DNA of 64,000 nucleotides, taken from Actinomycetota bacterium (GTDB lineage Bacteria > Actinomycetota > CADDZG01 > WHSQ01). Positions 1 to 64,000 of the stretch are shown here, piece after piece; position 1 is the first letter of the stretch, and every line of letters begins with the position of its first letter. A model generated the notes under the pieces. That model was not told where the DNA came from, ran no database searches, and saw only the letters and a list, made by a program, of their open reading frames with translations. Made by a program: the position numbers and the translations under genes. The stretch lies in the NCBI GenBank assembly GCA_030446465.1, contig JAUJNI010000002.1, forward strand, positions 139,486-203,485, in the 5' to 3' direction.

Positions 1-74
1 GAGACGGTGGTGGTGGAGACGGTGGTGGTGGAGACGGTGGTGGTGGAGACGGTGGTGGTGGAGACGGTGGAGAC
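1..74 (+). repeat. 15-bp tandem repeat (gagacggtggtggtg)n
   Basis: Four perfect 15-bp units fill bases 1-60, followed by a shortened unit to 74. The array is cut by the window start, so the true copy number is unknown. A 15-bp period keeps the DGGGG reading frame, so changes in copy number would alter only the linker length of the encoded protein. Confidence 0.9.
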
Positions 75-152
75 GAATGCGACCCTCTTCAGGACCCCAC
101 TTGCATCATTCCGCCCTTGCCCGTCCCTACTCCGACCGGAATCCTGCCCTAG
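1..152 (+). CDS. C-terminal tail of an unidentified protein (partial)
   Basis: The frame starting at base 3 is open to a TAG at 150-152 and has no start inside the window, so this is the 3' end of a gene lying to the left. It reads four Asp-Gly-Gly-Gly-Gly units, then a tail with two cysteines (DECDPLQDPTC) and a Pro-rich end (PPLPVPTPTGILP). Such a low-complexity tail suits a secreted or surface protein. In mycobacteria and streptomycetes a PDZ/Lon-like membrane protein often precedes UPF0182, but nothing in these residues identifies the family. The other two frames of the repeat give ETVVV and RRWWW repeats and are less plausible. Confidence 0.6.
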   Translation, partial: DGGGGDGGGGDGGGGDGGGGDGGDECDPLQDPTCIIPPLPVPTPTGILP

Positions 153-218
153 CAGAGCCACGCTCCGTGCGCTTGTCGTTCTTATCGGTTAAGCAGCCGA
201 GCGATTACCCTTGCTGCC

Positions 219-3053
219 ATGGCCATGGCGGTTCGTCGGAACAAGCGCGCCTTCGTTATTGGGGCGATTGTCCTAATACTGCTGTTGCTCGGTAGGTTCA
301 CTCGGTTCTACACGGATCTGCTGTGGTTCAGGGAGCTGAGAATCACCTCGGTCCTGTGGACCTCTCTCACCGCTCAACTCCTTCTTGGGCTCGCCGTGGG
401 CTTGCTGGTGGCGGCCCTCGTCTTCCTCAACCTGTGGCTTGCGGGCAGGATGGCGCCCCCCTACGGGGTCTTCAAAGTGGAAAGCATCCGTCGAGTCGAT
501 CCAATGGCTCGCTACCGCGAGGCCGCACTTCCTTATCTGAGGTGGCTGCGGCTCGGCGCCGCCCTTGTGCTGGGCCTCCTGGCGGGACTAGGGGCGAGCT
601 CCAGCTGGCAGACCCTCCTGCTCTATTTGAACCGCGTTCCCTTCGGGACCAAGGACCCTCAGTTCCACAAGGACGTGGGTTTCTACGTCTTCGAGCTGCC
701 GCTGTTCAAACAGGCCTTGTCGTGGTTGTGGTTCGGGCTGATCGCCACTTTGCTGGTGACCGTCGTCGCCCACTACGTCTACGGCGCCATTCGACCCGAG
801 GGTGGTCTGCGCGGCGTCACCTCGAGGGCTCTGGCGCACATCTCCGTCCTGTTGGGCCTGCTGGCTCTGGTCAAGGCAGCTCAGTACTTCCTGGGCCAGT
901 ACGACCTGAACTTTTCTCCCCGTGGAGTCGTAACGGGGGCCAGCTACACCGACGTACACGCGCAGCTTCCTGCTCTGAGGATCCTTGCGATCATCTCGAT
1001 CATCTCGGCGGTGCTGTTCCTTGCGAACATCCGCTTTAGGAGCATCGCTCTTCCGCTGGCCGCGGTTGGGATCTGGATCCTGATCGCGGTTCTAGCCGGG
1101 GGAGTGTGGCCGTGGTTCGTGCAGCAGTATTCGGTGAAGCCGCAGGAGCCACAGAGAGAGGCCCCCTTCATCGCCCGGAACATCGAGGCAACGCGTGAGG
1201 CGTTCGACCTCAGCGACGTGGAGTCTCAACCCTTCGCCGCGGGGCAGGACCTAACCGAAGATGACATCGCATCCAACGAGGCGCTGTTTCAAAATGTTCG
1301 AGTATGGGACCCAGACGTGTTGAGGACCGCCTATTCGCAGTTGCAGGCGATCCGCACCTACTACAAGTTCCCCGATGTCGACGTCGACCGCTACGAAGTC
1401 GACGGCGAAGTGCGTCAGGTTCTGCTGTCTCCCCGCGAGCTGTCCACTGAGGATCTTGCCTCGGACACGTGGGCCAACCTTCACCTCCAGTACACGCACG
1501 GCTATGGGCTGGTGGCGAGCCTCGCCAACGAGGCCACCACCGCGGGACAGCCGAGCTTCTTGGTAAAGGACCTGCCGGGCACAGTGACGCAATCGGCGCC
1601 CTCTCTGGAACTCGAGCAACCTGGCATCTACTACGGCGAGGGCTTTCAGTCGAACGAGTACTCGATAGTCAACTCCGAACAGCAGGAGATCGACTTCGAG
1701 GCCGAAGACGAGGTTCAGAGAAGCAGCTACGCCGGAGAGGGAGGGATAGAGCTTGGCGGATTCTTTAACCGCCTCGCCTTCTCGATCAGAGAGAGGGACA
1801 CGAACCTCGTGCTCTCCGGTCTCATCACGCCGGAGTCGCGCATCATGATCTACAAGAACGTGCGGGACCGTGTCCTCAGGGCTGCTCCGTTCCTGGCTCT
1901 CGACCACGATCCCTACATGGCGGCGGTCGACGGACGTCTCAAGTGGGTGCTCGATGCTTACACCTCCACCCGGTGGTATCCGTACTCGCAACGCTTCCAG
2001 CTCGATGAAATCGTGGGCGGCGCGGAGGCTGGAACGCTCACGAGCGAAGTGAACTACGTCAGGAATTCGGTCAAGGTGGTCGTTGATGCGTATGACGGGA
2101 CGATGGAGTTCTACATCGTCGACCCCGAGGACCCCCTCATACAGGCGTGGAGCAAGACGTTCCCGAGCTTGTTCACCGCGGGAGAGCCGTCCGATGAGCT
2201 CAGGGCCCACTTCCGCTATCCGGAAGATCTCTTCAAGATCCAGTCGGACGTCTATCTGACGTATCACGTCACGGACCCCGCCAACTTCTATGCCAACAAC
2301 GACGCCTGGGCGATCCCGGAAGCCAACGACGAAGCAGGAGAAGTGGAGCCGACCTATCTCCTCATCCAATTGCCTGGTAGCTCAGAGCAGGAGTTCGTCC
2401 TTACTCGACCGTTCACCCCCCGGGCGCGCGACAACATGATCGCCATCATGGTCGGCAAGTCCGACCCCGATGACTATGGGGAGCTGCTCACGCTCGATTT
2501 CCCTCGGTCGATTCAGGTGTCGGGCCCCGCTCAGGTCAACAACTTGGTCAACCAGGACGAGGCGGTGTCCGAGGCGCGGACACTTCTGGGACAACAGGGC
2601 TCCGACGTGATCTTCGGTTCATTGGTGATCCTGCCGGTCGAGGACTCGCTCCTGTACGTCCAGCCGCTGTTTCTCGCGGGCCGAGGACTCACGGCAACGG
2701 ATGAAGAGCAGGGCATTCCCGAGCTCAAGCGAGTCATCCTTGTCTTCGGCGAGGAAGTTGTCCAGGGAGCCAACTTTGACGTCGCCCTGGCCGAGCTCTT
2801 CGACGTGCAGGAGCCGGATATCGCCGACAACCCCGAGCCCCCCACCGACCCCGACGACGGAGATGGCAACGGCAAGGAGCCCGGCGGAGGTGCCTCGGCC
2901 TCCGACCGGGAGTTGACCAGGATCGTTGCTCAGGCAGGGGTGATCTACCAGCGGGCCGAGCGGGCGCTCGAGCAGGGCGACTTCGAGACCTACGGGCGGC
3001 TCATCGACAAGCTCGGCAAGATGCTCGCCAGAGCGCAGCAGCTGTCCCAATAG
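219..3053 (+). CDS. UPF0182 family large membrane protein
   Basis: This 944-residue protein matches the actinobacterial and cyanobacterial UPF0182 family, whose function is unknown. About seven membrane helices occupy the first 300 residues, including AFVIGAIVLILLLLG near the N-terminus. A long soluble, probably extracytoplasmic, region follows with family-typical stretches such as YYGEGFQSNEYSIVNS and TRWYPYSQRFQLDEIV. An acidic Gly/Pro-rich linker (about residues 870-890) leads to a C-terminal helix ending GKMLARAQQLSQ. Length is normal for the family. Two in-frame ATGs (219 and 225) are possible starts and neither has a clear Shine-Dalgarno sequence. It is followed by the initiator tRNA. 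Confidence 0.93.
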   Translation: MAMAVRRNKRAFVIGAIVLILLLLGRFTRFYTDLLWFRELRITSVLWTSLTAQLLLGLAVGLLVAALVFLNLWLAGRMAPPYGVFKVESIRRVDPMARYREAALPYLRWLRLGAALVLGLLAGLGASSSWQTLLLYLNRVPFGTKDPQFHKDVGFYVFELPLFKQALSWLWFGLIATLLVTVVAHYVYGAIRPEGGLRGVTSRALAHISVLLGLLALVKAAQYFLGQYDLNFSPRGVVTGASYTDVHAQLPALRILAIISIISAVLFLANIRFRSIALPLAAVGIWILIAVLAGGVWPWFVQQYSVKPQEPQREAPFIARNIEATREAFDLSDVESQPFAAGQDLTEDDIASNEALFQNVRVWDPDVLRTAYSQLQAIRTYYKFPDVDVDRYEVDGEVRQVLLSPRELSTEDLASDTWANLHLQYTHGYGLVASLANEATTAGQPSFLVKDLPGTVTQSAPSLELEQPGIYYGEGFQSNEYSIVNSEQQEIDFEAEDEVQRSSYAGEGGIELGGFFNRLAFSIRERDTNLVLSGLITPESRIMIYKNVRDRVLRAAPFLALDHDPYMAAVDGRLKWVLDAYTSTRWYPYSQRFQLDEIVGGAEAGTLTSEVNYVRNSVKVVVDAYDGTMEFYIVDPEDPLIQAWSKTFPSLFTAGEPSDELRAHFRYPEDLFKIQSDVYLTYHVTDPANFYANNDAWAIPEANDEAGEVEPTYLLIQLPGSSEQEFVLTRPFTPRARDNMIAIMVGKSDPDDYGELLTLDFPRSIQVSGPAQVNNLVNQDEAVSEARTLLGQQGSDVIFGSLVILPVEDSLLYVQPLFLAGRGLTATDEEQGIPELKRVILVFGEEVVQGANFDVALAELFDVQEPDIADNPEPPTDPDDGDGNGKEPGGGASASDRELTRIVAQAGVIYQRAERALEQGDFETYGRLIDKLGKMLARAQQLSQ

Positions 3054-3204
3054 GACGCGCCACCTCCCTTTCTTTTGGCGGCTCCCCTTCGTATCCGGAC
3101 AGAAACCGGCTAAGAAGCCACCAAGCTCGTCGGTCCCCCATGCCAGGGCGAGTTTTGTTCCGACATCCTCCTCGCCAGGAGGGGCCTACGTCGGAAAGAA
3201 TCTC

Positions 3205-3233
3205 TTGAAGCCGGAGGAGGTCACCTTTGGTAT
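3205..3233 (+). promoter_or_regulatory. Predicted promoter of tRNA-fMet
   Basis: A -35-like TTGAAG (3205-3210) and a -10-like TGGTAT (3228-3233) are separated by exactly 17 bp, placing transcription start a few bases before the tRNA at 3242. The second, partial tRNA copy at 6912 has no such sequence in front of it. Confidence 0.5.
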
Positions 3234-3241
3234 GGTCGGGG

Positions 3242-3318
3242 GGCAGGGTGGAGCAGTCTGGTAGCTCGCCGGGCTCATAACCCGGAGGTCGCGGGTTCAA
3301 ATCCCGCCCCTGCAACCA
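3242..3318 (+). tRNA. tRNA-fMet (CAT), initiator
   Basis: A full cloverleaf with the CCA end encoded. Acceptor stem is GGCAGGG/CCCTGCA, so position 1 (G) does not pair with position 72 (A), an initiator hallmark. The anticodon stem has three consecutive G-C pairs (GGG 3271-3273 with CCC 3281-3283), the second hallmark. The anticodon CAT is at 3276-3278 in loop CTCATAA, and the T arm contains GGTTCAAATCC. Its 3' half is repeated exactly 3640 bp downstream. Confidence 0.95.
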
Positions 3319-3343
3319 CAAAGGCCCTGGTAACAGGGCCTTT
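3272..3343 (+). repeat. Direct repeat copy 1: tRNA-fMet 3' half plus terminator
   Basis: These 72 bp recur at 6912-6983 at an offset of exactly 3640 with a single difference (A3332 versus C6972). The repeat begins in the anticodon stem and ends with the terminator hairpin. Weaker similarity (roughly four bases in five) continues for about 40 bp beyond. A tRNA 3'-end repeat bounding a segment is the usual footprint of integrase-mediated insertion, but here tandem duplication also explains it. Confidence 0.93.
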
Positions 3344-3350
3344 GCTTTTT
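3320..3350 (+). terminator. Rho-independent terminator after tRNA-fMet
   Basis: The perfect 10-bp stem AAAGGCCCTG/CAGGGCCTTT has a 4-base loop and is followed by GCTTTTT. The hairpin begins two bases after the CCA end. The same hairpin with one loop change is present at 6960-6983 behind the tRNA fragment. Confidence 0.8.
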
Positions 3351-3377
3351 CCGAAGTCGCGCCGAACCGACGGTTTG

Positions 3378-3640
3378 CTAACGGCGGAAATCGGATTCCA
3401 AGTCCGCGGGGTACATAAGTCCCTCCCGGTCGATCTCGTAGCGCTCCACCGCATAGATTCGGTCGGACAAGAGCAGGTCAGGATGGTCGCCGGCCTCCAG
3501 GTAGAGCTGGACCGCCTCCTGGAGCGACTCGTAGAGCTCCTTGAGCGTCTCGCCGGCCGCGGGCAGCCAGGTAGCTGCGGACTCTCAGCCCAATAGCTAT
3601 CGGTCTCGGAGTCCCGATGGATGGCGACGTCGATCTCCAA
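3378..3640 (-). pseudogene. HicB-family antitoxin, frameshifted
   Basis: Reading from a TTG at 3640 gives a typical HicB start (MEIDVAIHRD...SPQLPGC). The frame is lost near 3556-3563. With one base restored the next frame continues as AGETLKELYESLQEAVQLYL and ends at TAG 3378-3380 with YPADLESDFRR, which makes a normal antitoxin of about 88 residues. No HicA toxin gene is adjacent. It begins three bases after the stop of the upstream HicB-like gene, as expected in an operon. The one-base loss may be real decay or a sequencing error in a GC-rich run; similar lesions in neighbouring genes favour decay. Confidence 0.7.
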
Positions 3641-3643
3641 ATG

Positions 3644-3861
3644 TCATCTCTTCGCCAGGGTGAGCTCGTAAGTGACCACCTCAGCCCCTTCGGGGGTTCG
3701 TCGACCTTCTCTTCCAGGACGAACTCGATCGCGCCCAGGACGTATCGCTCCGCGCCCTCGCGGGTATTACACGCGGTGCCGATGATGGACAGGACCGGAA
3801 CGCTGTAGCCCCATAGGTCGACCTCGTGGTCGTAGAAAATCTCGACCGGAAGCTGCGCCAC
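3644..3861 (-). pseudogene. HicB-like antitoxin, frameshifted paralogue of the gene at 7.7 kb
   Basis: Translation from GTG at 3861 gives VAQLPVEIFYDHEVDLWGYS and then SIIGTACNTREGAERYV, clearly paralogous to the intact HicB-like protein at 7718-7939. After EPPKG a base is missing in a C-run at 3685-3688. Adding one restores AEVVTYELTLAKR and a TGA at 3644-3646. The GTG start overlaps the preceding gene's stop as TAGTG, indicating translational coupling. No partner toxin remains in this copy of the locus, whereas the 7.7-kb copy keeps hicA. Confidence 0.7.
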
Positions 3862-4121
3862 TAGCCTGCCCTTTCTCTTGAGTCGGGACGCCACCGTGGT
3901 TCAGGAACCCCCCAGTCCCGTTCACGCGACACTTCCAACCAGAGATCCATAGCGATCAGGATCTCTCGCAAGGCCACTTCTGCGCTGTCGCCGCTGACGG
4001 AGCACCCACTCAGGTCGGGAACGATGCTGATCCACTGACCGTCTTCCTCTGACCAGAAGATTGCGATTCCGTATCGGTCCGTTCTCTCGTCGTTAGGCGC
4101 CGTGGGCGTAACTCCAGACAG
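3861..4121 (-). CDS. HicB-family antitoxin with uncertain (possibly CTG) start
   Basis: The reading frame encodes DRYGIAIFWSEEDGQW followed by SIVPDLSGCSVSGDS and an amphipathic helix (ALREILIAMDLWLEVS), which is the HicB antitoxin fold; it ends at TAG 3861-3863. No ATG, GTG or TTG lies at a sensible place. A CTG at 4119-4121 is preceded by GGGAGG about nine bases upstream and would give a 17-residue leader before YGIAIF, so a CTG start is possible. Otherwise the 5' end is lost. It overlaps the end of the YgiT-like gene and its stop overlaps the next start (TAGTG). Confidence 0.55.
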   Translation of the reverse strand: MSGVTPTAPNDERTDRYGIAIFWSEEDGQWISIVPDLSGCSVSGDSAEVALREILIAMDLWLEVSRERDWGVPEPRWRPDSRERAG

Positions 4122-4380
4122 GATGCTTGTCCTCCCGCTCGGGTGGCGTGGCGAGGATCCGGTCGATCTCTTCGGCGGTTTCGGCCAGGAGGTAAATCTC
4201 GCCGCACTGTTTGCAAGTTCCCCCCGGGACGCCGGTGATGACCCGCACCGATGTCGAGCCTCGGCTGACCGGATAAGTGAGCGTCACAACGTCCTCGATT
4301 ACCGGTCCCATGCAGACCGTGCAGTCGAGCGGATACGTCTGTCGTTCTTCTGGTTGGGGGAATCTCATCGCCTCAATCAT
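4093..4380 (-). CDS. YgiT-type zinc-finger antitoxin (MqsA-like N-terminal domain)
   Basis: A protein of about 95 residues with two CxxC pairs, CTVC and CKQC, the zinc knuckle of YgiT/MqsA-type antitoxins; the last part EIYLLAETAEEIDRILA is typical of the short YgiT form. Such proteins usually neutralise and autoregulate a partner toxin. The ATG at 4380 (MIEAMRFPQ) overlaps the stop of the DUF4258 gene by eight bases, and an in-frame ATG at 4398 is an alternative. The order DUF4258 then YgiT matches known TA pairs. It looks intact, unlike its neighbours. Confidence 0.75.
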   Translation of the reverse strand: MIEAMRFPQPEERQTYPLDCTVCMGPVIEDVVTLTYPVSRGSTSVRVITGVPGGTCKQCGEIYLLAETAEEIDRILATPPEREDKHPVWSYAHGA

Positions 4381-4723
4381 CGCGCTTCTCCCTTCCATGG
4401 GTCCTTTCGTCGACCCAGAACGGCGCCTCTGGCCGGTAGACGGTTACCACTTCGACCCGGCGACTGAAGTCGGCTTCGAACAGGCGCACGTTGGCGACGA
4501 TGTGGATGGGCTCGTCCGGTCCCGTGTAGCCCAGCAAGACCTTCGTCCGTCCCTCCCTACGGGTGGGGTGGTCCTCGATGACTTCGCAGCTTCTCCCCGC
4601 CAACATGACGTCCTCTTTCGTGGGGTTGTCGTAGCTCATCTCGAGATGTGCGTGGAATCGGAAGAGAACGTGGCTCTCCGAAAAGGCCCATCCCAGAGCG
4701 ACTTCCTGATCCGCCTTCTCCAC
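4373..4723 (-). CDS. DUF4258 family putative toxin
   Basis: A protein of 116 residues from GTG 4723. Its core carries the DUF4258 pattern: HAHLEMSYDNPTKEDV near residue 24, then VLLGYTGPDEPIHIVANV, ending VVTVYRPEAPFW. DUF4258 proteins resemble RelE/MqsR-type RNases and are commonly encoded just before a YgiT zinc-finger antitoxin, as here. The GTG start overlaps the upstream chimeric ORF's stop (TAGTG). Toxin activity is inferred from family and context only. Strand and spacing show one operon running from about 4866 down to 3378. Confidence 0.68.
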   Translation of the reverse strand: MEKADQEVALGWAFSESHVLFRFHAHLEMSYDNPTKEDVMLAGRSCEVIEDHPTRREGRTKVLLGYTGPDEPIHIVANVRLFEADFSRRVEVVTVYRPEAPFWVDERTHGREKRDD

Positions 4724-4866
4724 TACGACGACACCCCTGGACCGGACCTGCGGACGAGGTTGGCGATTGTTTCGGCTTCCATCGACGGAATCGCGTGGCT
4801 GTAGACGTCCATCGTGAAGGCGACATCGTGAAAGATGGCGATCGCGTATCGCGGGAACTCATCCAT
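4723..4866 (-). pseudogene. Chimeric ORF: HicB N-terminus fused to tyrosine-recombinase C-terminus
   Basis: A complete 47-codon frame with an ATG start and TAG stop. Residues 1-14 (MDEFPRYAIAIFHD) are the start of a HicB antitoxin, close to YGIAIF in the gene at 3861. From residue 15 the sequence becomes VAFTMDVYSHAIPSMEAET, the C-terminal box of phage-type tyrosine recombinases with the catalytic tyrosine in DVYSH, then IANLV. The fusion point lies near 4824. It appears to be an illegitimate-recombination scar joining two remnants and leaving an open frame. It is the best evidence that an integrase once operated at this tRNA-linked locus. Confidence 0.7.
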
Positions 4867-4870
4867 TCCG

Positions 4871-5075
4871 TCAGGCCACGTAGTGGTGAACAGCGACCTC
4901 GACGCCCGTCTCGGCAGTCTCTCGGCTGAGCTGGAGGAGTCTTTCAGTGACTCCCGATCGGTGTGGTCCTCACCGCAGGAGAGCAGATCTCGGCCGGCAC
5001 GTCCTTGAAAACGACGGTCGGCCCATTGCGATCCAGGGTGACAGTCGCTTGCGCTGGTTTGGTGGTACTTCAAAA
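4871..5075 (-). pseudogene. Decayed YgiT-type zinc-finger antitoxin
   Basis: Joining three frames recovers the YgiT pattern: ATVTLDRNGPTVVFKDVPAE, then ICSPCGED, then ETAETGVEVAVHHYVA ending at TGA 4871-4873. At least two one-base shifts separate the pieces and no start codon or first CxxC is left. It lies between the DUF4262 stop (5088) and the HicB-integrase chimera. Its sequence differs from the intact YgiT at 4093, so it comes from a different TA pair. Confidence 0.6.
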
Positions 5076-5087
5076 CGTCAGCGACGT

Positions 5088-5522
5088 TCAAGGATCCGCC
5101 AGCTTGGGGCGCAGTCCGCTCCGGATGACCTCCAGAGCCCGAGGCTCCGGGCGTGGTTCCCCGAGTGCTCCGTAATAGGCGACCCAGAGGGCAAAGGTGT
5201 CCTCGACGAAGTGCTTCGGAGCCACGTCCGCGAACCGATAGTCCTTGTCTCGAAACCCAACACTGGTGCCGCCGGCGGTAAACCGGTGCCCCTGGAGGAC
5301 CATGTCTCCGATCGAGTTGAGCAGGTGACCCGCCGATTCCGGCCGGAGGCCAACGACGGCCAGCTCGGGATGGCCGAGCTCGACTAGGCCGATGGTGTAC
5401 GCCCACGAACGAGTACGCCTGTCGCCACTCACCGGTACTACTGCCCATCCGGCGCGCTCGATCGATCCGTGAACGTGGAAGAGGACCTCGTCGAAGCTGG
5501 CTCCACTGCACATCATGCACAT
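5088..5522 (-). CDS. DUF4262 domain protein
   Basis: A 144-residue protein with the DUF4262 signature. It opens with MCMMCSGASFDEV (CxxC start typical of the family) and has RSWAYTIGLVELGHPELAV in the middle and GLRPESAGHLLNSIG next. Function is unknown; members are frequent in actinobacterial accessory regions. In the second copy of this locus (8157-8246) only the first eight codons survive. The upstream flank, including the start codon, lies inside a 271-bp direct repeat. Confidence 0.82.
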   Translation of the reverse strand: MCMMCSGASFDEVLFHVHGSIERAGWAVVPVSGDRRTRSWAYTIGLVELGHPELAVVGLRPESAGHLLNSIGDMVLQGHRFTAGGTSVGFRDKDYRFADVAPKHFVEDTFALWVAYYGALGEPRPEPRALEVIRSGLRPKLADP

Positions 5523-5770
5523 GGGGATGATGATGACGGGGGGCTACGACACGGTCGGCTCGTTCCGGGCGCAACCGGGCGGGCCATGGCTGGAGCTCAG
5601 GCGGAGCCGGCCGTCTCCACGGGAGCCGGGTGGGCCAGAACCTTCGCTCGGGCGGCCTGACGCGCGGTCACCCGGCGCACCACCTCGATCGCCAAGACGT
5701 CCAGGGCAGGCTCAAGACGTCGGTCGCCAGGGTTATTCGGCTGAGAGCATCACTTCGGGAAGTGAGTTCA
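5500..5770 (+). repeat. Direct repeat copy 1: DUF4262 5' end plus DUF4328 3' end
   Basis: This segment matches 8224-8495 with about four differences: two substitutions (one in the GGGGATG stretch, one near 5730) and two one-base deletions in this copy. It covers the first codons of DUF4262, the intergenic gap and the last 58 or so codons of DUF4328. Copy 2 lies in the intact DUF4328 gene, so copy 1 is the truncated one. Confidence 0.93.
5597..5770 (-). pseudogene. 3' fragment of DUF4328 membrane protein gene
   Basis: Equivalent to the end of the intact gene at 8321-9022. The stop codon TGA is at 5597-5599, the sequence is near identical to about 5770, and the similarity then ends abruptly. 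Two one-base deletions relative to the intact copy break the frame. It has no promoter or start and is taken as a remnant created by the tandem duplication. Confidence 0.85.
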
Positions 5771-5840
5771 CGTGTCGCCCTGCTTGTAGACGTGCCCTCG
5801 TCTCAAGACGCCTCTCCCGTCAAGCGTTCATTTCGCAGTT

Positions 5841-6209
5841 CTAGGTTCGCAGGGCACGCGCCATCGGAAGGAGATGTTCGGGGGTCGATCCAAAGTTCTC
5901 CGCGACCTCCGGCGCCGAGACGGTGTCGTGTAAAGCATCCGCCATGGCACCGAGTACCTCTTGGAAGTCATCGGGAAGATCCTCTGGCCATGGTCTCTCC
6001 CACTGGTCCGTGACATCCATCAAGAACATGTTGACGGTGTCACAGTTAGCGTCTGTTCGACCTTCCGGGGAGGCCAAGAACTCCAGAACGGAGACGATTG
6101 AACCCTTGAGCCGATCGAAGCCGGGGGCCGGCTCAGTTAGGAGCTCCTCGTATAGCCGGTGAACGAGCGGCCGTAGCTCTGACGACGCCCCTTTGCTGTC
6201 CGCACTCAT
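5841..6209 (-). CDS. Acidic hypothetical protein
   Basis: From ATG 6209 (MSADSKGASSELRPLVHRLY) it encodes 122 residues, mostly helical and acidic, with FLMDVTDQWERPWPEDLPDD in the middle and ending LPMARALRT. An ATG at 6230 is an alternative; longer extensions upstream are Ser/Arg-rich and look non-coding. I do not recognise the family. Size, acidity and setting resemble the small immunity-like proteins found among TA cassettes, such as 7037-7402 nearby, but that is only a contextual comparison. Confidence 0.55.
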   Translation of the reverse strand: MSADSKGASSELRPLVHRLYEELLTEPAPGFDRLKGSIVSVLEFLASPEGRTDANCDTVNMFLMDVTDQWERPWPEDLPDDFQEVLGAMADALHDTVSAPEVAENFGSTPEHLLPMARALRT

Positions 6210-6345
6210 GTAAGCCTCTTCAAACCCCATGCCTGTCCCCGCAGTCGACTCCTCGAAGTCGCTTTCTATTCTCTCTTCTGCGTCTTGGATTTCGACTAAC
6301 ACAGACTTGCCCCTCGGTGCGCAGGGCCTCAGTAAGCTGCTGACG

Positions 6346-6678
6346 ATGAGCGACGCGGATATGCGACAGCTTGAGGAGGCTGTTCTCGAGGATCTTCGAG
6401 AGGACGATCTGCCGCTCATTCATGTCTGGTGGCATGCCAACAGCCTGTACCCGTCTCTGCCGCTCAGTGAGCGACTCGCGCTCGCAGAGCGGGCCGTCTC
6501 CTCTCTCCTCAGCAAACGACGTGCCGGCTTAGTAAGCGGCACGTGGCCGGAAGGGCCGACACCCGATTCCGAGCTGTTAGGGCCCGAGGAGTCTGAAGCG
6601 GTTCTGCGTGAGTACGCAACCTGGGTTCCCGAACGGGATGGACCGATGTACTACCTGGAGGAGGCACCCCCTCCATGA
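6346..6678 (+). CDS. Hypothetical protein
   Basis: From ATG 6346 (MSDADMRQLEEAVLEDLRED) it encodes 110 residues with a conserved-looking core HVWWHANSLYPSLPLSERLA followed by ERAVSSLLSKRRAGLVSG and a tail containing WVPERDGPMYYLEE. Small actinobacterial proteins of unknown role share this helical pattern of an aromatic patch followed by a basic helix. Upstream in-frame codons to 6229 are possible but look non-coding. It is the only plus-strand gene in the TA region and diverges from 5841-6209. Confidence 0.55.
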   Translation: MSDADMRQLEEAVLEDLREDDLPLIHVWWHANSLYPSLPLSERLALAERAVSSLLSKRRAGLVSGTWPEGPTPDSELLGPEESEAVLREYATWVPERDGPMYYLEEAPPP

Positions 6679-6911
6679 CCGAAAACGGAGACCTCACACT
6701 AGGCTTTCGTGGTACGGACTCGATCGGGAGGCGCCGATTTGTCGGCCGGAAGCGAAAGTCGAAACACCGTGTGGCGAGACGTGTGGCGGATGTGGACCTA
6801 ATCACCTCAGGGTCGAACGGGATTATCGAGCCCCAGAGTGCCGAGGGGAGAGTGCGAATGCAACCCTGGCACGTTCGTTGCTTCCGGCGTAGCGCAGAAC
6901 CGGCAAACGGC
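6679..6911. other. Region without a supported gene before the tRNA fragment
   Basis: An open frame begins at 6675 (overlapping the previous stop as ATGA) and runs into the tRNA fragment, but its composition (basic, no recognisable motif, stop inside the duplicated tRNA) does not support a real gene. No promoter, complete tRNA 5' half or repeat was found. The junction of the tandem duplication must lie between 5770 and 6912, so this DNA is filler of unknown origin. Confidence 0.4.
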
Positions 6912-6983
6912 GGCTCATAACCCGGAGGTCGCGGGTTCAAATCCCGCCCCTGCAACCACAAAGGCCCTGGTCACAGGGCCTTT
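6912..6983 (+). repeat. Direct repeat copy 2: tRNA-fMet 3' fragment plus terminator
   Basis: Identical to 3272-3343 except C6972. It lacks the acceptor 5' strand, D arm and 5' anticodon strand, so it is a tRNA remnant and not a gene. The retained terminator hairpin (6960-6983) may still stop transcription. It marks the start of unit B, whose layout (tRNA end, TA genes, DUF4262 start, DUF4328) repeats unit A. Confidence 0.93.
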
Positions 6984-7036
6984 AGTTTCATCGGCCCTCG
7001 CGCTGAACCGGCGATTTGCCAACCGCTTGCTAGGAC

Positions 7037-7402
7037 TCAGCCGACGTACTTTAAATACTGCTTCGACATCTCGGAGCCGAGCAACGGCTTGATTTGAGGT
7101 CGATCCCACAGATCTTCAAGCAACGACACGGCGATCACGTTCTCGACGGCCTCATCGCCGCTCCCATAGGCCTCCTCCAGAAAGTCGAACAAGGGCTTGA
7201 GCTGTGCCGCCTCGTCCTCATCGAGCCGTTCCTCCACAAAGCGACGGACATCCCCGAAGAAGAGGTGAGGCAGCATCTCTTCGTTGAACTCCTCATGCTC
7301 GTTCAGAAGCGGTCGCAGCTCTGGGAATCGATCGGCAAGTTGTCGACAGAATGCGACGGAGGACTCGGGCGCCGAGTACTCGGGCACCGAGTACTCGGGC
7401 AT
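7037..7402 (-). CDS. Small acidic protein, possible DUF7674-like immunity protein
   Basis: From ATG 7402 it encodes 121 residues. After a short repeated start (MPEYSVPEYSAPESS) come FCRQLADRFPELRPLLNEHE, PHLFFGDVRRFVEERL and a region ENVIAVSLLEDLWDRP. This helical, acidic arrangement resembles DUF7674-type proteins, which are suspected immunity factors; the match is by pattern only. The start overlaps the stop of the preceding gene as TGATG, indicating translational coupling with 7402-7713 and, further up, hicAB. Confidence 0.6.
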   Translation of the reverse strand: MPEYSVPEYSAPESSVAFCRQLADRFPELRPLLNEHEEFNEEMLPHLFFGDVRRFVEERLDEDEAAQLKPLFDFLEEAYGSGDEAVENVIAVSLLEDLWDRPQIKPLLGSEMSKQYLKYVG

Positions 7403-7713
7403 CAGCTGGCGTCTGCCAACGCATCTTGGAAGCGAGACCAGACTGCCCACACGTCCTTGGCGAACTGGGCGAACAGCGCATCGGGATTCGAGGCCCAGTC
7501 GAAGCTGAACATCCGACGAAGCTGCCGTTCCGCGTCGCTCACCGTCTCAGCACTCTTGAGGCCAGGCATTAGCTGGGTCGCCTCCATGTCGTACTCGTCG
7601 TCTGGTGCCGATCCTCCGCCAGCGGCGCCGAGGGGATCGTGTTCATAGAGCACGGCCGAGAGCTCTGAGTGAGCCCTCTTGTACGCCTCGGTTGCCTTCT
7701 GCTCGAAGGACAT
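7402..7713 (-). CDS. Small acidic hypothetical protein
   Basis: A 103-residue protein starting MSFEQKATEAYKRAHSEL. It contains VLYEHDPLGAAGGGSAPDDE followed by YDMEATQLMP, a 'DPxG...APxDEYDxE' motif seen in several small bacterial proteins of unknown role, and ends in a helical segment (FAQFAKDVWAVWSRFQDAL). It starts four bases before the hicB stop and ends in a TGATG overlap with the next gene, so the four genes 8156 to 7037 form one operon. The function is not known. Confidence 0.65.
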   Translation of the reverse strand: MSFEQKATEAYKRAHSELSAVLYEHDPLGAAGGGSAPDDEYDMEATQLMPGLKSAETVSDAERQLRRMFSFDWASNPDALFAQFAKDVWAVWSRFQDALADAS

Positions 7714-7717
7714 CGCA

Positions 7718-7939
7718 CTAACTGGCTTTGGCGATTCGAATGTCGTAGGTGAGGACCTCAGCGCCCTCGGGTGGATCGTCGTCTTCGGCTTCCAGTGTGA
7801 ACTCGATCGCCTCTAACGCGTACTTCTCAGCATCCTCCCGCGTCAGGCAACCCGTCCCGATGATGTTCAGGGCGGGCACGTCATAGCACCAGTATCCGGT
7901 GTCGGTATCCGGAAAGATCTCGACCTTGAGCTGCATCAT
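7718..7939 (-). CDS. hicB: HicB-like antitoxin
   Basis: A protein of about 73 residues starting MMQLKVEIFPDTDTGYW, then DVPALNIIGTGCLTREDAEK and ending in a short strand (LTYDIRIAKAS). This is the compact HicB antitoxin fold expected to bind and block HicA. GGAG sits seven bases before the ATG at 7939, which decides this start over the upstream ATGs (7945, 7972). It directly follows hicA. A frameshifted paralogue is at 3644-3861. Confidence 0.8.
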   Translation of the reverse strand: MMQLKVEIFPDTDTGYWCYDVPALNIIGTGCLTREDAEKYALEAIEFTLEAEDDDPPEGAEVLTYDIRIAKAS

Positions 7940-7949
7940 CCTCATTCTC

Positions 7950-8156
7950 CTATAGGAGCTCTCGGAGTTCATTTAGCGTGTATCCGAACTTCTTGGCGAC
8001 GCCGGCGAGCGCCGGATTGCCGAGGTCTTCGCCTTCGTGGTAGGCCCAGGTCGCCGTCCTGTCTCCCTTCCTCATCTGACGATGGGATCCCTTCCGCCGG
8101 ACTTCGACCCACCCGTCGCGCTTCAAGGCGGCTAGTACCTGCTTGGCTTTCGGCAT
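7950..8156 (-). CDS. hicA: HicA toxin (YcfA-like mRNA interferase)
   Basis: A 68-residue protein with the HicA double-stranded-RNA-binding-like fold: MPKAKQVLAALKRDGWVEV, then the catalytic histidine motif RKGSHRQMRKGD and the closing helix KKFGYTLNELRELL. HicA toxins cleave mRNA and are silenced by HicB. The length is typical and no lesion is visible. Its ATG follows the TAG of the tiny ORF at 8157-8246 with no gap, and hicB starts just downstream. Confidence 0.88.
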   Translation of the reverse strand: MPKAKQVLAALKRDGWVEVRRKGSHRQMRKGDRTATWAYHEGEDLGNPALAGVAKKFGYTLNELRELL

Positions 8157-8246
8157 CTACTTCCCAGAGCCCCGGATGAGGTTGGCGATCGTCTCGGCGA
8201 TGTTCATGATCTTGGCGAAGTTCGCTCCACTGCACATCATGCACAT
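8157..8246 (-). CDS. 29-codon ORF: DUF4262 start fused to another tail
   Basis: The frame reads MCMMCSGANFAKIMNIA, then ETIANLIRGSGK and TAG, and hicA begins on the next base. Its first eight codons are the DUF4262 start seen at 5522. The end (AETIANLIRGSG) resembles the tail of the integrase remnant at 4723-4866 (AETIANLVRRSG). It therefore looks like the scar of a deletion that removed DUF4262 and an integrase. It may act as a leader peptide that couples ribosomes onto hicA, or be meaningless. Confidence 0.4.
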   Translation of the reverse strand: MCMMCSGANFAKIMNIAETIANLIRGSGK

Positions 8247-8495
8247 GGGAATGATGATGACGGGGGGCTACGACACGGTCGGCTCGTTCCGGGCGCAACC
8301 GGGCGGGCCATGGCTGGAGCTCAGGCGGAGCCGGCCGTCTCCACGGGAGCCGGGTGGGCCAGAACCTTCGCTCGGGCGGCCTGACGCGCGGTCACCCGGC
8401 GCACCACCTCGATCGCCAAGACGTCCAGGGCCAGGCTCAAGACGTCGGTCGCCAGGGTCATTCGGCTGAGAGCTATCACTTCGGGAAGTGAGTTC
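8224..8495 (+). repeat. Direct repeat copy 2: DUF4262 5' end plus DUF4328 3' end
   Basis: Partner of 5500-5770. Here the repeat runs without a break into the complete DUF4328 gene, so this is the ancestral side of the duplication. The similarity stops at 8224 on the left, within codon eight of the DUF4262 start. Confidence 0.93.
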
Positions 8496-9022
8496 GCGTC
8501 ACGGCTCATCCGCAGAAGCAGGCGGCCGGCGATTTCACTGAGGATGAAGAATGCCCACCACCAATTGATCAGGGGACTAACCGGTCGACCGGCTGCTTGT
8601 TTTGCGGGTGGCAATGCCGGGTCGCTCGCCCGCCAGATGTCGTTCATGACTTGCTTGGGGCGCACGAAGTTGAAGAAGGGGACGAACCAGCCACCGACTG
8701 CCCACCCCGTCCCGTACCGGAGAGGGGCGGCCCCCAGCGGCAGCAGGTTCTTATAGGCGCGGTGGAACCACCACACGAAAACGATCGCGGTGATCAAAAA
8801 GAGCGCTATTTGGATCACCGCAATCAGCTGCTGCCGCTCGTCATTGGCGAGTGCGTCGGCGCGACCAATTGCCTCGCCACCGGCAGCCCGATCCAGTAGC
8901 GCCAGCTCCGAGAGCCCCGACACGACCGCGAGGGCATCGACGATCAGGGATATCCCCAACAGCGTCAGCAGCACCGATGCGATGCGGGCGATCGGACGGT
9001 AACCAGGTGTCGCCCTGCTCAT
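8321..9022 (-). CDS. DUF4328 domain membrane protein
   Basis: A 233-residue protein from ATG 9022, which has GGGGGG four bases upstream; an in-frame ATG at 9076 is less likely. It shows the DUF4328 pattern: two N-terminal helices (IASVLLTLLGISLIVDALAV, LIAVIQIALFLITAIVFVWW), then FHRAYKNL and the signature GTGWAVGGWFVPFFNFVRPK followed by QVMNDIWRAS, and more helices. The family is a membrane protein of unknown function. The 3' end is duplicated at 5597-5770. Confidence 0.85.
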   Translation of the reverse strand: MSRATPGYRPIARIASVLLTLLGISLIVDALAVVSGLSELALLDRAAGGEAIGRADALANDERQQLIAVIQIALFLITAIVFVWWFHRAYKNLLPLGAAPLRYGTGWAVGGWFVPFFNFVRPKQVMNDIWRASDPALPPAKQAAGRPVSPLINWWWAFFILSEIAGRLLLRMSRDANSLPEVIALSRMTLATDVLSLALDVLAIEVVRRVTARQAARAKVLAHPAPVETAGSA

Positions 9023-9240
9023 GCTTCCCCCCACATCGAACGCCCCGACGCCACAGTCTATGTGGCAGGTCATCAAAATGAACCGCCCTCTAAGCTAAGA
9101 TGGAGGTCTCGGGTTGTTGGCAGGCCCTCGGCGGCTGCCGGCTTCGAATCGGCGCCATGTGTAAGTTGAGCGGGCGTGCTCCTGGGCTAAGACGACTAGA
9201 TCGACGCGGACGGGCGGTGTTCAGGTTGGAAACAGAAGAG

Positions 9241-9558
9241 ATGGTGTGGCAGGGAAAAGTGGGTTCGGTGCCGCTGCGGGTCGGCGTCTCGCACGCCGAG
9301 CGCATCGTTGCCGAATGGGACTCTCCTCAGGGCCCCCGCCACAAGGTAGCTGCCTCGGTGCCGGAGTTCGAGAGGACCGTTCTCTTTCAGCTTCTTCTGA
9401 GCGCCGGGCAGACCGACTCCTCGTCCACCGACGAGATCATTCGAGCAATCGAGAAGGCACAGGGGGAGCGCCCCCGCCCGGCCCCGATCGAAAAGCGACG
9501 AAAGAACCCCAAGCAACGCCAGCACCGCCGCTCCCGCAGGCCGCCGCGCCGCCGCTAG
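9241..9558 (+). CDS. Hypothetical protein with basic C-terminal tail
   Basis: From ATG 9241 it gives 105 residues: a small domain starting MVWQGKVGSVPLRVGV, a Ser/Thr-rich middle (SAGQTDSSSTDEI) and an Arg/Lys-rich tail (RRKNPKQRQHRRSRRPPRRR). The frame is open back to 9100, but codon choice before about 9215 looks non-coding. The tail suggests nucleic-acid or membrane-surface contact. I do not recognise a family. It ends overlapping the M55 peptidase gene from the other strand. Confidence 0.45.
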   Translation: MVWQGKVGSVPLRVGVSHAERIVAEWDSPQGPRHKVAASVPEFERTVLFQLLLSAGQTDSSSTDEIIRAIEKAQGERPRPAPIEKRRKNPKQRQHRRSRRPPRRR

Positions 9559-10364
9559 AAATAGAGCTGACGCCAGGCGCTCCACCAATCGTCGGCCCGG
9601 GACACGACCGTTCTCGAGTCGGTCAGCTCGAGGCCCCTTCTGAAGCGATAGATCGCGGCCTTGTCCGGGGTGGCCACCTCAACTCTGATCTCGCACGGCC
9701 TGCCGGGGTCGTAGGGAGTCACCGCCCCCAAGTCCCGGAGCGAGATCTTGACCCCCTCCTCGATCATGGTCCGGGCGCGGCTCGGAGGGATGTGGCGCGC
9801 GCTGTATCGCCCTAGTCCTTGCTTCACCGGCACCGTCGTGAGTCCTGCGCCGAGAAGCTCGCGGGCCTCCATGCAGGTTGCGGTGTCGCCGGACACCAGC
9901 ACCACGGGGCAACCCCAGGTCCCGCACAGGGCCGCGTTTATCCCGGTCTCGCCCACCAGCGTGCCGTTGAACCACAGGTTGCGCCAGTCGGTGCCGCTGA
10001 CGGTGTGTGACATGACGCCGGTCGCGGTTCCGGCCCTGGCGTGCATTCCGATGAAAAGAGCAGCGTCGCAACCGGCTTCCAGGATGCCGGTGTACTCGGT
10101 CCACTCGTTTTGGACGACCCACTCACAGCGTGGATCGAGCAGATCGGGAACCAAAGAGTTGAAGGTCCAGCCGCGTCCTGCGCCATGGCAGTCCATCACC
10201 ACGACGTCGGTAGCTCCCGAGGCGTAGGCACCGCGGACCGAGGCATTGATCTCTTCGGTGTAGAGGCGCCGGCCCTCCTCGTAGAGGGGCTCTCCGCCGC
10301 TCACCTGCTCCCACTTCGTGATGCCGGCAACGCCCTCCATGTCGCTGATGACGAAAATGCGCAC
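9555..10364 (-). CDS. M55 family D-aminopeptidase (DppA-like)
   Basis: A 269-residue zinc peptidase of the M55/DppA family. From GTG 10364, preceded by GGAGG, it starts VRIFVISDMEGVAGITKWEQ, which holds the metal-binding DMEG. Further metal and active-site residues are in VVVMDCHGAGRGW, LFIGMHARAG and GVMSHTVSGT. DppA enzymes remove D-amino acids from peptides, often linked to peptidoglycan turnover or D-Ala peptides, which fits the nearby MurF-like and Ddl genes. It diverges from the hydrolase gene at 10435. Confidence 0.88.
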   Translation of the reverse strand: MRIFVISDMEGVAGITKWEQVSGGEPLYEEGRRLYTEEINASVRGAYASGATDVVVMDCHGAGRGWTFNSLVPDLLDPRCEWVVQNEWTEYTGILEAGCDAALFIGMHARAGTATGVMSHTVSGTDWRNLWFNGTLVGETGINAALCGTWGCPVVLVSGDTATCMEARELLGAGLTTVPVKQGLGRYSARHIPPSRARTMIEEGVKISLRDLGAVTPYDPGRPCEIRVEVATPDKAAIYRFRRGLELTDSRTVVSRADDWWSAWRQLYF

Positions 10365-10434
10365 GCCTCTTCCTCCTACGGACGCCCTCGCTGTAGTTGG
10401 CCAGCCGCGAGCATCGCGTGGATACTCGGTTGCC

Positions 10435-11214
10435 GTGGAGCAAGGCGTGGACTTCATTGATATAGGGGGTCAAAAGGCGCGGGTGGTGGATCGGGTTCCA
10501 GCTGCCGGATCCCGTGGCGAGGTCGTTGTCCTTCATGGTTGGGGAGGGCGGATCGAGTCGATGGGCCCGGTGATCGACTGCCTCGCGCCCAGTTTTCGCG
10601 TGATTGCGCTCGACCTTCCCGGCTTTGGTGAGTCTCCCACTCCCGATTCCGCCTGGGGAACCCCCCAGTACGCTCAGTACGTGCGCGACCTTCTCGGCCG
10701 ACTGGAAGTGAAGCGAGCGCACTTCGTCGGCCACTCGTTTGGCGCCAAGACGTCGCTCTATCTCGCCGCGACGCACGGAGACTGCGTCGACAAGCTCGTA
10801 GCGGTCGGCTCCTCGGGGCTCCGCCGCGCCCCAACCCTCAAGGCGCGAGGACGCAGAGCCCTGTCGAAGGGTGCCCGGGCGGTCGGCCGTTTGGGGGTGG
10901 TGGGGGCTTCGCTGAGAGATGCCGTCTACGCCAGGATCGCGTCCGACGACTACAAGCATGCGGGCGAGCTCCGGCCCATCCTGGTCAAGGTCGTGAACGA
11001 GGACCTGTCCGATCTGCTCCCCACCATCGGCGCGCCCACCCTGCTGGTGTGGGGGACCGAGGACGAGGCGGTTCCGGTCGCCCACGCTCGAATGATGGAA
11101 CGGCTGATTCCCGACGCCGGCCTGGTGTTGTTCGAGGGGGCAGGGCACTTCGCCTATCTCGACCAACCGGACCGGTTCTGCAGGGTCGTGCGCCACTTCC
11201 TCGGCGCGTCTTAA
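10435..11214 (+). CDS. Alpha/beta-hydrolase
   Basis: A protein of about 259 residues. It has the oxyanion motif LHGWGGRIESM, the nucleophile elbow FVGHSFGAKTS (Ser), an acidic residue in VWGTEDEAVPV and the histidine in GAGHFAYLDQP, so the catalytic triad is complete. The substrate cannot be told. GTG 10435 is a reasonable start; the frame is open further up into the divergent gene. It lies 14 bp before the MurF-like gene and may be co-transcribed with it. Confidence 0.8.
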   Translation: MEQGVDFIDIGGQKARVVDRVPAAGSRGEVVVLHGWGGRIESMGPVIDCLAPSFRVIALDLPGFGESPTPDSAWGTPQYAQYVRDLLGRLEVKRAHFVGHSFGAKTSLYLAATHGDCVDKLVAVGSSGLRRAPTLKARGRRALSKGARAVGRLGVVGASLRDAVYARIASDDYKHAGELRPILVKVVNEDLSDLLPTIGAPTLLVWGTEDEAVPVAHARMMERLIPDAGLVLFEGAGHFAYLDQPDRFCRVVRHFLGAS

Positions 11215-11228
11215 GGCGCGGTGAGGAG

Positions 11229-12761
11229 ATGACCCGAGCCGACCCCTTCTTTGGCTACTCATTCATCTTGCGCACGATCTTGTTCGTGCTGGTTCCCGCT
11301 TTTGCAGTCGTGCAGTTCTTTCGTCTCCGGCGAGCGCTGCACGTCTTCCAGCTCGAGGGGTACAAGCGAGGGCGGTTCATCGAGTGGTGCCGGATGAATC
11401 GGGGTCGCGCTCTATTCCTCGAGCCCACGACGGCTAAGAAGCCTCTTGTCATGACGGGCCGGGCCTGGCGCATCCTGATCACCGGCACGGTTCTCTCCGT
11501 CCTGGGCGTGTTGTTGCCTTCGGCCTTCGCGCATCTGGTCCTCGGCGGTGCTCCCATGGACTTGATCACTTGGGGGCTGATGACCGTCGCCCTGTTCTTG
11601 GGTTTGCCCTACGTCGTCGTTGCGTCCGACTGGTTGCTCGCTCCGGTGCAGGCGTCCGTCAACCGTCGTTTCCTGAGCGCGGCGCGCCGAAAGCTCGACG
11701 ACATCGATCCCATGGTGGTCGGCATCACAGGGTCGTTTGGAAAGACCTCGACCAAGGCCGCGGTGGCACGATTGATAGGTCCGCCCGAGCTCGTCCTTGC
11801 AACGCCGGGCTCCTTCAACACCACGATGGGCGTGTGCCGAGCGGTCAACGAGAGCCTCATGCCGGAGCACAGGTTCTTCGTGGTCGAGATGGGGGCCAGG
11901 CAGCGTGGCGACATAGCTGAGCTGTGCCGGCTCGTGCGCCCGGCGATCGCCGTTCTCACCTCGATCGGACCCGCGCATCTGGAGACCTTTGGATCGATCG
12001 ATGCGATCAGAAGCGCCAAGTACGAGATCGTGGAGGGGCTGGTGGACGGCGGGACCGCGGTCATGAACGTCGATGATCCCGAGGTTCGCCGGCTCGCCGC
12101 CCAGACCAACCGGGTGGAGGTGGTCCGCTATGGGATGGATGAGGCCGCCGGCCCCCACGTCACCGCAACCGATGTCGAGGTGAGTCCGGCCGGAACGACC
12201 TTCACGGTCCTCGACACGAGAAGCGGAGCTTCGATCCGGGCCGCGACGCGGCTGCTCGGTCGCCATGCGCTGGGGCACGTCCTGGCCGGAGTCTCGGTGG
12301 CGTTGCTCGCAGGCCGAGAGCTCGAGGAGCTCGGGGGCCTAATCGCCGGCCTTACCCCCGTCGAGCACCGGCTTCAGATCATCGAAGGCACCGGCGGAGT
12401 CACCGTCATCGACGACGCCTTCAACTCGAACCCCGACGGGGCAGCCGCCGCCCTTGAAGTGCTGGAAGCGATGCCCGGGCGCCGCAAGGTCGTCGTAACC
12501 CCCGGGATGATCGAGCTCGGCCCCCTGCAGCACGAGGCCAACGAGCGCTTTGGCGAGCACGCGGGCCGGGTTGCCGACACCCTCATCGTCGTGGCCAAAT
12601 CGAACCGCGCCGCCATCTCATCGGGGGCAATCAGGACCGGTAAGGCCGAAGTCGTCGCCGTCGACTCCCTTACAGAGGCGCAGCTAGAGCTGAAGGACCG
12701 CCTCGCCTCGGGGGACGTGGTCCTGTTCGAAAACGACCTACCGGACCACTACGAGGGTTAA
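11229..12761 (+). CDS. Membrane-anchored MurF-like Mur ligase
   Basis: A 510-residue protein with an N-terminal membrane part (FILRTILFVLVPAFAVVQFF, ITGTVLSVLGVLLPSA and one more helix before residue 140) followed by a Mur-ligase body. The body has the ATP P-loop GITGSFGKTSTKAA, FNTTMGV, VVEMGARQRGDI and the C-terminal IDDAFNSNPDGAAAAL. MurF adds D-Ala-D-Ala to the UDP-MurNAc peptide. Soluble MurF lacks the membrane part, so this variant may act on a lipid-linked substrate or be tethered. GAGGAG precedes ATG 11229. A D-Ala-D-Ala ligase gene follows nearby at 13989. Confidence 0.8.
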   Translation: MTRADPFFGYSFILRTILFVLVPAFAVVQFFRLRRALHVFQLEGYKRGRFIEWCRMNRGRALFLEPTTAKKPLVMTGRAWRILITGTVLSVLGVLLPSAFAHLVLGGAPMDLITWGLMTVALFLGLPYVVVASDWLLAPVQASVNRRFLSAARRKLDDIDPMVVGITGSFGKTSTKAAVARLIGPPELVLATPGSFNTTMGVCRAVNESLMPEHRFFVVEMGARQRGDIAELCRLVRPAIAVLTSIGPAHLETFGSIDAIRSAKYEIVEGLVDGGTAVMNVDDPEVRRLAAQTNRVEVVRYGMDEAAGPHVTATDVEVSPAGTTFTVLDTRSGASIRAATRLLGRHALGHVLAGVSVALLAGRELEELGGLIAGLTPVEHRLQIIEGTGGVTVIDDAFNSNPDGAAAALEVLEAMPGRRKVVVTPGMIELGPLQHEANERFGEHAGRVADTLIVVAKSNRAAISSGAIRTGKAEVVAVDSLTEAQLELKDRLASGDVVLFENDLPDHYEG

Positions 12762-12765
12762 GCGT

Positions 12766-13905
12766 CTACCGATCCGCCGGGCGCCAGACGGGCTCGTACT
12801 CGTCGGCATCGTCGCTAAAGGTCACTCGCCGCTCGTTCGATCCGTCGGCGTGCATGACGTAGATGTCCTTCTGCCCTCGCCGGCCGCTCAGATAGGCGAT
12901 TCTGACTCCTCCGGGCGACCATTCTGGGTCGCTCTCCGGCCCCCTCGTCGCGGTCAGCCTTTGCTCGTTGTCACCGGTGGCGTCCATGACGTAGACCTCC
13001 GGGTTGCCATCTCGCTGGCTCACAAAGGCGATGCTCGTTCCGCTGGGGGACCATGCCGGGTCGAAGTCCGCCCCCGGAGCTTCGGTTAACTGCCTCTTGT
13101 TGGAGCCGTCACGGTCCATGACCCAGATGTTGGCGTCGCCAGGGCACTCCTGCCCCGTGATGACCGGGAGGTCGACGCCGTCGGGGTCCTGACACTGCTG
13201 GGAGACGTAGGCGATCCTGCTCGAGTCGGGCGAGAAGACGGGATCGTAGTTGCAGCACCTGTAGTCGGAGGACTGACCACCGCGCCCGCTCGTGAGCCGC
13301 TCCTTGTTCGATCCATCGGGATCGATGGTGAATATCTGGGATGGGCCCCAGCCCTCAGACCCCGTGCGTCCGGCGAAGAGGATAGTGGTGCCGTCGGGGG
13401 CCCACTCGGGCTCGAAGCTGGTGCGGTGTGTCAGCCGGATCCGGTTGCTGCCGTCGGCGTCGGCGCGGCGAAGGTTGGCGTTCTCGAAACTGTCGTGCTG
13501 GAGTGCGATTCGATTTCCGCTGGGCGAGTAGTCCGGATTGCTGTCGCCAGCCTTGGAGGGATAGGTGAGGCGGGTGAGCGCACTCCCGTCGGCGTTGATC
13601 CGGTAGAGCCGATCAGGCAACCCACGCCGGCTTGCCGCAAACACCAGCTTTTGTCCGTCGGGATGCCAGTCGGGGTTGTACCGGCCCCCGAAGTAAGTGG
13701 GGTCGAGGCCCTTGGTAAGCCTCTTCAAGTGAGATCCATCCGGGCTGACGGTGTACACGCCCTCGTCGCTCCCCGTCCGGGTGAATGCGATCTTGGGCCG
13801 AGTACCCCCGCTCCCGGCGACCTCCAAGGCGCTCGAGGCGGCGGTCTCCACGAACAAGAGACCCATGACCAGTAAAAGCGAACCGATTGCCCTGAGCGCT
13901 CTCAT
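12766..13905 (-). CDS. Secreted TolB-like beta-propeller (PD40 repeats)
   Basis: A 379-residue protein from ATG 13905, with a signal peptide (MRALRAIGSLLLVMGLLFVE). It consists of repeated WD40-like/PD40 blades of the form 'DGSNxxRLTxxxxxxxxPxWSPDG', for example DGSNKRQLTEAPGADFDPAW and ASWSPSG-like variants. It is likely an extracytoplasmic scaffold or binding protein; a cysteine-rich insert (DYRCCNYDPVFSPDSS) breaks one blade. It is convergent with the MurF-like gene, leaving four bases between the stops. Confidence 0.8.
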   Translation of the reverse strand: MRALRAIGSLLLVMGLLFVETAASSALEVAGSGGTRPKIAFTRTGSDEGVYTVSPDGSHLKRLTKGLDPTYFGGRYNPDWHPDGQKLVFAASRRGLPDRLYRINADGSALTRLTYPSKAGDSNPDYSPSGNRIALQHDSFENANLRRADADGSNRIRLTHRTSFEPEWAPDGTTILFAGRTGSEGWGPSQIFTIDPDGSNKERLTSGRGGQSSDYRCCNYDPVFSPDSSRIAYVSQQCQDPDGVDLPVITGQECPGDANIWVMDRDGSNKRQLTEAPGADFDPAWSPSGTSIAFVSQRDGNPEVYVMDATGDNEQRLTATRGPESDPEWSPGGVRIAYLSGRRGQKDIYVMHADGSNERRVTFSDDADEYEPVWRPADR

Positions 13906-13988
13906 GTCTCCCCCTAGTGCCGGTGACAACAGTATGACGCTTCCCTGGGCCTGCGGGTCGCGCGGCGCATGGAATTAGACTGCCCGCC

Positions 13989-15164
13989 ATGGCGAGGCTT
14001 TCTGTCGGTGTGGTCTTCGGAGGCCGGTCGGTCGAGCACGATGTCTCGATCGTCACGGGGCATCAGGTCATGGCCGTGCTATCCGCGGTTCACGACGTGG
14101 TGCCCATCTACATCACCCGGGAGGGGCGCTGGCTGACTTCCCCCGGGCTCAACGACCTCGAGGTCTACAAAGCCTCTCGCTGGGACGAGGTTGGTGATGA
14201 GGGCTTCATCCCTCCGACGGCAGGCTTCGGAGGGCTCTTGGTGCCTGGGGGCCGGTTGCGTAAGTCACGCCGCATCCCCCTCGACGTAGTGGTCCCCTCG
14301 CTTCATGGGACCTATGGCGAGGACGGGACCCTGCAGGGCCTCCTCGAGCTGGCGGACATCCCCTATGTCGGCTCGGGCGTCACCGGGTCGGCCGCCGGTA
14401 TGGACAAGGTGACCATGAAGGCGGCGTTCAAAGACGCGGGCCTCCCCGTCGTCCCCCACGTGCTGGTGGAGGTGAAGCGTCTCGACGCCGACGAGACCGC
14501 AGTAATGGACGAGATCGAGGCCTCCATCGGCTACCCGGCGTTCGTCAAACCATCCCGGCTCGGCTCGAGCGTCGGGATAGGCAAGGCCTCCGGCCGGGAG
14601 GGCCTCGCTGCGGCGCTGGACGTGGCCAGGCGCTACGACAGCAGGATCCTGGTGGAGAGATCGATGGAGGGCTGCGCGGAGATCAACTGCTCGGTGATCG
14701 GGGGTGCGGGCCTCGAGCCTCGGGCATCCGTGTGCGAGCAGCCGGTTGCGGCGGAGGAGTTCCTCTCCTTTCGCGACAAGTACCTCAGGGGCGGCAAGTC
14801 GAGCAAGGACTCGGCGGGGATGGCGGCTCAGGAACGAAGGATTCCGGCCCCCATATCAGATGCGCTCACGAAGGAGGTCCAGGACAACGCCGTCAAGGCC
14901 TTCCGGGCGATCGACGCGTCGGGGGTCGCCCGCATCGACTCCTTCGTCAAACAAGACACGGGCGAGACTTGGGTCATGGAGATCAACACGGTGCCTGGGT
15001 CCTTTTCTTTCTATCTGTGGGAGCCCTCCGGCGTCTCCTTCGAGGACCTCATGCGCCTCTTGATCGACTCCGCGCTCGCCGCCCATAAGGCGAAATCGGA
15101 GCTGATGTTCAGCTTCGACTCGACCATGCTGGCGGGCCTATCGGGAGGAAAAGCCGGTGGCTGA
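13989..15164 (+). CDS. ddl: D-alanine--D-alanine ligase
   Basis: A 391-residue ATP-grasp enzyme that makes D-Ala-D-Ala for peptidoglycan. Visible motifs are [18 protein letters not shown] at the N-terminus, the active-site loop [33 protein letters not shown] (ATP binding), and the metal-binding [15 protein letters not shown] near residue 330. The C-terminus has an extra tail of about 25 residues. Together with the MurF-like ligase (11229) and M55 peptidase it forms a cell-wall precursor neighbourhood. The stop overlaps the start of the sigma factor gene by eight bases. Confidence 0.92.
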
Positions 15165-15774
15165 TCCAGTGCCCGTCGATCTCACCGAGGACGAGAAGAG
15201 GCGCTTCCAGGAGGAGGCGCTCCCGTTGCTGGACTCGCTCTACGGTGCGGCGCTCCGGATGACGAGGAAGCCGCAGGATGCCGAGGACCTGGTCCAGGAG
15301 ACGATGCTGCGTGCCTACCGGGCCTTCGACCGCTTTGAGGCGGGCACGAACCTGAAGGCGTGGCTCTTTCGGATCCTGACCAACGCCTACATCAACACCT
15401 ACCGAAAGAAGCAGAGGGAGCCGCAGAAGGTCTCGGCGGACGAGCTCCAGGACTTCGACCTCTACCGGGAGCTCAAGAACCACGATCCTCAGTTCTCCGA
15501 GACGCCGGAGAACATCGTGCTCGACTCCCTGGTGGATTCCGACATAACCGAGGCGATCGACGACCTGCCGGAGCAGTTCCGTCTGGCCGTGGTCCTGTCC
15601 GATGTCGAGCAGTTCTCCTACGCCGAGATGGCCGAGATCATGGACGTGCCGATGGGAACCGTAATGTCGCGGCTTCATCGGGGAAGAAAGGCGCTCCAGA
15701 AACGGTTATGGGAACTAGCCCGCGACCGAGGAATCGTGAAAGGGCCGTCTGAGGACGGCCACGGCGGGAGATAG
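15157..15774 (+). CDS. sigR: ECF sigma factor, SigR/SigH type
   Basis: A 205-residue group 4 sigma factor from GTG 15157, which overlaps the ddl stop. Region 2 is [20 protein letters not shown] and [20 protein letters not shown]; region 4 is [38 protein letters not shown] and [12 protein letters not shown]. These match the actinobacterial thiol-oxidative-stress sigma SigR/SigH. The cognate zinc anti-sigma gene (15819) follows, as in Streptomyces sigR-rsrA. The upstream overlap with ddl suggests basal transcription from the cell-wall genes. I did not find a clear SigR-type promoter upstream. Confidence 0.85.
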
Positions 15775-15818
15775 AGGCACATGAGGAGCCGGGGGCCGAA
15801 GTTGAAGCTGCGCACGCC

Positions 15819-16052
15819 ATGAAGGAACGCTGCCGGGAGACGCTCGAGCGGGCCTACCTGTTCATCGACCGCGAGGGCCTGGACGAGAGCGAGCGCCGCT
15901 CCATCGAGATACATCTAGAGGAATGTCGTCCCTGCTTGGAACGTGTCGGCCTCGAAAGAGAGCTCACCTTGCTGGTCGCCCGTCTCAGAGGCTGCAGCCC
16001 GTGCCCCGAGGAGGTCAAGGCCCGCATAGCCAGGCAATTGGAGAGTTTCTGA
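15819..16052 (+). CDS. rsrA: RsrA-like zinc anti-sigma factor
   Basis: A 77-residue protein with the zinc-anti-sigma signature HLEECRPC (HxxxCxxC) at residues about 30-37, an N-terminal cysteine (MKERCRETLE) and a second C-x-x-x-C pair, RGCSPCPEE. In RsrA and RshA a zinc bound by His and Cys holds the sigma factor until thiol oxidation releases it. Its position just after the SigR-type sigma gene strongly supports that pairing. Confidence 0.83.
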   Translation: MKERCRETLERAYLFIDREGLDESERRSIEIHLEECRPCLERVGLERELTLLVARLRGCSPCPEEVKARIARQLESF

Positions 16053-16068
16053 GCCGAGATCGCGGGCA

Positions 16069-16097
16069 TTGAACTCGATCGCCGCGCTCTATACGAT
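16069..16097 (+). promoter_or_regulatory. Predicted promoter of the winged-helix gene
   Basis: TTGAAC (16069-16074) and TACGAT (16092-16097) are separated by 17 bp, close to the housekeeping consensus. GGAG lies about 12 bases before the ATG at 16138. Confidence 0.5.
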
Positions 16098-16137
16098 TTC
16101 ATAAACCCGTTCCCCCTAGTGATGGAGTAGTTCCCCT

Positions 16138-16767
16138 ATGGCCCGCACGAATCTCCACGAGTTGGCCAATCGCCTTCTGCAGCGATTGGACGAGGCGTCA
16201 CCCGACAGCAAGTTCGAAGGCAAGCTGCGGGAGATAGCGTCCGACGCGGGGCTCAACTCAGTTCGCACCGCCGAGACGGTGCGGCTGCTCGAGGAAGCAG
16301 GACGCATCCACGTGTTGCAGCGAGGCCGCAGGGGCCGCGACACGATCATCGAGGTTCGCTCGAGGCAACCGATCGACTTGCAGGATGCCCAGTCGATGCT
16401 TCAAAGCAGGCAGGGTCGCCGTCAGGGCAAGATGGGCTACGACGACATCGGCAGGGCGGTGGTGGACCGATTGCTCGAGCTGGCCCGCGACGATGGGCTT
16501 CGTTCTGCTCAGGTCGAGGCCTTTGCGGCGGAGGCCCAACAGCTACGAGAGCGGATCGAGAAGCTGGAGGCGTCGGTGGCGTCTGCAACCGAGCGTGAGA
16601 CGAATTTGCGAGTGCGCTTGAGGACCGCAGAAGAAGCTCTGGCTCGGTCGGAGGAGAACTTGCGCAGCGCTCTCGGTGGGGACAAGCCGTCCCGGGGTGG
16701 ATCGCAACCGGTCGCCGACGTTGATGCGCAGGCGGTGCTCGACGTCTTGCGATCCGGCCGTTCTTGA
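16138..16767 (+). CDS. Winged-helix and coiled-coil protein, unknown function
   Basis: A 209-residue protein. Residues about 1-75 look like a helix-turn-helix or winged-helix domain (LREIASDAGLNSVRTAETVR, LLEEAGRIHVLQRGRRGRDT). Residues about 110-175 form a long coiled coil (AEAQQLRERIEKLEASVASA, RETNLRVRLRTAEEALARSE). The arrangement suggests a DNA-binding dimer, but no known family comes to mind. The stop TGA overlaps the TTG start of the enoyl-CoA hydratase gene, so the two are probably translated together. Confidence 0.65.
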   Translation: MARTNLHELANRLLQRLDEASPDSKFEGKLREIASDAGLNSVRTAETVRLLEEAGRIHVLQRGRRGRDTIIEVRSRQPIDLQDAQSMLQSRQGRRQGKMGYDDIGRAVVDRLLELARDDGLRSAQVEAFAAEAQQLRERIEKLEASVASATERETNLRVRLRTAEEALARSEENLRSALGGDKPSRGGSQPVADVDAQAVLDVLRSGRS

Positions 16768-17546
16768 CCGAAAGCGATCCCGTGCTGTGCCGCACCGACG
16801 GCGCTATTGCAAGCATCATCATCAACACGCCTGAGCGGCGCAACTCTCTGAGTCCTGAGGTCGTCGGCGGCATCTCCTTTGCGCTCGACTCGGTGGAGGC
16901 AGACAGCGGCGTCTCTGCCGTCGTCTTGACCGGGGCGGGCGACAAAGTGTTTTGCGCAGGGGGTGACCTCGGGTCCATGGGAACCGCCGGTGCAGTGGCG
17001 CAGCACTTCTTGCGAGCGGAAGTAGGTGAGTTGTTTGCGCGCATGCGCAAATCCCGGCTCCCGATAGTGGCGCGGGTCAACGGCCACGCCCTTGCCGGCG
17101 GCCTTGGGCTCATGCTGGCCTGCGACCTGGTCGTTGCCACCGACGACGCCGAACTGGGCACTCCGGAGATCGATCTTGGGCTGTGGCCGTTCATGGTGAG
17201 CGCGGTGATGCAGCGAGATCTGCCCCGCAAGGTCGCACTCGAGCTCATGCTGACGGGTCGTCGCATGACGGCGCAGGAGGCCTCCGGTTGGGGGTTCGTC
17301 AACCGGGTGGTCGCCCGGACCTCTTTGGACGCGGCCGTCGAAGAGATCACCTCCTCGATTGCATCCAAGAGCCCTCTGATCGCAGCGCTGGGCAAGCGTT
17401 CCTTTTACAGGGCAGAAGACATGGCCTTCGAGGACGCGCTCGAGTATCTCGCGGGCATGCTCACGGTGTGCCTCCAGAGTGACGACGCGGCCGAAGGCGT
17501 GAGCGCGTTCTTCCAGAAGCGCACTCCCGATTGGCAGGGCCGGTAG
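16764..17546 (+). CDS. Enoyl-CoA hydratase/isomerase (crotonase) family
   Basis: A 260-residue crotonase from TTG 16764. The oxyanion-hole segments are FCAGGDLGSMG and NGHALAGGLGLMLACD, and the catalytic glutamate region is GTPEIDLGLWPFMV. It hydrates or isomerises an acyl-CoA; the substrate is not clear. Followed originally by the acyl-CoA carboxylase beta gene, a pairing known from branched-chain amino-acid and propionate pathways. Its last 534 bp are repeated, with one deleted base, at 19957-20489. Confidence 0.87.
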   Translation: MTESDPVLCRTDGAIASIIINTPERRNSLSPEVVGGISFALDSVEADSGVSAVVLTGAGDKVFCAGGDLGSMGTAGAVAQHFLRAEVGELFARMRKSRLPIVARVNGHALAGGLGLMLACDLVVATDDAELGTPEIDLGLWPFMVSAVMQRDLPRKVALELMLTGRRMTAQEASGWGFVNRVVARTSLDAAVEEITSSIASKSPLIAALGKRSFYRAEDMAFEDALEYLAGMLTVCLQSDDAAEGVSAFFQKRTPDWQGR

Positions 17547-17903
17547 GCAATCTTGCCCTTGGGGAGAACGGCAAGGGTACGAGCGTCTGATTGCGCTCGG
17601 CGGCGCAAGACGCCATGTGGTTGGCGCATAGATCCCTGCGCTCGGCAAGGTGCCCTGCGTCAAGCTCCCAGTACATTGCTCGCCGGGGACTTATCGAACC
17701 GATCAGGCCCCCGCCCCTGTGGGTCCATGGCGGGGGCGAGTAAAGAGGTCATCACCTAGAGGTACGCCACGATTGCGGTTAACTGAGGGCCACTCTTCGC
17801 CATGGGGGAGACGGGCGAGATGAACCCTCTAGGGGCGTGAGACGAGTAGGGCGAGCGCCGGGGCGCAGTCGGGACAGTTTGACGTTTTGGAGCGGCCCTA
17901 GCT
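17547..17903. other. Non-coding start of the inserted segment
   Basis: About 350 bp between the hydratase stop and the FG-GAP frame. The sequence departs from the duplicated copy (20490 onward) at the hydratase stop codon, so this is the left end of the foreign insert. It holds one GC-rich hairpin (17707-17737); otherwise no supported gene, no tRNA and no terminal inverted repeats were seen. Confidence 0.5.
17707..17737 (+). terminator. GC-rich hairpin, possible terminator
   Basis: A perfect 9-bp stem GCCCCCGCC/GGCGGGGGC with a 13-base loop, 160 bp after the hydratase stop. There is no T-run, so it could also be a repeat of the insert and not a terminator. Confidence 0.4.
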
Positions 17904-18935
17904 GTGGGGGACATCGGCAACGGGTTGGCTGACGACCTCGCCGTAGGGATTCCGGGAAGAGCCGTGGCAGGAGAAGACGACGCCGGCGCGGTCAACGTGA
18001 TGTACGGATCACCAGCAGGCCTGATGAGCGAGAGAAGCGAGATATGGAGTCAACGTAGTGCCGGTATTGCTGACGTGGCCGAACGGCTAGACAGTTTTGG
18101 CGCGTCACTGGTTGCTGCCGATTTCGGCAGGGGTTCGACCTTGGATCTCGCCATCGGTGTTCCAGGAGAATCTGTTAGGGGGAAGCCTTATGCGGGTGGG
18201 GTGAATGTTGTTTTTGGCGGACCTTTAGGTCTGTCACCTGCGAACAACGAGTTCTGGACGCAGCGCACACTTGGGGTTCAGAGCAGGCGTTGGAGGTTCT
18301 CGGAGTTCGGGTTTTCTCTTGCGGCTGCGGACTTCTCTGGGACATCCGAGGACGAACTAGTGATCGGAGGACCAGGCCAGGGGATCGGTGGCGCTGTATA
18401 TGTAATGCAAAGTTCCTCATCGGGCCTCTCTGCGGCGCACCTGCAGAAGTGGACGCAATCGAGTCAAAGCGTTAAGGGCATCGCCGACCGCCATGACCGC
18501 TTTGGTTTATCACTTAGCGCAGGCCAATTCGGCAACGGTGACGCGCCGGACCTGGCAGTAGGCACGCCATTCGATGACACTCGCAAGGTTGACGATGCCG
18601 GCTCCGTTACGGTTCTTTTTGGCCGACACGACGGTCTTTCGTCGAACCGGGACCAGCGTTGGACGCAGCGAAAAATCGCACCGTCGTCTACTACGGCGAA
18701 ACTGTTTGGCCTGGCTTTGGCAGCTGGATCGTACGGAAAGGGACTATGGACTGATCTGGCTATCGGGGCACCCGGTGATAGATTTTCTGCGCCGGAAGCG
18801 TCAGGGGCTGTCTTTATCTTGGTCGGGTCACGTGCTGATCTTGAGTCCGACGAGGCGCAGGTCTTGAGGCAAGGCAAGCAGGGTGTCAGGGGCCACAGTG
18901 ACGCTGGTCACGAGTTTGGATCTACGCTTAATTAA
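17904..18935 (+). CDS. FG-GAP repeat beta-propeller protein, likely truncated at both ends
   Basis: A 343-residue frame with five complete FG-GAP repeats, each 'FGxxLxxxDFxxxxxxDLxIGxPG', such as FGASLVAADFGRGSTLDLAI and FGLALAAGSYGKGLWTDLAI. The first repeat starts before the GTG used here: the upstream codons read RFGAALAVGD but hit TGA at 17880-17882, and there is no signal peptide. The last repeat stops after FGSTLN. Integrin-like propellers normally have seven blades and an export signal, so this is probably a fragment. Base composition is less GC-rich than that of the neighbouring genes. The next gene starts six bases later. Confidence 0.7.
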   Translation: MGDIGNGLADDLAVGIPGRAVAGEDDAGAVNVMYGSPAGLMSERSEIWSQRSAGIADVAERLDSFGASLVAADFGRGSTLDLAIGVPGESVRGKPYAGGVNVVFGGPLGLSPANNEFWTQRTLGVQSRRWRFSEFGFSLAAADFSGTSEDELVIGGPGQGIGGAVYVMQSSSSGLSAAHLQKWTQSSQSVKGIADRHDRFGLSLSAGQFGNGDAPDLAVGTPFDDTRKVDDAGSVTVLFGRHDGLSSNRDQRWTQRKIAPSSTTAKLFGLALAAGSYGKGLWTDLAIGAPGDRFSAPEASGAVFILVGSRADLESDEAQVLRQGKQGVRGHSDAGHEFGSTLN

Positions 18936-18940
18936 GGTTA

Positions 18941-19627
18941 ATGACTGATCCTTGTGCATCGTCCGAACGCTCAAGATTGATTCAGGACGCTCGAACGCAC
19001 GGCTCTGTATCACTGCTTACGTACGTCGGTGTAGCAGCGGGTGCAGTGTTGGTCTTGCTGCATAGCGGCCTCCGCCCCGTTTACGCCCATGAGCAGCATG
19101 AAATAGCGAATTGTGCTCGCGGGAGGAGCGGTCATGTGACGCTGATCTCGCCGACTGAGGGTCAGTTGTTTTCGTCCGGATCGGTGTTGGTTCGGCTGGA
19201 GGGTCGCTGTCTCGGCGGCATTCCGATGAATGTGGGCGTGGATGGGGTCGGGTACCGACTGACGAAGAGTGGTCTGCTCGTACGTGAGCCGGTTTACAAC
19301 CCTGGTTGCCGAGACTGCTGGCCGCAGATGGGCCTAGTGTCGTCAGCGCAAGGGAGGGTGGGCAAGACTTCTACAGTCGGCCAATTCTCTCACAGGCTGT
19401 TGTTAAGTCCTGGTCGGCATCTCGTGGTGATAAGACCAGGAATCGAGGGCACAGATCTACCAAGCTGGCGGCCATTTAGAGTCCATGTGACAGTGGCGGG
19501 AAGTCGTCTGTCCAGAACAGGCATAGGGTCCACGTGGCTCGCCGTCGCGTCTGCGCTCATAATCGTCGGCGCCTCCCTGTTGGTCGCGGCTCGTCGTGTT
19601 GATCGACGCAACAGCAGGGCGTTATGA
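18941..19627 (+). CDS. Membrane-anchored extracytoplasmic protein, unknown
   Basis: A 228-residue protein with an N-terminal helix (VSLLTYVGVAAGAVLVLLHS), an extracytoplasmic domain starting around residue 55 (ARGRSGHVTLISPTEGQLFS) that looks like an Ig-like or filamin-like fold, cysteines (GRCLGG, NPGCRDCWPQ), and a C-terminal helix (GSTWLAVASALIIVGASLLV) followed by a basic tail. It may partner with the FG-GAP protein at the cell surface; this is from adjacency only. Lower GC and rarer codons mark it as part of the insert. Its end abuts the duplicated carboxylase fragment. Confidence 0.6.
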   Translation: MTDPCASSERSRLIQDARTHGSVSLLTYVGVAAGAVLVLLHSGLRPVYAHEQHEIANCARGRSGHVTLISPTEGQLFSSGSVLVRLEGRCLGGIPMNVGVDGVGYRLTKSGLLVREPVYNPGCRDCWPQMGLVSSAQGRVGKTSTVGQFSHRLLLSPGRHLVVIRPGIEGTDLPSWRPFRVHVTVAGSRLSRTGIGSTWLAVASALIIVGASLLVAARRVDRRNSRAL

Positions 19628-19637
19628 CAACGCATGA

Positions 19638-19954
19638 GGTCCCGACCTGCGCGAGCAGGTCTCGGTGCTCAACGAGAAACGAGCGAAGCACTTCGCAATG
19701 GGGGGGCCTGCCCGGATCGAGCGCCAGCACTCAGACAACAAGCTGACGGCGAGAGAGCGACTCGAGCTGCTGTACGACAACGGCAGCTTCATGGAGTTTG
19801 GTCTGCTGGCGCATCACCAATCGCAGTCGCCTTCGATGCAGGGCAAGTTCACACCTGCAGATGGCGTCGTCACGGGGATCGGCGAGGTCGATGGCCGCCG
19901 GGTCGCCGCGATCGCGTATGACTTCACAGTGATGGCGGGCTCCATGGGCATGGT
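19638..19954 (+). pseudogene. 5' fragment of acyl-CoA carboxylase beta gene
   Basis: Matches 20634-20950 over its full 317 bp with no difference that I found, and lacks the first 37 codons of the gene. It stops after the codons for GSMGM and joins, through two extra bases, to a hydratase fragment. No start or ribosome site is present, so it is inactive. Confidence 0.93.
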
Positions 19955-19956
19955 TA

Positions 19957-20489
19957 CGAGCGAAAGTAGGTGAGTTGTTTGCGCGCATGCGCAAATCCCG
20001 GCTCCCGATAGTGGCGCGGGTCAACGGCCACGCCCTTGCCGGCGGCCTTGGGCTCATGCTGGCCTGCGACCTGGTGGTTGCCACCGACGACGCCGAACTG
20101 GGCACTCCGGAGATCGATCTTGGGCTGTGGCCGTTCATGGTGAGCGCGGTGATGCAGCGAGATCTGCCCCGCAAGGTCACACTCGAGCTCATGCTGACGG
20201 GTCGTCGCATGACGGCGCAGGAGGCCTCCGGTTGGGGGTTCGTCAACCGGGTGGTCGCCCGGACCTCTTTGACGCGGCCGTCGAAGAGATCACCTCCTCG
20301 ATTGCATCCAAGAGCCCTCTGATCGCAGCGCTGGGCAAGCGTTCCTTTTACAGGGCAGAAGACATGGCCTTCGAGGACGCGCTCGAGTATCTCGCGGGCA
20401 TGCTCACGGTGTGCCTCCAGAGTGACGGCGCGGCCGAAGGCGTGAGCGCGTTCTTCCAGAAGCGCACTCCCGATTGGCAGGGCCGCTAA
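19957..20489 (+). pseudogene. 3' fragment of enoyl-CoA hydratase gene
   Basis: Matches 17013-17546 with about five substitutions and one deleted base in a G pair near 20272 (CTTTGACGC against CTTTGGACGC), which shifts the frame. It stops with TAA where the full copy has TAG. The intergenic DNA after it (20490-20522) leads into the intact carboxylase, as in the ancestral order. Confidence 0.93.
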
Positions 20490-20522
20490 GCCCTCGACTA
20501 GCCTCGAAGGGACGAGGCCCCG

Positions 20523-22193
20523 GTGAGCATCGGCGTGCACGGCGCCGGCGAAGGGCCCGAGGAGGCAGAGATGCCGGACGCGACCGAGAGCGCGCCCTCT
20601 TCCGAGCGGGCGGCAGTCAGCTATTCGTACGACGGTCCCGACCTGCGCGAGCAGGTCTCGGTGCTCAACGAGAAACGAGCGAAGCACTTCGCAATGGGGG
20701 GGCCTGCCCGGATCGAGCGCCAGCACTCAGACAACAAGCTGACGGCGAGAGAGCGACTCGAGCTGCTGTACGACAACGGCAGCTTCATGGAGTTTGGTCT
20801 GCTGGCGCATCACCAATCGCAGTCGCCTTCGATGCAGGGCAAGTTCACACCTGCAGATGGCGTCGTCACGGGGATCGGCGAGGTCGATGGCCGCCGGGTC
20901 GCCGCGATCGCGTATGACTTCACAGTGATGGCGGGCTCCATGGGCATGGTGACCGAGCTGAAGGCCACCCGAATGCGCGAGCTTGCGTTGCGTGAACGCA
21001 TACCCCTCGTCTGGCTGATCGACTCGGCGGGTGCGCGGATTCAGGAGGCGACGGGCTCTATGTTTGCCCGCACCGGGGACCTCTTCAAGGAGCAGGTCAT
21101 CATGAGCGGCGTGGTGCCGCAAGTGGCCGCCATGATGGGTCCGGGAGCCGCCGGAACCGCCTATATCCCCGGCCTTGCGGATTTCGTGCCCATGGTCAAG
21201 GGAACTTCCAACATGGCGCTGGCCGGCCCTCACCTCGTGAAAGCGGCCGTGGGCGAGGACGTTACCGCCGAAGACATGGGTGGCAGCAGCGTCCATTGCA
21301 GGGTCTCGGGAGTTGCAGACCTCGAGGTGGACGACGACCCCGCCTGCATCGGGGCTATCAAGAAGTACCTCTCGTTCTTCCCCTCATCCAACGTCGGCGA
21401 GCTACCACTGACGGAGGCTCGTGATCCTGGCAATCGGCGAGTCGAAGAGCTCTACGACGTCGTGCCGGCCAATCCCCGGCGCGCCTATGACGTTCACAAG
21501 GTAATCGCCGCTCTCGTCGACGATGGCGATTTCTTTCCCATGAAACCGGGCTGGGCCAAGAACATCGTGACGGGCTTCGCGCGTTTTGCCGGCCGTCCCA
21601 CCGGCATCGTTGCCAATCAACCAAAGGTCCTCGGGGGAGCCATCGACGTGAACGCCGCCGACAAGGCTGCCCGCTTCGTGTGGCTCTGCGACGCCTTCAA
21701 CCTCCCTCTGGTCTTCTTGATGGACTGTCCAGGCTTCCTTGTGGGCAGTGCAGTGGAGAAGCAAGGGATCATCCGGCACGGTTCCAAGATGCTGTTCGCG
21801 GTGGCCGAGGCGACGGTTCCCAAGGTCACGGTTGTGATGAGAAAGGGCTACGGCGCGGGCTATTACGTCATGAACGGGCGGGCCTATGAACCGGATCTGA
21901 TCGTTGCGTGGCCGAGCGCTGAGATCTCAGTCATGGGGCCAGAGGGTGCCGTCAACATCATCTTCAGAAAGCAACTCGAGGCCATGCCCGAGGACCAACG
22001 CAACGAAGCTCGCAACGACATGGTGGCGATGATCCGGGAGCAGATCTCACCCTACGTCGCGGCCGGGTGGTCCTTCATCGACGACCTTATCGATCCGGCT
22101 GATACTCGCTCGGTGATTGTTCGGGGCCTCGCTCATTCAGCTACCAAGAAGGTCGAGCGGCCATGGCGCAAGCACGGAGTGCTGCCCGTCTAG
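20523..22193 (+). CDS. Acyl-CoA carboxylase beta (carboxyltransferase) subunit
   Basis: A 556-residue protein from GTG 20523. It has the biotin-dependent carboxyltransferase fold: FMEFGLLAHHQSQS, LVWLIDSAGARIQEATGSMF, MGPGAAGTAYIPGLADFVPM in the first half and NAADKAARFVWLCDAFNLPL, GYGAGYYVMNGRAYEPDLIV in the second. Similar enzymes include propionyl-, acetyl- and methylcrotonyl-CoA carboxylase beta subunits; the substrate is not decided here. The biotin carrier at 26033 could serve it, but no biotin carboxylase subunit lies in the window. A truncated copy is at 19638-19954. The stop overlaps the K+ channel gene by 31 bp. Confidence 0.92.
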   Translation: MSIGVHGAGEGPEEAEMPDATESAPSSERAAVSYSYDGPDLREQVSVLNEKRAKHFAMGGPARIERQHSDNKLTARERLELLYDNGSFMEFGLLAHHQSQSPSMQGKFTPADGVVTGIGEVDGRRVAAIAYDFTVMAGSMGMVTELKATRMRELALRERIPLVWLIDSAGARIQEATGSMFARTGDLFKEQVIMSGVVPQVAAMMGPGAAGTAYIPGLADFVPMVKGTSNMALAGPHLVKAAVGEDVTAEDMGGSSVHCRVSGVADLEVDDDPACIGAIKKYLSFFPSSNVGELPLTEARDPGNRRVEELYDVVPANPRRAYDVHKVIAALVDDGDFFPMKPGWAKNIVTGFARFAGRPTGIVANQPKVLGGAIDVNAADKAARFVWLCDAFNLPLVFLMDCPGFLVGSAVEKQGIIRHGSKMLFAVAEATVPKVTVVMRKGYGAGYYVMNGRAYEPDLIVAWPSAEISVMGPEGAVNIIFRKQLEAMPEDQRNEARNDMVAMIREQISPYVAAGWSFIDDLIDPADTRSVIVRGLAHSATKKVERPWRKHGVLPV

Positions 22194-23185
22194 TGGCGGC
22201 GCGGCGCCAAGAGAACCCCTGGGCGAGGCTGAGGTGGCTCATCGCTCTGACTGCCGCCGTTATCGCCTATGGCGTGGCCGGTTACATGCTGTTGGAGCGC
22301 TGGTCCTTTCTCGACGCTCTGTACATGACGCTCATCACGCTAACGAGCGTCGGCTTCGAAGAAGTTCGCCAGCTCGACAGCTCCGGAGAGGTGTTCACCA
22401 TCAGCTTGCTATTGATGGGCGTCAGTTTCGTCGTTGTCACCCTTTCCTTGATCGCCGCCTCGGTTGCGGAGGGCGCCCTCGGAGAGCGTGGTAGGAGAAG
22501 AAGGATGCAGCGACGTTTGGGTGCCATGAGGGACCACTTCATCATCTGTGCTTACGGACGAGTGGGAAGGACCGTCGCCCGAGAGCTCGAGGCCGAGGGG
22601 GCGGCCTTCGTCGTCATCGATATCCTTGAGGACCTCGAGGAGCAAATGATCGAGGACGGCGTCGTCTATCTCATCGACGATCCGACGTCCGAAGAAGTTC
22701 TGAAGACGGCGGGGGTCGAGAGGGCCCGAGGGCTCATATGCGCCATGGACTCCGACGCATCCAACGTCTTCGTCGCCCTCACGGCACGATCGCTCAATCC
22801 TGAGATATTCATAGTGGGCCGCTCGTCCGAGGCGTCGGCGGCCGAGCGGCTCTACCGCGCCGGCGCCGACCGCGTCGTTTCCCCTTACGTGACGAGCGGT
22901 CGTCATATGGCGCTTCTATCCCTTAGGCCGCGCGTCGTGGACTACGTCGAAGTAACGGCTCGAGATGCACCGGCCCTCAGATTGGAGGAGTTGCAGGTCG
23001 AGCCCGATTCCGAGCTCGTAGGCCGCACCCTGGCCGAGGTCTCCGGCGACAGCACGCCCCTAGCCGTCTGTCGCCGGGGCGGAGAGATAGTCAGCAATCC
23101 CGATCGACAGCTTCGGCTTGAACCCGGCGACCTACTCGTCCTTCTCGGAAGCAGCGAAGCCCTGCGACCGGTCGAAGAGCGGTAG
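22163..23185 (+). CDS. Two-TM potassium channel with RCK domain
   Basis: A 340-residue protein with TM1 (LIALTAAVIAYGVAGYMLLE), a pore loop (ALYMTLITLTSVGFEEV) and TM2 (SLLLMGVSFVVVTLSLIAAS), then an RCK/TrkA-N domain from about residue 125 (FIICAYGRVGRTVARELEAE) and a TrkA-C domain at the end. The filter reads TSVGFEE where TVGYGD is usual, so ion selectivity may differ. It starts inside the carboxylase gene's end. Confidence 0.85.
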   Translation: MAQARSAARLVAARRQENPWARLRWLIALTAAVIAYGVAGYMLLERWSFLDALYMTLITLTSVGFEEVRQLDSSGEVFTISLLLMGVSFVVVTLSLIAASVAEGALGERGRRRRMQRRLGAMRDHFIICAYGRVGRTVARELEAEGAAFVVIDILEDLEEQMIEDGVVYLIDDPTSEEVLKTAGVERARGLICAMDSDASNVFVALTARSLNPEIFIVGRSSEASAAERLYRAGADRVVSPYVTSGRHMALLSLRPRVVDYVEVTARDAPALRLEELQVEPDSELVGRTLAEVSGDSTPLAVCRRGGEIVSNPDRQLRLEPGDLLVLLGSSEALRPVEER

Positions 23186-23197
23186 TCGCTCGGGAGG

Positions 23198-24379
23198 TCA
23201 ACGAGCCATTAGAGATCGACCTATCAATGCGGCGAGCAGGCTTCCCGCACCGGCGATCAGGAAAACCGATCGGGGTGTGATCGCTTCCAGCAGAAGGCCT
23301 CCGACCGCGTAGGCAGCCGCGCTCCCAAGAAAGGCCGCGGTCGAGGTGAGACCGAAGACTCTGCCGAGCATGGGTTTCTCGACATTCTGTTGAACAAGCG
23401 TATCGACCGCCACGTTATCGATCCCGTTGCCGATTCCCGCCAACGCTTGAACGCCAAATGCGGCAAGCGCAACGGGGGCCAAGCCGGTGAACAGGCCTCC
23501 CAATCCCGTCAGTACCCATCCGAGGATGAAGAGAGTGGTGGGAGCAATCCTCACGTTGAACCGAAGAAGCCCAAGCGACGCGGCGACCATTCCGATGCCG
23601 AAAGCGGCAGTAAGCAGACCTACGCCGGCCGGCCCCAAACGGAACTCGTCGCGAGCCAGAAAGATCAGCGCGACGTTGTCCATCCCGGCGAAGGCGACTC
23701 CCAGCACCAGGGTTATGCCGAGGGCCCTGACTACTTGATGCCTTCTTGCGAACGCGAGACCGGCCCTCACGCTGTGGAGCAAGCCCATGGGGGAGCCACT
23801 TGGATCCCGTTGCGCTGCCAGTGGCGGCAGCTTGCTCAGCAGCCCGGCAGCAAAGAGGAAGCTGAACGCATTGACGGCAAGAGCCCCTCTGAATCCGGCG
23901 ATCGAAACCAGGAAGCCACCGAGTACAGGCCCCGCTGCGATCTGAAGATTGAGAGCCATGCCCAACCACGTGTTGGCGGCGAGAAGGTCCTCATGGTCGA
24001 CGAGAGAGGGAACGGCGCTTCGTCCTGCGGGCAAAAAGGTCGTCTCGAGAATCGATGCGCCGGCTACCAGCAGCAGCATCACTACGAATGATGGCAAGAA
24101 CAAAGCTATGGCGCCGAACAGGGCCGCCTGCCCTATGTTGCACGCGATCATCAGCCGTCGCTGCTCGATGCGATCGGCCAGCGCGCCGAGGAGGGGGCCG
24201 AGCAAGCGGGGCAGAGACTGAGCAAGGAGCAAGCCTGCTACGGCGACTCCAGACTCCCGCCTTTCCTTCACGAGCAACAGGAGCGCTAGAAGAGCGATCC
24301 CGTCTCCCACGAACGAAACGGCGCGCGCAAGCCACAGATGGCGAAAGACACTGTTGCGCCGGAGTAATGCAGTCTTCAA
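23198..24379 (-). CDS. MFS transporter
   Basis: A 393-residue major-facilitator protein with about 12 helices: SVFRHLWLARAVSFVGDGIA at the N-terminus, the loop 2-3 motif PLLGALADRIEQRRLM and many Gly/Ala/Leu-rich helices. It belongs with EntS/MFS-3-type exporters; the substrate is unknown. It lies 12 bp from the K+ channel stop, tail to tail, and shares strand with upp upstream. Confidence 0.82.
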   Translation of the reverse strand: MKTALLRRNSVFRHLWLARAVSFVGDGIALLALLLLVKERRESGVAVAGLLLAQSLPRLLGPLLGALADRIEQRRLMIACNIGQAALFGAIALFLPSFVVMLLLVAGASILETTFLPAGRSAVPSLVDHEDLLAANTWLGMALNLQIAAGPVLGGFLVSIAGFRGALAVNAFSFLFAAGLLSKLPPLAAQRDPSGSPMGLLHSVRAGLAFARRHQVVRALGITLVLGVAFAGMDNVALIFLARDEFRLGPAGVGLLTAAFGIGMVAASLGLLRFNVRIAPTTLFILGWVLTGLGGLFTGLAPVALAAFGVQALAGIGNGIDNVAVDTLVQQNVEKPMLGRVFGLTSTAAFLGSAAAYAVGGLLLEAITPRSVFLIAGAGSLLAALIGRSLMAR

Positions 24380-24447
24380 CTAGCCTCTTGCGGCCTTCTA
24401 TGTGTCATTCGGCAAACATAGTGAGGCCCATGCAACATAGAACGAGC

Positions 24448-25071
24448 TCAGGCCTGCGTGCCGAAGAGGCGATCGCCGAAGTCGCCGAGGCCCGGAAGGA
24501 TGTAAGCGTTGTCGTTGAGCTCTCGATCGCGAGCGCCGGCGATGATGTCGACATCGGGATGATCCCTCTGCAGGATGTCGATGCCTTCGGGCGCGGCCAC
24601 CACGGAGACCATGCGCACCGAGGCGGCTCCCGCTTGCTTGACCGACTCGATTGCGGCGCTTGCAGATCCCCCCGTAGCAAGCATCGGGTCTAGTACGAAG
24701 GTCCTCGCGTCGTGCAGCACAGGCAGCTTGGCGTAGTACTCCGAAGCCTGGAAGGTCGCCTCGTCGCGCTCGAGGCCGATGTAACCGACTCTTACTTCGG
24801 GGAAGAGCTCGACCACCGAGTCGAGCATGCCGAGGCCTGCCCTCAGTATGGGGACGGCAACGATGGGTGCCGCGAGCGAGCGGCCCGTGGTCTCCTCCAG
24901 GGGCGTCCTTACGCTTGTTGCTCTTGTCGACAGGTCCTTTGTAGCCTCCAGCATCAAGAGAGTCGTTAGCTTCTTGGTAACCGTGCGAAACGTCGCGGGA
25001 GAGGTTGTGCGGTCCCGAAGAACAAGCATGAAATGAGCCGCGAGGGGATGCTCGACGATGGTCACGCTCAC
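24448..25071 (-). CDS. upp: Uracil phosphoribosyltransferase
   Basis: A 207-residue enzyme that converts uracil and PRPP to UMP. Clear family motifs are VVEHPLAA-like start (MSVTIVEHPLAAHFMLVLRD), VPILRAGLGMLDSV, the PRPP loop VLDPMLATGGSASAAIESVK and the C-terminal uracil-binding ILPGLGDFGDRLFGT. The length is normal. It diverges from the BKACE gene at 25137. Confidence 0.95.
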   Translation of the reverse strand: MSVTIVEHPLAAHFMLVLRDRTTSPATFRTVTKKLTTLLMLEATKDLSTRATSVRTPLEETTGRSLAAPIVAVPILRAGLGMLDSVVELFPEVRVGYIGLERDEATFQASEYYAKLPVLHDARTFVLDPMLATGGSASAAIESVKQAGAASVRMVSVVAAPEGIDILQRDHPDVDIIAGARDRELNDNAYILPGLGDFGDRLFGTQA

Positions 25072-25136
25072 CGGGGCAGGATAGACGAGAGCCCCTACTG
25101 AGGGCGGGGTCCGTCCCCGGTTGTTAGGTTCTGCCC

Positions 25137-26036
25137 ATGGACCCCTGCGTGATCACCTGCGCGCTCAGTGGGGTGGCAGCCAACCGGGACCAATGTCCGG
25201 GGATTCCATATACACCTGAGGACTACGCAGCAGAAGCCAGCAGAGCGTTTGATGCGGGCGCCTCCGTTGTTCACATCCATGCCCGATATCCGGATGGACG
25301 ACCGAGCTTTCGAATCCAGGAGTACTGCGCAATCACGCGAGCGATCCTCGATGCAGCGCCTGATCTGATCGTCAATTACTCGACCGGCGCGGTAGGGATC
25401 CCAATCGAGCAGCGAGTCCATCACATCGCGGCCCTGCGTCCCGAACTCGGCGCGCTCAACATGGGTTCGATGAACTATGCCAAGTACTCCTCGAAGAGGA
25501 AGGCCTTCGTCTTCGACTTCGTCTTCTCGAACCCCTTCTCGGACATCATCTACTTTGTCGAGCAGATGAGGTCCATGAAGGTGAAGCCGGAATGCGAATG
25601 CTTCGACACCGGTCACATCCGAAGCGTTATGCCGTTGCTGGAGATGGGATTGTTGGAGCCCCCGACTCAGTTCTCGTTGATCTTGGGGGTGCTCGGCGGA
25701 GCGCCTCCGGAGACGCGAACCCTCGGACACATGGCGAGCCTGCTGCCCGACCGGAGCACCTGGGAAGTCATAGCCATCAGCAGAGAGCAATGGAGGCTCG
25801 TCGCCGCGGCGACCGCGCTCGGTGGGAACGTGCGTGTCGGACTGGAGGACAATTTCTACTTGCCTTCTGGAGACATGGCCTCTTCGAATGGCGATCTCAT
25901 CGCGGCCGCGGCGCGCATCGTCGAGCTTGCGGGACGGCGCGTCGCATCTCCTGCCGAAGCCCGCGCGCTGTTGTCTTTGCCGGATCCACCCGATCGCAAC
26001 TGCCTGTATGCATGGGGGACAGAGGTGGCGACGTGA
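25137..26036 (+). CDS. BKACE family beta-keto acid cleavage enzyme (DUF849)
   Basis: A 299-residue TIM-barrel protein of the beta-keto acid cleavage enzyme family; the founding member cleaves 3-keto-5-aminohexanoate with acetyl-CoA. Metal-binding and active-site signatures are VVHIHARYPDGRPS, NYSTGAVG, GSMNYAK-like and ECECFDTGHIRSV, GLEDNFYLPSGDMASSNG. The true keto acid is unknown. It is the first gene of a three-gene operon with overlapping starts (GTGA, then TTGA). Confidence 0.88.
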   Translation: MDPCVITCALSGVAANRDQCPGIPYTPEDYAAEASRAFDAGASVVHIHARYPDGRPSFRIQEYCAITRAILDAAPDLIVNYSTGAVGIPIEQRVHHIAALRPELGALNMGSMNYAKYSSKRKAFVFDFVFSNPFSDIIYFVEQMRSMKVKPECECFDTGHIRSVMPLLEMGLLEPPTQFSLILGVLGGAPPETRTLGHMASLLPDRSTWEVIAISREQWRLVAAATALGGNVRVGLEDNFYLPSGDMASSNGDLIAAAARIVELAGRRVASPAEARALLSLPDPPDRNCLYAWGTEVAT

Positions 26037-26248
26037 GCGATGACGTGGTCGCCGAGATGGTGGCGAATGTGTGGAAGGTCATGGTGTCCGCGGGCGACGC
26101 GGTGAAAGAAGGGGACGCCATCTGCATTCTCGAGTCGATGAAGATGGAGATCCCGGTAGAGGCAGTTTCAAGTGGGACGATCGTTCAACTGAACGTCGTC
26201 GAGGGGGGACTCGTGCAAGAAGGCGACGTCATTGCGGTGATCGATTGA
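26033..26248 (+). CDS. Biotin/lipoyl attachment carrier protein
   Basis: A 71-residue single biotinyl domain from GTG 26033, which overlaps the BKACE stop as GTGA. It carries the biotin-acceptor motif ESMKMEIPVEA with the modified lysine, flanked by glycine turns (AGDAVKEGDAICIL, EGGLVQEGDVIAVID). Stand-alone carriers of this size serve actinobacterial acyl-CoA carboxylases. No biotin carboxylase is nearby; the only carboxyltransferase in the window is at 20523. Confidence 0.9.
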   Translation: MSDDVVAEMVANVWKVMVSAGDAVKEGDAICILESMKMEIPVEAVSSGTIVQLNVVEGGLVQEGDVIAVID

Positions 26249-27039
26249 CCAATGGCATCAGCAAGTTGGTCGAGGTCTCCCGATCCGGTGGCGTCTTCGA
26301 GGTGGCGCTGAACCGCCCCGAGGCCCGCAACGCTCTCTCGATCGAACTGTGCGACGCCATCGCCGACGCAGTAAAGAGGATTGATGAGGACCCCGAAGCC
26401 CGGGTCCTGGTGCTCAGAGGAAAAGGGCCAGTGTTCTGCTCGGGTGCCGACTTCTCTCTGGTCTCCGCTCCGGAGGGGGGCCGTTTTCTTCCCCGGTTCG
26501 AGTCGATGCTCGAGGCGGTCTCACGCGTTCGTCTCCCCACCATCGCCGCCATTCACGGCGCTGCTTTGGGCGGCGGGTTCCAACTCGCGTCGGTCTGCGA
26601 CTTTCGCATAGCTGCAACGGCGGCCCGGATCGGGATCCCGGCGGCACGCCTCGGCGTGGTGGTCAACCTCGAGAACGTCGAGCGTTTGCTAGCGCTCGTC
26701 GGCGTGGCGGTAGCCAAAGAGGTGCTCATGACGGCTCGCATGTTCACGGGTGAGGAGGCCAAGGACGTGGGGCTCGTCACCGCCAACGTGCCGCAGGACG
26801 AGCTGGAATCGGCGGTCGCCTCCTTTGCCACGGAGCTTGCCGCCCTGGCCCCCCTGGCCGTGCAGGGCGCAAAGGCTGCGGTGCAGTTCCTCTCGAGCAC
26901 CGGCGCAGCGCGGACCGGGGATCCGCAGGGTGCTCTTGGAATCGACGCGCTGGTTGCCGAGGCGTACGCCAGCGAAGACCTGTCCGAGGGGCTTCGGGCG
27001 ATGGAGGACAAGAGGGCTCCCCGCTTCAAACGCCGCTAG
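26245..27039 (+). CDS. Enoyl-CoA hydratase/isomerase (crotonase) family
   Basis: A 264-residue crotonase beginning with TTG 26245, overlapping the carrier gene's TGA. It has NRPEARNALSIELCDAIADA, the oxyanion segments FCSGADFSLVS and HGAALGGGFQLASVCDFRIA, and PAARLGVVVNLENVERLL. The usual catalytic glutamate positions are not conserved in an obvious way (LGVVVN), so hydratase activity is uncertain. Distinct in sequence from the crotonase at 16764. Third gene of the BKACE operon. Confidence 0.83.
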   Translation: MTNGISKLVEVSRSGGVFEVALNRPEARNALSIELCDAIADAVKRIDEDPEARVLVLRGKGPVFCSGADFSLVSAPEGGRFLPRFESMLEAVSRVRLPTIAAIHGAALGGGFQLASVCDFRIAATAARIGIPAARLGVVVNLENVERLLALVGVAVAKEVLMTARMFTGEEAKDVGLVTANVPQDELESAVASFATELAALAPLAVQGAKAAVQFLSSTGAARTGDPQGALGIDALVAEAYASEDLSEGLRAMEDKRAPRFKRR

Positions 27040-27182
27040 CGATCGAGCCCTCTGACCCAGTGGCTGTGGCGACCGATTAGTTCTGTCCCCGCCCCCCGTC
27101 TAAAGAGTGGATCCGGCGGCGCCTGGCCGCCTGGCCGAGACGGGGTAATAGTTAGAAGATCCAAGTCACGAAAGGAGCTGGC

Positions 27183-27566
27183 ATGCCGAATCCGGTGGTT
27201 CACTTCGAGGCGATAGGTCCCGACGGACCCGCGCTCATCAAGTTCTATGGCGACGCGTTCGGGTGGAAGATCAATGCCGACAACCCGATGGGCTACGGCG
27301 TCGTGGACAACGGTGGCGAGGGCATCAACGGTGGCATCGGGCAGGCGCCCCCCGAAGGCAGCGGGCAACACCTCACGTGGTACGTGTGGGTCGAGGACAT
27401 CGAAGCCGCTTTGAAGGACATCGAGAGCCTTGGCGGCAAGACGATCAACCCTCCGATGGAGGTACCCGGCGGCCCCACAGTGGCGCACTTCGAGGACCCC
27501 GCCGGCAACTTCGTCGGCCTCGTTACAGGGGGCCCCGACGAGATGGGAAGCGACTTCTCCAAGTAG
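27183..27566 (+). CDS. VOC (glyoxalase/bleomycin-resistance fold) protein
   Basis: A 127-residue single VOC domain: VVHFEAIGPDGPALIKFYGD, WYVWVEDIEAALKDIESLGG, and PTVAHFEDPAGNFVGLVTGG. Metal-site residues (His near the start, Glu near the end) appear present in part. AAAGGAGC lies a few bases before ATG 27183. The substrate is unknown. It stands alone between the BKACE operon and a convergent DUF2203 gene. Confidence 0.85.
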   Translation: MPNPVVHFEAIGPDGPALIKFYGDAFGWKINADNPMGYGVVDNGGEGINGGIGQAPPEGSGQHLTWYVWVEDIEAALKDIESLGGKTINPPMEVPGGPTVAHFEDPAGNFVGLVTGGPDEMGSDFSK

Positions 27567-27636
27567 CGAGTGAGCCGGCGGGGTGCAGCGGCCTCCGTTA
27601 TCGGCCAAGCGGGGCCTGGGAGTGTTGGCAATCGAG

Positions 27637-28005
27637 CTAGAGCGGGCGGCGTCCTGCAAGGCCCTCATCTTTAGGGTGCCAGTGGGCCACCTCGAGCTCC
27701 CCCAAGCGCCAGCACAGCCACGCCGGCTGGCCCTCGATGACCGCGGGGAAGTCCACCAGGCCAGAGGAGATGTCTCGCAGCTCGATCTGCCAGCCCTGCA
27801 GCCGCTCCAATAGCTCGGTAACTCGCGCAAGCGTCTGCGACCACTGCTCGCGTTCTGGTGATCCACCGTTGGTCGACGCCGCCCGAGCTACTGCTACCCG
27901 TATCTTCGTAGCTTCTTCGAACTTGTCCCTGAGCTCGACCAACGCGGGCGCCACGTGGGGTAGCAGGTCATTTGCTTCTTGGACCGAGTAGATCTTCTCC
28001 TGCAT
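27637..28005 (-). CDS. DUF2203 family protein
   Basis: A 122-residue protein with the DUF2203 pattern: YSVQEANDLLPHVAPALVEL at the start, a helical centre (LLERLQGWQIELRDISSGLV), and DFPAVIEGQPAWLCWRLGEL near the end. Its function is unknown. The ATG at 28005 overlaps the stop of the phosphoesterase gene as TGATG, so the two are coupled. Confidence 0.85.
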   Translation of the reverse strand: MQEKIYSVQEANDLLPHVAPALVELRDKFEEATKIRVAVARAASTNGGSPEREQWSQTLARVTELLERLQGWQIELRDISSGLVDFPAVIEGQPAWLCWRLGELEVAHWHPKDEGLAGRRPL

Positions 28006-28691
28006 CACGCCGCTCCAAGCATCCCAACGAGCTTCGCCGCCAACGGGCCCCCGATACGATGGGCCTCTTCGAGGACCCGCTTGCGGTCGAAGCTGACCCG
28101 CCGGTGGTACAGGGTGACGTCCGAACCCACTCGGTCGATGAGGAGGTAAGACGCCGTCTCTTGATCCATGGGGAGACCGACCGAGCCGGTGTTGCACACG
28201 ATGGTGCCGTCCGCCAATCGCCGAGTGAAGGCTCTGTGGACGTGCCCGTAGACGACTATCGATGCCTGCGCTTCGTAAGCACGGAACTCGCTGGCGAGAT
28301 CGTCGGGACCGGGTCCGACAAAGGGTGACTCGGGCGTTCCATGAACCAGCAGTATGGAACCGGTTCCCGCGTGAGCAAGGGGCAGGTTTATGAGCCACGA
28401 GGCGTCGTCTTCGGACACGTCGTGTTGGGCCGCGATGCTCCGGTATTCTTTGCGCTCTTCCTCCGACTCGACCGTCTGGGGATCCCCAGTGATCCAGACG
28501 TCGGTGTTGCCCTTGACCGTCGGCCAGCCGGCGGCCCGTACTCGATCGATGCACTCAGATGCCCACGGGCCGGCCCATCCCAGGTCGCCCCCGCACCACA
28601 CCTCGTCGGGGTCCTGAGCCTCGAGGTCTGTGGTCACCGCTTCCAGCGCCGGAAGGTTCCCATGGATGTCGGAGAGAATCGCGATGCGCAC
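28005..28691 (-). CDS. Calcineurin-like metallophosphoesterase
   Basis: A 228-residue YfcE/MJ0936-like phosphoesterase. The metal motifs are SDIHGNLPALEAV, WCGGDLGWAGP, KGNTD, LVHGTPESPF and YGHVHRAF, in the usual order. GTG 28691 is the start. The likely role is a phosphodiesterase or phosphatase of unknown substrate. It diverges from the histidine kinase gene. Confidence 0.88.
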   Translation of the reverse strand: MRIAILSDIHGNLPALEAVTTDLEAQDPDEVWCGGDLGWAGPWASECIDRVRAAGWPTVKGNTDVWITGDPQTVESEEERKEYRSIAAQHDVSEDDASWLINLPLAHAGTGSILLVHGTPESPFVGPGPDDLASEFRAYEAQASIVVYGHVHRAFTRRLADGTIVCNTGSVGLPMDQETASYLLIDRVGSDVTLYHRRVSFDRKRVLEEAHRIGGPLAAKLVGMLGAA

Positions 28692-28754
28692 GTGACTCCT
28701 TTGCTCGTCGGTGGCGCAACCCTAATCGTCGACGGGGGGCCGTACGATCGTGCG

Positions 28755-30185
28755 ATGGCGACGGTGGGCGAGCGGATCGAGAGAGTCACCGATCTATCGG
28801 GGGCGCAGATCGAGCACCTTCGTTTCCTCTGCTCATCGTGGCAGGTTCTCGCCGACCTGTCGTTCTCCGATCTGCTCCTTTACGTGCCCGTCGCGGGTCA
28901 AGAGCTGTTCGAGATCTGTGCGCAGCTGCGCCCCTTCACCTCTCAGACGCTCTATCCCCAGGACATGGTGGGGATGCGCGTCGGGCAGCCCGAGCAACCG
29001 ATAGTGGAGCGAGCCTTCAGGGAAGCGAAGATCTGGTCGCAGGACGACCCGGTGCTGGTGGACGGCATCCCCATTCAGATGGATGCGGTTCCAGTGAAGC
29101 ACGACGGCAGAGTCATCGCCGTCGTGGTCAAGGAGGGCAGCCCGGCCACCTCGCGCCGTCCCGGCCGGCTCGAACAGGTCTATCTCGATCTTGCGGCCCG
29201 GGTGTCGGCGATGATCTGTGCGGGCACCTTTCCCTACCGAGGGGGCGAGTCCATGCACGAATGGCCGCGCGTGGGGGACGGTCTATTGGTGCTGGATGCT
29301 GCCGGACGGGTCACATGGGCCTCGCCCAACGCCCTTTCGTCGATCCGCCGCCTTGGCGTGCAGCACAACATCCTCGGTCGCTTGCTCGACGACCTTGGCG
29401 TCGGGCAAACGCCAGCCCGTCGAGCAATCGAGGCCGGCATTCCAATGGACGGTGAGCTCGTCAAAAGAGACACCTGCGTCAGCCTGCGTCTGTTGCCTTT
29501 TATCGAAGGCGGGATATCAACCGGTGCCATGGCTCTTGCTCGGGACGTCAGCGAGCTGAGACAGAAGGACCGTGTCATCTCGGTCAAGGACGCCACCATC
29601 CGAGAGGTCCACCATCGTGTCAAGAACAACCTCCAGACCATCGCAAGCTTGCTCAGACTGCAAGGTCGCCGGGCTTCAGATGATGCTAAGGCGGCGCTTC
29701 AAGAGAGCGTGATGCGAGTCAGCTCGATCGCGTTGGTGCACGAGACTTTGTCAGAGCAGCCGCAGGACGTGGCGGAGTTCGGCGATGTGGTTCGTCGCAT
29801 CACCCGCATGGTCGGCGATGGCCTGATCCTGCCGGAAAACCAGATCGACATCAAGGTAGCCGGCGCCACCGGGCCCCTCGCGGCGGACCTGGCGACTCCA
29901 CTTGCCGTATCCGTCACGGAGCTGCTGCAAAACGCAATCGAGCATGCGTTTCCGGACGGAGGCTGTGGAACCATCGGCGTGGAGTTGTCAAGAGAGGGCG
30001 ACGATGTCGTGGTCGTCGTGTGGGACGACGGTATCGGTATCTCAGGGGACGACCCCAAAGGATCCCGCCTCGGTCTCCAGATCGTGCAGTCTCTGGTCGG
30101 GGAACTAGGGGGAACCTTTTCGAGAAGCTCGCGAGGCGGGACGAGGGCCGAGATCAGGGTTCCCTCGACCGCCCCCCTGACTTAG
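28755..30185 (+). CDS. PdtaS-like sensor histidine kinase (HWE/HisKA_2 family)
   Basis: A 476-residue soluble kinase. An N-terminal GAF-like domain (about residues 15-150) is followed by a PAS-like domain (about 165-270) and the kinase core. The phospho-acceptor is in REVHHRVKNNLQTIASLLRL, the HisKA_2 box, and the ATP-binding domain has TELLQNAIEHAF, VVWDDGIGIS and GSRLGLQIVQSL. It resembles mycobacterial PdtaS, whose partner PdtaR is an ANTAR antiterminator; no such regulator is in the window. No membrane helices are seen. The 3' end overlaps the PBP gene by 32 bp, tail to tail. Confidence 0.87.
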   Translation: MATVGERIERVTDLSGAQIEHLRFLCSSWQVLADLSFSDLLLYVPVAGQELFEICAQLRPFTSQTLYPQDMVGMRVGQPEQPIVERAFREAKIWSQDDPVLVDGIPIQMDAVPVKHDGRVIAVVVKEGSPATSRRPGRLEQVYLDLAARVSAMICAGTFPYRGGESMHEWPRVGDGLLVLDAAGRVTWASPNALSSIRRLGVQHNILGRLLDDLGVGQTPARRAIEAGIPMDGELVKRDTCVSLRLLPFIEGGISTGAMALARDVSELRQKDRVISVKDATIREVHHRVKNNLQTIASLLRLQGRRASDDAKAALQESVMRVSSIALVHETLSEQPQDVAEFGDVVRRITRMVGDGLILPENQIDIKVAGATGPLAADLATPLAVSVTELLQNAIEHAFPDGGCGTIGVELSREGDDVVVVVWDDGIGISGDDPKGSRLGLQIVQSLVGELGGTFSRSSRGGTRAEIRVPSTAPLT

Positions 30186-32343
30186 TCGGGGACGGCTCCG
30201 GCGTCGGCTTCGGCTGGGGGGAGGGTCGGCGAGTGGTCTCGGCCGGCGGCTCCGGGCTGGGCGACGGCGCACCGACTCCTCGGGACGTGGTCTCACGATT
30301 GTCGGACCGATCGGCCTTGATGTCACGGGTCGAAGTTGGGAGCGGCATGGGGCTCGCCGCGGGTGTGGGGGTGGGGGCAGGGGGAAGCGGGCATGTCTCA
30401 CTCGGAACCAGCTGGCGGAGCATGGTCTGCGGCTCGCCGGGACACCAGGAGGCCGCCAGCAGGCCGGAGGCGGGGTCGATCTCGACCGTGACGAGGTCGC
30501 CGGCGGGGACGTTGAAGCCGCGCACCGGCTCGTTCTCCAGTGCTTCGACCATGAAGCTCCTCCAGATCTGCGCGGGGAAAGTGCCCCCTTGCACCCTGAT
30601 CCCGTGGACCGCGGTCATCGGGACGCGCCCTTGGGGGTATCCCACCCACACCGCTGCGACCAAGTCGGGGGTGTAGCCGACGAACCAAGCGTCTGAGTAG
30701 TCGTTCGTGGTCCCTGTCTTACCTGCTGCCGGCCGCCCTATCGCCGCCGCGGCACCCGTCCCACGTTTGATCACCTGCTCGAGCGCCTTGGTCACCAGAT
30801 AGGCGTTACCGGGTGACAAAGCCCCCTGCTGGACCTTCTGATCCGCTTTCAGGACTTCGCCGTCGGGGAGCCGGACCTCTCTTATGGTCGTGGGCTCGAC
30901 CGCAACCCCACCGTTGGCAAGCGTCGCGTAGGCAGCTCCCATGTCCAACACCGAGACCTCCGCGCTTCCAAGCGCGATCGATGGATAGTTCGGCAGCTTT
31001 GACCGAACGCCCATCAGCCGGGCCTGCGTTGTGATCTGCGCCGGCCCAAGCTCTACCGCCAGCCTGGCGAATACTCCGTTTACCGAATGAACCAGGCCTT
31101 CCTCGATCGACAGCAAGCCAGAGCCCCCGCCCTCGGCGTTGTGGACGGGCCAGGTGGAGCCGTCTTCGAAGTGGAAGGTCACCTCAGAGGACTCGTAGGG
31201 GGTAGTCAGAAGTATTCGATTCTCGAGCGCGGCGGCCGCCACGATCGGCTTGAAGGCCGAGCCGGGCTGTCTCCCGCTGCCTCCCCCCGCGGTCCCAAGT
31301 GCCAGGTTGACCTGTGACGCGCTCCAGTTCTTTCCCCCCACCATTGCCACGATGGCCCCGGTCTGGGGCCTGATTGCAACCATTGCTGCCGCCGGATCGC
31401 CCGGGCGGTCGAGGATCGCCGAGATGGAGCGTTCCGCCGCACGCTGAAGGCGCGGCTCGAGCGTGGTGGTGACACGCAGGCCCCCTCTGAAGAGGGCTCG
31501 GGCTCGCTCTTGCTCGGTGGTCCCCAGGCGCCGGTCGGACAACACCTCTTGCTTGACTGCTTCGACGAAGTAGGGCTGCCGGGCGGTGGGCTTCGGGGGA
31601 TCGAGCGTGATCCCAAGAGGGGCCCGCCGAGCCCTTTTCAGTTGTGCGGGGGCGATGACGTCGAGCTTGGCCATGCGCTTCAGGACGTAGTTGCGGCGGA
31701 GCCTTGCTGTAGCGGGATGGTCGCGGGGGTCGTAGACAGCGGGGGCCTTGATCAACGCGGCGAGCAACGCTGCCTGGGGCAGCGTCATCCGCGTCAGCCC
31801 GTGTCCAAAGTAGGTCTCCGCGGCGGCCTTTATGCCGTACGCGCCGTCGCCAAAGTAAATCGTGTTGAGGTAGCGCTCCAGGATCTCCTGTTTGGAGTAG
31901 CGATCCTCGACCTCCATCGCCAGCCGCAGCTCCCGGGCCTTGCGCTCGAACGACCTGTCGGGGTGCCTAAAAAAAGTGTTCTTGACGTACTGCTGGGTGA
32001 TCGTGCTTCCGCCCTGCACGGTGTCGCCCTCTTCGAGGTTGGCCAAGGCCGCGCGAGCAATCGATTTGAGGTCGTACCCCTCGTGCTCGAAGAAGCGAGC
32101 ATCTTCTGTAGCAACCACCGCATCGACGAGCACGGACGGGATGTCGCCGTAGCGGACGAGGGAGCGGTTTTGCTTGTAGAGGCGGACCAAGAGGCTTCCG
32201 TCCGCCGCGACCATCGACGTTCTAAGCGGTAGGCGACGCTCCGCTTCGAGGTCGACGGGATCGAGAGCGCAGGCGGTGCAAAGCAACAACCCGCCGGCCA
32301 CTACAGCGGCCGCGCGCGATCTTGCGTTCGTGCACGTGAACAT
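30154..32343 (-). CDS. Class A penicillin-binding protein
   Basis: A 729-residue bifunctional peptidoglycan synthase. The glycosyltransferase domain has VVATEDARFFEHEGYDLKSI and QGGSTITQQYVKNTFF; the transpeptidase domain has the SxxK serine in GSAFKPIVAAA, SVNGVF (SxN) and GKTGTTNDYSDAWFVGYTPD (KTG). The N-terminus has one hydrophobic stretch ending LLCTAC, which is only a loose lipobox, so it may be a membrane anchor. A Pro/Ser-rich tail of about 80 residues closes the protein. Confidence 0.9.
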   Translation of the reverse strand: MFTCTNARSRAAAVVAGGLLLCTACALDPVDLEAERRLPLRTSMVAADGSLLVRLYKQNRSLVRYGDIPSVLVDAVVATEDARFFEHEGYDLKSIARAALANLEEGDTVQGGSTITQQYVKNTFFRHPDRSFERKARELRLAMEVEDRYSKQEILERYLNTIYFGDGAYGIKAAAETYFGHGLTRMTLPQAALLAALIKAPAVYDPRDHPATARLRRNYVLKRMAKLDVIAPAQLKRARRAPLGITLDPPKPTARQPYFVEAVKQEVLSDRRLGTTEQERARALFRGGLRVTTTLEPRLQRAAERSISAILDRPGDPAAAMVAIRPQTGAIVAMVGGKNWSASQVNLALGTAGGGSGRQPGSAFKPIVAAAALENRILLTTPYESSEVTFHFEDGSTWPVHNAEGGGSGLLSIEEGLVHSVNGVFARLAVELGPAQITTQARLMGVRSKLPNYPSIALGSAEVSVLDMGAAYATLANGGVAVEPTTIREVRLPDGEVLKADQKVQQGALSPGNAYLVTKALEQVIKRGTGAAAAIGRPAAGKTGTTNDYSDAWFVGYTPDLVAAVWVGYPQGRVPMTAVHGIRVQGGTFPAQIWRSFMVEALENEPVRGFNVPAGDLVTVEIDPASGLLAASWCPGEPQTMLRQLVPSETCPLPPAPTPTPAASPMPLPTSTRDIKADRSDNRETTSRGVGAPSPSPEPPAETTRRPSPQPKPTPEPSPTKSGGRSREP

Positions 32344-32364
32344 AGAGTTGTTTTCGGCCCATGG

Positions 32365-33135
32365 TCAGTCCTCCCTGAGTGCTTCTCGCAGGCGGATGAG
32401 GGTCCTGTTCAAGAGCCTCGAGACGTGCATCTGAGAGATCCCCAGGCGGTCCGCGATCTCACTTTGGGTCAAACCCTTGAAGAAACGGAGATACAGGATC
32501 TCTCTTTCTCGCTCCGGCAGCTTCGCCATCTCGGGGGCCAGCGCGGCGCGGTACTCGAGGTTCTCCAGCTGATCGTCCTCGGCCCCCAGCTGATCGGCGA
32601 AGGACGTCGATCCGGCGTCGTCGGAGTCGATAGGCGCGTCGAGCGAGGTGAAGTTGTAGGCCTGGGCGATCTCGAGGCCCTCGAGCACCGACTCCTCGGT
32701 CGTGCCGGCGGACTTTGCGATCTCGGCGACCGTCGGCGACCTGCCCAGCTCCTGCCCGAGGTTGCTAACTGTCTTGCTGAGCTCGAGGTGGAGCTCTTGC
32801 AGCCTCCGGGGAACCCTTACCGCCCATCCCTTGTCGCGGAAGTGACGCTTGAGCTCGCCGACCACCGTCGGCGTGGCGTAGGTCGAGAACTCGACCTCAC
32901 GCTCGAGATCGAAACGGTCGATCGCCTTGAGCAATCCTATGGTCCCCACTTGCACCAGATCCTCCAGAGGCTCTCCTCTGTTGCGAAATCGGCGCGCGAG
33001 GAACTCGACAAGACCAATGTATTGATCGACTAGCTTTGCTCGAAGCTCGGTCCGTTCGCTCTCGTCCTCCGAAGCCCTGTAAATGCTAAAGAGGTCCCGG
33101 ACCTCAGCTCGGTCGAGCATGACTTTCTCGCTCAC
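32365..33135 (-). CDS. sigF: SigB/SigF-family RNA polymerase sigma factor
   Basis: A 256-residue group 3 sigma factor with region 2 (EPLEDLVQVGTIGLLKAIDR, FSTYATPTVVGELKRHFRDK), region 3 (VAEIAKSAGTTEESVLEG) and region 4 (ILYLRFFKGLTQSEIADRLG, ISQMHVSRLLNRTLIRLREA). This is the SigB/SigF general-stress type. GTG 33135 overlaps the stop of the anti-sigma gene (GTGA), the standard rsbW-sigB layout. An RsbV-type anti-anti-sigma gene was not found next to it. Confidence 0.9.
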   Translation of the reverse strand: MSEKVMLDRAEVRDLFSIYRASEDESERTELRAKLVDQYIGLVEFLARRFRNRGEPLEDLVQVGTIGLLKAIDRFDLEREVEFSTYATPTVVGELKRHFRDKGWAVRVPRRLQELHLELSKTVSNLGQELGRSPTVAEIAKSAGTTEESVLEGLEIAQAYNFTSLDAPIDSDDAGSTSFADQLGAEDDQLENLEYRAALAPEMAKLPEREREILYLRFFKGLTQSEIADRLGISQMHVSRLLNRTLIRLREALRED

Positions 33136-33503
33136 GAGCTCTTCCTCTTGACGATCTTGAACGTCGGTGATCCATCCTTCTGCTGGAGCGAGGACTCGTC
33201 TGCGACGGTCTCGAGGATCATGCGGGAGAACTGGGTGAGTTCCGTGCGGACCTTGGCGACGCCGCTCAAGCTTCCCCGGCCGGTTATCTCGATGCGGTCG
33301 TCGTGCACGGTAAAGGCGAGCTCGAGGATTCCCTCTCGGCCTTGCGGCCCCGTTAAGTAGGCAGTGAGCTCGTCCACGGCGATCTTTAGGTCGTCGATGT
33401 CCTCGAGAGTGAATGCAAGTCCCGCCGCAAGGCCGGTCGAGACCAATCTGATGACTTGTAGGTATTCGGGAGAGGCGGGGAGCCTCAGCGAGACCGTGTC
33501 CAG
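33132..33503 (-). CDS. Anti-sigma factor, RsbW-like ATP-binding (start probably CTG)
   Basis: A protein of about 123 residues with a HATPase_c_2-type fold: SLRLPASPEYLQVIRLVSTG, LEDIDDLKIAVDELTAYLTG, and GVAKVRTELTQFSRMILETV. RsbW-like proteins bind and phosphorylate their antagonists; here it should control the SigF-type sigma whose start it overlaps. The ATG at 33593 would add a 30-residue leader translated from inside the ku gene. A CTG at 33503 has AAAGGAG six bases upstream and starts right at the domain, so I prefer it. Confidence 0.7.
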   Translation of the reverse strand: MDTVSLRLPASPEYLQVIRLVSTGLAAGLAFTLEDIDDLKIAVDELTAYLTGPQGREGILELAFTVHDDRIEITGRGSLSGVAKVRTELTQFSRMILETVADESSLQQKDGSPTFKIVKRKSS

Positions 33504-33534
33504 GGCACTCTCCTTTGGGAGACCGGTGACGCCA

Positions 33535-34374
33535 CTAGCCGGTCGAGGCCTTGCGCCCTGCAGTCTTCTTCTTTGATCCGGAGGAAGAGCCATCCTCCCT
33601 TTTCTTCTTGGCCTCTGCTACCGACGCCTTCAGAGCCTCCATGAGATCGACGACCTTGGTTGGCTCGGCATCCGGCTCGGCAGAGACGGTGACCTCCTGA
33701 CCCTCGATCTTTTGCTGAGCAAGCTCTTCGAGCTTTTTTCGATATTCATCCTGAAACTCGTCGGGGTTGAACGTCCCCGAAAGCTGCTGGATCAGCTGGC
33801 GAGCCATCTTGACCTCGTTGTCCCGCACGTCCACTTTCTTGTCGAGCTCTTCGAACTCCGCCGCACGGATCTCATCTGGCCAGTGCATGGTCTCGAGCAC
33901 GAACATGCCGTCCTTGAGCCGGATTGTGGCGAGGTGCTCTTTGTCCCTGAGCGCTACCTTGGCCACGCCGACCTGACCCTCGGCCCCCAGCGCGTCTGCC
34001 AGCAGCTTGTAGGCCTTGATCCCGGAGGCGTCCGGGGCGACGAAATAAGTCTTGTTGAAGTAGATGGGGTCGATGTCCTCGAGCGGCACGAAGGAGACCA
34101 CGTCGATGGCCTTGATCGAGTCGACGTCGAGGGCCTCGAGGTCCTCCTCGCTGAAGGTGACGTAGTGGTCTTTTGAGTATTCGTAGCCCTTGATGATGTC
34201 GTCCCAGTTGACCTCTTTGCCGCACTTGCTGCAGGTCCGCTGGTACTTGATCCGGCCCCCGTCGTCGTCGTGGAGCAAGTGGAACTTGAGGCCCTTCTCC
34301 TGAACCGCGGAGTAAAGCCGCACGGGGATGCTGATCAAGCCGAAGGTTATGGCACCCTTCCAGATAGGTCTCAT
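33535..34374 (-). CDS. ku: Ku protein, non-homologous end joining
   Basis: A 279-residue bacterial Ku: MRPIWKGAITFGLISIPVRL at the start, KYQRTCSKCGKEVNWDDIIK, the core KTYFVAPDASGIKAYKLLAD and LATIRLKDGMFVLETMHWPD, and a Lys/Ser-rich tail (KKKTAGRKASTG) typical of mycobacterial Ku. It binds double-strand ends and recruits LigD; no ligD is in the window. The sigma/anti-sigma pair follows it on the same strand, and bldD diverges. Confidence 0.95.
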   Translation of the reverse strand: MRPIWKGAITFGLISIPVRLYSAVQEKGLKFHLLHDDDGGRIKYQRTCSKCGKEVNWDDIIKGYEYSKDHYVTFSEEDLEALDVDSIKAIDVVSFVPLEDIDPIYFNKTYFVAPDASGIKAYKLLADALGAEGQVGVAKVALRDKEHLATIRLKDGMFVLETMHWPDEIRAAEFEELDKKVDVRDNEVKMARQLIQQLSGTFNPDEFQDEYRKKLEELAQQKIEGQEVTVSAEPDAEPTKVVDLMEALKASVAEAKKKREDGSSSGSKKKTAGRKASTG

Positions 34375-34527
34375 GAGCCGATTCTATGGGGCCCGACCGC
34401 AGCAGAGCGAACACTCTCTGTAGCGATTAGTTCCGCAGGGCCGCAGGAAGTTGACTCTCTGCGTCGAAGTGAACGCGAGCAGAGGTGGTCGCCCGCATAC
34501 CGCGAGCGACGGAAAGGCAGGCAGCGG

Positions 34528-35010
34528 GTGCAGGCTCGCGACTACGCAAAGGCTTTGGGCAGCAGGCTCCGGCGCATCCGCCAGCAAAAGGGGATGTCAC
34601 TTCAGGACGTCCAGCTGGACTCAAAGGGCAAGTGGAAGGCGGCGGTCGTGGGGGCCTACGAACGGGGCGACCGCAACGTGACGGTTGGGCGCCTCGCCGA
34701 GCTCGCAGAGTTCTACGACGTGCCCATCTCGGAGATTCTCCCGGAGGAGGGGCTGCCGGGAGGGACCGGGGTCGACGCCAGGAGGCGGGTGGTGCTCGAT
34801 CTGGCAGGGCTCGAGAAGCTTCCGGCTCGAGATCGCGACCCTCTGTCCAGGTTCATGTCTGCCATTCAGATAAGGCGTGGCGACTACAACGGCAGGGTGC
34901 TCACCATCCGAGAGGACGATCTCATGTCGCTCGCCCTCCTGTATCAAACCTCGGCGGAGGACTTCGCCAGGCGCCTGGGCGACTGGGGGCTCCTGGCGGA
35001 GCGCGCCTGA
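34528..35010 (+). CDS. bldD: BldD-like developmental regulator
   Basis: A 160-residue protein from GTG 34528, matching Streptomyces BldD end to end. The N-terminal XRE helix-turn-helix is at about residues 5-70 (GSRLRRIRQQKGMSLQDVQL, VVGAYERGDRNVTVGRLAEL). The C-terminal domain keeps the cyclic-di-GMP signature: RGD at 117-119, eight residues, then REDD at 128-131. In streptomycetes BldD dimerises through a c-di-GMP tetramer to repress sporulation genes. The organism's own targets are unknown. Confidence 0.88.
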   Translation: MQARDYAKALGSRLRRIRQQKGMSLQDVQLDSKGKWKAAVVGAYERGDRNVTVGRLAELAEFYDVPISEILPEEGLPGGTGVDARRRVVLDLAGLEKLPARDRDPLSRFMSAIQIRRGDYNGRVLTIREDDLMSLALLYQTSAEDFARRLGDWGLLAERA

Positions 35011-35040
35011 CCGGTTTCCGCGGGCACCGCTCCCACCCTG

Positions 35041-35097
35041 GTGCGTCCAGCGGACGTCTACCCCCCGTTTCGGTGTGCTGACGTCCACTGAACGCAC
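35041..35097. terminator. Long imperfect hairpin between convergent genes
   Basis: Arms at 35041-35058 (GTGCGTCCAGCGGACGTC) and 35080-35097 pair at 16 of 18 positions around a 21-base loop. It sits between bldD and the convergent gene at 35104, so it may act as a two-way terminator, though no T-runs are present. Confidence 0.5.
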
Positions 35098-35103
35098 ATA
35101 TCT

Positions 35104-35454
35104 CTAGGCGGCCAGGGACGCGATCACGATCACTGCCAGGGCGCCCCAGTAGAAGGCGGTGAAGGCGTAGTCGAGGGGGCCGGGTCGCAGAGGAATAAGG
35201 ACCGCGAGAACCCACAGCGGCATCACCACCAACCCGAAGAGAAGCCCATAGCCGAGGGCCGGCCACCGGGGCCAGTCGGCGCCAAGGGCAAGCGCTACTG
35301 CTAGACCGAGGAGGAGGGCGCCGAGGATCGCCTGGCCCACCACGTCGGCCTTGGGGCCGCCCCTGTGCAGTCGGTAAACCCTGTAGGCGACCCCGATGAT
35401 TGCGTTTGTGACGAGCGCCGCCGCCAGAACCGTCGTCCACACCTCTGAATCCAC
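35104..35454 (-). CDS. Small four-helix membrane protein, unknown
   Basis: A 116-residue protein with about four membrane helices (VWTTVLAAALVTNAIIGVAY, QAILGALLLGLAVALALGAD, ALGYGLLFGLVVMPLWVLAV, FYWGALAVIVIASLAA). It has no recognisable motif. It is convergent with bldD and divergent from the DUF3105 gene, 24 bp away. Confidence 0.6.
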   Translation of the reverse strand: MDSEVWTTVLAAALVTNAIIGVAYRVYRLHRGGPKADVVGQAILGALLLGLAVALALGADWPRWPALGYGLLFGLVVMPLWVLAVLIPLRPGPLDYAFTAFYWGALAVIVIASLAA

Positions 35455-35478
35455 GCCAGCAAGATAGCCTCCACCCCC

Positions 35479-36213
35479 ATGGCGAAGAAAAAGGCGAAGA
35501 AGAGGCCGGGGACGCCTGGGGTCGATCCCAATGAAAGAAGGCGCGAACGCCTCGAGGCCCGCCGAGCAGAGAAGGCGAGGGCGCTGGCGGCGCAGCGGAG
35601 ACGAGAGCGACGGGAGAGACTCGTTCGGATCGCCCTGCTGTCGGCCTTGGCGGTCGCCGCCTTCTGGTTCATCTTCCTTCGCGGGTCAACCCCGGATGCG
35701 ATTGCCGGCCACACGATCGAGACGTTCCCCGAGGGAGGTGTCAACCAGCACACCAACAACCCGGTCCCCTACGAGGAGACGCCCCCCGTTGCGGGGCAGC
35801 ACTCGCCGAGTGTCGCCCCCTGCGGCATCCACAGCGAGCAGATCCCCGACGAGACCTACGTCCACTCGCTGGAGCACGGCGCGGTTGCGATCCTCTACGA
35901 CCCCGCACAGGTCGACGCCGCCACGATCGAGGCGAGCGAGGAAATCGCCGGGAGCTACGACGGCGAGACCATCTCGGCCCCCTACGAAGGGATGGACCAG
36001 CCGATCTACGTGACGTCGTGGGGTGAGCGCATGCCGCTCGAGTCCCTCGACCGCCCGGCCGTGCGCGAGTACATCGACACCTTCAGAGCAAAGGGCCCCG
36101 AGCCGGGGGCCGAGTGCCCTAACACTTCGGAAGACCCGTTCGACACCTCCGCGCTTCCGGGGGCCACGCCCAGCCCGGCACCCAATCCGGACGCAACCAA
36201 AGAAGACAACTAA
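35479..36213 (+). CDS. DUF3105 domain protein, membrane-anchored
   Basis: A 244-residue protein. A Lys/Arg-rich N-terminal stretch leads to one membrane helix (IALLSALAVAAFWFIFL, about residues 52-68), then a DUF3105 domain outside the membrane. Signature pieces are VPYEETPPVAGQHSPSVAPC, EQIPDETYVHSLEHGAVAI and the C-terminal cysteine (GAECPN), so a disulfide with the earlier Cys is likely. The function is unknown. It ends five bases before the convergent topoisomerase gene. Confidence 0.85.
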   Translation: MAKKKAKKRPGTPGVDPNERRRERLEARRAEKARALAAQRRRERRERLVRIALLSALAVAAFWFIFLRGSTPDAIAGHTIETFPEGGVNQHTNNPVPYEETPPVAGQHSPSVAPCGIHSEQIPDETYVHSLEHGAVAILYDPAQVDAATIEASEEIAGSYDGETISAPYEGMDQPIYVTSWGERMPLESLDRPAVREYIDTFRAKGPEPGAECPNTSEDPFDTSALPGATPSPAPNPDATKEDN

Positions 36214-36218
36214 GCGCT

Positions 36219-37268
36219 TCAGGCGATCTTTTCTATGGCCGGCGACTCCCGGTTCCCCTCGATTAGGTCCAGCACCGCCTCCTCGATGGGGCCCTGCGTC
36301 GAAAGGTCTCCGAAACTTGCGCCCTCGCCGAGGCGCCCGAGCACCGGGTAGATCGTCCAGCGGGATCGGTAGCGGTCGAACACGCGGGGGTCGATATAGG
36401 AGGCTCTGCAGACGACCGGGGTGTTCCCCATGTAGTCCGCGACCTCCTTGACTGCTCGTGTGATGGCGCGCTTGCGGGCAGTTTGTGACTTGGCGGCCTC
36501 TCCGGAGACGGCCAGCGCCACCGAGGCCAGCACCGTCGCGTTCCACGTGCGGAAGTCCTTGGCGGTGTAGTCGCCCCCCGTAACTTGCCTGATGAAATCG
36601 TTGATGTCCGCGGATTTGACGTCGGTCCAAGTCCTTCCATTCTTGTAGGCGAGCAGTTCCGACCCCCCCGGGCGTCGCTTTTTGAGGGTTACGAGGATGT
36701 CGTAGACCCCGGGGTCGACGAGTTCGAAGACGCGTCGCTTGCCGCTCTTGGCAACGTAATCGAAGCTGATGACCCCTTCGTCGAGCCTCACGTGGCGTTT
36801 GTGCATGGTCGCAAGCCCGTAGGTCTGGTTCTGCTCGGCGTAGCCCTCGCTTCCAATCCGGAAGAAGCCCCGGTCCAGGAGGCGCGTGGCGCACGCCAGG
36901 ATCCGGTCGCGCCCGTAGCCTTCCTGCTCGAGGGCCTCGGCGATGGCTCGCCTCATCTGTGGCAGCGCTCGTGCGAACTCGACCATGTGATCGAACTTCT
37001 GCTGGTCCCGCCTGGTTCTCCATTGCTCGTGATAGAGGTATTGCTTGCGGCCTGCAGCATCCATGCCGACCGCCTGCAAGTGGCCCCGGCTGTCGTGGCA
37101 GATCCACACGTCTCTCCAGGCAGGCGGGATCGCCAGTGTGCGGATGCGCGCGAGTGTCTCGGGGTCTTCGATCCGCCGCCCGCGGAGGTCCAGGTACTCG
37201 AACCCCTTCCCTCTTCGGCGGCGGCGGATGCCCGGCCCCGAACAGTCGACTCGTCTAAGTCTCGGCAT
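36219..37268 (-). CDS. DNA topoisomerase IB (poxvirus type)
   Basis: A 349-residue bacterial topoisomerase IB. It has [40 protein letters not shown], the catalytic-domain motifs [15 protein letters not shown] and [18 protein letters not shown], and the catalytic tyrosine in [14 protein letters not shown] near residue 290. It relaxes supercoils by a 3'-phosphotyrosine intermediate. Such enzymes often occur in genomes with Ku, as here. It diverges from glpX. Confidence 0.92.
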
Positions 37269-37323
37269 GGGTCAGGTCTTCCCGATACTCTGGGGCTCAA
37301 TCGTCGCCATCAGGAGGCAAACT

Positions 37324-38325
37324 ATGCCCGACGCGGGAGGCAACAAGGGGGCTCCCGACCGCAACCTCGCAGTTGAGCTCGTTCGAGTCACCGAGGCTGC
37401 AGCCTTGGCCGGGGCGAGATGGATGGGCAGGGGCGACAAGGAGGCCGCCGATCAGGCGGCGGTCGACGCCATGAGGCTGATGATGGACACCATCCCGATG
37501 GACGGCGTGGTGGTCATCGGCGAGGGTGAGAAGGACGAGGCGCCGATGCTCTACCGGGGCGAGAAGCTCGGGAGCGGCGAGGGGCCTCTCACCGACATCG
37601 CGGTCGATCCCATCGACGGCACCACTCTTACCTCCAAGGGGATGAACGGCGCGCTTTCCGTCGTGGCCATCGCCGAGCGCGGAACGATGTTCGACCCCGG
37701 TCCTTGTCTGTACATGGACAAGCTCGTGGCGGGGGAGGAGGCACGCGATGTCCTGGATCTCGACGCCGGCGTGGAGGAAAACCTGCGCCGGGTCGCAAAG
37801 GTGAAGGACACCGATGTCTCCGACCTGACGGTCGAGATCCTCGATCGGGATCGCCACAAGCAACTCGTCAACGAAGTCCGAGAGGCCGGAGCGCGGGTGA
37901 AGTTCATCACCGACGGTGACGTTGCCGGTGCGATTTCCGCGGCGCGTGACGGAACGGGCGTCGACCTCTTGATGGGCATAGGCGGCACTCCGGAGGGGGT
38001 CGTTGCCGCGGCGGCCTTGAAGTGCCTCGGAGGAGTGATTCAGGGGCGGCTGTGGCCGCGCAACGAAGACGAGAGACGCCGTGCGATCGACCAGGGTTAC
38101 GACCTCGACCGGGTTCTAACGACCGACGACCTCGTGTCGGGGGAGGACGTCTTTTTTGCGGCGACGGGACTCACCGACGGTGACCTCTTGCGGGGCGTCC
38201 GCTACCGGCAACGCAGCGCGATCACGCAATCAATCGTCATGAGATCGCGCTCGGGGACGGTGCGAACGATCGATGCGGTACACCGCCGGGAGAAGCTCCA
38301 GAAGTACTCGTCCATCGTCTACTAA
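37324..38325 (+). CDS. glpX: Fructose-1,6-bisphosphatase class II
   Basis: A 333-residue GlpX enzyme of gluconeogenesis. Visible motifs are [20 protein letters not shown] and [20 protein letters not shown] (metal and substrate binding), [20 protein letters not shown] and [26 protein letters not shown] lies about six bases before ATG 37324. Class II is the usual FBPase in actinobacteria. Confidence 0.95.
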
Positions 38326-38339
38326 CTCCTTGTAGGTAA

Positions 38340-39683
38340 GTGGGGCGGCGGTTCGGTCGGGCGCGTGCGATCGCGCTCGACATCTCTCCGCTCAGGGACT
38401 CGGTGCCCTACCGAGCGCTGTGGCTCGGACAGATGGTTTCGCTGTTCGGCACCCAAATGCGCTACGTCGCGGTGCCCTTTCAGGTCTTTCAGCTCACGCG
38501 CTCGCCACTCGCGGTCGGCCTGATCGGGCTCGTCGAGGTCGTCCCCTTGATCGTCTTCTCGCTCGTGGGCGGGGCGCTCGCAGACGCGACTGACCGGCGC
38601 AGGATCATGGCGCTCGCGGAGGTGCTCCTCATCGTCGATTCGGCCGCGCTCGCGGCGGTGTCATTCGGGGAGCGGCCGTCGGTCGTGGTGATCTATGTGC
38701 TGACCGGCGTTGGGGGTGCCCTCAGCGCGGTGGGCCGTCCGGCGCGGAGCGCGATGGTGCCGAGCCTCGTGGCCCCTGAACAGTTGAGCGCCGCGATGGC
38801 GTTGATGCAGGTCGAGTTCCATGTGACCCACATAGCCGGTCCTGCGGTCGGAGGGGTGTTGATCGGCGCTCTTGGTGAGGTCTCGTGGGTCTACGCGCTC
38901 GACGCGCTGACTTTCGTGGCGGCGCTGGTGGCCCTCTGGTGGGTCCCGTCGACGACGACTCGCCGAGGAGAAGCCGCCGGAGCGCTCGGAGTGGCCGCCG
39001 TCAAAGCGGGCCTTGCATTCGCATGGAAGACGCCATTGATCATGTCGATTTTCGTCATCGATCTAGTGGCGATGATCTTCGGAATGCCGCGGGCCGTGTT
39101 CCCGGTTCTAGCAGAGGAAACCTTCGATGTGGGTCCCTCAGGGTTGGGACTTCTGTACGCCGCGGTGTCGGCGGGAGCCTTGATCGGCGCACTGACGACG
39201 GGGTGGGTCGGAAGGGTCAAAGGTCAAGGGATGGCCGTGCTACTGGCAGTCACCGTATGGGGCCTGGCGATCACACTCGCGGGTCTCTCGTTGTTCTCGC
39301 TGGCTCTCACTCTCATCTTCCTTGCACTCGCCGGGGCCGCCGACGTCGTCAGCGCGGTGTTTCGGGGAACGATGCTGCTCGAGGCAACACCGGAGCCCCT
39401 ACGAGGCAGGACGCAGGCCCTCAATCTCATGGTCGTAACCGGCGGGCCTCGCTTGGGAGACGTCGAAGCCGGCGCGCTCGCAAGTCTCGTGGGGGCGGGG
39501 CCCTCGATCGTCTACGGCGGTCTTGCATGCCTGGTGGGCACCGGGCTGGTTGCGCTCTGGTCGAGACCGCTGCGAACCTATCGAGTTCGGTCCCGCGAGC
39601 TTCTTTGTGACCTTGATTCCGGAAACCGCAAGTCTGCTCAGAAAGAACAACAAGCGGGACTTAGCGGCGAGGCTCCCAGGTAA
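38340..39683 (+). CDS. MFS transporter, EntS-like
   Basis: A 447-residue major-facilitator protein with about 12 helices. The N-terminal half begins ALWLGQMVSLFGTQMRYVAV and has the loop GGALADATDRRRIMAL. This arrangement is that of EntS-like exporters. GTG 38340 follows the glpX stop by 14 bp, so the two may be co-transcribed. A basic soluble tail overlaps the ABC permease gene's 3' end by 23 bp. Confidence 0.83.
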   Translation: MGRRFGRARAIALDISPLRDSVPYRALWLGQMVSLFGTQMRYVAVPFQVFQLTRSPLAVGLIGLVEVVPLIVFSLVGGALADATDRRRIMALAEVLLIVDSAALAAVSFGERPSVVVIYVLTGVGGALSAVGRPARSAMVPSLVAPEQLSAAMALMQVEFHVTHIAGPAVGGVLIGALGEVSWVYALDALTFVAALVALWWVPSTTTRRGEAAGALGVAAVKAGLAFAWKTPLIMSIFVIDLVAMIFGMPRAVFPVLAEETFDVGPSGLGLLYAAVSAGALIGALTTGWVGRVKGQGMAVLLAVTVWGLAITLAGLSLFSLALTLIFLALAGAADVVSAVFRGTMLLEATPEPLRGRTQALNLMVVTGGPRLGDVEAGALASLVGAGPSIVYGGLACLVGTGLVALWSRPLRTYRVRSRELLCDLDSGNRKSAQKEQQAGLSGEAPR

Positions 39684-40427
39684 AGAACTTGAGGGCAAGC
39701 AGCAATCCGCCCACGCCCCAGGCGGCGACGATCAAGAGATCGGTGCCGCGCCAGCCCGAGCCGCTTCCGAGGAACGACGCGAATATGGCATCGGCGTAGT
39801 GCTTGATGGGGAAGACGTCGGCGAGCCTGGTGAGCCACGCAGGCGCCGCGTCGGTGGGTATGAACACGCCGGAGATGAAGAGCAGCGGCAGGATCGATGC
39901 GTTCACGATGGCAGGAGACGCCTCCGCGTTGGGGATGATCGCCGTGACGGCCAGTCCAAGGGCGCTAAACGCCGCCGCCCCGACCGCCAACGTCACGAGG
40001 AAGGGCAAGAGTGTGCCGGTCGGGAGATCGATGTCGTAGGCGAGGACCCCGAAGGCGGCCACGATCACGACGAGGACCAGCATGATGACGGTCGCGTGAA
40101 GAACCCTGCCCAAGAGGTAGGACCAGGCCGGCAGCGGCGTGCCCCTAACTCGCTTCAAGATTCCCTGGTCCCGTGAGAAGGCTGTGCTGATCGCGATGTT
40201 GGTGTAGCAGGCGTTGATGACAGAGAACGCCAAGATCGCAGGGACGTAGTAGGTGGAGTTGCTGACCTCTTCTCCGGTTGGAGTGGTCGAGGTGTCGTTG
40301 CCAAAGATCGTTGTGAAGATGAAGAGGAACATGAGAGGAAACGCAAAGGTGAAGAAGGCGGCCGCTGGGTTACGCCAGAAGGCCTTGTTCTCGAAGCGAG
40401 CCTGTCGAAGCCCGAGGGAGAGGTCGT

Positions 40428-40431
<4 letters not shown>
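39661..40431 (-). CDS. ABC-2 type transporter permease
   Basis: A 256-residue permease with six helices; the first part reads FFTFAFPLMFLFIFTTIFGN and the ABC-2 signature region is LLFISGVFIPTDAAPAWLTR. It pairs with the ATPase gene just upstream (start overlaps its stop by four bases). Such exporters move drugs, lipids or polysaccharides; the substrate is unknown. Confidence 0.87.
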
Positions 40432-41396
<965 letters not shown>

Positions 41397-41419
41397 TGGC
41401 AGGAGCATAGGCTAGCCCC

Positions 41420-43117
41420 GTGAACGGATTCGTTCAGACGCCACCACAGCTTCCCGACGGGTGGGCGTCGGACCGAACGCTGAGAGAGACGCTGCAGTGG
41501 CTGCTCGGGGATGAGACCTTCGCCGTCGCCGGCCCCCTGCTTGCCGCGGTAGGTGCCATGGCGACTTCCTCGAGGACGCTGGAGCTCGCGGCGCGGGCGG
41601 AACGAGAGCCGCCGGAGCACATTCCGTACTCCACCTGGGGAGACCGGATCGACGACATCAGGGTGTCGTCGTCCTGGACAGAGCTCGGCCGCCTCGGAGT
41701 CGAAGCCGGCGTCACCGCGTTGCCTTACGAGGACAGTCCTTTCGGAGCCAAGGCGCGTGTCGTGTGGGGCGCTGTGCTCGCGATGTGGGGGCCCTCCTCG
41801 GCGCTCTACTCCTGCCCCGTCGCGATGACCGACGGCGCGGCAAGGACGTTGCTCGAGCATGGGGAGGCAGACGATCTCTCGTTGGTAGAGCGGCTGACGA
41901 CTCGCAACTTCGAGCGGGCGTGGACCAGCGGGCAGTGGATGACCGAGATGACCGGTGGATCAGACCTCGGTCGCACGCAAACGACCGCGAGCAGAGAAGC
42001 CGATGGGAGCTGGCGGCTCTACGGGACCAAATGGTTTACCTCGGCCACGACTTCCGAGATGGCCTTGACGCTGGCCAGACCGGACGGCGCACCTGCCGGT
42101 GCGCGTGGTCTTGCCCTGTTCCGTGTGCACCGTCACCTCGACTCAGGCGAGCGAAACGCGATCTACGTGAGGCGCCTCAAGGACAAGCTGGGGACGAGGG
42201 CCTTGCCGACCGCCGAGCTCGAGCTTCAGGGGGCCGTCGGCCACCCAGTGGGGGCTCCCTCGGGCAGCGGGGTCAAACGCATGGCCACGATGCTGAACAT
42301 CACCCGCATCCATAACTCGATCGGTGCGGCCGGCGCGCTCGGTCGCGGCCTGGCATGGGCGCGGGCGTACGGGCGCGAGCGTGAGGTCCTTGGTCGTCCG
42401 CTCCAGTCAATGCCCGCGCATGCGTCGACCCTTGCGGATCTCGCCGTCGATTACCACGCTGCCCTTGCACTCGTCATGCGGTGCTGCGAGCTCATGGGTC
42501 TCGCCGAGCGGGGGGATGCCAGCACGGATGAAAGGACGCTTCTTCGAGGGCTGACTCCCGTCACCAAGCTGACCACGGGGCGGTGGTCCATTGCCGGGGT
42601 GACGGAAGCGATGGAGGCAGTCGGTGGCGTGGGGTACTGCGAGGACTCGACCATTCCGGCACTGGTGCGCAATACGCACGTCATTCCGATCTGGGAGGGG
42701 ACGACCAACGTGCTGGCGCTCGACGTCTTGCGAGCGGAGCGGGGGTCCGGCGCCGCCTCCGCGGTTATGGCGGACGCGCTGAGACATGTCCAGGGCCTGC
42801 TTAATCACCCGAGCATTGGTTACGCCGCTTCGGCCGTTATGCGGGCGGTTGACGAGCTGAGCGACAGGCTGAGTAGCTTCACCCTCGAGCCTGACCAGGC
42901 CCAAGCCGGAGCCCGATCCTTCGCTCTCGGGCTCGGGGCCACTTACGCGTGTGCGCGTCTTTGCCGGCAGGGGCGTTGGGCACAAGCAAGTGGCTCGACG
43001 ACTACCGCGGCGACCGCGCATCGGCTTGCCGCGCGGGGGCTCGTGCCTCCCGGCCCCCCTGAGGACCTCGCCCTTGCACTCGAGGAAGTGGCGGAATCGG
43101 AAGCAGAGCCCAGCTAG
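41420..43117 (+). CDS. Acyl-CoA dehydrogenase, AidB-like
   Basis: A 565-residue flavoprotein of the AidB-like acyl-CoA dehydrogenase group. Motifs are GQWMTEMTGGSDLGRTQTTA, YGTKWFTSATTSEMALTLAR, RIHNSIGAAGALGRGLAWAR, AVGGVGYCEDSTIPALVRNT and the AidB-typical IWEGTTNVLALDVLRA. The long C-terminal helical region is also AidB-like. AidB binds DNA and is linked to alkylation defence, but many homologues act on unknown acyl-CoAs. GTG 41420 diverges from the ABC gene. Confidence 0.85.
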   Translation: MNGFVQTPPQLPDGWASDRTLRETLQWLLGDETFAVAGPLLAAVGAMATSSRTLELAARAEREPPEHIPYSTWGDRIDDIRVSSSWTELGRLGVEAGVTALPYEDSPFGAKARVVWGAVLAMWGPSSALYSCPVAMTDGAARTLLEHGEADDLSLVERLTTRNFERAWTSGQWMTEMTGGSDLGRTQTTASREADGSWRLYGTKWFTSATTSEMALTLARPDGAPAGARGLALFRVHRHLDSGERNAIYVRRLKDKLGTRALPTAELELQGAVGHPVGAPSGSGVKRMATMLNITRIHNSIGAAGALGRGLAWARAYGREREVLGRPLQSMPAHASTLADLAVDYHAALALVMRCCELMGLAERGDASTDERTLLRGLTPVTKLTTGRWSIAGVTEAMEAVGGVGYCEDSTIPALVRNTHVIPIWEGTTNVLALDVLRAERGSGAASAVMADALRHVQGLLNHPSIGYAASAVMRAVDELSDRLSSFTLEPDQAQAGARSFALGLGATYACARLCRQGRWAQASGSTTTAATAHRLAARGLVPPGPPEDLALALEEVAESEAEPS

Positions 43118-43118
43118 A

Positions 43119-43937
43119 TCACCGCAGTGGTGGCTCGAATCGTTTGGGGTCTTCGAGGTACTCCCGCGCAGAGGCAGCAAGTCGCGCTGCGTGATACCCG
43201 TCGAGATAGCGATGGTCGATGGTGGCGCTCAGGGTCAATAGCGGCCTCGCCACGACCTGGTCTCCGACGACGGTGGGTTTGGGCGCCACCTCCCCCACAA
43301 GCACGAGGACCGGGATCTTGTAGTAGCGGGACAAAGGGGCGTAGGCATGCTGAACGCCGAACATCCCGACCGAGCTCACGATCACGCTCCCGAACGGCTG
43401 ACGCGGCAAGCCGAACCTCTTGAGATCCAGATCGTGATCTGTCGTGAGGCGACTCGCGAGGTCGAATCCCACCCTTAGTAACCTCCACGGGGTCCGAGCA
43501 AACATCGTCTTCAGCTTGCCGAACTCGGCATCTTCACCGGTTCTGATGGGGGCGGCCCGCACGCTCAACTCCCTGGCAATGTCGACCACCGGCTTGTCGT
43601 TGGCGCCTTCGATCTTGACTCCTGACAGCTCCTTGCCCTGTTCGACAGAGACGATGAAGAAGATGTCGACCGTGTCGCGCTGGGTCACTCGTCCGCCGTG
43701 GATGCGAATGTTGAGGTCGGGGTGCCGTTCGAAAGCATGGGCGACGGCCTTGCCGACCAGGTGTGTGATGGTCACTTTTTCGCTGGTCAACTCCCGAGCC
43801 CGATGCATGAACGCCACGGCCTCGCTTGCATCGATCTCCAGATCGCCAAAGATCTGCGGGCTGTTTGGCGCCCCCCACGTCGCCGCGGCGATCTTGCGCC
43901 ACCCTTGGATTTTGGTTGTTCGGCCACTCCGTCCCAT
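43119..43937 (-). CDS. Free-standing 2-oxoacid dehydrogenase E2 catalytic domain
   Basis: A 272-residue protein that matches only the catalytic domain of lipoamide acyltransferases. The active-site motif is ATIDHRYLDGYHAARLA (His with a following Asp-Gly), preceded by SVGMFGVQHAYAPLSRYYKI and GEVAPKPTVVGDQVVARPLL. The lipoyl and E1/E3-binding domains are absent, so it cannot work as a normal complex core. It may use CoA thioesters directly, as the related trimeric CAT fold does. It is convergent with the dehydrogenase gene. Confidence 0.8.
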   Translation of the reverse strand: MGRSGRTTKIQGWRKIAAATWGAPNSPQIFGDLEIDASEAVAFMHRARELTSEKVTITHLVGKAVAHAFERHPDLNIRIHGGRVTQRDTVDIFFIVSVEQGKELSGVKIEGANDKPVVDIARELSVRAAPIRTGEDAEFGKLKTMFARTPWRLLRVGFDLASRLTTDHDLDLKRFGLPRQPFGSVIVSSVGMFGVQHAYAPLSRYYKIPVLVLVGEVAPKPTVVGDQVVARPLLTLSATIDHRYLDGYHAARLAASAREYLEDPKRFEPPLR

Positions 43938-43989
43938 CTACGCCCTCCCCGGCTCTCGTGCGAGACTCATTGCACGGAGGTGATCGACC

Positions 43990-44574
43990 TTGGTCGAGTA
44001 CGACGATAAGACAGCCCTCATCGTGGTGGACGTGCAGAATGACTTCGCCGATCCACGCGGCAGCCTCTACGTTGCGCATGGCGAGGATGTCGTTCCTGTC
44101 GTCAACGAAGAGATCGCGAGGGCCCGCGCCGCAGGCGCGCTGGTTGCCTACACCCAGGACTGGCACCCCCAGTCCACCCCGCACTTCGACAAGGACGGCG
44201 GGATCTGGCCCGTGCACTGCGTGATGGACACCTGGGGAGCTGAGCTTCATCCTGACCTCGAAGTCCACGGTGACGTCATACGGAAGGGGTCCGGAGGCGA
44301 GGACGGCTACTCCGGATTCTCGGTGCGCGACCCCGCCACGGGGGCCGAGGAGCGCACACGGCTGGAATCAATGCTGAGAGATCGCGGCATCGAGCGGGTT
44401 GTGGTCTTGGGGCTCGCGACCGACTACTGCGTGAAGGAGACGGCAATCGACTCCTCCCGAGCGGGATTCGACACAACCGTGTTGTCGGAAGGGGTTCGTG
44501 CGGTGAACCTCAATGAAGGTGACGGGGAGCGGGCACTCGAGGAAGTGACCGCGGCGGGGGCGCGCGTGGAATGA
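43990..44574 (+). CDS. Nicotinamidase (isochorismatase family)
   Basis: A 194-residue hydrolase from TTG 43990. The catalytic Asp is in LIVVDVQNDFADPRG, metal residues are in TQDWHPQSTPHF, the Lys is in IRKGSGGEDGYSGF, and the catalytic Cys in GLATDYCVKETAID. It converts nicotinamide to nicotinate. The next gene, with an ATGA overlap, encodes nicotinate phosphoribosyltransferase, the following step, which supports nicotinamidase over other isochorismatase-fold activities. Confidence 0.9.
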   Translation: MVEYDDKTALIVVDVQNDFADPRGSLYVAHGEDVVPVVNEEIARARAAGALVAYTQDWHPQSTPHFDKDGGIWPVHCVMDTWGAELHPDLEVHGDVIRKGSGGEDGYSGFSVRDPATGAEERTRLESMLRDRGIERVVVLGLATDYCVKETAIDSSRAGFDTTVLSEGVRAVNLNEGDGERALEEVTAAGARVE

Positions 44575-45917
44575 CCTACGTGACCGAGTCGAACTTCTCG
44601 CTCTTGACCGATCTCTACGAGCTGACCATGGCGGACAGCTATCACCGACGAGGCATGACCGGTCGGGCCACCTTCGACCTGTTCGTTCGCCACCTGCCGG
44701 AGGAGCGAAACTTCCTGGTCGCATGCGGCTTGGATGATGCCCTCGATTACCTCGAGCGACTCACCTTCGACGATGCGGCCATCGACTATCTGCGGTCTCT
44801 CGCCATCTTTTCGAATGACTTCCTCGATTACCTGAGGTCGCTTCGGTTCACAGGTGAGGTGTGGGCGATCCCGGAGGGCGAGCTTGCTTTCCAAGGAGAG
44901 CCGCTGCTGCGGGTGACGGCTCCCCTCATCGAGGCGCAAATCGTCGAAACGTTTCTCTTGAACACCGTGCTGTTCCAGACCATGGTGGCTTCAAAAGCAG
45001 CGCGCGTAGCCCTCGCTTCACGGCACCGGACGTTCATCGACTTCTCTCCGCGCAGGGACCACGGGGCAGACGCGGCGCTCAAAGCCGCTCGGGCCGCCTA
45101 CATCGGGGGAGCCTCGGCGACCTCCAACGTGCTCGCGGGCCGGGTCTATGGGATCCCTGTGTCGGGCACCATGGCGCACTCCTATGTGATGGCCTTCGAA
45201 GACGAAGTCGCCGCCTTCACGGCGTTTGCGAAGGATTTTCCAGAACGCGCAGTGCTGTTGATCGATACGTTCGACGTCGAAGAGGGTGCACGCCGGGCCG
45301 TAAGAGTGGCCCAGGACCTCGAGGACGAAGGTGTCAAGCTGAAGGGTGTGCGAATCGACTCAGGAGATTTGGCGCACCTTGCCCGGTCGGTTCGCAAGAT
45401 CCTCGATGACGCGGGCTTCTACGAGACGCAGATCGTGCTGTCGGGCGATCTCGATGAATACCGGATATATGAGCTAGTCAACGAGGACGTGCCGGTGGAC
45501 TCCTTTGGCGTCGGAACCCAGCTAGGGGTCAGCGGCGATGCCCCGACGCTCGGCGGCGTTTACAAGCTCGTTGCCGACGAGCGAGGTCCAAAGATGAAGC
45601 TGTCGGCTGGGAAGTCGACGCTTCCCGGTCTGAAGCAGGTCTACAGAGTCTGCAAAGGAGAAAGCATGGACCATGACCTGATTGCCTTGATGGAGGAAGC
45701 GGTCGATAACGGTTCGCCGCTGCTTCAGCAGGTGATGGTCAAAGGCGAGAGGCTCCGCGCCGCCGAGTCGCTGGACACACCGAGAGAGCGCTGTCACGTT
45801 TCGCTGAAGACCCTGCCCCCCGATCTCGCTTCCATCGGCCAACGGGCCGGCTATCCGGTCCGAGCCAGCGCGAAGCTCCGGGCTCTGGTGACCAAGATGC
45901 AGGAAGATGCCCATTGA
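44571..45917 (+). CDS. pncB: Nicotinate phosphoribosyltransferase
   Basis: A 448-residue type II phosphoribosyltransferase-fold enzyme of NAD salvage: LLTDLYELTMADSYHRRGMT, FDLFVRHLPEERNFLVACGL, the histidine-containing GTMAHSYVMAF, IDTFDVEEGARRAV, and GVRIDSGDLAHLARSVRKIL with VSGDLDEYR-like GDLDEY. It uses nicotinate and PRPP to make NaMN. Both ends overlap neighbours (ATGA, TGATG), placing it at the centre of a three-gene operon. Confidence 0.93.
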   Translation: MTYVTESNFSLLTDLYELTMADSYHRRGMTGRATFDLFVRHLPEERNFLVACGLDDALDYLERLTFDDAAIDYLRSLAIFSNDFLDYLRSLRFTGEVWAIPEGELAFQGEPLLRVTAPLIEAQIVETFLLNTVLFQTMVASKAARVALASRHRTFIDFSPRRDHGADAALKAARAAYIGGASATSNVLAGRVYGIPVSGTMAHSYVMAFEDEVAAFTAFAKDFPERAVLLIDTFDVEEGARRAVRVAQDLEDEGVKLKGVRIDSGDLAHLARSVRKILDDAGFYETQIVLSGDLDEYRIYELVNEDVPVDSFGVGTQLGVSGDAPTLGGVYKLVADERGPKMKLSAGKSTLPGLKQVYRVCKGESMDHDLIALMEEAVDNGSPLLQQVMVKGERLRAAESLDTPRERCHVSLKTLPPDLASIGQRAGYPVRASAKLRALVTKMQEDAH

Positions 45918-47314
45918 TGTTCTTCAAGCAGTTCTACCTGGAGAGCCTGGGACATGCCTCTTATCTCGTCGGCGACGACAAGACGGGTGACGCGTTCGTG
46001 CTCGATGCGCAGAGGAACGTCGAGGGTTACTTCGATCAGTCCAGGAATCGGGGACTGCGAATCAGATACGCCATCGACACACACGGGCACAACGATTACC
46101 TCAGCGGCATATCGGAGATCACCGCACGCACCGACGTGGAGGTACTCGGTTATGCGGGAGCGGCTCTTGGCTACGACCACCGCCCGGTGGTGGACGGAGA
46201 GATCATCGAGATGGGCGATGTCGCCTTCGAGGTGCTGCACACGCCGGGTCACACACCCGAGCACATAAGCCTGCTCGTCTACGACCGTGCCACGGGCGAT
46301 GAGCCCACGCTCCTGCTCTCGGGCGGCGCTCTGCTGGTCGGGGACCTGGCCCGCCCCGATCTGCTCGGTGGGGAAGATGAAGCGCGCGCGTCGGCGCGCG
46401 ACTTCTGTCACACCATTCAAGAGAAGATCCTGTGGCGCCTGCCGGATCACCTCGAGGTCTGGCCCACGCACGTGGCCGGTTCGCTGTGTGGAGGAAACAT
46501 CGGAAGCCGCCTGTCGACGACCGTCGGGTACGAGAGGAAGACCAATGCGGTCCTCGCTCGAGTGTCGTCCTCCGAGGAGTTCGTCGACGAGTGCATCCGT
46601 CTCGACAACCTTCCCGCAGTCCCCCCATATTGGCGTCGCATGCGCGCTCAGAACCTCTCGGGCCCCGGCCGCCTGGGGGTCCTGCGAGAGCCCGTCGCGC
46701 TCAAGCCTGCAGAGTTGAAGGCAGCTCAGGCCGAGGGTGGGGTGGTGTTGGACGCTCGATCCCCCGAGGCCTTCGCAGGCGGTCATGTCCCCGGCGCGCT
46801 CAACGTGGGACTCGGGCCCAACTTCTCGACTTGGGCCGGGACGCTTCTGCCCGAAGGCGCCTCGACCCTGCTCGTCCTCGACCATCCCGAGGATCTGCGG
46901 GAGGCCACCTGGCAGCTTCTGCGAACCGGCTACGACGTTCCGGTGGGGTGGCTCTCGGGCGGCATGCAGGCCTGGCGGACCTCAGGGCAGCAGGTCGACG
47001 TGCTGCAGGAGATGACCGTGTCCCAGCTCAAGCAAGAGCTGTTGCGACGTGGCATGAACCTTCTCGACGTGCGCCAGCCGGCGGAGTGGGCGGGGGCCCA
47101 CATCGAGGGGGCCCTGTTCATTACCGGGGCGGAGCTCCCCCAACGCTTGCACGAGGTCCCGGACGACAAGCCGCTGGCGGTCGTGTGCGGCAGCGGCTAC
47201 CGCTCGAGCGCTGCGGCCAGCCTTCTTCGTGCCAACGGCCGGCGGCATCCCGTCGCAAACGTCATCGGCGGCATGAGCGCGTGGAGCACGGCGGGCTACC
47301 CAACCAGCTCCTAG
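45917..47314 (+). CDS. MBL-fold hydrolase with two rhodanese domains
   Basis: A 465-residue protein: an MBL domain of about 250 residues, then two rhodanese domains. The MBL metal motif is DTHGHNDYLSG; the last His of HxHxDH is Tyr, a variant known in related actinobacterial proteins. Other metal ligands are HTPGHTPEHISLLV and WPTHVAGSLCGG. The first rhodanese lacks the active Cys (STLLVLDHPEDL); the second has it (VVCGSGYRSSA). Family members include persulfide dioxygenases. The ATG overlaps the pncB stop as TGATG, an unusual link between NAD salvage and sulfur chemistry. Confidence 0.85.
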   Translation: MFFKQFYLESLGHASYLVGDDKTGDAFVLDAQRNVEGYFDQSRNRGLRIRYAIDTHGHNDYLSGISEITARTDVEVLGYAGAALGYDHRPVVDGEIIEMGDVAFEVLHTPGHTPEHISLLVYDRATGDEPTLLLSGGALLVGDLARPDLLGGEDEARASARDFCHTIQEKILWRLPDHLEVWPTHVAGSLCGGNIGSRLSTTVGYERKTNAVLARVSSSEEFVDECIRLDNLPAVPPYWRRMRAQNLSGPGRLGVLREPVALKPAELKAAQAEGGVVLDARSPEAFAGGHVPGALNVGLGPNFSTWAGTLLPEGASTLLVLDHPEDLREATWQLLRTGYDVPVGWLSGGMQAWRTSGQQVDVLQEMTVSQLKQELLRRGMNLLDVRQPAEWAGAHIEGALFITGAELPQRLHEVPDDKPLAVVCGSGYRSSAAASLLRANGRRHPVANVIGGMSAWSTAGYPTSS

Positions 47315-47508
47315 TCGCAGTCCACGCAACTAGCCGTCACTAGTGTTGTTCAAGGCGCGCTGCAGCTTGTTCGGGCCTTTCAAGGCTTCGCCTTTGTTCG
47401 ATTTGGTAGCCTTGGAAAGTGGTAGCAGGTCCCTTCCGGGGAAGCACTCCGACAAGAGTGGTTCCGGGGGGATTTCATCCAGGCTCCTAGGCCGATGCCG
47501 CGCCCGCT

Positions 47509-48852
47509 ATGTTAAGCCGCATGGCACTCCCACGCCTTCCCCTCCTTTCAGAAGAGGATGCGCCAGACATGTGGTTGGGCGGGGCGATGTTCCTGCTTAT
47601 GGACGACCCGAAGGACTGGGTACATCGTCGAGTGGAGACCGTCTCTTTCCTGGATGCTTCGAGCATTCGTCGCAAAGTGAGCGTCGATTTTGATGTTCCA
47701 GGGGTCGAGGCGAGACCTGCCCAAGGGCCAGCTCTGGTGCCGCTTGCGCTTCTAGAGAAGCGTCCTCTCGTCAACCTGGACGTTCGGGACGAGAGTGGCG
47801 CGTCCTGTCCGGTTCTCAACGCTGAGGAAAACGGCTTCGTCACATGGTCCCTGCTAACCAGGGTGGCCTATCAGGCGGTGTTCTCACAGTTAGAGGGCCG
47901 TCCTTTGCCCGGGCACATACTTGACGACCTAAGAGTGCTTGCTGGTGCCCCAGCGGGTGAGGCCGCTGCCAAACTCGAGGAAATTGGCTGTGGTCTGGAC
48001 CCCGAGCTTCGGAAGCGGCTTGAGTTGCCTCTGTTCAAGGAGTATGCCGAATCCTTAGCCACTCGGTTTCTGTTGATCACGGAGTTGGCCGATGATCAGC
48101 GAAAGAGACGGGTGTTGAAGTTTTCCTACACGACCCAGCTTGAGAAGGCGAAAAAAAGGCGTCGAGAGAGAGGCCTGGGGATGTTGGGCTGGACAGCAAC
48201 CCAGTTCGATGTAGGGGGACACATAGTAGGAGAGGGACAGAGCTACCACGTGGAGTTTGAAGGTCCTCCTGGACTGGACGTGGAACGGGCGGAACTTTTT
48301 TGCGCTGATCCCCTTGACACTCTGGATGAGGGACGACTCCATTCAGCCCAGGTGGTGGGCTCCAGAGCCCATATGTACGCCTCAGATGAGGACTTGGGAG
48401 TTGAAGGGATATCATCCGTTTGGCTGAGGCCGCCAAGACCTGGCCTGCTCCGTTCTTCCTTGGTGACTGCCTTCGTGATTGTGAGCGTCTTCTTTTGGTT
48501 TGACGATCGGATCATCGACCAGGGGAACCGCCTCGCCATCCCGTTGCTGCTAATCGCCCCCGGGCTGGTCGCGAGTTTCATCATTCGGCCAGGCGAACAC
48601 GGATTAGTCACGGACCTGCTTGCTGGTGTTCGGGCCGCAATCGGCCTTGCGGCCCTGGCTGCTTACGCCGGGGCAATCGCAGTGGCGGGCGGAGTGTCCG
48701 ATAGCTCTCTGATGAAGAGCTGGCGAATCCTAGGAATTGTCGCAGTCGTATGCTTCATTTCTCTTTGCGTCGCCTATTGGCAAGGGGCAAGGGAAACGGA
48801 AGAGGAGGTTTCAAATGGCCAAGAAAGTCAAAGCGTTCACCAAGCGGGCTGA
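47509..48852 (+). CDS. Membrane protein of unknown function
   Basis: A 447-residue protein (ATG 47509, or 47521). Residues about 1-310 are soluble, with charged segments such as DPKDWVHRRVETVSFLDASS and NAEENGFVTWSLLTRVAYQA, a helical basic stretch (LEKAKKRRRERGLGML), then four or five helices (LVTAFVIVSVFFWFDDRIID, LAIPLLLIAPGLVASFIIRP, GLAALAAYAGAIAVAGGVSD, ILGIVAVVCFISLCVAYW). I do not recognise the family with confidence. The composition is slightly lower in GC than the core genes. The last 38 bases overlap the start of the next gene. Confidence 0.65.
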   Translation: MLSRMALPRLPLLSEEDAPDMWLGGAMFLLMDDPKDWVHRRVETVSFLDASSIRRKVSVDFDVPGVEARPAQGPALVPLALLEKRPLVNLDVRDESGASCPVLNAEENGFVTWSLLTRVAYQAVFSQLEGRPLPGHILDDLRVLAGAPAGEAAAKLEEIGCGLDPELRKRLELPLFKEYAESLATRFLLITELADDQRKRRVLKFSYTTQLEKAKKRRRERGLGMLGWTATQFDVGGHIVGEGQSYHVEFEGPPGLDVERAELFCADPLDTLDEGRLHSAQVVGSRAHMYASDEDLGVEGISSVWLRPPRPGLLRSSLVTAFVIVSVFFWFDDRIIDQGNRLAIPLLLIAPGLVASFIIRPGEHGLVTDLLAGVRAAIGLAALAAYAGAIAVAGGVSDSSLMKSWRILGIVAVVCFISLCVAYWQGARETEEEVSNGQESQSVHQAG

Positions 48853-48985
48853 CCGGGGGGGTGCATACCTCATCCGTTCGGCAGAAGGACGCCGCGTTAC
48901 CGTGAAAGGCTCCAGAAGCGGTGACAGCGCCGCCGTAAGGCAGGCGATAAAAAGTGGGCAGTACTCTCGCAAGTCAAGGTCCTAA
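48815..48985 (+). CDS. Small basic protein, unknown
   Basis: A 56-residue protein, MAKKVKAFTKRADRGGAYLI and then VTVKGSRSGDSAAVRQAIKS, rich in Lys and Arg. GAGGAGG lies six to seven bases before the ATG, which makes translation likely in spite of the overlap with the preceding gene's 3' end. No family is recognised. It is apparently made with the membrane protein upstream. Confidence 0.65.
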   Translation: MAKKVKAFTKRADRGGAYLIRSAEGRRVTVKGSRSGDSAAVRQAIKSGQYSRKSRS

Positions 48986-49402
48986 CTCTTTACTCCGGCC
49001 AGTCCCGCGGAGGTGCGTGCGATACTTGCTACTGCTCATCGGTCTCCGGTAATTCGTTGCTTCTCTGTTGGTGGCGCAGGAGGCGCCAACCTGTGTCGAC
49101 GTCGGGCTCCAAGACGTAGCCATTCTTTAAAGGTAACGAACTGGTTGACTCACCTAAACGGCGTTAGATATTTCTTCAGACGCTGCTGGGCCTCTCGGAC
49201 TCACCCATAACCTCGCCCAGCCTCCTAAGACCTTAAGAAGGGTCCATCGTGGATGAACTCAACCCTTCCAATGTTCGTCCGGTACGAAGACTTTGACCAT
49301 GACCGAAATAGGGTTTCGAGACAAGGTTGGTAGGGCACTGGCGAACGGTCTAGGTCGAGCAGGAGGCACCTGATTCGGAACGAGTTCTGGTTGATTTCTC
49401 TA
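48986..49402. other. Intergenic region without a supported gene
   Basis: About 415 bp before the MerR gene with lower GC than its surroundings. A short minus-strand frame (49225-49479) exists, but it has no ribosome site or motif and runs into the MerR operator. No tRNA, IS end or strong terminator was seen. Confidence 0.5.
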
Positions 49403-49424
49403 GCACTCACTCTAGAGTGAGTGC
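49403..49424. promoter_or_regulatory. Perfect 22-bp palindrome, probable MerR operator
   Basis: GCACTCACTCT and its exact complement AGAGTGAGTGC join without a spacer. The palindrome covers the GTG at 49421 and ends three bases before the GTG at 49427, so a protein bound here would block the regulator's own transcription or start. MerR-type proteins bind such perfect dyads as dimers. Confidence 0.7.
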
Positions 49425-50209
49425 TCGTGAGATATCGCGTCGACCAGCTTGCCGCTAGGGCGGGCCTCAGCGTAGACACCGTGCGCTTCTATCAGACCAA
49501 AGGGCTGCTCGACCCTCCGGTACGGGACGGCCGTGTCGCGTGGTACTCGGATAACCATCTCGCGGTCCTTCGGCGAATACGCAGGCTCAAGGACAACGGC
49601 TTCACGCTCGGCTCGATAAAGCGCCTGCTGGAGGGGGATCTCGACGTTGCCGACGGGGCGCTCGCAGCGGCGGTCGACCAGGCGCTTCCCGGCCACGTGA
49701 CCCCTTCGAGCCAGGAGGTCCTGACCCTCGATCAGCTCGCGGAGAGCACCGGGGTGTCCCCATCTTTGATCCAGGCGCTCCAGCGGGAGGGACTGCTCGA
49801 ACCCATGGAGGGGGACGGCGATCCTTATTACACACGGGCCGACGCCGACATGATCTCTGCAGGTCTCCGGTTGCTCGAGACGGGGCTTCCCCTCAGCGAG
49901 TTGCTGGCTCTGGCGCGCTCCCACGACAAGGCGATGCGAGCGATTGCAGAACAGGCAGTCGAGCTGTTCGCCCGCTTCGTTCGAGATCCGATCCGGGCCG
50001 GCGCCTCATCGGAGCATGAGGCAGCGGAGCGCCTCGTAGAGGCCTTTCGCACGATGCTCCCTGCGACGAGCTCGCTGGTCGCGAGCCACTTCGAGCGGAT
50101 GTTGCTTGCTGTGGCTCGCAAGAGGATGGAAGACGAGGGCTCACCGTCAGAGTTGACTGCGATGCGCGAGCAGGGTGGCCGAGCCGAGGGTGGCCGATGG
50201 GAGCGCTAG
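49421..50209 (+). CDS. MerR-family regulator
   Basis: A 262-residue protein (GTG 49421, or GTG 49427). The N-terminal winged-helix domain is YRVDQLAARAGLSVDTVRFY and QTKGLLDPPVRDGRVAWYSD with the following helix. A second MerR-like segment seems present around residue 100 (LTLDQLAESTGVSPSLIQAL), then a long helical region. The effector is unknown. It precedes menG with a 13-bp overlap, so it may govern quinone genes. Confidence 0.82.
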   Translation: MLVRYRVDQLAARAGLSVDTVRFYQTKGLLDPPVRDGRVAWYSDNHLAVLRRIRRLKDNGFTLGSIKRLLEGDLDVADGALAAAVDQALPGHVTPSSQEVLTLDQLAESTGVSPSLIQALQREGLLEPMEGDGDPYYTRADADMISAGLRLLETGLPLSELLALARSHDKAMRAIAEQAVELFARFVRDPIRAGASSEHEAAERLVEAFRTMLPATSSLVASHFERMLLAVARKRMEDEGSPSELTAMREQGGRAEGGRWER

Positions 50210-50889
50210 GGGACCTTCCGACCGGCCCAGAAAAGGCACGCGCGATCCAAGCCATGTTCGACAAGATCTCGCCGCGCTACGACCTGTTGAACCGCGTGAT
50301 GACACTGGGGATGGACGTGGGTTGGCGGCGCCGAGCCATCGCGACGCTCGGGCTACCGACGGGCAGTGTGGTCCTCGACATCGCGTGCGGCACAGGGGAC
50401 TTCTGCAGGGAGCTGACGGCAAGAGGCTACCGGGCCGTGGGCTTCGACCTCTCCTTCGGCATGCTGTCCGAGGCTAGGACCGATGCGCCGCTGGTGCAGG
50501 CCGATGCCTTGGCGCTCCCTCTTGGCGCGGGGGCCGGGGACGGGGCGACCTGCGGCTTCGCCCTCCGCAACGTCACCGACCTCGAGCAGTTGTTCGAGGA
50601 GCTGGCACGAACACTTCGCGGCGGGGGCCGAGTTGCTTTCCTCGAGGTCGCGCGCCCGGAGTCCAAGCTTCTGCGACGCGGTCATCACCTCTATTTCGAC
50701 AAGGTAGTTCCACTGATCGGGGGGCTGCTGTCCGACAAGGATGCCTACAGCTACCTTCCTAAGTCGACCGCCTACCTGCCGCCAACGCCGGAGCTGCTGC
50801 GGATGCTGCGGGCAGCGGGATTCACGGACGCGACGGTCACGACCCTCGGTCTCGGTGCGGTTCAACTGATCACCGGCACGCGCGTATGA
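50197..50889 (+). CDS. menG: Demethylmenaquinone methyltransferase
   Basis: A 230-residue UbiE/MenG methyltransferase. The family start is IQAMFDKISPRYDLLNRVMT, with LDIACGTGDFCREL (SAM binding), ALPLGAGAGDGATCGFALRN and SDKDAYSYLPKSTAYLPP. It performs the last step of menaquinone synthesis. It overlaps menF by four bases (ATGA), forming a menG-menF unit behind the MerR gene. Confidence 0.92.
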   Translation: MGALGDLPTGPEKARAIQAMFDKISPRYDLLNRVMTLGMDVGWRRRAIATLGLPTGSVVLDIACGTGDFCRELTARGYRAVGFDLSFGMLSEARTDAPLVQADALALPLGAGAGDGATCGFALRNVTDLEQLFEELARTLRGGGRVAFLEVARPESKLLRRGHHLYFDKVVPLIGGLLSDKDAYSYLPKSTAYLPPTPELLRMLRAAGFTDATVTTLGLGAVQLITGTRV

Positions 50890-52136
50890 GGTCTTTGCGT
50901 GAATCACACGTCGCCCGCCGTCTCGCGGTGCGGACCGTCGCAATCGACGACCGGGTCGATCTCATCGGACGACTGCCTGAAGGTGAGGGCGTCGCGTGGG
51001 TCCGCCACGGCGAGGGCCTGGTTGGTTGGGGCGAGGCCGCGCGCTTCGATCCCGGTGCCGGAGAGGGCAGGTTCGAACGTGCCAACGACCAGGTCTTGGA
51101 CTGGTTCGAAGCGGCCGACGTATCCGAGCAGGTCAACGGGCCCGGAACCGGCCCGGTCGCCTTCGGCAGCTTCACCTTCGACCCAGGCGCGTATGGTTCG
51201 GTAGTCGTCGTCCCCTCCGTGGTAATCGGGCGCCGGGACGGGGTGAGCTGGCTCACTCGCATCGGTGAGCAGCAGGCTGCCGATGAAGCTCCGCCGAACC
51301 CGCCCCCTCCCGGCGCGTCAGACCGCGTCCGCTATGGCGGGTCGACGATCCCAGAGTTGGCGTGGCTCGAGGCAGTGGCTCGAGCGGAGGCTGCCGCTCG
51401 TCGGGGCGACGTCGACAAGGTGGTCCTGGCGCGCGACGTGCTGGTGTGGTCCAAGTCGGTGCTGGACGTCCGCTCGATCCTCGCCCGGCTCACTGCGCGA
51501 TTCCCCCAGTGCTACACCTTCTGCTGCGACGGCTTGGTGGGCGCGACGCCCGAGCTTCTCGTTCGCACCTCGGGTGAGGAAGTGGAGTCGGTAGTGCTCG
51601 CCGGCTCGGCCCCCAGGGGCCCCAACGAAGAAGAGGACCGGCGCCTCGGCGACGCCCTGCTGGCCTCGCCCAAGGACCTGCGTGAGCATGAGCTTGGGGT
51701 CCGCTCGGTGGCAGAGGTAATGGGCGAGCTGTGCTCCGAGGTTGACTCGAGCGGTCCTTCGCTTCTGCGCCTCGCCAACGTTCAGCATCTGTCCACGAGC
51801 TTTCGCGGCCGCTTCGATCAAACGCTCACCTCTCTTCAGGTGGCGGGCAGGCTGCATCCCACGGCCGCCGTCTGCGGGCTTCCTCGCAACTCCGCTCACA
51901 GCTTCATCGGCAAGCTCGAGGGCATGGACAGAGGCCGCTACAGCGGTCCCGTTGGTTGGATGGACTCACGGGGAGACGGTGAGTGGGGGATCGCGCTCAG
52001 GTGCGCTGAGATCGACGGCAACAGGGGTCGCTTGTTTGCAGGTTGCGGGATCGTCGAGGGCTCGGTCCCCGAAGCGGAGCTCGAAGAGACCCGCCTCAAG
52101 CTGCGGGCCATGCAGTCGGCGCTGGACCCCACCTAA
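50886..52136 (+). CDS. menF: Isochorismate synthase
   Basis: A 416-residue chorismate-binding enzyme. The C-terminal half has KVVLARDVLVWS, CCDGLVGATPELLVRTSGEE, VVLAGSAPRGPNEEEDRRLG, HLSTSFRGRF, LHPTAAVCGLPRNSA and a final FAGCGIVEGSVPEAELEETR. It converts chorismate to isochorismate, the first step of menaquinone synthesis. The menD gene, the next step, converges from the other strand. Confidence 0.9.
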   Translation: MRSLRESHVARRLAVRTVAIDDRVDLIGRLPEGEGVAWVRHGEGLVGWGEAARFDPGAGEGRFERANDQVLDWFEAADVSEQVNGPGTGPVAFGSFTFDPGAYGSVVVVPSVVIGRRDGVSWLTRIGEQQAADEAPPNPPPPGASDRVRYGGSTIPELAWLEAVARAEAAARRGDVDKVVLARDVLVWSKSVLDVRSILARLTARFPQCYTFCCDGLVGATPELLVRTSGEEVESVVLAGSAPRGPNEEEDRRLGDALLASPKDLREHELGVRSVAEVMGELCSEVDSSGPSLLRLANVQHLSTSFRGRFDQTLTSLQVAGRLHPTAAVCGLPRNSAHSFIGKLEGMDRGRYSGPVGWMDSRGDGEWGIALRCAEIDGNRGRLFAGCGIVEGSVPEAELEETRLKLRAMQSALDPT

Positions 52137-52139
52137 CCG

Positions 52140-52186
52140 TTCTTGCCGCAATTTGGCGGACTATGTCGGTCAAATTGCGGCAAGAA
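52140..52186. terminator. Perfect 16-bp hairpin between menF and menD
   Basis: TTCTTGCCGCAATTTG (52140-52155) pairs fully with CAAATTGCGGCAAGAA (52171-52186) around a 15-base loop. It lies between two convergent genes and is a good two-way terminator. Confidence 0.7.
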
Positions 52187-52191
52187 TGCGT

Positions 52192-53895
52192 CTACATCAC
52201 GGCGGCGGCGACCTCGTCCCATATTCGCCGGTGGAACGCGACGTTGGCGGAGCGCTCGGTCCTGACCTCGATGATGTGGACGCCACCGCCTGCAAGGGCC
52301 TTGGCAACCAAAGGCTCGAGATCGCCGGCCTGCTCCAGCAGCTCGTACCTGCAGTCGTAGAGGGCCGCCAGCATCCCCAGGTCAATCCCGTGTGGTGTCG
52401 CAAAGAAACGCTCGAAGGTGGCCGGAAAGTCGGCGTGTGGCAGGAAGGAAAAGATCCCTCCGCCCTCGTTGTTGACGACGACGAAGACGCAGTCGATTCC
52501 GCCGTGCCGAGCAAGCAGTAGTCCGTTTTGGTCGTGGACCAAAGAGAGGTCTCCGCACAACGCGGCCGTGGGCCCCTCCGTAGAGTCAGCGACCCCGAGC
52601 GCCGTCGATACGAAGCCGTCGATCCCGTTGGCCCCTCGATTCCCGAGCACGCGCAAATCCGCGCGCGGGCTCATGAAGGAGTCGAGGTCGCGCACCGGCA
52701 TGCTTGCCGCTACGACAAGGGTGCTCCAGGGTGGCAGAGCGCCCGCCAGATCACGGGCGGTGCGCGGCTCCGTAGGCTCGTCAGCGGCGTCGAGGATGCC
52801 GTCGATCGCCGCTCGGGCGACCGACTCTGCTTGCTTCCACTCGTCGAGCCACGTGGACTTGCGCCTCGCAGAGACCATCTTGGTCAGATCGGCACAGAGC
52901 TTCGAGGGATCGGCGGCGATGATCCACGACAAGCTACGTCCGGGATCGAGCCACGCGCCGTCGTGATCGATGAGGATCTGCCGTATCTCGGGCCCCAGAT
53001 AGGCAGTGAGCGCGCGCGAGATGCCTATTCTGCCGATGCGAACGACCAGCTCCGGTTCGTGGCGCGAAGCAAAGTGATCGGCTCTCAAGAGGGCCTCGTA
53101 GGTCGAAATGGCTTCGGATCCCGTCCTGAGGTTGGAACCCGGCTCGGCCAGGATGGGCCATCCCGCACAGTGGGCCAGCTTGAGCACCGGTTCCGGATCG
53201 ATATCGCAGGCGCCGGCGACGATCACGCCCTTCTCGACGGAGCTCACCTCCGCGGCGAGGTCTTCGAGCTCTTGGGGGCGAGCTGCATGCCGGGTCTTGC
53301 TGGTCTGCGTCCAGGGCCTGCGTCCGGCGCGGCCACCGAGCTCGACCCTCTCTTCGAGGGGTCCTGGGGTCAGCGGCTCTCTCAGCGCGAGGTTGAGATG
53401 AACCGGACCGGGCGGCGAACCCGTCGCCTGCCCGACGGCCCGGCACGCGGCCGAGCGCCAGTAGGGCACGAGGTCTGCCCGTTCCTCGGGAGCGCCCATC
53501 TCGCAGAACCACCTGACCGCATCTCCATAGAGCTTGATCTGGTCGATGGTCTGGTTCGCGCCGGTGTGACGAAGCTCGGGGGGACGGTCGGCCGTCAGCA
53601 CCACAAGCGGCACGCGGTCCTGGTGCGCTTCGGTGACGGCGGGGTAGAGGTTCGCCGCTGCGGTGCCCGAGGTGCAGGCGACCACGACGGGGCGTCTGCT
53701 GCCGCGCGCCAGGCCGAGCGCAAGAAACCCAGCCGAGCGCTCGTCGATCACGATGTGGACCCGCATGTCGGTCTGACTTGCGAGCGCCATCGCGAGCGGA
53801 CCCGAGCGCGATCCGGGGGCCAGGCATGCGTCTCTCACCCCACATCGAACCAGCTCGTCCACAAAGGTCTCGGCGAGCATCTGGGACGGGTTCAT
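52192..53895 (-). CDS. menD: SEPHCHC synthase (MenD)
   Basis: A 567-residue thiamine-diphosphate enzyme: ELVRCGVRDACLAPGSRSGP, MRVHIVIDERSAGFLALGLA, CTSGTAAANLYPAVTEAHQD, HTGANQTIDQIKLYGDAVRW and the cofactor region ALCGDLSLVHDQNGLLLARH with FVVVNNEGGGIFSFLPHADF. It adds succinyl semialdehyde from 2-oxoglutarate to isochorismate. Its ATG overlaps menC's stop (ATGA). Confidence 0.94.
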   Translation of the reverse strand: MNPSQMLAETFVDELVRCGVRDACLAPGSRSGPLAMALASQTDMRVHIVIDERSAGFLALGLARGSRRPVVVACTSGTAAANLYPAVTEAHQDRVPLVVLTADRPPELRHTGANQTIDQIKLYGDAVRWFCEMGAPEERADLVPYWRSAACRAVGQATGSPPGPVHLNLALREPLTPGPLEERVELGGRAGRRPWTQTSKTRHAARPQELEDLAAEVSSVEKGVIVAGACDIDPEPVLKLAHCAGWPILAEPGSNLRTGSEAISTYEALLRADHFASRHEPELVVRIGRIGISRALTAYLGPEIRQILIDHDGAWLDPGRSLSWIIAADPSKLCADLTKMVSARRKSTWLDEWKQAESVARAAIDGILDAADEPTEPRTARDLAGALPPWSTLVVAASMPVRDLDSFMSPRADLRVLGNRGANGIDGFVSTALGVADSTEGPTAALCGDLSLVHDQNGLLLARHGGIDCVFVVVNNEGGGIFSFLPHADFPATFERFFATPHGIDLGMLAALYDCRYELLEQAGDLEPLVAKALAGGGVHIIEVRTERSANVAFHRRIWDEVAAAVM

Positions 53896-54812
53896 GGTGT
53901 CGCCGCCGTGGCGGCTTCCATCCGCGCCACCAGGGGCCGCGCTTGCGCTCCGTGAAGCTCGAAGCCCTCCAGCGCTGCCTCGTCGACGTTCGGCCGCCTC
54001 ACCTCAAGCGAGCCGTTCACCGGAATCAGCGGGTCTGCCACGACATCCCCGTTCAGCAACGCAACGGTGGCGAGACCGCAGGCGTAGGGCAGCTCCGGCA
54101 GCGCCGCAGCAAGGGCAACACCCGCCGCGATGCCGACAGAGGTCTCGAGCGCGGACGACACGACGGCGGGAAGACCGACTATCTCGGCGATCTGCAGAGC
54201 CGGGCGCACGCCCCCGAGCGGCTGCACTTTGAGAACAATCAAGTCGGCCGCCTCCGAGTCGCGCACGGCGCGGGGGTCGTCTAACGAGCGGAGTGACTCA
54301 TCGACGGCAAGTGGGACGTTCACTCGCTTGCGCAGCGCCGCCATCTCGGCCAGCGTGGCCACGGGCTGCTCGACGTACTCGAGGTCGTAGCGCTCCAAAG
54401 AGCGGATCCGGCCTGCCGCGGTATCCAGATCCCATGCGCCGTTGACGTCGATTCTTATCTTGCCGGTGGGACCGAGGGCGTCGCGCACCGCCTCCAGCCG
54501 CGCCTCGTCATCGCCTTGGGCCACCTTCACCTTTGCAGTCGTGCACCCGGAGTCGCGCACGAGAGCATGCGCTTGCTCCGCCGACAAGGCAGGCACGGTG
54601 ACGTTCACGGGGATGCTCTCTCGAAGCGGCTGAGGCCATGGCTCGGTGGATGCTTCTCGGGCAGCCCGTAACCAGATTGAGGCCACCGCCGGTTCGTAGC
54701 CGGGAAAGGGAGAGAACTCCCCCCAACCCGCCGGCCCCCGCACCAGCACGCCGCTACGCTCGGTCACGCCTCGAAAAGGCAGCTTCATCGGGATGCGGTA
54801 CACCCGTTTCAC
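53892..54812 (-). CDS. menC: o-Succinylbenzoate synthase (MenC)
   Basis: A 306-residue enolase-superfamily enzyme from GTG 54812. The catalytic lysines and metal ligands sit in TTAKVKVAQG, KIRIDVNGAWDLDTAAGRIR, LEYVEQPVATLAEMAAL, PLAVDESLRSLDDPRAV and LIVLKVQPLGGVRPALQIAE. It dehydrates SHCHC to o-succinylbenzoate. GTG overlaps the menA stop (GTGA). Confidence 0.9.
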   Translation of the reverse strand: MKRVYRIPMKLPFRGVTERSGVLVRGPAGWGEFSPFPGYEPAVASIWLRAAREASTEPWPQPLRESIPVNVTVPALSAEQAHALVRDSGCTTAKVKVAQGDDEARLEAVRDALGPTGKIRIDVNGAWDLDTAAGRIRSLERYDLEYVEQPVATLAEMAALRKRVNVPLAVDESLRSLDDPRAVRDSEAADLIVLKVQPLGGVRPALQIAEIVGLPAVVSSALETSVGIAAGVALAAALPELPYACGLATVALLNGDVVADPLIPVNGSLEVRRPNVDEAALEGFELHGAQARPLVARMEAATAATP

Positions 54813-55660
54813 GACAGCCACAACGCAAGTGCAAGCGCGGCGCCCAGCACAAGCTCCAGCTGCGCGGTGGCGCCAAGCCCTGTGGCCAGGTCGCGGCGAC
54901 GCACCAAGCTCCCGGCCCGCAGAGCTAACGGAAGAACCAGGAGCGCAGCAGCGAGGGGCCATGCGCTGCGGTCCACCCAGCTCACCAGGCCGAGCGACGC
55001 GCTCGTTGCAAGAAGGGCGAAGTAATAGAACAGCGCGGCTCGTCGCTCCCCAAGGCGCACTGCGAGCGTGATCTTCCCCGAGCCCTCGTCGGCCTCGATG
55101 TCCCGCAAGTTGTTGACCATCAGGATTGCGACCGCCGCAAGACCGACGGGCACCGAGGCCGCCATCGCAACCGAGCTGATGCGCTCGTCCTGCACATAGG
55201 CAGAACCGGCGGTTGCGACCACCCCAAAGAAGATGAAGACGAAGACCTCGCCGAGTCCCATCGAGGCATAAGGCCGGGGGCCACCGCTGTAGGTCAGCGC
55301 GGCGATTAAGCATGCGGCTCCCACCAGCAGCAGCAGCGGTTGGACCGCGAGCGACAGCGCCATGCCCGCCAGCCCGGCCACGCCAAAGGCGAGCAGCATC
55401 GCACCCTTCATTTGTCCGGGGGTCACCAGCCCTGCAGCCGTCGCTCGCCGGGGGCCGACCCTCGAGGGCGTGTCCACGCCCTTGACCGCGTCGAAGTAGT
55501 CGTTTGCGTAGTTGACTCCCACTTGGATGGAGGTCCCCACCATCAGGGCGGCGCAGAACCGCCACGGGATGAGACGCTGTGCGGCGGCGGTCCCCACCAC
55601 GACGGGGACGATTCCGGCCGGCAGGGTTCGGGGCCGGGCCGCCTCGATCCAAACGTTCAC
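54809..55660 (-). CDS. menA: DHNA polyprenyltransferase (MenA)
   Basis: A 283-residue membrane prenyltransferase from GTG 55660 (WIEAARPRTLPAGIVPVVVG). The Asp-rich substrate motif is GVNYANDYFDAVKGVDTPSR with RRATAAGLVTPGQM after it, and the second is LMVNNLRDIEADEGSGKITL. About nine helices are present. It joins the polyprenyl tail to 1,4-dihydroxy-2-naphthoate. The frame is open further up (to 55765) inside menB, but the domain starts at the GTG. Confidence 0.9.
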   Translation of the reverse strand: MNVWIEAARPRTLPAGIVPVVVGTAAAQRLIPWRFCAALMVGTSIQVGVNYANDYFDAVKGVDTPSRVGPRRATAAGLVTPGQMKGAMLLAFGVAGLAGMALSLAVQPLLLLVGAACLIAALTYSGGPRPYASMGLGEVFVFIFFGVVATAGSAYVQDERISSVAMAASVPVGLAAVAILMVNNLRDIEADEGSGKITLAVRLGERRAALFYYFALLATSASLGLVSWVDRSAWPLAAALLVLPLALRAGSLVRRRDLATGLGATAQLELVLGAALALALWLS

Positions 55661-55685
55661 GCGGGACCCGAAGCCCCGGCGCGAC

Positions 55686-56501
55686 TCACGGTCGATGCGG
55701 GAACTTGTCGAACTCGGGTCGACGCTTGCCGAGATACGCATCCCGGCCCTCCTGGGCCTCGTCACTCATGTAATAGAGCAGGGTGGCGTCCCCCGCGAGC
55801 TGCTGGATGCCGGCGAGCCCGTCGGTGTCGGCGTTGAACGACGCTTTCAGCAGACGCAGCGCCAGGGGACTCATCGTGAGGATCCGCCTCGCCCATGCGA
55901 CGGTCGCCTCCTCGAGCTGATCTACCGGCACCACCTTGTTGACGAGTCCCATGTCGAGCGCCTCTTGGGCGTCGTATTGCTCGCATAAATACCAGATCTC
56001 CCGAGCCTTCTTGTGTCCGACTATGCGGGCGAGCAGGCCGGCACCGTAGCCCCCATCAAAGGAGCCGACTTTCGGCCCCGTCTGCCCAAAGCGAGCGTTG
56101 TCGCCTGCGACCGTTAGATCGCAAACGATGTGGAGGACGTGGCCCCCGCCAATTGCATAGCCCGCGACCATCGCTATGACCGGTTTCGGCAGCCTTCGGA
56201 TCTGGACCTGGAGGTCGAGGACGTTCAGGCGTCCGATGCCGTGGTCGTCCACGTACCCGTCGTTGCCTCTGACCCTCTGATCGCCGCCCGAGCAAAACGC
56301 CTGGGTTCCCGCGCCGGTGAAGATGATGACGCCGATCGAGGGATCGTCCCGGGCCCCCTCGAAGGCATCGGCCAGCTCGAACAGGGTCTTGGGCCTGAAG
56401 GCGTTGCGCACCTCGGGCCGGTTGATCGTGATCTTCGCGATCCCCTCAGTCGTCTCGAACAAGATGTCTTCGTAGTGGCGGACCTGCTCCCAATTGACCA
56501 A
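55686..56501 (-). CDS. menB: 1,4-Dihydroxy-2-naphthoyl-CoA synthase (MenB)
   Basis: A 271-residue crotonase-fold enzyme with MenB-specific features: [60 protein letters not shown] and [20 protein letters not shown] with the active-site Tyr and Asp. The long C-terminal segment ([27 protein letters not shown]) is typical. TTG 56501 is the start. First gene of menB-menA-menC-menD. Confidence 0.95.
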
Positions 56502-56552
56502 GTGAACGCTCCTGAGTGATCTCTCGAACAGTTATGGCTACGGTAGCAAACC

Positions 56553-57734
56553 GTGTGCTCTAGCCGTACTCCCGACCTCGTCGCCCTGAGCCTGCCGTCC
56601 ACCCCGCTTGCCGAACGGCTCGAGGCGGTGTGGGCCGAGGGCGACGCCGCTCTTCCTCTCGACCCGAATCTGCCCGAGGCGGCGCTCGCTCGGTTGCTCG
56701 ACGAGCTAAGGCCCGCTCGACTGATCACTTCAACCGGCGAGGCGGCTCTTCGGGGAGGGCAACTGGTCGACCCGGGCACCGCTATCGTGGTGCTCACCTC
56801 TGGGACGAGCGGGCAGCCCAGGGGAGTCGAGCTCACCCATGCCGCGCTGAAGGCCGCCGCCGCAGCAGGGGCGTCGCGCCTGGAACTATCCGGCGAGGAT
56901 CGATGGCTGTGCTGCCTCCCGCTCCATCACATCGGGGGCCTCCAGGTCTTGCTTCGGTCGAGGCTGGTGGGAAGCGCCCCGGTGATTCACGACCGCTTCG
57001 ACTCCCAGGCCATCGCACGCCAGGAGGACGCCAATCTCATCTCGCTGGTTCCGACCATGCTGCTGAGGTTGCTCGACGCAGGGGTCGACCTGAGGCGGTT
57101 CAAGCGGGTCCTGCTCGGAGGTGCTGCGGCCGGCCGCGGCTTGGTGGAAAGGGCGCAAGCCCAGGGCGTCACGGTGGTGAGGACCTACGGCATGACCGAG
57201 ACCTGCGGGGGAGTGGTCTACGACGGGGTGCCGCTCGACGGCGTCCGGGTTTCGATTACGGCGGGCGACGCCATCGCGCTGGGGGGGCCGGTCCTGATGC
57301 GGGGCTACCGCAACCAGCCGGAGCTGACCGCTTCCGTCTTGAGGGACGGGTGGCTCCATACCTCGGATGTCGGAACAATCGATGCGGACGGTCGCCTTCA
57401 GGTCCTCGGGCGGGCCGACGAGATGATCGTCACCGGCGGCAAGAAGGTGGCCCCTCAAGAAGTCGCCGCCATCCTGGCGGAACATCCCGACGTCGAGGAA
57501 GTGGCGGTGTTCGGTGTGGCCGACGAGGAATGGGGTGAGCGGGTGGTTGCAGCAGTGGTACCGGCCGCCCGCGTACACCCGACGCTCGAGCAGCTGCGAG
57601 CCCACGTATCCCGGCACATCGAATCCTTCAAAGCACCGCGCGAGGTCATCACCTTGGACGCTTTGCCGCGCCTCCCGTCTGGAAAGCTAGACAGGGCCGC
57701 GCTCCTTCGATTCAGGAATGCTTCACGCTCCTGA
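56553..57734 (+). CDS. menE: o-Succinylbenzoate--CoA ligase (MenE)
   Basis: A 393-residue AMP-forming ligase, short as expected for MenE. Motifs are VVLTSGTSGQPRGVELTH (P-loop), RTYGMTETCGGVVYDG, GWLHTSDVGTIDADGRLQVL and GRADEMIVTGGKKVAPQEVA, with the final lysine in LPSGKLDRAALL. It makes OSB-CoA for MenB. GTG 56553 diverges from menB, so both may share a control region of about 50 bp. Confidence 0.92.
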   Translation: MCSSRTPDLVALSLPSTPLAERLEAVWAEGDAALPLDPNLPEAALARLLDELRPARLITSTGEAALRGGQLVDPGTAIVVLTSGTSGQPRGVELTHAALKAAAAAGASRLELSGEDRWLCCLPLHHIGGLQVLLRSRLVGSAPVIHDRFDSQAIARQEDANLISLVPTMLLRLLDAGVDLRRFKRVLLGGAAAGRGLVERAQAQGVTVVRTYGMTETCGGVVYDGVPLDGVRVSITAGDAIALGGPVLMRGYRNQPELTASVLRDGWLHTSDVGTIDADGRLQVLGRADEMIVTGGKKVAPQEVAAILAEHPDVEEVAVFGVADEEWGERVVAAVVPAARVHPTLEQLRAHVSRHIESFKAPREVITLDALPRLPSGKLDRAALLRFRNASRS

Positions 57735-57792
57735 CATTCGTGTGGTCCGTCGCCCGTCGGGCAAGGGCCGACCGGCTCGGTAGATTGCGGGG

Positions 57793-58605
57793 ATGGACCG
57801 GCCGTCAGCACGCACCTGGCTCGACCTCTACGCGACCGCGTGGGAGCAAGCCGACGCGGACGCCGTGACAGAACTGTTTACTGACAGCGCGAGCTATCGC
57901 TCGCACATCTTCAGGGCACCGCACCTCGGCCGCGACGCAATACGCGCTTACTGGGAGCGAGCCACTTCGACCCAGAGCGACATCTCGGTCCGGTTCGGGC
58001 TACCTCTTGTCGATCAGGATCGGGTTGCAGCGGAATGGTGGACGACCTTTCGCGATGACGATGATGGCGAGGTCACACTGCCGGGGTGTCTCATCCTGCG
58101 TTTCGCCAAGGATGGCCGCTGCGAGGACCTGCGGGAGTACTGGCACTTCGCACCGGGCCGGCAGGAGCCTCATGACGGCTGGGGAAGTCTCAGGGAAGGT
58201 GGGTCCCCCGAGGCGTCGCTTCATGCGGTCCGCTGGTCTGAGAACTACGCCGGCGCCTGGAAGGCCGGCAATGCCGACGCCGTCGCGCTCCTCTACACCG
58301 AGGACGCGGTTTACCGGTCGCATCCCTTCCGGCCCCCTTCGGTGGGTAGGGATGGCGTTCTCGCCTACACGAAAGAGGCGTTTGCGAGCGAGGAGTCGCC
58401 CGCTCCGCGCTTCGGGCGTCCCATCGCGCAAGGCTCGAGTGCGGTGATCGAGTACTGGACCACCCTGCGAGAAAACGGTGAGGAAGCGACTCTCGCAGGT
58501 TGCGACGTCCTACAGTTCTCCGAGGATGGCCTCGTCGTGGAGGCGCGGGAGTACTGGCACCTGGAGCCGGGAACGCACGAGTCACCAGAGAGCTGGGGAA
58601 CCTGA
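57793..58605 (+). CDS. Tandem SnoaL-like (NTF2-fold) protein
   Basis: A 270-residue protein made of two copies of a domain of about 125 residues. Shared blocks are SYRSHIFRAPHLGRDAIRAY against VYRSHPFRPPSVGRDGVLAY, and EYWHFAPGRQEP against EYWHLEPGTHES. Each half resembles SnoaL-like/DUF4440 small-molecule-binding folds. Function unknown. No obvious operon partner. Confidence 0.83.
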   Translation: MDRPSARTWLDLYATAWEQADADAVTELFTDSASYRSHIFRAPHLGRDAIRAYWERATSTQSDISVRFGLPLVDQDRVAAEWWTTFRDDDDGEVTLPGCLILRFAKDGRCEDLREYWHFAPGRQEPHDGWGSLREGGSPEASLHAVRWSENYAGAWKAGNADAVALLYTEDAVYRSHPFRPPSVGRDGVLAYTKEAFASEESPAPRFGRPIAQGSSAVIEYWTTLRENGEEATLAGCDVLQFSEDGLVVEAREYWHLEPGTHESPESWGT

Positions 58606-58746
58606 TCGATCGCCCACTGGCGGCGTACGCCGACACCCTCTACGAAGCTCTCGGGGACGGGTGCGGCGCCTAGCGGGACCTCCTTAGTGTCACAGGCTCG
58701 CCGTACCATGGGCGGAGCCACTTCCGTCGACGACAAGGAGGCCACC

Positions 58747-58959
58747 ATGGGCCAGAATGAGGACGACCTTCAAGGCTCCAATACGCAGAAGGATCCCGAC
58801 GAGTGGGTGACCGCCGACGAGCCGATGACCGGCGCCCAGGCTTCTTACTTGAGGACCCTGTCCCAAGAGGCCGGCGAGGACTTCGACGAGAGCCTCACCA
58901 AGGCCGACGCGTCCAAGAGAATCGAGGAGTTACAGCAAAAGACCGGTCGAGGAGTCTAG
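58747..58959 (+). CDS. DUF3072 family protein
   Basis: A 70-residue protein with the whole DUF3072 pattern: DEWVTADEPMTGAQASYLRT and EAGEDFDESLTKADASKRIE. AAGGAGG lies six bases before ATG 58747. Its function is unknown; this motif is frequent in actinobacteria and soil proteobacteria. Confidence 0.88.
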   Translation: MGQNEDDLQGSNTQKDPDEWVTADEPMTGAQASYLRTLSQEAGEDFDESLTKADASKRIEELQQKTGRGV

Positions 58960-59010
58960 GAGCCACACCACTCACCCGCCCTACCCCGGCTCGAGGTTGC
59001 AGTCACACCA

Positions 59011-59028
59011 ACATCACTAAACTGATGT
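59011..59028. promoter_or_regulatory. Inverted repeat before the RHH antitoxin, probable operator
   Basis: ACATCA and TGATGT are separated by six bases and end four bases before ATG 59033. A ribbon-helix-helix antitoxin typically binds such half-sites to repress its own operon. Confidence 0.5.
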
Positions 59029-59032
59029 AAGC

Positions 59033-59245
59033 ATGAAACGACTACAGATAATGATTGACGAAGACCTCGATTCCGAGCTCGAGGCGCTTGCCGTGCGGGA
59101 GAACACTTCCAAGGCCGCCCTGATCAGGAGGTTTATTCGAGAGAAGGTGCGCCCTCTGCCACCTCTCAGCGTCGACCCCCTCAGTGGACTGGTGGCTGCT
59201 GCCGATTTCGAGCCCGCTCGGGTAGACGACGTGGTCTATGGATGA
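59033..59245 (+). CDS. Ribbon-helix-helix antitoxin (VapB-like)
   Basis: A 70-residue protein with an N-terminal RHH fold: MKRLQIMIDEDLDSELEALA, then ENTSKAALIRRFIREKV. The C-terminal PLSGLVAAADFEPARVDDVV is the toxin-binding tail. Its TGA overlaps the ATG of the truncated vapC by four bases (ATGA). Since the toxin is broken, the antitoxin may be an orphan. Confidence 0.8.
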   Translation: MKRLQIMIDEDLDSELEALAVRENTSKAALIRRFIREKVRPLPPLSVDPLSGLVAAADFEPARVDDVVYG

Positions 59246-59375
59246 TCTTTGTTGATACGTCTTTCTGGGTTGCGCTCATAAGCAGCCGTGTCCCTGCAGC
59301 AGCAGACCCGTGCTCTTTAGAGACGCACAACCGAGTGACTTCGCGGCAGCCGGCTTTCGAGAGCTACGCGAATAG
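59242..59375 (+). pseudogene. VapC PIN toxin with internal deletion
   Basis: The start is a normal PIN domain, MIFVDTSFWVAL with the first catalytic Asp. The frame then leaves the family. A second frame recovers the VapC end, SDFAAAGFRELRE, with TAG at 59373-59375. About 90 central residues, including the other acidic residues, are missing. It sits just before tRNA-Arg. Confidence 0.75.
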
Positions 59376-59437
59376 ACGGTCCTGTTGTGGACCGGCCACC
59401 GCTCTCCTGAGTAGCTTAGGGTGCGAGGATAGAAAGA

Positions 59438-59509
59438 GCCCTCGTAGCTCAGGGGATAGAGCACACGCCTCCGGAGCGTGGTGCGCAGGTTCGAATCCTG
59501 CCGGGGGCA
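59438..59509 (+). tRNA. tRNA-Arg (CCG)
   Basis: Acceptor stem GCCCTCG/CGGGGGC, D arm with AGCTCAGGGGATAGAGC, anticodon CCG at 59471-59473 in loop CTCCGGA with stem CACGC/GCGTG, T arm with CAGGTTCGAATCCTG. No CCA is encoded, unlike the initiator tRNA. Its 3' end has a near copy at 60623-60643. Confidence 0.93.
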
Positions 59510-59510
59510 C
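59490..59510 (+). repeat. tRNA-Arg 3' end, direct repeat copy 1
   Basis: The 21 bases from the T loop to one base after the tRNA recur at 60623-60643 with two changes (AA to GT). The repeats lie 1133 bp apart and bracket the dapA-family gene. This is compatible with an att pair, although the repeat is short. Confidence 0.6.
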
Positions 59511-59532
59511 AGACAAAAGGGGTGCGCGGTCT

Positions 59533-59575
59533 CCATCAGGGTGCGTCAGTTCGGGCACCAACGTCACCCTGATGG
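59533..59575. repeat. Inverted repeat between tRNA-Arg and the dapA-family gene
   Basis: CCATCAGGGTG (59533-59543) pairs fully with CACCCTGATGG (59565-59575). No T-run follows. It could stop the tRNA transcript or mark an insertion end. Confidence 0.5.
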
Positions 59576-59587
59576 TCAGCTCGCGTT

Positions 59588-60487
59588 TTGTCGGCTCGTA
59601 ATGTCTACGTACCGCTGGTGACACCCTACTTAGAGGACGGATCGGTGGCGTTCGACTCAGTCGAACGCCTGTCGTGTCACTTCCTTGATAAAGGTGTAGC
59701 CGGGATCGTCGCGCTTGCTACTACGGGTGAAGCCTCGTTGCTGGAGGAGGCCGAGAAAGAGCAGCTTATTGATATCTGTTCCCGCGTGTGCAGCGATCGA
59801 GGAGCGCAGCTGATCGTCGGCGCCGGGACCAACGACACGAAAGCGACGGTAAGGCGGGTCGAAGGTCTTGCGGAGGTTCCCGGGGTCACCGCCGCGCTGT
59901 GTGTCGTGCCCTACTACCTTCGGCCCAGCCAAGGCGGAATCATTGCGCATTTCAAGGCAGTGGCCGCTGCGAGTCCTGTTCCGATCGTCCTGTACAACAT
60001 CCCCTACCGCACAGGGGTTCTCCTGGAGCCTGATGGCCTCTTGGAACTCGCCGATACACCTAACATAGTTGGGGTCAAGCACGCGGTCGGGGCGATCGAC
60101 GCAGGCACTCTTCGCGTTCTGGCAGAAGCGCCGCCGGACTTCGCGATTCTTGGTGGCGATGACATGTATTTGTTCCCAATGGCTCTGCTTGGAGCCTCGG
60201 GTGCAATAGCCGCGTCTGCGCACGTGTGTACGGAGCGTTTCGTGGAGATGATTGAGTGCGGTGCGGTGGGTAAAGTGGATGAAGGTCGCCGCCACCATGA
60301 AGAGCTACTACCTGTCGTCACCGCATGTTTCGCAGAACCTAGTCCAGCGGTGTCCAAGGGGGTACTTCACGAGCAGGGGCTGATCCCCACACCCATTGTG
60401 CGCCCTCCGTTTGCAAACGCATCTGCAAACGCATTGAGACGTGCGCGGGATGCGGTCGCCGCGGCGTCATTCTCGGGGAGCAAATAG
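59588..60487 (+). CDS. Dihydrodipicolinate synthase family aldolase/lyase
   Basis: A 299-residue TIM-barrel enzyme of the DapA/NAL family from TTG 59588. The substrate motif is LATTGEASLLEEAEKE, the tyrosine is in LYNIPYRTGVLLEP and the Schiff-base lysine in IVGVKHAVG. DapA makes the lysine/diaminopimelate precursor; the family also includes aldolases for sugar acids, so the role is not certain. There is no clear ribosome site, and the gene lies between two copies of the tRNA-Arg 3' end, suggesting a mobile cargo. Confidence 0.82.
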   Translation: MSARNVYVPLVTPYLEDGSVAFDSVERLSCHFLDKGVAGIVALATTGEASLLEEAEKEQLIDICSRVCSDRGAQLIVGAGTNDTKATVRRVEGLAEVPGVTAALCVVPYYLRPSQGGIIAHFKAVAAASPVPIVLYNIPYRTGVLLEPDGLLELADTPNIVGVKHAVGAIDAGTLRVLAEAPPDFAILGGDDMYLFPMALLGASGAIAASAHVCTERFVEMIECGAVGKVDEGRRHHEELLPVVTACFAEPSPAVSKGVLHEQGLIPTPIVRPPFANASANALRRARDAVAAASFSGSK

Positions 60488-60887
60488 AATTGTACGTGGG
60501 GGGTAGCGCCCCGGAGATCTGTCTTAATCATCGTTCTCACTCGCCCAGAGGGACTCTTCAGCGCGAAGGAAAGTTAGCCTGTAGCGGGCACAAATCTGAA
60601 AGGGCGATTGTCGCTCCTTTCGTTCGGTTCCTGCCGGGGGCACCGGTGAACTTGCGAAACCACAGGTCGTGTCGAAGATGCCCTGCGCACAGGTTCGAAC
60701 CCGGGGAGGATTCCAACCTGTGTGCGCGGTCACGCGCCGCTACTGCGAATCGTTCGAGCAGATGCGACAGCGGTAACGGACGCGACCATCGCGCTGCGCC
60801 GGGTGCGACCGAGAGCGTCTGAAGAAGGCATATGTGCGCCCTTGGACATCCCTAAGAAGGCAGAACCCCAGAGCAAACGCCGATCAG
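60488..60887. other. Region without a supported gene
   Basis: About 400 bp between the dapA-family gene and the convergent vapC. A frame at 60490-60822 is open but shows no ribosome site, motif or sensible composition. The only recognisable content is the tRNA-Arg-like 3' piece (60623-60643). Confidence 0.5.
60623..60643 (+). repeat. tRNA-Arg 3' end, direct repeat copy 2
   Basis: Matches 59490-59510 at 19 of 21 bases, ending CCTGCCGGGGGCAC. The rest of a tRNA is absent. About 45 bp further on, ACAGGTTCGAAC resembles a T loop too, so this region may have received more than one tRNA-targeted insertion. Confidence 0.55.
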
Positions 60888-61274
60888 TTACGCGATCCGA
60901 AGATCAGTTAGAGCAAAGTCCTCACCGATGAACAGCAACGGCTCGTCCGCAAGCTTGGCGATGGAGTAGGTCATGCAATCGCCGAAGTTGAGCGAAGCTT
61001 CGTGCCGCCCGCGTCCGAAGCGGTCAAAGGCGTCCACTGCTTCCTTCCAATGATCGTCGCTAAAGGAAACGGTGGCCACCTCCAGTTCTTGCACGAACCG
61101 TGCCAGTAGCCCTATTGCATTCCGGCGCATCTTCGACGTCAAAACAATCCCGGTCTCCACCACCGTCGGAGTCCCGATGGCTCTGCTCTCAGTGGCCCCC
61201 AGCTTCTGGAGCACCTCCTCGTGTCCCGGCTCCTTGAAGAAGACGGCCACTACGGCGGAGGTGTCGAGGATCAC
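60888..61274 (-). CDS. vapC: VapC PIN-domain toxin
   Basis: A 128-residue PIN ribonuclease: MILDTSAVVAVFFKEPGHEE with the first Asp, PTVVETGIVLTSKM with the Glu, GRGRHEASLNFGDCMTYSIA with the third acidic residue, and LLFIGEDFALTDLRIA with the last Asp. VapC toxins cut tRNA or rRNA. GTG 61274 overlaps vapB's stop (GTGA). The pair is intact. Confidence 0.9.
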   Translation of the reverse strand: MILDTSAVVAVFFKEPGHEEVLQKLGATESRAIGTPTVVETGIVLTSKMRRNAIGLLARFVQELEVATVSFSDDHWKEAVDAFDRFGRGRHEASLNFGDCMTYSIAKLADEPLLFIGEDFALTDLRIA

Positions 61275-61543
61275 ACGCCCTCCCCGCCGTATCCCAGAAT
61301 CTCCTCCCGCTCGCGTTTCGTTGTTCGGCGGCCCCGCACTCCACGCGGAACAACGGGCCAGATCTCGCGCTCGAGAAACCGCCTGAGAGCAGCATCACCG
61401 GTTCGGTTCGCAATCCGCCGGACGAGCTTCCCCCTGCGCTCCTCCAGGGCTCGACGGATCGCCTCCGTCTTTGTTTCGCCCGTCAAACCGGCAACTTCCT
61501 CAGCAAGCCGCTCGACCTCCGGGTTTTTGATGTTCAGGGGCAG
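61271..61543 (-). CDS. vapB: VapB antitoxin with a CTG start
   Basis: A 90-residue antitoxin. Family members start MPLNIKNPEVERLAEEL, and here the frame reads PLNIKNPEVERLAEEVAG and then LTGETKTEAIRRALEERR. The codon before this is CTG (61541-61543), with a perfect AAGGAGG six bases upstream, so CTG must be the start. The first ATG/GTG-type choice (61486) would lose 19 conserved residues. A dyad directly upstream is the likely operator. Confidence 0.85.
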   Translation of the reverse strand: MPLNIKNPEVERLAEEVAGLTGETKTEAIRRALEERRGKLVRRIANRTGDAALRRFLEREIWPVVPRGVRGRRTTKREREEILGYGGEGV

Positions 61544-61556
61544 CGTTTTCCTCCTT

Positions 61557-61581
61557 GGTAGACATTCTCTACCTTTCTACC
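61557..61581. promoter_or_regulatory. Probable VapB operator
   Basis: GGTAGA and TCTACC (61557-61562 and 61568-61573) form a dyad with five bases between, and a third TCTACC follows at 61576-61581. The site touches the vapB ribosome-binding sequence (complement of CCTCCTT, 61550-61556). Confidence 0.55.
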
Positions 61582-61879
61582 ACAGGTGGGCAGCGGGTCG
61601 CAGGAAGCATTAAGCCCACGGCTGCTTGCTACTCGTCTGCCTGCTCTTTGCCCTACGCAGCCGGATTTCACGGCTTGAAGGAGCGCGACTACTCCTTATC
61701 GACGGCGCATACATTGGCAGCACGATCCTCGCGGCCTGAGGCCCCGTTAGTCGAGGCTCGGCCGTGCGCTTGCTCCTCATGAAGGGTTCATGCAGAGTGT
61801 CGAGATGCTGCGTCAAGGCGACCGCCCTGCCAGGCGGGACTCAAGGCTAATGGCAACGGAGCGCCTTGAGGATGATTAG
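61582..61879. other. Intergenic region without a supported gene
   Basis: About 300 bp between vapBC and the divergent GNAT-AAA gene. It should carry the two promoters, but no clear -35/-10 pair stands out. A plus-strand frame (61555-61782) has no motif or ribosome site. Confidence 0.45.
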
Positions 61880-63157
61880 GTGACTGTGTTCGTTCGGCCC
61901 TATCGCGACCGTGATCTTCCCGGACTGCTCCAATTGTGGGGACTCGTCGCAGAGGCGCCCCGTGAGCCGGAGCTACTCTCCGTGGACGACGCCGTCGATC
62001 TCCTGGATGCCGACGGTGCGGTGTGTGTGGTCGCGGATGAGGACGACGACGTCGTCGGTGTCGGGCTCGGAGTCGCGGCGGGGGCGGTCGCGTGGGTGCT
62101 GCGCGTCATCGTTGCGCCGGGGGTCGCCGAAGGCGAGATCAGTCGCCGGCTGCTGGACGAGCTCGAGGCTCGACTGGCCGAGATGGGAGCGCGCAAGCTC
62201 ATCGCCCTCGTGGTGGACGAGGACATGGCGGCTGGCCTGGAGGCGCACGGTTACGTGCCGGCGCGTCACTCGCTGTGCATGCAGCGCATCGTTCCGGCCA
62301 ACCTCGCGACTCCCTCCGCCCTCGCCGAGCTCGGCGGACGGATGGTCGATCCGGGCTTGTGGGACTCACTCAAAGGACTCAAGGACGCGAAGGAAATCAT
62401 CGAGCGGCGGGTCATCCTCCCGCTTGCCGAACCTCAACTTGCCGCCCGCCATGCGGTCTCTTCTCCGAGCGCCATCGTGCTCTTCGGGCCGCCCGGCACC
62501 GGCAAGACGACGTTCGCCAAGGGCGTCGCGTCGCGCGTCGAGTGGCCCTTCGTGGAGATCCACCCGAGCCAGTTGGTGGCCGAGGGCGCCGAGCGCCAGG
62601 CGGAGCTGCTCGCGCAGACGTTTGATCGCATCTTCGATCTTCCCTCGGCGGTCGTCTTCGTCGACGAAGTCGAAGACCTCGCGGCCAAGCGGGACGAGGA
62701 GCGACGCGTGAACGTCAGTGTGACCAACGAGTTCCTCAAACAGATCCCTCGCTTCCGCGACGTCCCCCATCACCTGCTCACCTGCGCGACCAACTGGATC
62801 AGCCGTCTCGACCCCGCCTTCCTGCGCCCCGGACGCTTCGACTACCTCCTGCCCGTAGGACCGCCGGATGCCGACGCGCGCGCGGCCATCTGGCGTCGCT
62901 ACGTCGAAGAGATCACCGAAGAGGACGTCGATATCAATGCGCTGGTGGGTGCGAGTGAGTTCTTTACTCCGGCCGACATCGAGTTCGCGGCGCGCAAAGC
63001 CGCGCAGCGCGCGTTCGAGCGTGAGCACTTCGCGGGGGCCGGCAGGCGAGCTCTACTCGAAGACTTCCTCGAAGCGATAAGTAAGACTCGGCCGACGCTG
63101 TCCGCGGAGCTCGTTGACGCTTTCAAAGCCGACACCGAACAATTCGCCCGCTACTGA
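61880..63157 (+). CDS. GNAT-like domain fused to an AAA+ ATPase
   Basis: A 425-residue protein from GTG 61880. Residues about 1-140 look like a GNAT acetyltransferase (VFVRPYRDRDLPGLLQLWGL, WVLRVIVAPGVAEGEISRRL, then EMGARKLIALVV and EAHGYVPARHSLCMQR). A linker (LWDSLKGLKDAKEIIERRVI) leads to an AAA+ module with Walker A FGPPGTGKTTFAKGVA, Walker B SAVVFVDEVEDLAAKRDEER, sensor-1 LLTCATN and arginine-finger RPGRFDYLLPVG. The AAA part resembles the FtsH/Vps4-like classic group. The fusion's role is unknown. Confidence 0.83.
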   Translation: MTVFVRPYRDRDLPGLLQLWGLVAEAPREPELLSVDDAVDLLDADGAVCVVADEDDDVVGVGLGVAAGAVAWVLRVIVAPGVAEGEISRRLLDELEARLAEMGARKLIALVVDEDMAAGLEAHGYVPARHSLCMQRIVPANLATPSALAELGGRMVDPGLWDSLKGLKDAKEIIERRVILPLAEPQLAARHAVSSPSAIVLFGPPGTGKTTFAKGVASRVEWPFVEIHPSQLVAEGAERQAELLAQTFDRIFDLPSAVVFVDEVEDLAAKRDEERRVNVSVTNEFLKQIPRFRDVPHHLLTCATNWISRLDPAFLRPGRFDYLLPVGPPDADARAAIWRRYVEEITEEDVDINALVGASEFFTPADIEFAARKAAQRAFEREHFAGAGRRALLEDFLEAISKTRPTLSAELVDAFKADTEQFARY

Positions 63158-63160
63158 TCT

Positions 63161-64000
63161 TTAGCGAAGCTCGACTATGACTTCGAGGCCTCCCTCGGCG
63201 CGATTGCGAGCGCGAACGTTCCCCTCGTGGGACGCCGCTACTGCGGCGACGATCGATAGACCCAGGCCTGCAGCTCCTCGCCGGGGGCCGGCACGAGCGT
63301 AGCGGTCGAACATCTTGCCGAGGACGGCGGGTGCCGCGCCCGGGCCCGTATCCCGCACCACCAGCAGAGCTCCGTTGTTTCGTTGCTCCACCTCGATCTC
63401 GACCGTTCCTCCTTGGGGCGTGTGCCTCAACGCGTTGTCGACGAGGTTGGCGACAGCTCGCTCGATCGCGTGCGGGTCGCCCTCAGTTCGGGCCTCACCC
63501 CTCGCCCGCAACGCCACTCCCTTGCCTGCCGCGAGTGCCGAGAACCGTTCCGCCGTCCTGCGCGCGAGCTCGCCCAGGTCCACCGGCTCCGGCAGGTCGA
63601 GCACGACGTCGGCATCGGCGCGCGCGAGCAACAGCATGTCCTCTATGACGCCGGTGGTGCGGTCGACCTCCTCTAGCATGCTGTTTACGGTCGCGCGGAG
63701 TTCTTCGTCGCTGAGGACTTCTAGCAGCAGCTCGAGTTCGGCGCGGATGATCGCCAGCGGCGTTCGCAGCTCGTGCCCCACCTTCGCAGTCAGCTGGCGC
63801 TCGCGCTGCCACGCGGCATCGAGCCGATCGAGCATGCGGTTGAGCGTCACGCCGAGGCGACCGATTTCATCGGTCGTCGCGGCCACCGACAGCCGTTGGG
63901 AAAGGTCCAGGGCGCCGATCGCCTCAGCTTCGGCGGCGAAGTTTCGGAGAGGAGCTAGAGAGCGCTTCGTGATCCACCACCCCGCGATCGCTGCTACCAC
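63161..64000 (-). CDS. Sensor histidine kinase (partial)
   Basis: The C-terminal 279 residues of a membrane kinase; the start is beyond the window. A membrane helix end (MVAAIAGWWITKRSL) is followed by a HAMP domain (FAAEAEAIGALDLSQRLSVA), HisKA with the phospho-acceptor (TAKVGHELRTPLAIIRAELE), and HATPase_c (AVANLVDNALRHTPQGGTVE, VVRDTGPGAAPAV, GAAGLGLSIVAAVAASHEGN). The partner response regulator probably lies to the right. It ends four bases from the convergent GNAT-AAA gene. Confidence 0.9.
   Translation of the reverse strand: MVAAIAGWWITKRSLAPLRNFAAEAEAIGALDLSQRLSVAATTDEIGRLGVTLNRMLDRLDAAWQRERQLTAKVGHELRTPLAIIRAELELLLEVLSDEELRATVNSMLEEVDRTTGVIEDMLLLARADADVVLDLPEPVDLGELARRTAERFSALAAGKGVALRARGEARTEGDPHAIERAVANLVDNALRHTPQGGTVEIEVEQRNNGALLVVRDTGPGAAPAVLGKMFDRYARAGPRRGAAGLGLSIVAAVAASHEGNVRARNRAEGGLEVIVELR

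Follow-up and report, generated by a model that had tools for sequence, protein, structure and literature searches.

A hicAB toxin-antitoxin pair and two acidic genes as the probable cargo end of a decayed tRNA-Met-targeting integrative element

The hicAB pair and the two small acidic genes behind it (ac1 and ac2) lie in a 64,000-nucleotide stretch of an Actinomycetota genome, referred to here as the window. Together they probably represent the cargo end of an integrative element that targets tRNA-Met and has lost its integrase, with hicAB as an addiction pair that is still selected, ac1 and ac2 as passenger cargo, and ac2 as an orphan immunity gene. This reading draws on comparisons of sequence that reveal the anatomy of the element, relics of its integrase, a copy of the tRNA end, toxin-antitoxin (TA) pairs of varied types in the same slot, constraint on hicAB between two genomes, and genes of the ac2 family behind toxin-type tips elsewhere.

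The intact form, in G007, a genome of the same family, has an excisionase-like HTH gene, a tyrosine integrase, hicA, hicB, variable cargo and a 3' copy of tRNA-Met, in this order. HicAB would constitute a type II toxin-antitoxin pair whose hicA start directly adjoins the integrase stop codon. Most probably it would serve to penalize loss of the element, and it may have outlasted the integrase in the window because it is still selected. The two acidic genes would have travelled as passengers, and the ac2 product would neutralize an incoming toxin bearing one particular tip domain.

Gene layout

An earlier note on this DNA described hicA, hicB and two small acidic genes running together. These genes are real and form four open reading frames on the minus strand, the last two joined by a TGATG overlap of 1 nt (Table 1). 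The spacing between hicA and hicB is 4-13 nt, the hicB start being placed at 7936 with 7939 or 7945 as alternatives, and hicB and ac1 are separated by 4 nt. The term acidic is also correct for both proteins (pI 4.44 for ac1 and 4.31 for ac2), yet acidity alone says little about them because HicB is even more acidic (pI 4.05). The GC content at third codon positions (GC3) is 0.75 in ac1 and 0.74 in ac2, and their GC by codon position resembles that of neighbouring genes with family matches. A comparison of ten window proteins with known defence-system proteins (PADLOC) gave no match at E<=1.

Table 1. Features of the locus and of the adjoining elements, in window coordinates.
Feature	Position	Strand	Match or remark
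Intact tRNA-Met (CAT), integration target	3242-3318	plus	ARAGORN
HicB of another type, relic split between two frames	3381-3640	minus	77/83% to G010 HicB
Second hicB copy	3650-3855	minus	60% to hicB
YgiT/MqsA-type zinc-finger partner	4093-4398	minus	TIGR03831 E 1.3e-5; 55% to G010 copy
DUF4258 toxin-type gene, proximal element	4373-4723	minus	PF14076 E 4.5e-8; 56% to G010 copy
Integrase C-terminal scrap, proximal element	4741-4824	minus	87% to G007 integrase 353-383
G003-type YgiT relic, three pieces	4874-5060	minus	70-96% to G003 YgiT
Integrase N-terminus scrap, probable	5778-5817	minus	81% DNA over 43 nt to G007 integrase start
Partial tRNA-Met 3' copy and terminator hairpin	6912-6988	plus	77 bp, 96% to 3272-3348
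GTTGGCAAATCG, changed copy of GTTAGCAAATCG repeat	7012-7023	minus	element end
ac2, 121-aa DUF7674 protein, probable orphan immunity type	7402-7037	minus	PF24722 E 5.7e-22
15-bp repeat, 2.9 copies	7359-7401	minus	codes N-terminal extension of ac2; low confidence in AF2 model
ac1, 103-aa helical acidic protein, rare family	7713-7402	minus
hicB, 72-aa HicB-type antitoxin	7936-7718	minus	type assigned by homology
hicA toxin gene	8156-7950	minus	PF07927 E 3.8e-12, above cut-off
29-codon chimeric leader	8157-8246	minus	DUF4262-type start fused in frame to integrase tail
Last 13 codons of lost integrase	8160-8198	minus	tblastn 92% to G007 integrase residues 372-384, E 0.019
DUF4262-type start and DUF4328 3' end region	8208-8499		duplicated at 5484-5773
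DUF4328 gene	8321-9076		PF14219

The 15-bp repeat reported at the start of ac2 is equally genuine (TRF score 72). Within it the 12-bp palindrome CCGAGTACTCGG occurs twice (7372-7398), and the window has no further match at up to one mismatch; 0.35 are expected, and 6 of 100 shuffles reach two. The repeat is absent from six aligned relatives, one of which (L025) carries an extension of similar length and other sequence.

An integrative element at tRNA-Met

In the G007 element, a full tyrosine integrase of 384 aa (PF00589 E 7e-22) stands between an HTH_17 gene (PF12728) and the hicA and hicB genes. The integrase stop codon finishes at L016:7087, and the hicA start codon opens on the next base, 7088. 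On the 3' side of hicB lie a 404-aa gene and an opposed 198-aa gene, neither with a Pfam match, and then a partial copy of tRNA-Met. Both ac1 and ac2 were looked for in the G007 element, and neither was found.

The window has a corresponding distal element. Its partial tRNA-Met copy lies just behind ac2 and forms the attachment end; the G007 counterpart is 82% identical across 130 nt. The GTTAGCAAATCG repeat found in changed form in the window also marks the corresponding end of the G007, G006 and G010 elements, and GTTAGCAAATCGTTAGCAAAT repeats precede the terminator at the element ends of these three genomes, with single, changed copies at both element ends in the window. These element-end repeats (GTTGGCAAATCG, GTTAGCAAATCG and GTTAGCAAATCGTTAGCAAAT) may be arm sites of the integrase.

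At the other side of hicAB, the DNA match between the window and G007 extends from the integrase tail through the pair (85% over 481 bases). The surviving tail is part of a chimeric leader whose first half derives from a duplication (5484-5773 and 8208-8499, 97% identical); position 8246, given as the end of the locus in the earlier note, is the start of this reading frame. The leader's stop codon abuts the hicA ATG, and its translation may drive that of hicA.

Closer to the intact tRNA-Met, a proximal element matches the G010 element and contains, as extra relics, a G003-like YgiT gene and the second hicB copy. The HicB relic split between two frames matches the HicB that adjoins tRNA-Met in G010. 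The region between tRNA-Met and the DUF4328 gene is read as a tandem of two or more decayed elements. In arrangement, the contigs of G007 and G006 agree with the window, with a TA-bearing element and its partial tRNA copy further out and a second integrase nearer the intact tRNA-Met; two such integrases are present in each (L016 and L078 in G007, L077 and L084 in G006), on contigs ending in the same tRNA-Met. Two small open reading frames lie between the window elements (5841-6230 and 6349-6678), the first of which, scored from 6210, has a GC3 of only 0.44, possibly in a wrong frame.

The layout of a tRNA-targeting integrative element is complete at both ends in G010 (L075) and is represented by one end and the integrase in G007, and the window retains it as relics. 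An intact integrase of the element itself was not found in the window, which holds the three scraps listed in Table 1. Another integrase in the same genome (G000:C6:18639) could act on the window element in trans.

HicAB and its constraint

The window HicA and HicB are 94% and 90% identical to their G007 counterparts. HicB has no Pfam match of its own and is assigned to the HicB type because it is 36-38% identical to the G006 HicB, which passes PF15919; it is also 56% identical to the G003 copy and 60% to the second window copy. The locus thus combines a HicA domain with an adjacent HicB-type protein, the two components of a HicAB type II toxin-antitoxin system. A search of the PDB with the HicB sequence gave nothing useful, and the length of the protein would leave little room for a separate DNA-binding domain. 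The window HicA contains the GSH motif. The G006 HicA (L077:7655-7864) fits the HicA family as well, and inspection by eye suggests that the His of this motif is missing there.

A search of 61 genomes with this HicA, its own included, gave matches in three, namely its own, G007 (94%) and G032 (40%). Between the window and G007, hicA shows 4 nonsynonymous and 30 synonymous differences (dN 0.026, dS 1.25) and hicB shows 10.5 and 19.5 (dN 0.065, dS 0.58). The resulting dN/dS is about 0.02 for hicA and about 0.11 for hicB, and both genes are intact. The pair therefore looks constrained and still selected, in an estimate that comes from one sequence pair because one close relative was found in 396 genomes; the low ratios could reflect the G007 branch. 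HicA is predicted to be toxic and to act in addiction.

This constraint bears on whether the whole stretch might be decaying wreckage in which hicAB and the acidic genes are non-functional and kept by chance. The integrase is indeed in scraps, the HicB of the other type is split between frames and one YgiT gene is in pieces, but hicA and hicB are intact with low dN/dS against G007, and ac1 and ac2 are open with gene-like GC3, which makes the idea improbable.

ac2 and the DUF7674 family

The ac2 product matches PF24722 (DUF7674) over residues 20-118, a family for which Pfam gives no function. Its AF2 model is all-helical (pLDDT 89.9); no relative was found among solved structures by sequence, nor by a fold search at E<=0.001. 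Close relatives of ac2 did not turn up. DUF7674 is present at E<=1e-5 in five of 396 genomes of the phylum, its own included, and at this threshold only the genome of the window has both DUF7674 and ac1.

Ten DUF7674 loci outside the window were collected (L008, L018, L019, L020, L021 and L024-L028), two of them from Rhizobium (L008 and L028). At 26.5 and 26.1 bits, the proteins of L008 and L027 narrowly miss the Pfam cut-off of 27; the L028 copy has a broken frame, and its match is limited to 51 residues. Plasmids contributed two Rhizobium DUF7674 genes; a second DUF7674 query gave 12 plasmid matches, with context taken from the record of H1/H3 only. The locus counts represent a small, pattern-limited sample, since no more than 5 DUF7674 loci came from a large genome collection.

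At four of these loci (G212, Botrimarina, a Thermoleophilaceae MAG and an Actinobacteria MAG), DUF7674 is immediately preceded by a gene that ends in the same toxin-type tip, with junctions ranging from a 4-nt overlap to a 1-nt gap. Two of these tips are 57-58% identical to a third and the G212 tip is 33% identical, and profile matches range from E 2e-30 to 4e-45. The training set of the profile held the tips of L025, L027 and L018; the true L026 frame was outside this set and still matched (E 2e-30). The tip itself has no Pfam family match. Searching plasmids with the tip returned five records, of which two were fetched. In a Methylorubrum megaplasmid, DUF7674 lies directly behind the tip (E 7.9e-11). 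At the Rhizobium etli tip locus no DUF7674 match was obtained with a weak alignment profile, which also missed the Methylorubrum gene.

The tip is missing at the other six loci, three of which have other toxin-related surroundings. At L019, some 400 nt separate DUF7674 from a preceding protein that matches Tox-HDC weakly, below the cut-off, and that resembles an Rhs core in one part. The broken copy at L028 is one gene away from a hemagglutinin-repeat protein (PF13332), and the L008 gene is found in a plasmid stretch together with a colicin E3/pyocin S6-type gene and Imm63. No toxin neighbourhood is visible around DUF7674 at L020, L021 and L024.

The family is found recurrently and directly behind tips, in four of ten loci and once more when approached from the tip side, as would suit a polymorphic-toxin immunity family. 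Beside ac2 itself no cognate toxin was found. The tip profile found nothing in the window, and in the rest of the genome no convincing tip appeared, the best match having E 0.007 with no supporting alignment in a second search. Since DUF7674 sits behind tips elsewhere and no convincing tip was found in its own genome, ac2 is read as an orphan immunity protein, the word orphan reflecting a tip absent from the window and a weak search of the genome. Judged from these neighbourhoods, ac2 is most likely directed against toxins of rival bacteria, and less likely to be a third component of the TA system. The tip would be toxic and ac2 would protect against it.

The earlier note had proposed that hicAB and the acidic genes may form an extended TA module. 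In such a module, ac1 and ac2 would be functional partners of HicAB, for instance a second antitoxin or a chaperone. The shared strand, the 4-nt and 1-nt junctions, the acidity of the proteins and the coding-like codon composition of ac1 and ac2 agree with such a module, but the distribution of the genes does not. With a HicA profile (E<=1), no HicA was detected at the ten DUF7674 loci or at the two loci with ac1 homologues, the nearest relative of this hicAB, in G007, leads into unrelated genes, and the partner that recurs with DUF7674 in other genomes is a different one. The acidic genes are thus found separately from hicAB, an outcome that the earlier note had itself set against its proposal, and the extended module is now highly improbable. 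The case of hicAB and ac1/ac2 illustrates that an extended TA module should not be deduced merely from genes being neighbours. The accompanying suggestion of an immunity role is supported by the DUF7674 genes directly behind toxin-type tips, and this support applies to ac2 only.

ac1

The ac1 protein has no Pfam match above cut-off. Its AF2 model, built from one sequence, consists of four helices (pLDDT 82.7), and neither a sequence comparison with solved structures nor a fold search at E<=0.001 produced a relative. At E<=1e-5, ac1 occurs in three of 396 phylum genomes including its own, the relatives being confined to G113 and G142 (26% identity), where they lie beside neither hicAB nor DUF7674. 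A match in G030 (E 3.2e-4, 43 residues) was left out of the counts and is not among the alignment-search matches at E<=1e-5. Viral contigs and plasmids yielded no ac1 relative. Sequence motifs had pointed to DUF1871; this assignment was rejected, as PF08958 was found at E<=10 in none of four genomes, including the genome of the window and the two with ac1 homologues.

The main rival for ac1 is that it encodes a toxin and ac2 its antidote, the two forming a TGATG-coupled toxin-immunity or TA pair that hitchhikes behind hicAB. The 1-nt overlap of ac1 and ac2 recalls the DUF7674 genes that overlap a tip-bearing gene by 1-4 nt in three of four cases. However, ac1 is small and acidic and has no match to the tip profile, and its homologues in G113 and G142 are without DUF7674, which was found in neither genome. 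Such a pair is rather unlikely. As cargo of the element, ac1 is probably a second immunity-type protein, to judge by its size, charge and place.

An exchangeable slot behind the integrase

A survey of 396 genomes of the phylum for relatives of the integrase found matches at E<=1e-70 in 50. Up to four candidates were scored per genome. Of the 71 matches, 30 were retrieved with their surroundings, each from a different genome; L078 and L084 were read additionally, and seven further same-family integrase matches stand outside the counts. Selected open reading frames behind the integrases were put through Pfam, and the rest, including most of the 22 loci from other families, were judged by eye.

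A TA pair lies behind the integrase in five of the eight fetched same-family loci (G007, G006, G003, G010 and G009). The G006 slot holds a different HicAB (PF07927 E 2e-9, PF15919 E 7e-7) that overlaps the stop of an integrase split between two frames. G003 has DUF4258 and MqsA/YgiT (PF14076 E 3.5e-22, PF15731 E 7e-8), and G010 has DUF4258 (PF14076 E 4.5e-11), a YgiT-like protein that is 55% identical to that of the window and under the Pfam cut-offs, and HicB (PF15919 E 2e-8). In G009, a VapBC pair (PF09957 E 9e-10, PF01850 E 2e-17) starts 28 nt behind the integrase. No TA pair was recognizable by eye behind the second integrases of the G007 and G006 contigs (L078 and L084), where the slots hold a 175-aa gene, or a 62-aa gene and an opposed helicase-like gene; with these two loci the count becomes five of ten. 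The other 22 fetched loci gave one marginal TA case, in G395 (L053), where an HTH gene accompanies a PIN_3 match below cut-off, and in several of them the integrase lies within about 100 nt of a tRNA. The G010 element, with both ends seen, measures about 3.5 kb, and the G003 cargo slot alone about 8.5 kb. Integrases in viral contigs were only 23-31% identical, and those in 73 phage records were all below 60% identity.

A bolder but less probable proposal can be entertained tentatively. The slot of this tRNA-Met element family may act as an exchangeable addiction cartridge, filled by two HicAB types, DUF4258/YgiT or VapBC. In the HicAB forms, the abutting or overlapping stop and start codons would tie translation of the toxin to that of the integrase, and the TA pair would report integrase expression. 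After decay of the integrase, the new short leader (8246-8157) would keep the coupling, turning the cartridge into a host gene with orphan immunity genes behind it. The same integrase slot with different TA pairs forms a natural series, and comparisons within it allow a test of the idea that TA pairs prevent the loss of integrated elements.

Comparison with known systems

Two aspects of the locus have precedents, namely TA pairs that stabilize an integrated element and orphan immunity genes that adjoin a recombinase. The mosAT pair stabilizes the integrated element SXT, of about 100 kb (PMC2654960), and hipAB of GI21 does so within the 48-kb CGI48 at tRNA-Trp (PMC8978831). Like these, the tRNA-Met element carries a TA pair on a site-specifically integrated element, with a proposed role against its loss. 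Unlike SXT and CGI48, the G010 element is far below such sizes, and its family has a TA pair that directly adjoins or overlaps the stop codon of the integrase and varies in type among relatives.

Recombinase-associated acquired interbacterial defence (rAID) of Bacteroidales consists of orphan immunity genes behind a tyrosine recombinase (PMC12247911). The window resembles it in combining a tyrosine recombinase with co-oriented short immunity-type genes without a cognate toxin. In place of an array, however, it shows a recombinase relic followed by hicAB and only two immunity-type genes; the distal element has a TA pair in front, attaches at tRNA-Met and belongs to another bacterial group. Tycheposons, bordered by a tRNA, carry a tyrosine recombinase and variable cargo, use tRNA-Met among their targets and span 4-200 kbp (PMC10872708). 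They are likened to the present element by tRNA border, recombinase and variable cargo, that is, by layout, recombinase type aside. The G010 element falls below the size range given for them, although the G003 cargo slot would fit within it.

Next to these systems, the tRNA-Met element, with its exchangeable TA pair directly at the stop codon of the integrase, reads as a variation on a known kind of element. A non-exhaustive search found no literature on DUF7674 or on an exchangeable TA slot behind an integrase. Compared with the Pfam entry, which is silent on function, the link of DUF7674 to a toxin-type tip is drawn here from gene neighbourhoods, and the family thereby gains a concrete, testable partner in one specific tip. 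Among the tip-bearing proteins, that of the Thermoleophilaceae MAG (L026:4802-5992) begins with a stretch resembling a pilin-type (class III) signal (PF04021 at E 0.08, short of the cut-off), which, if real, would be an unusual delivery start for a polymorphic toxin.
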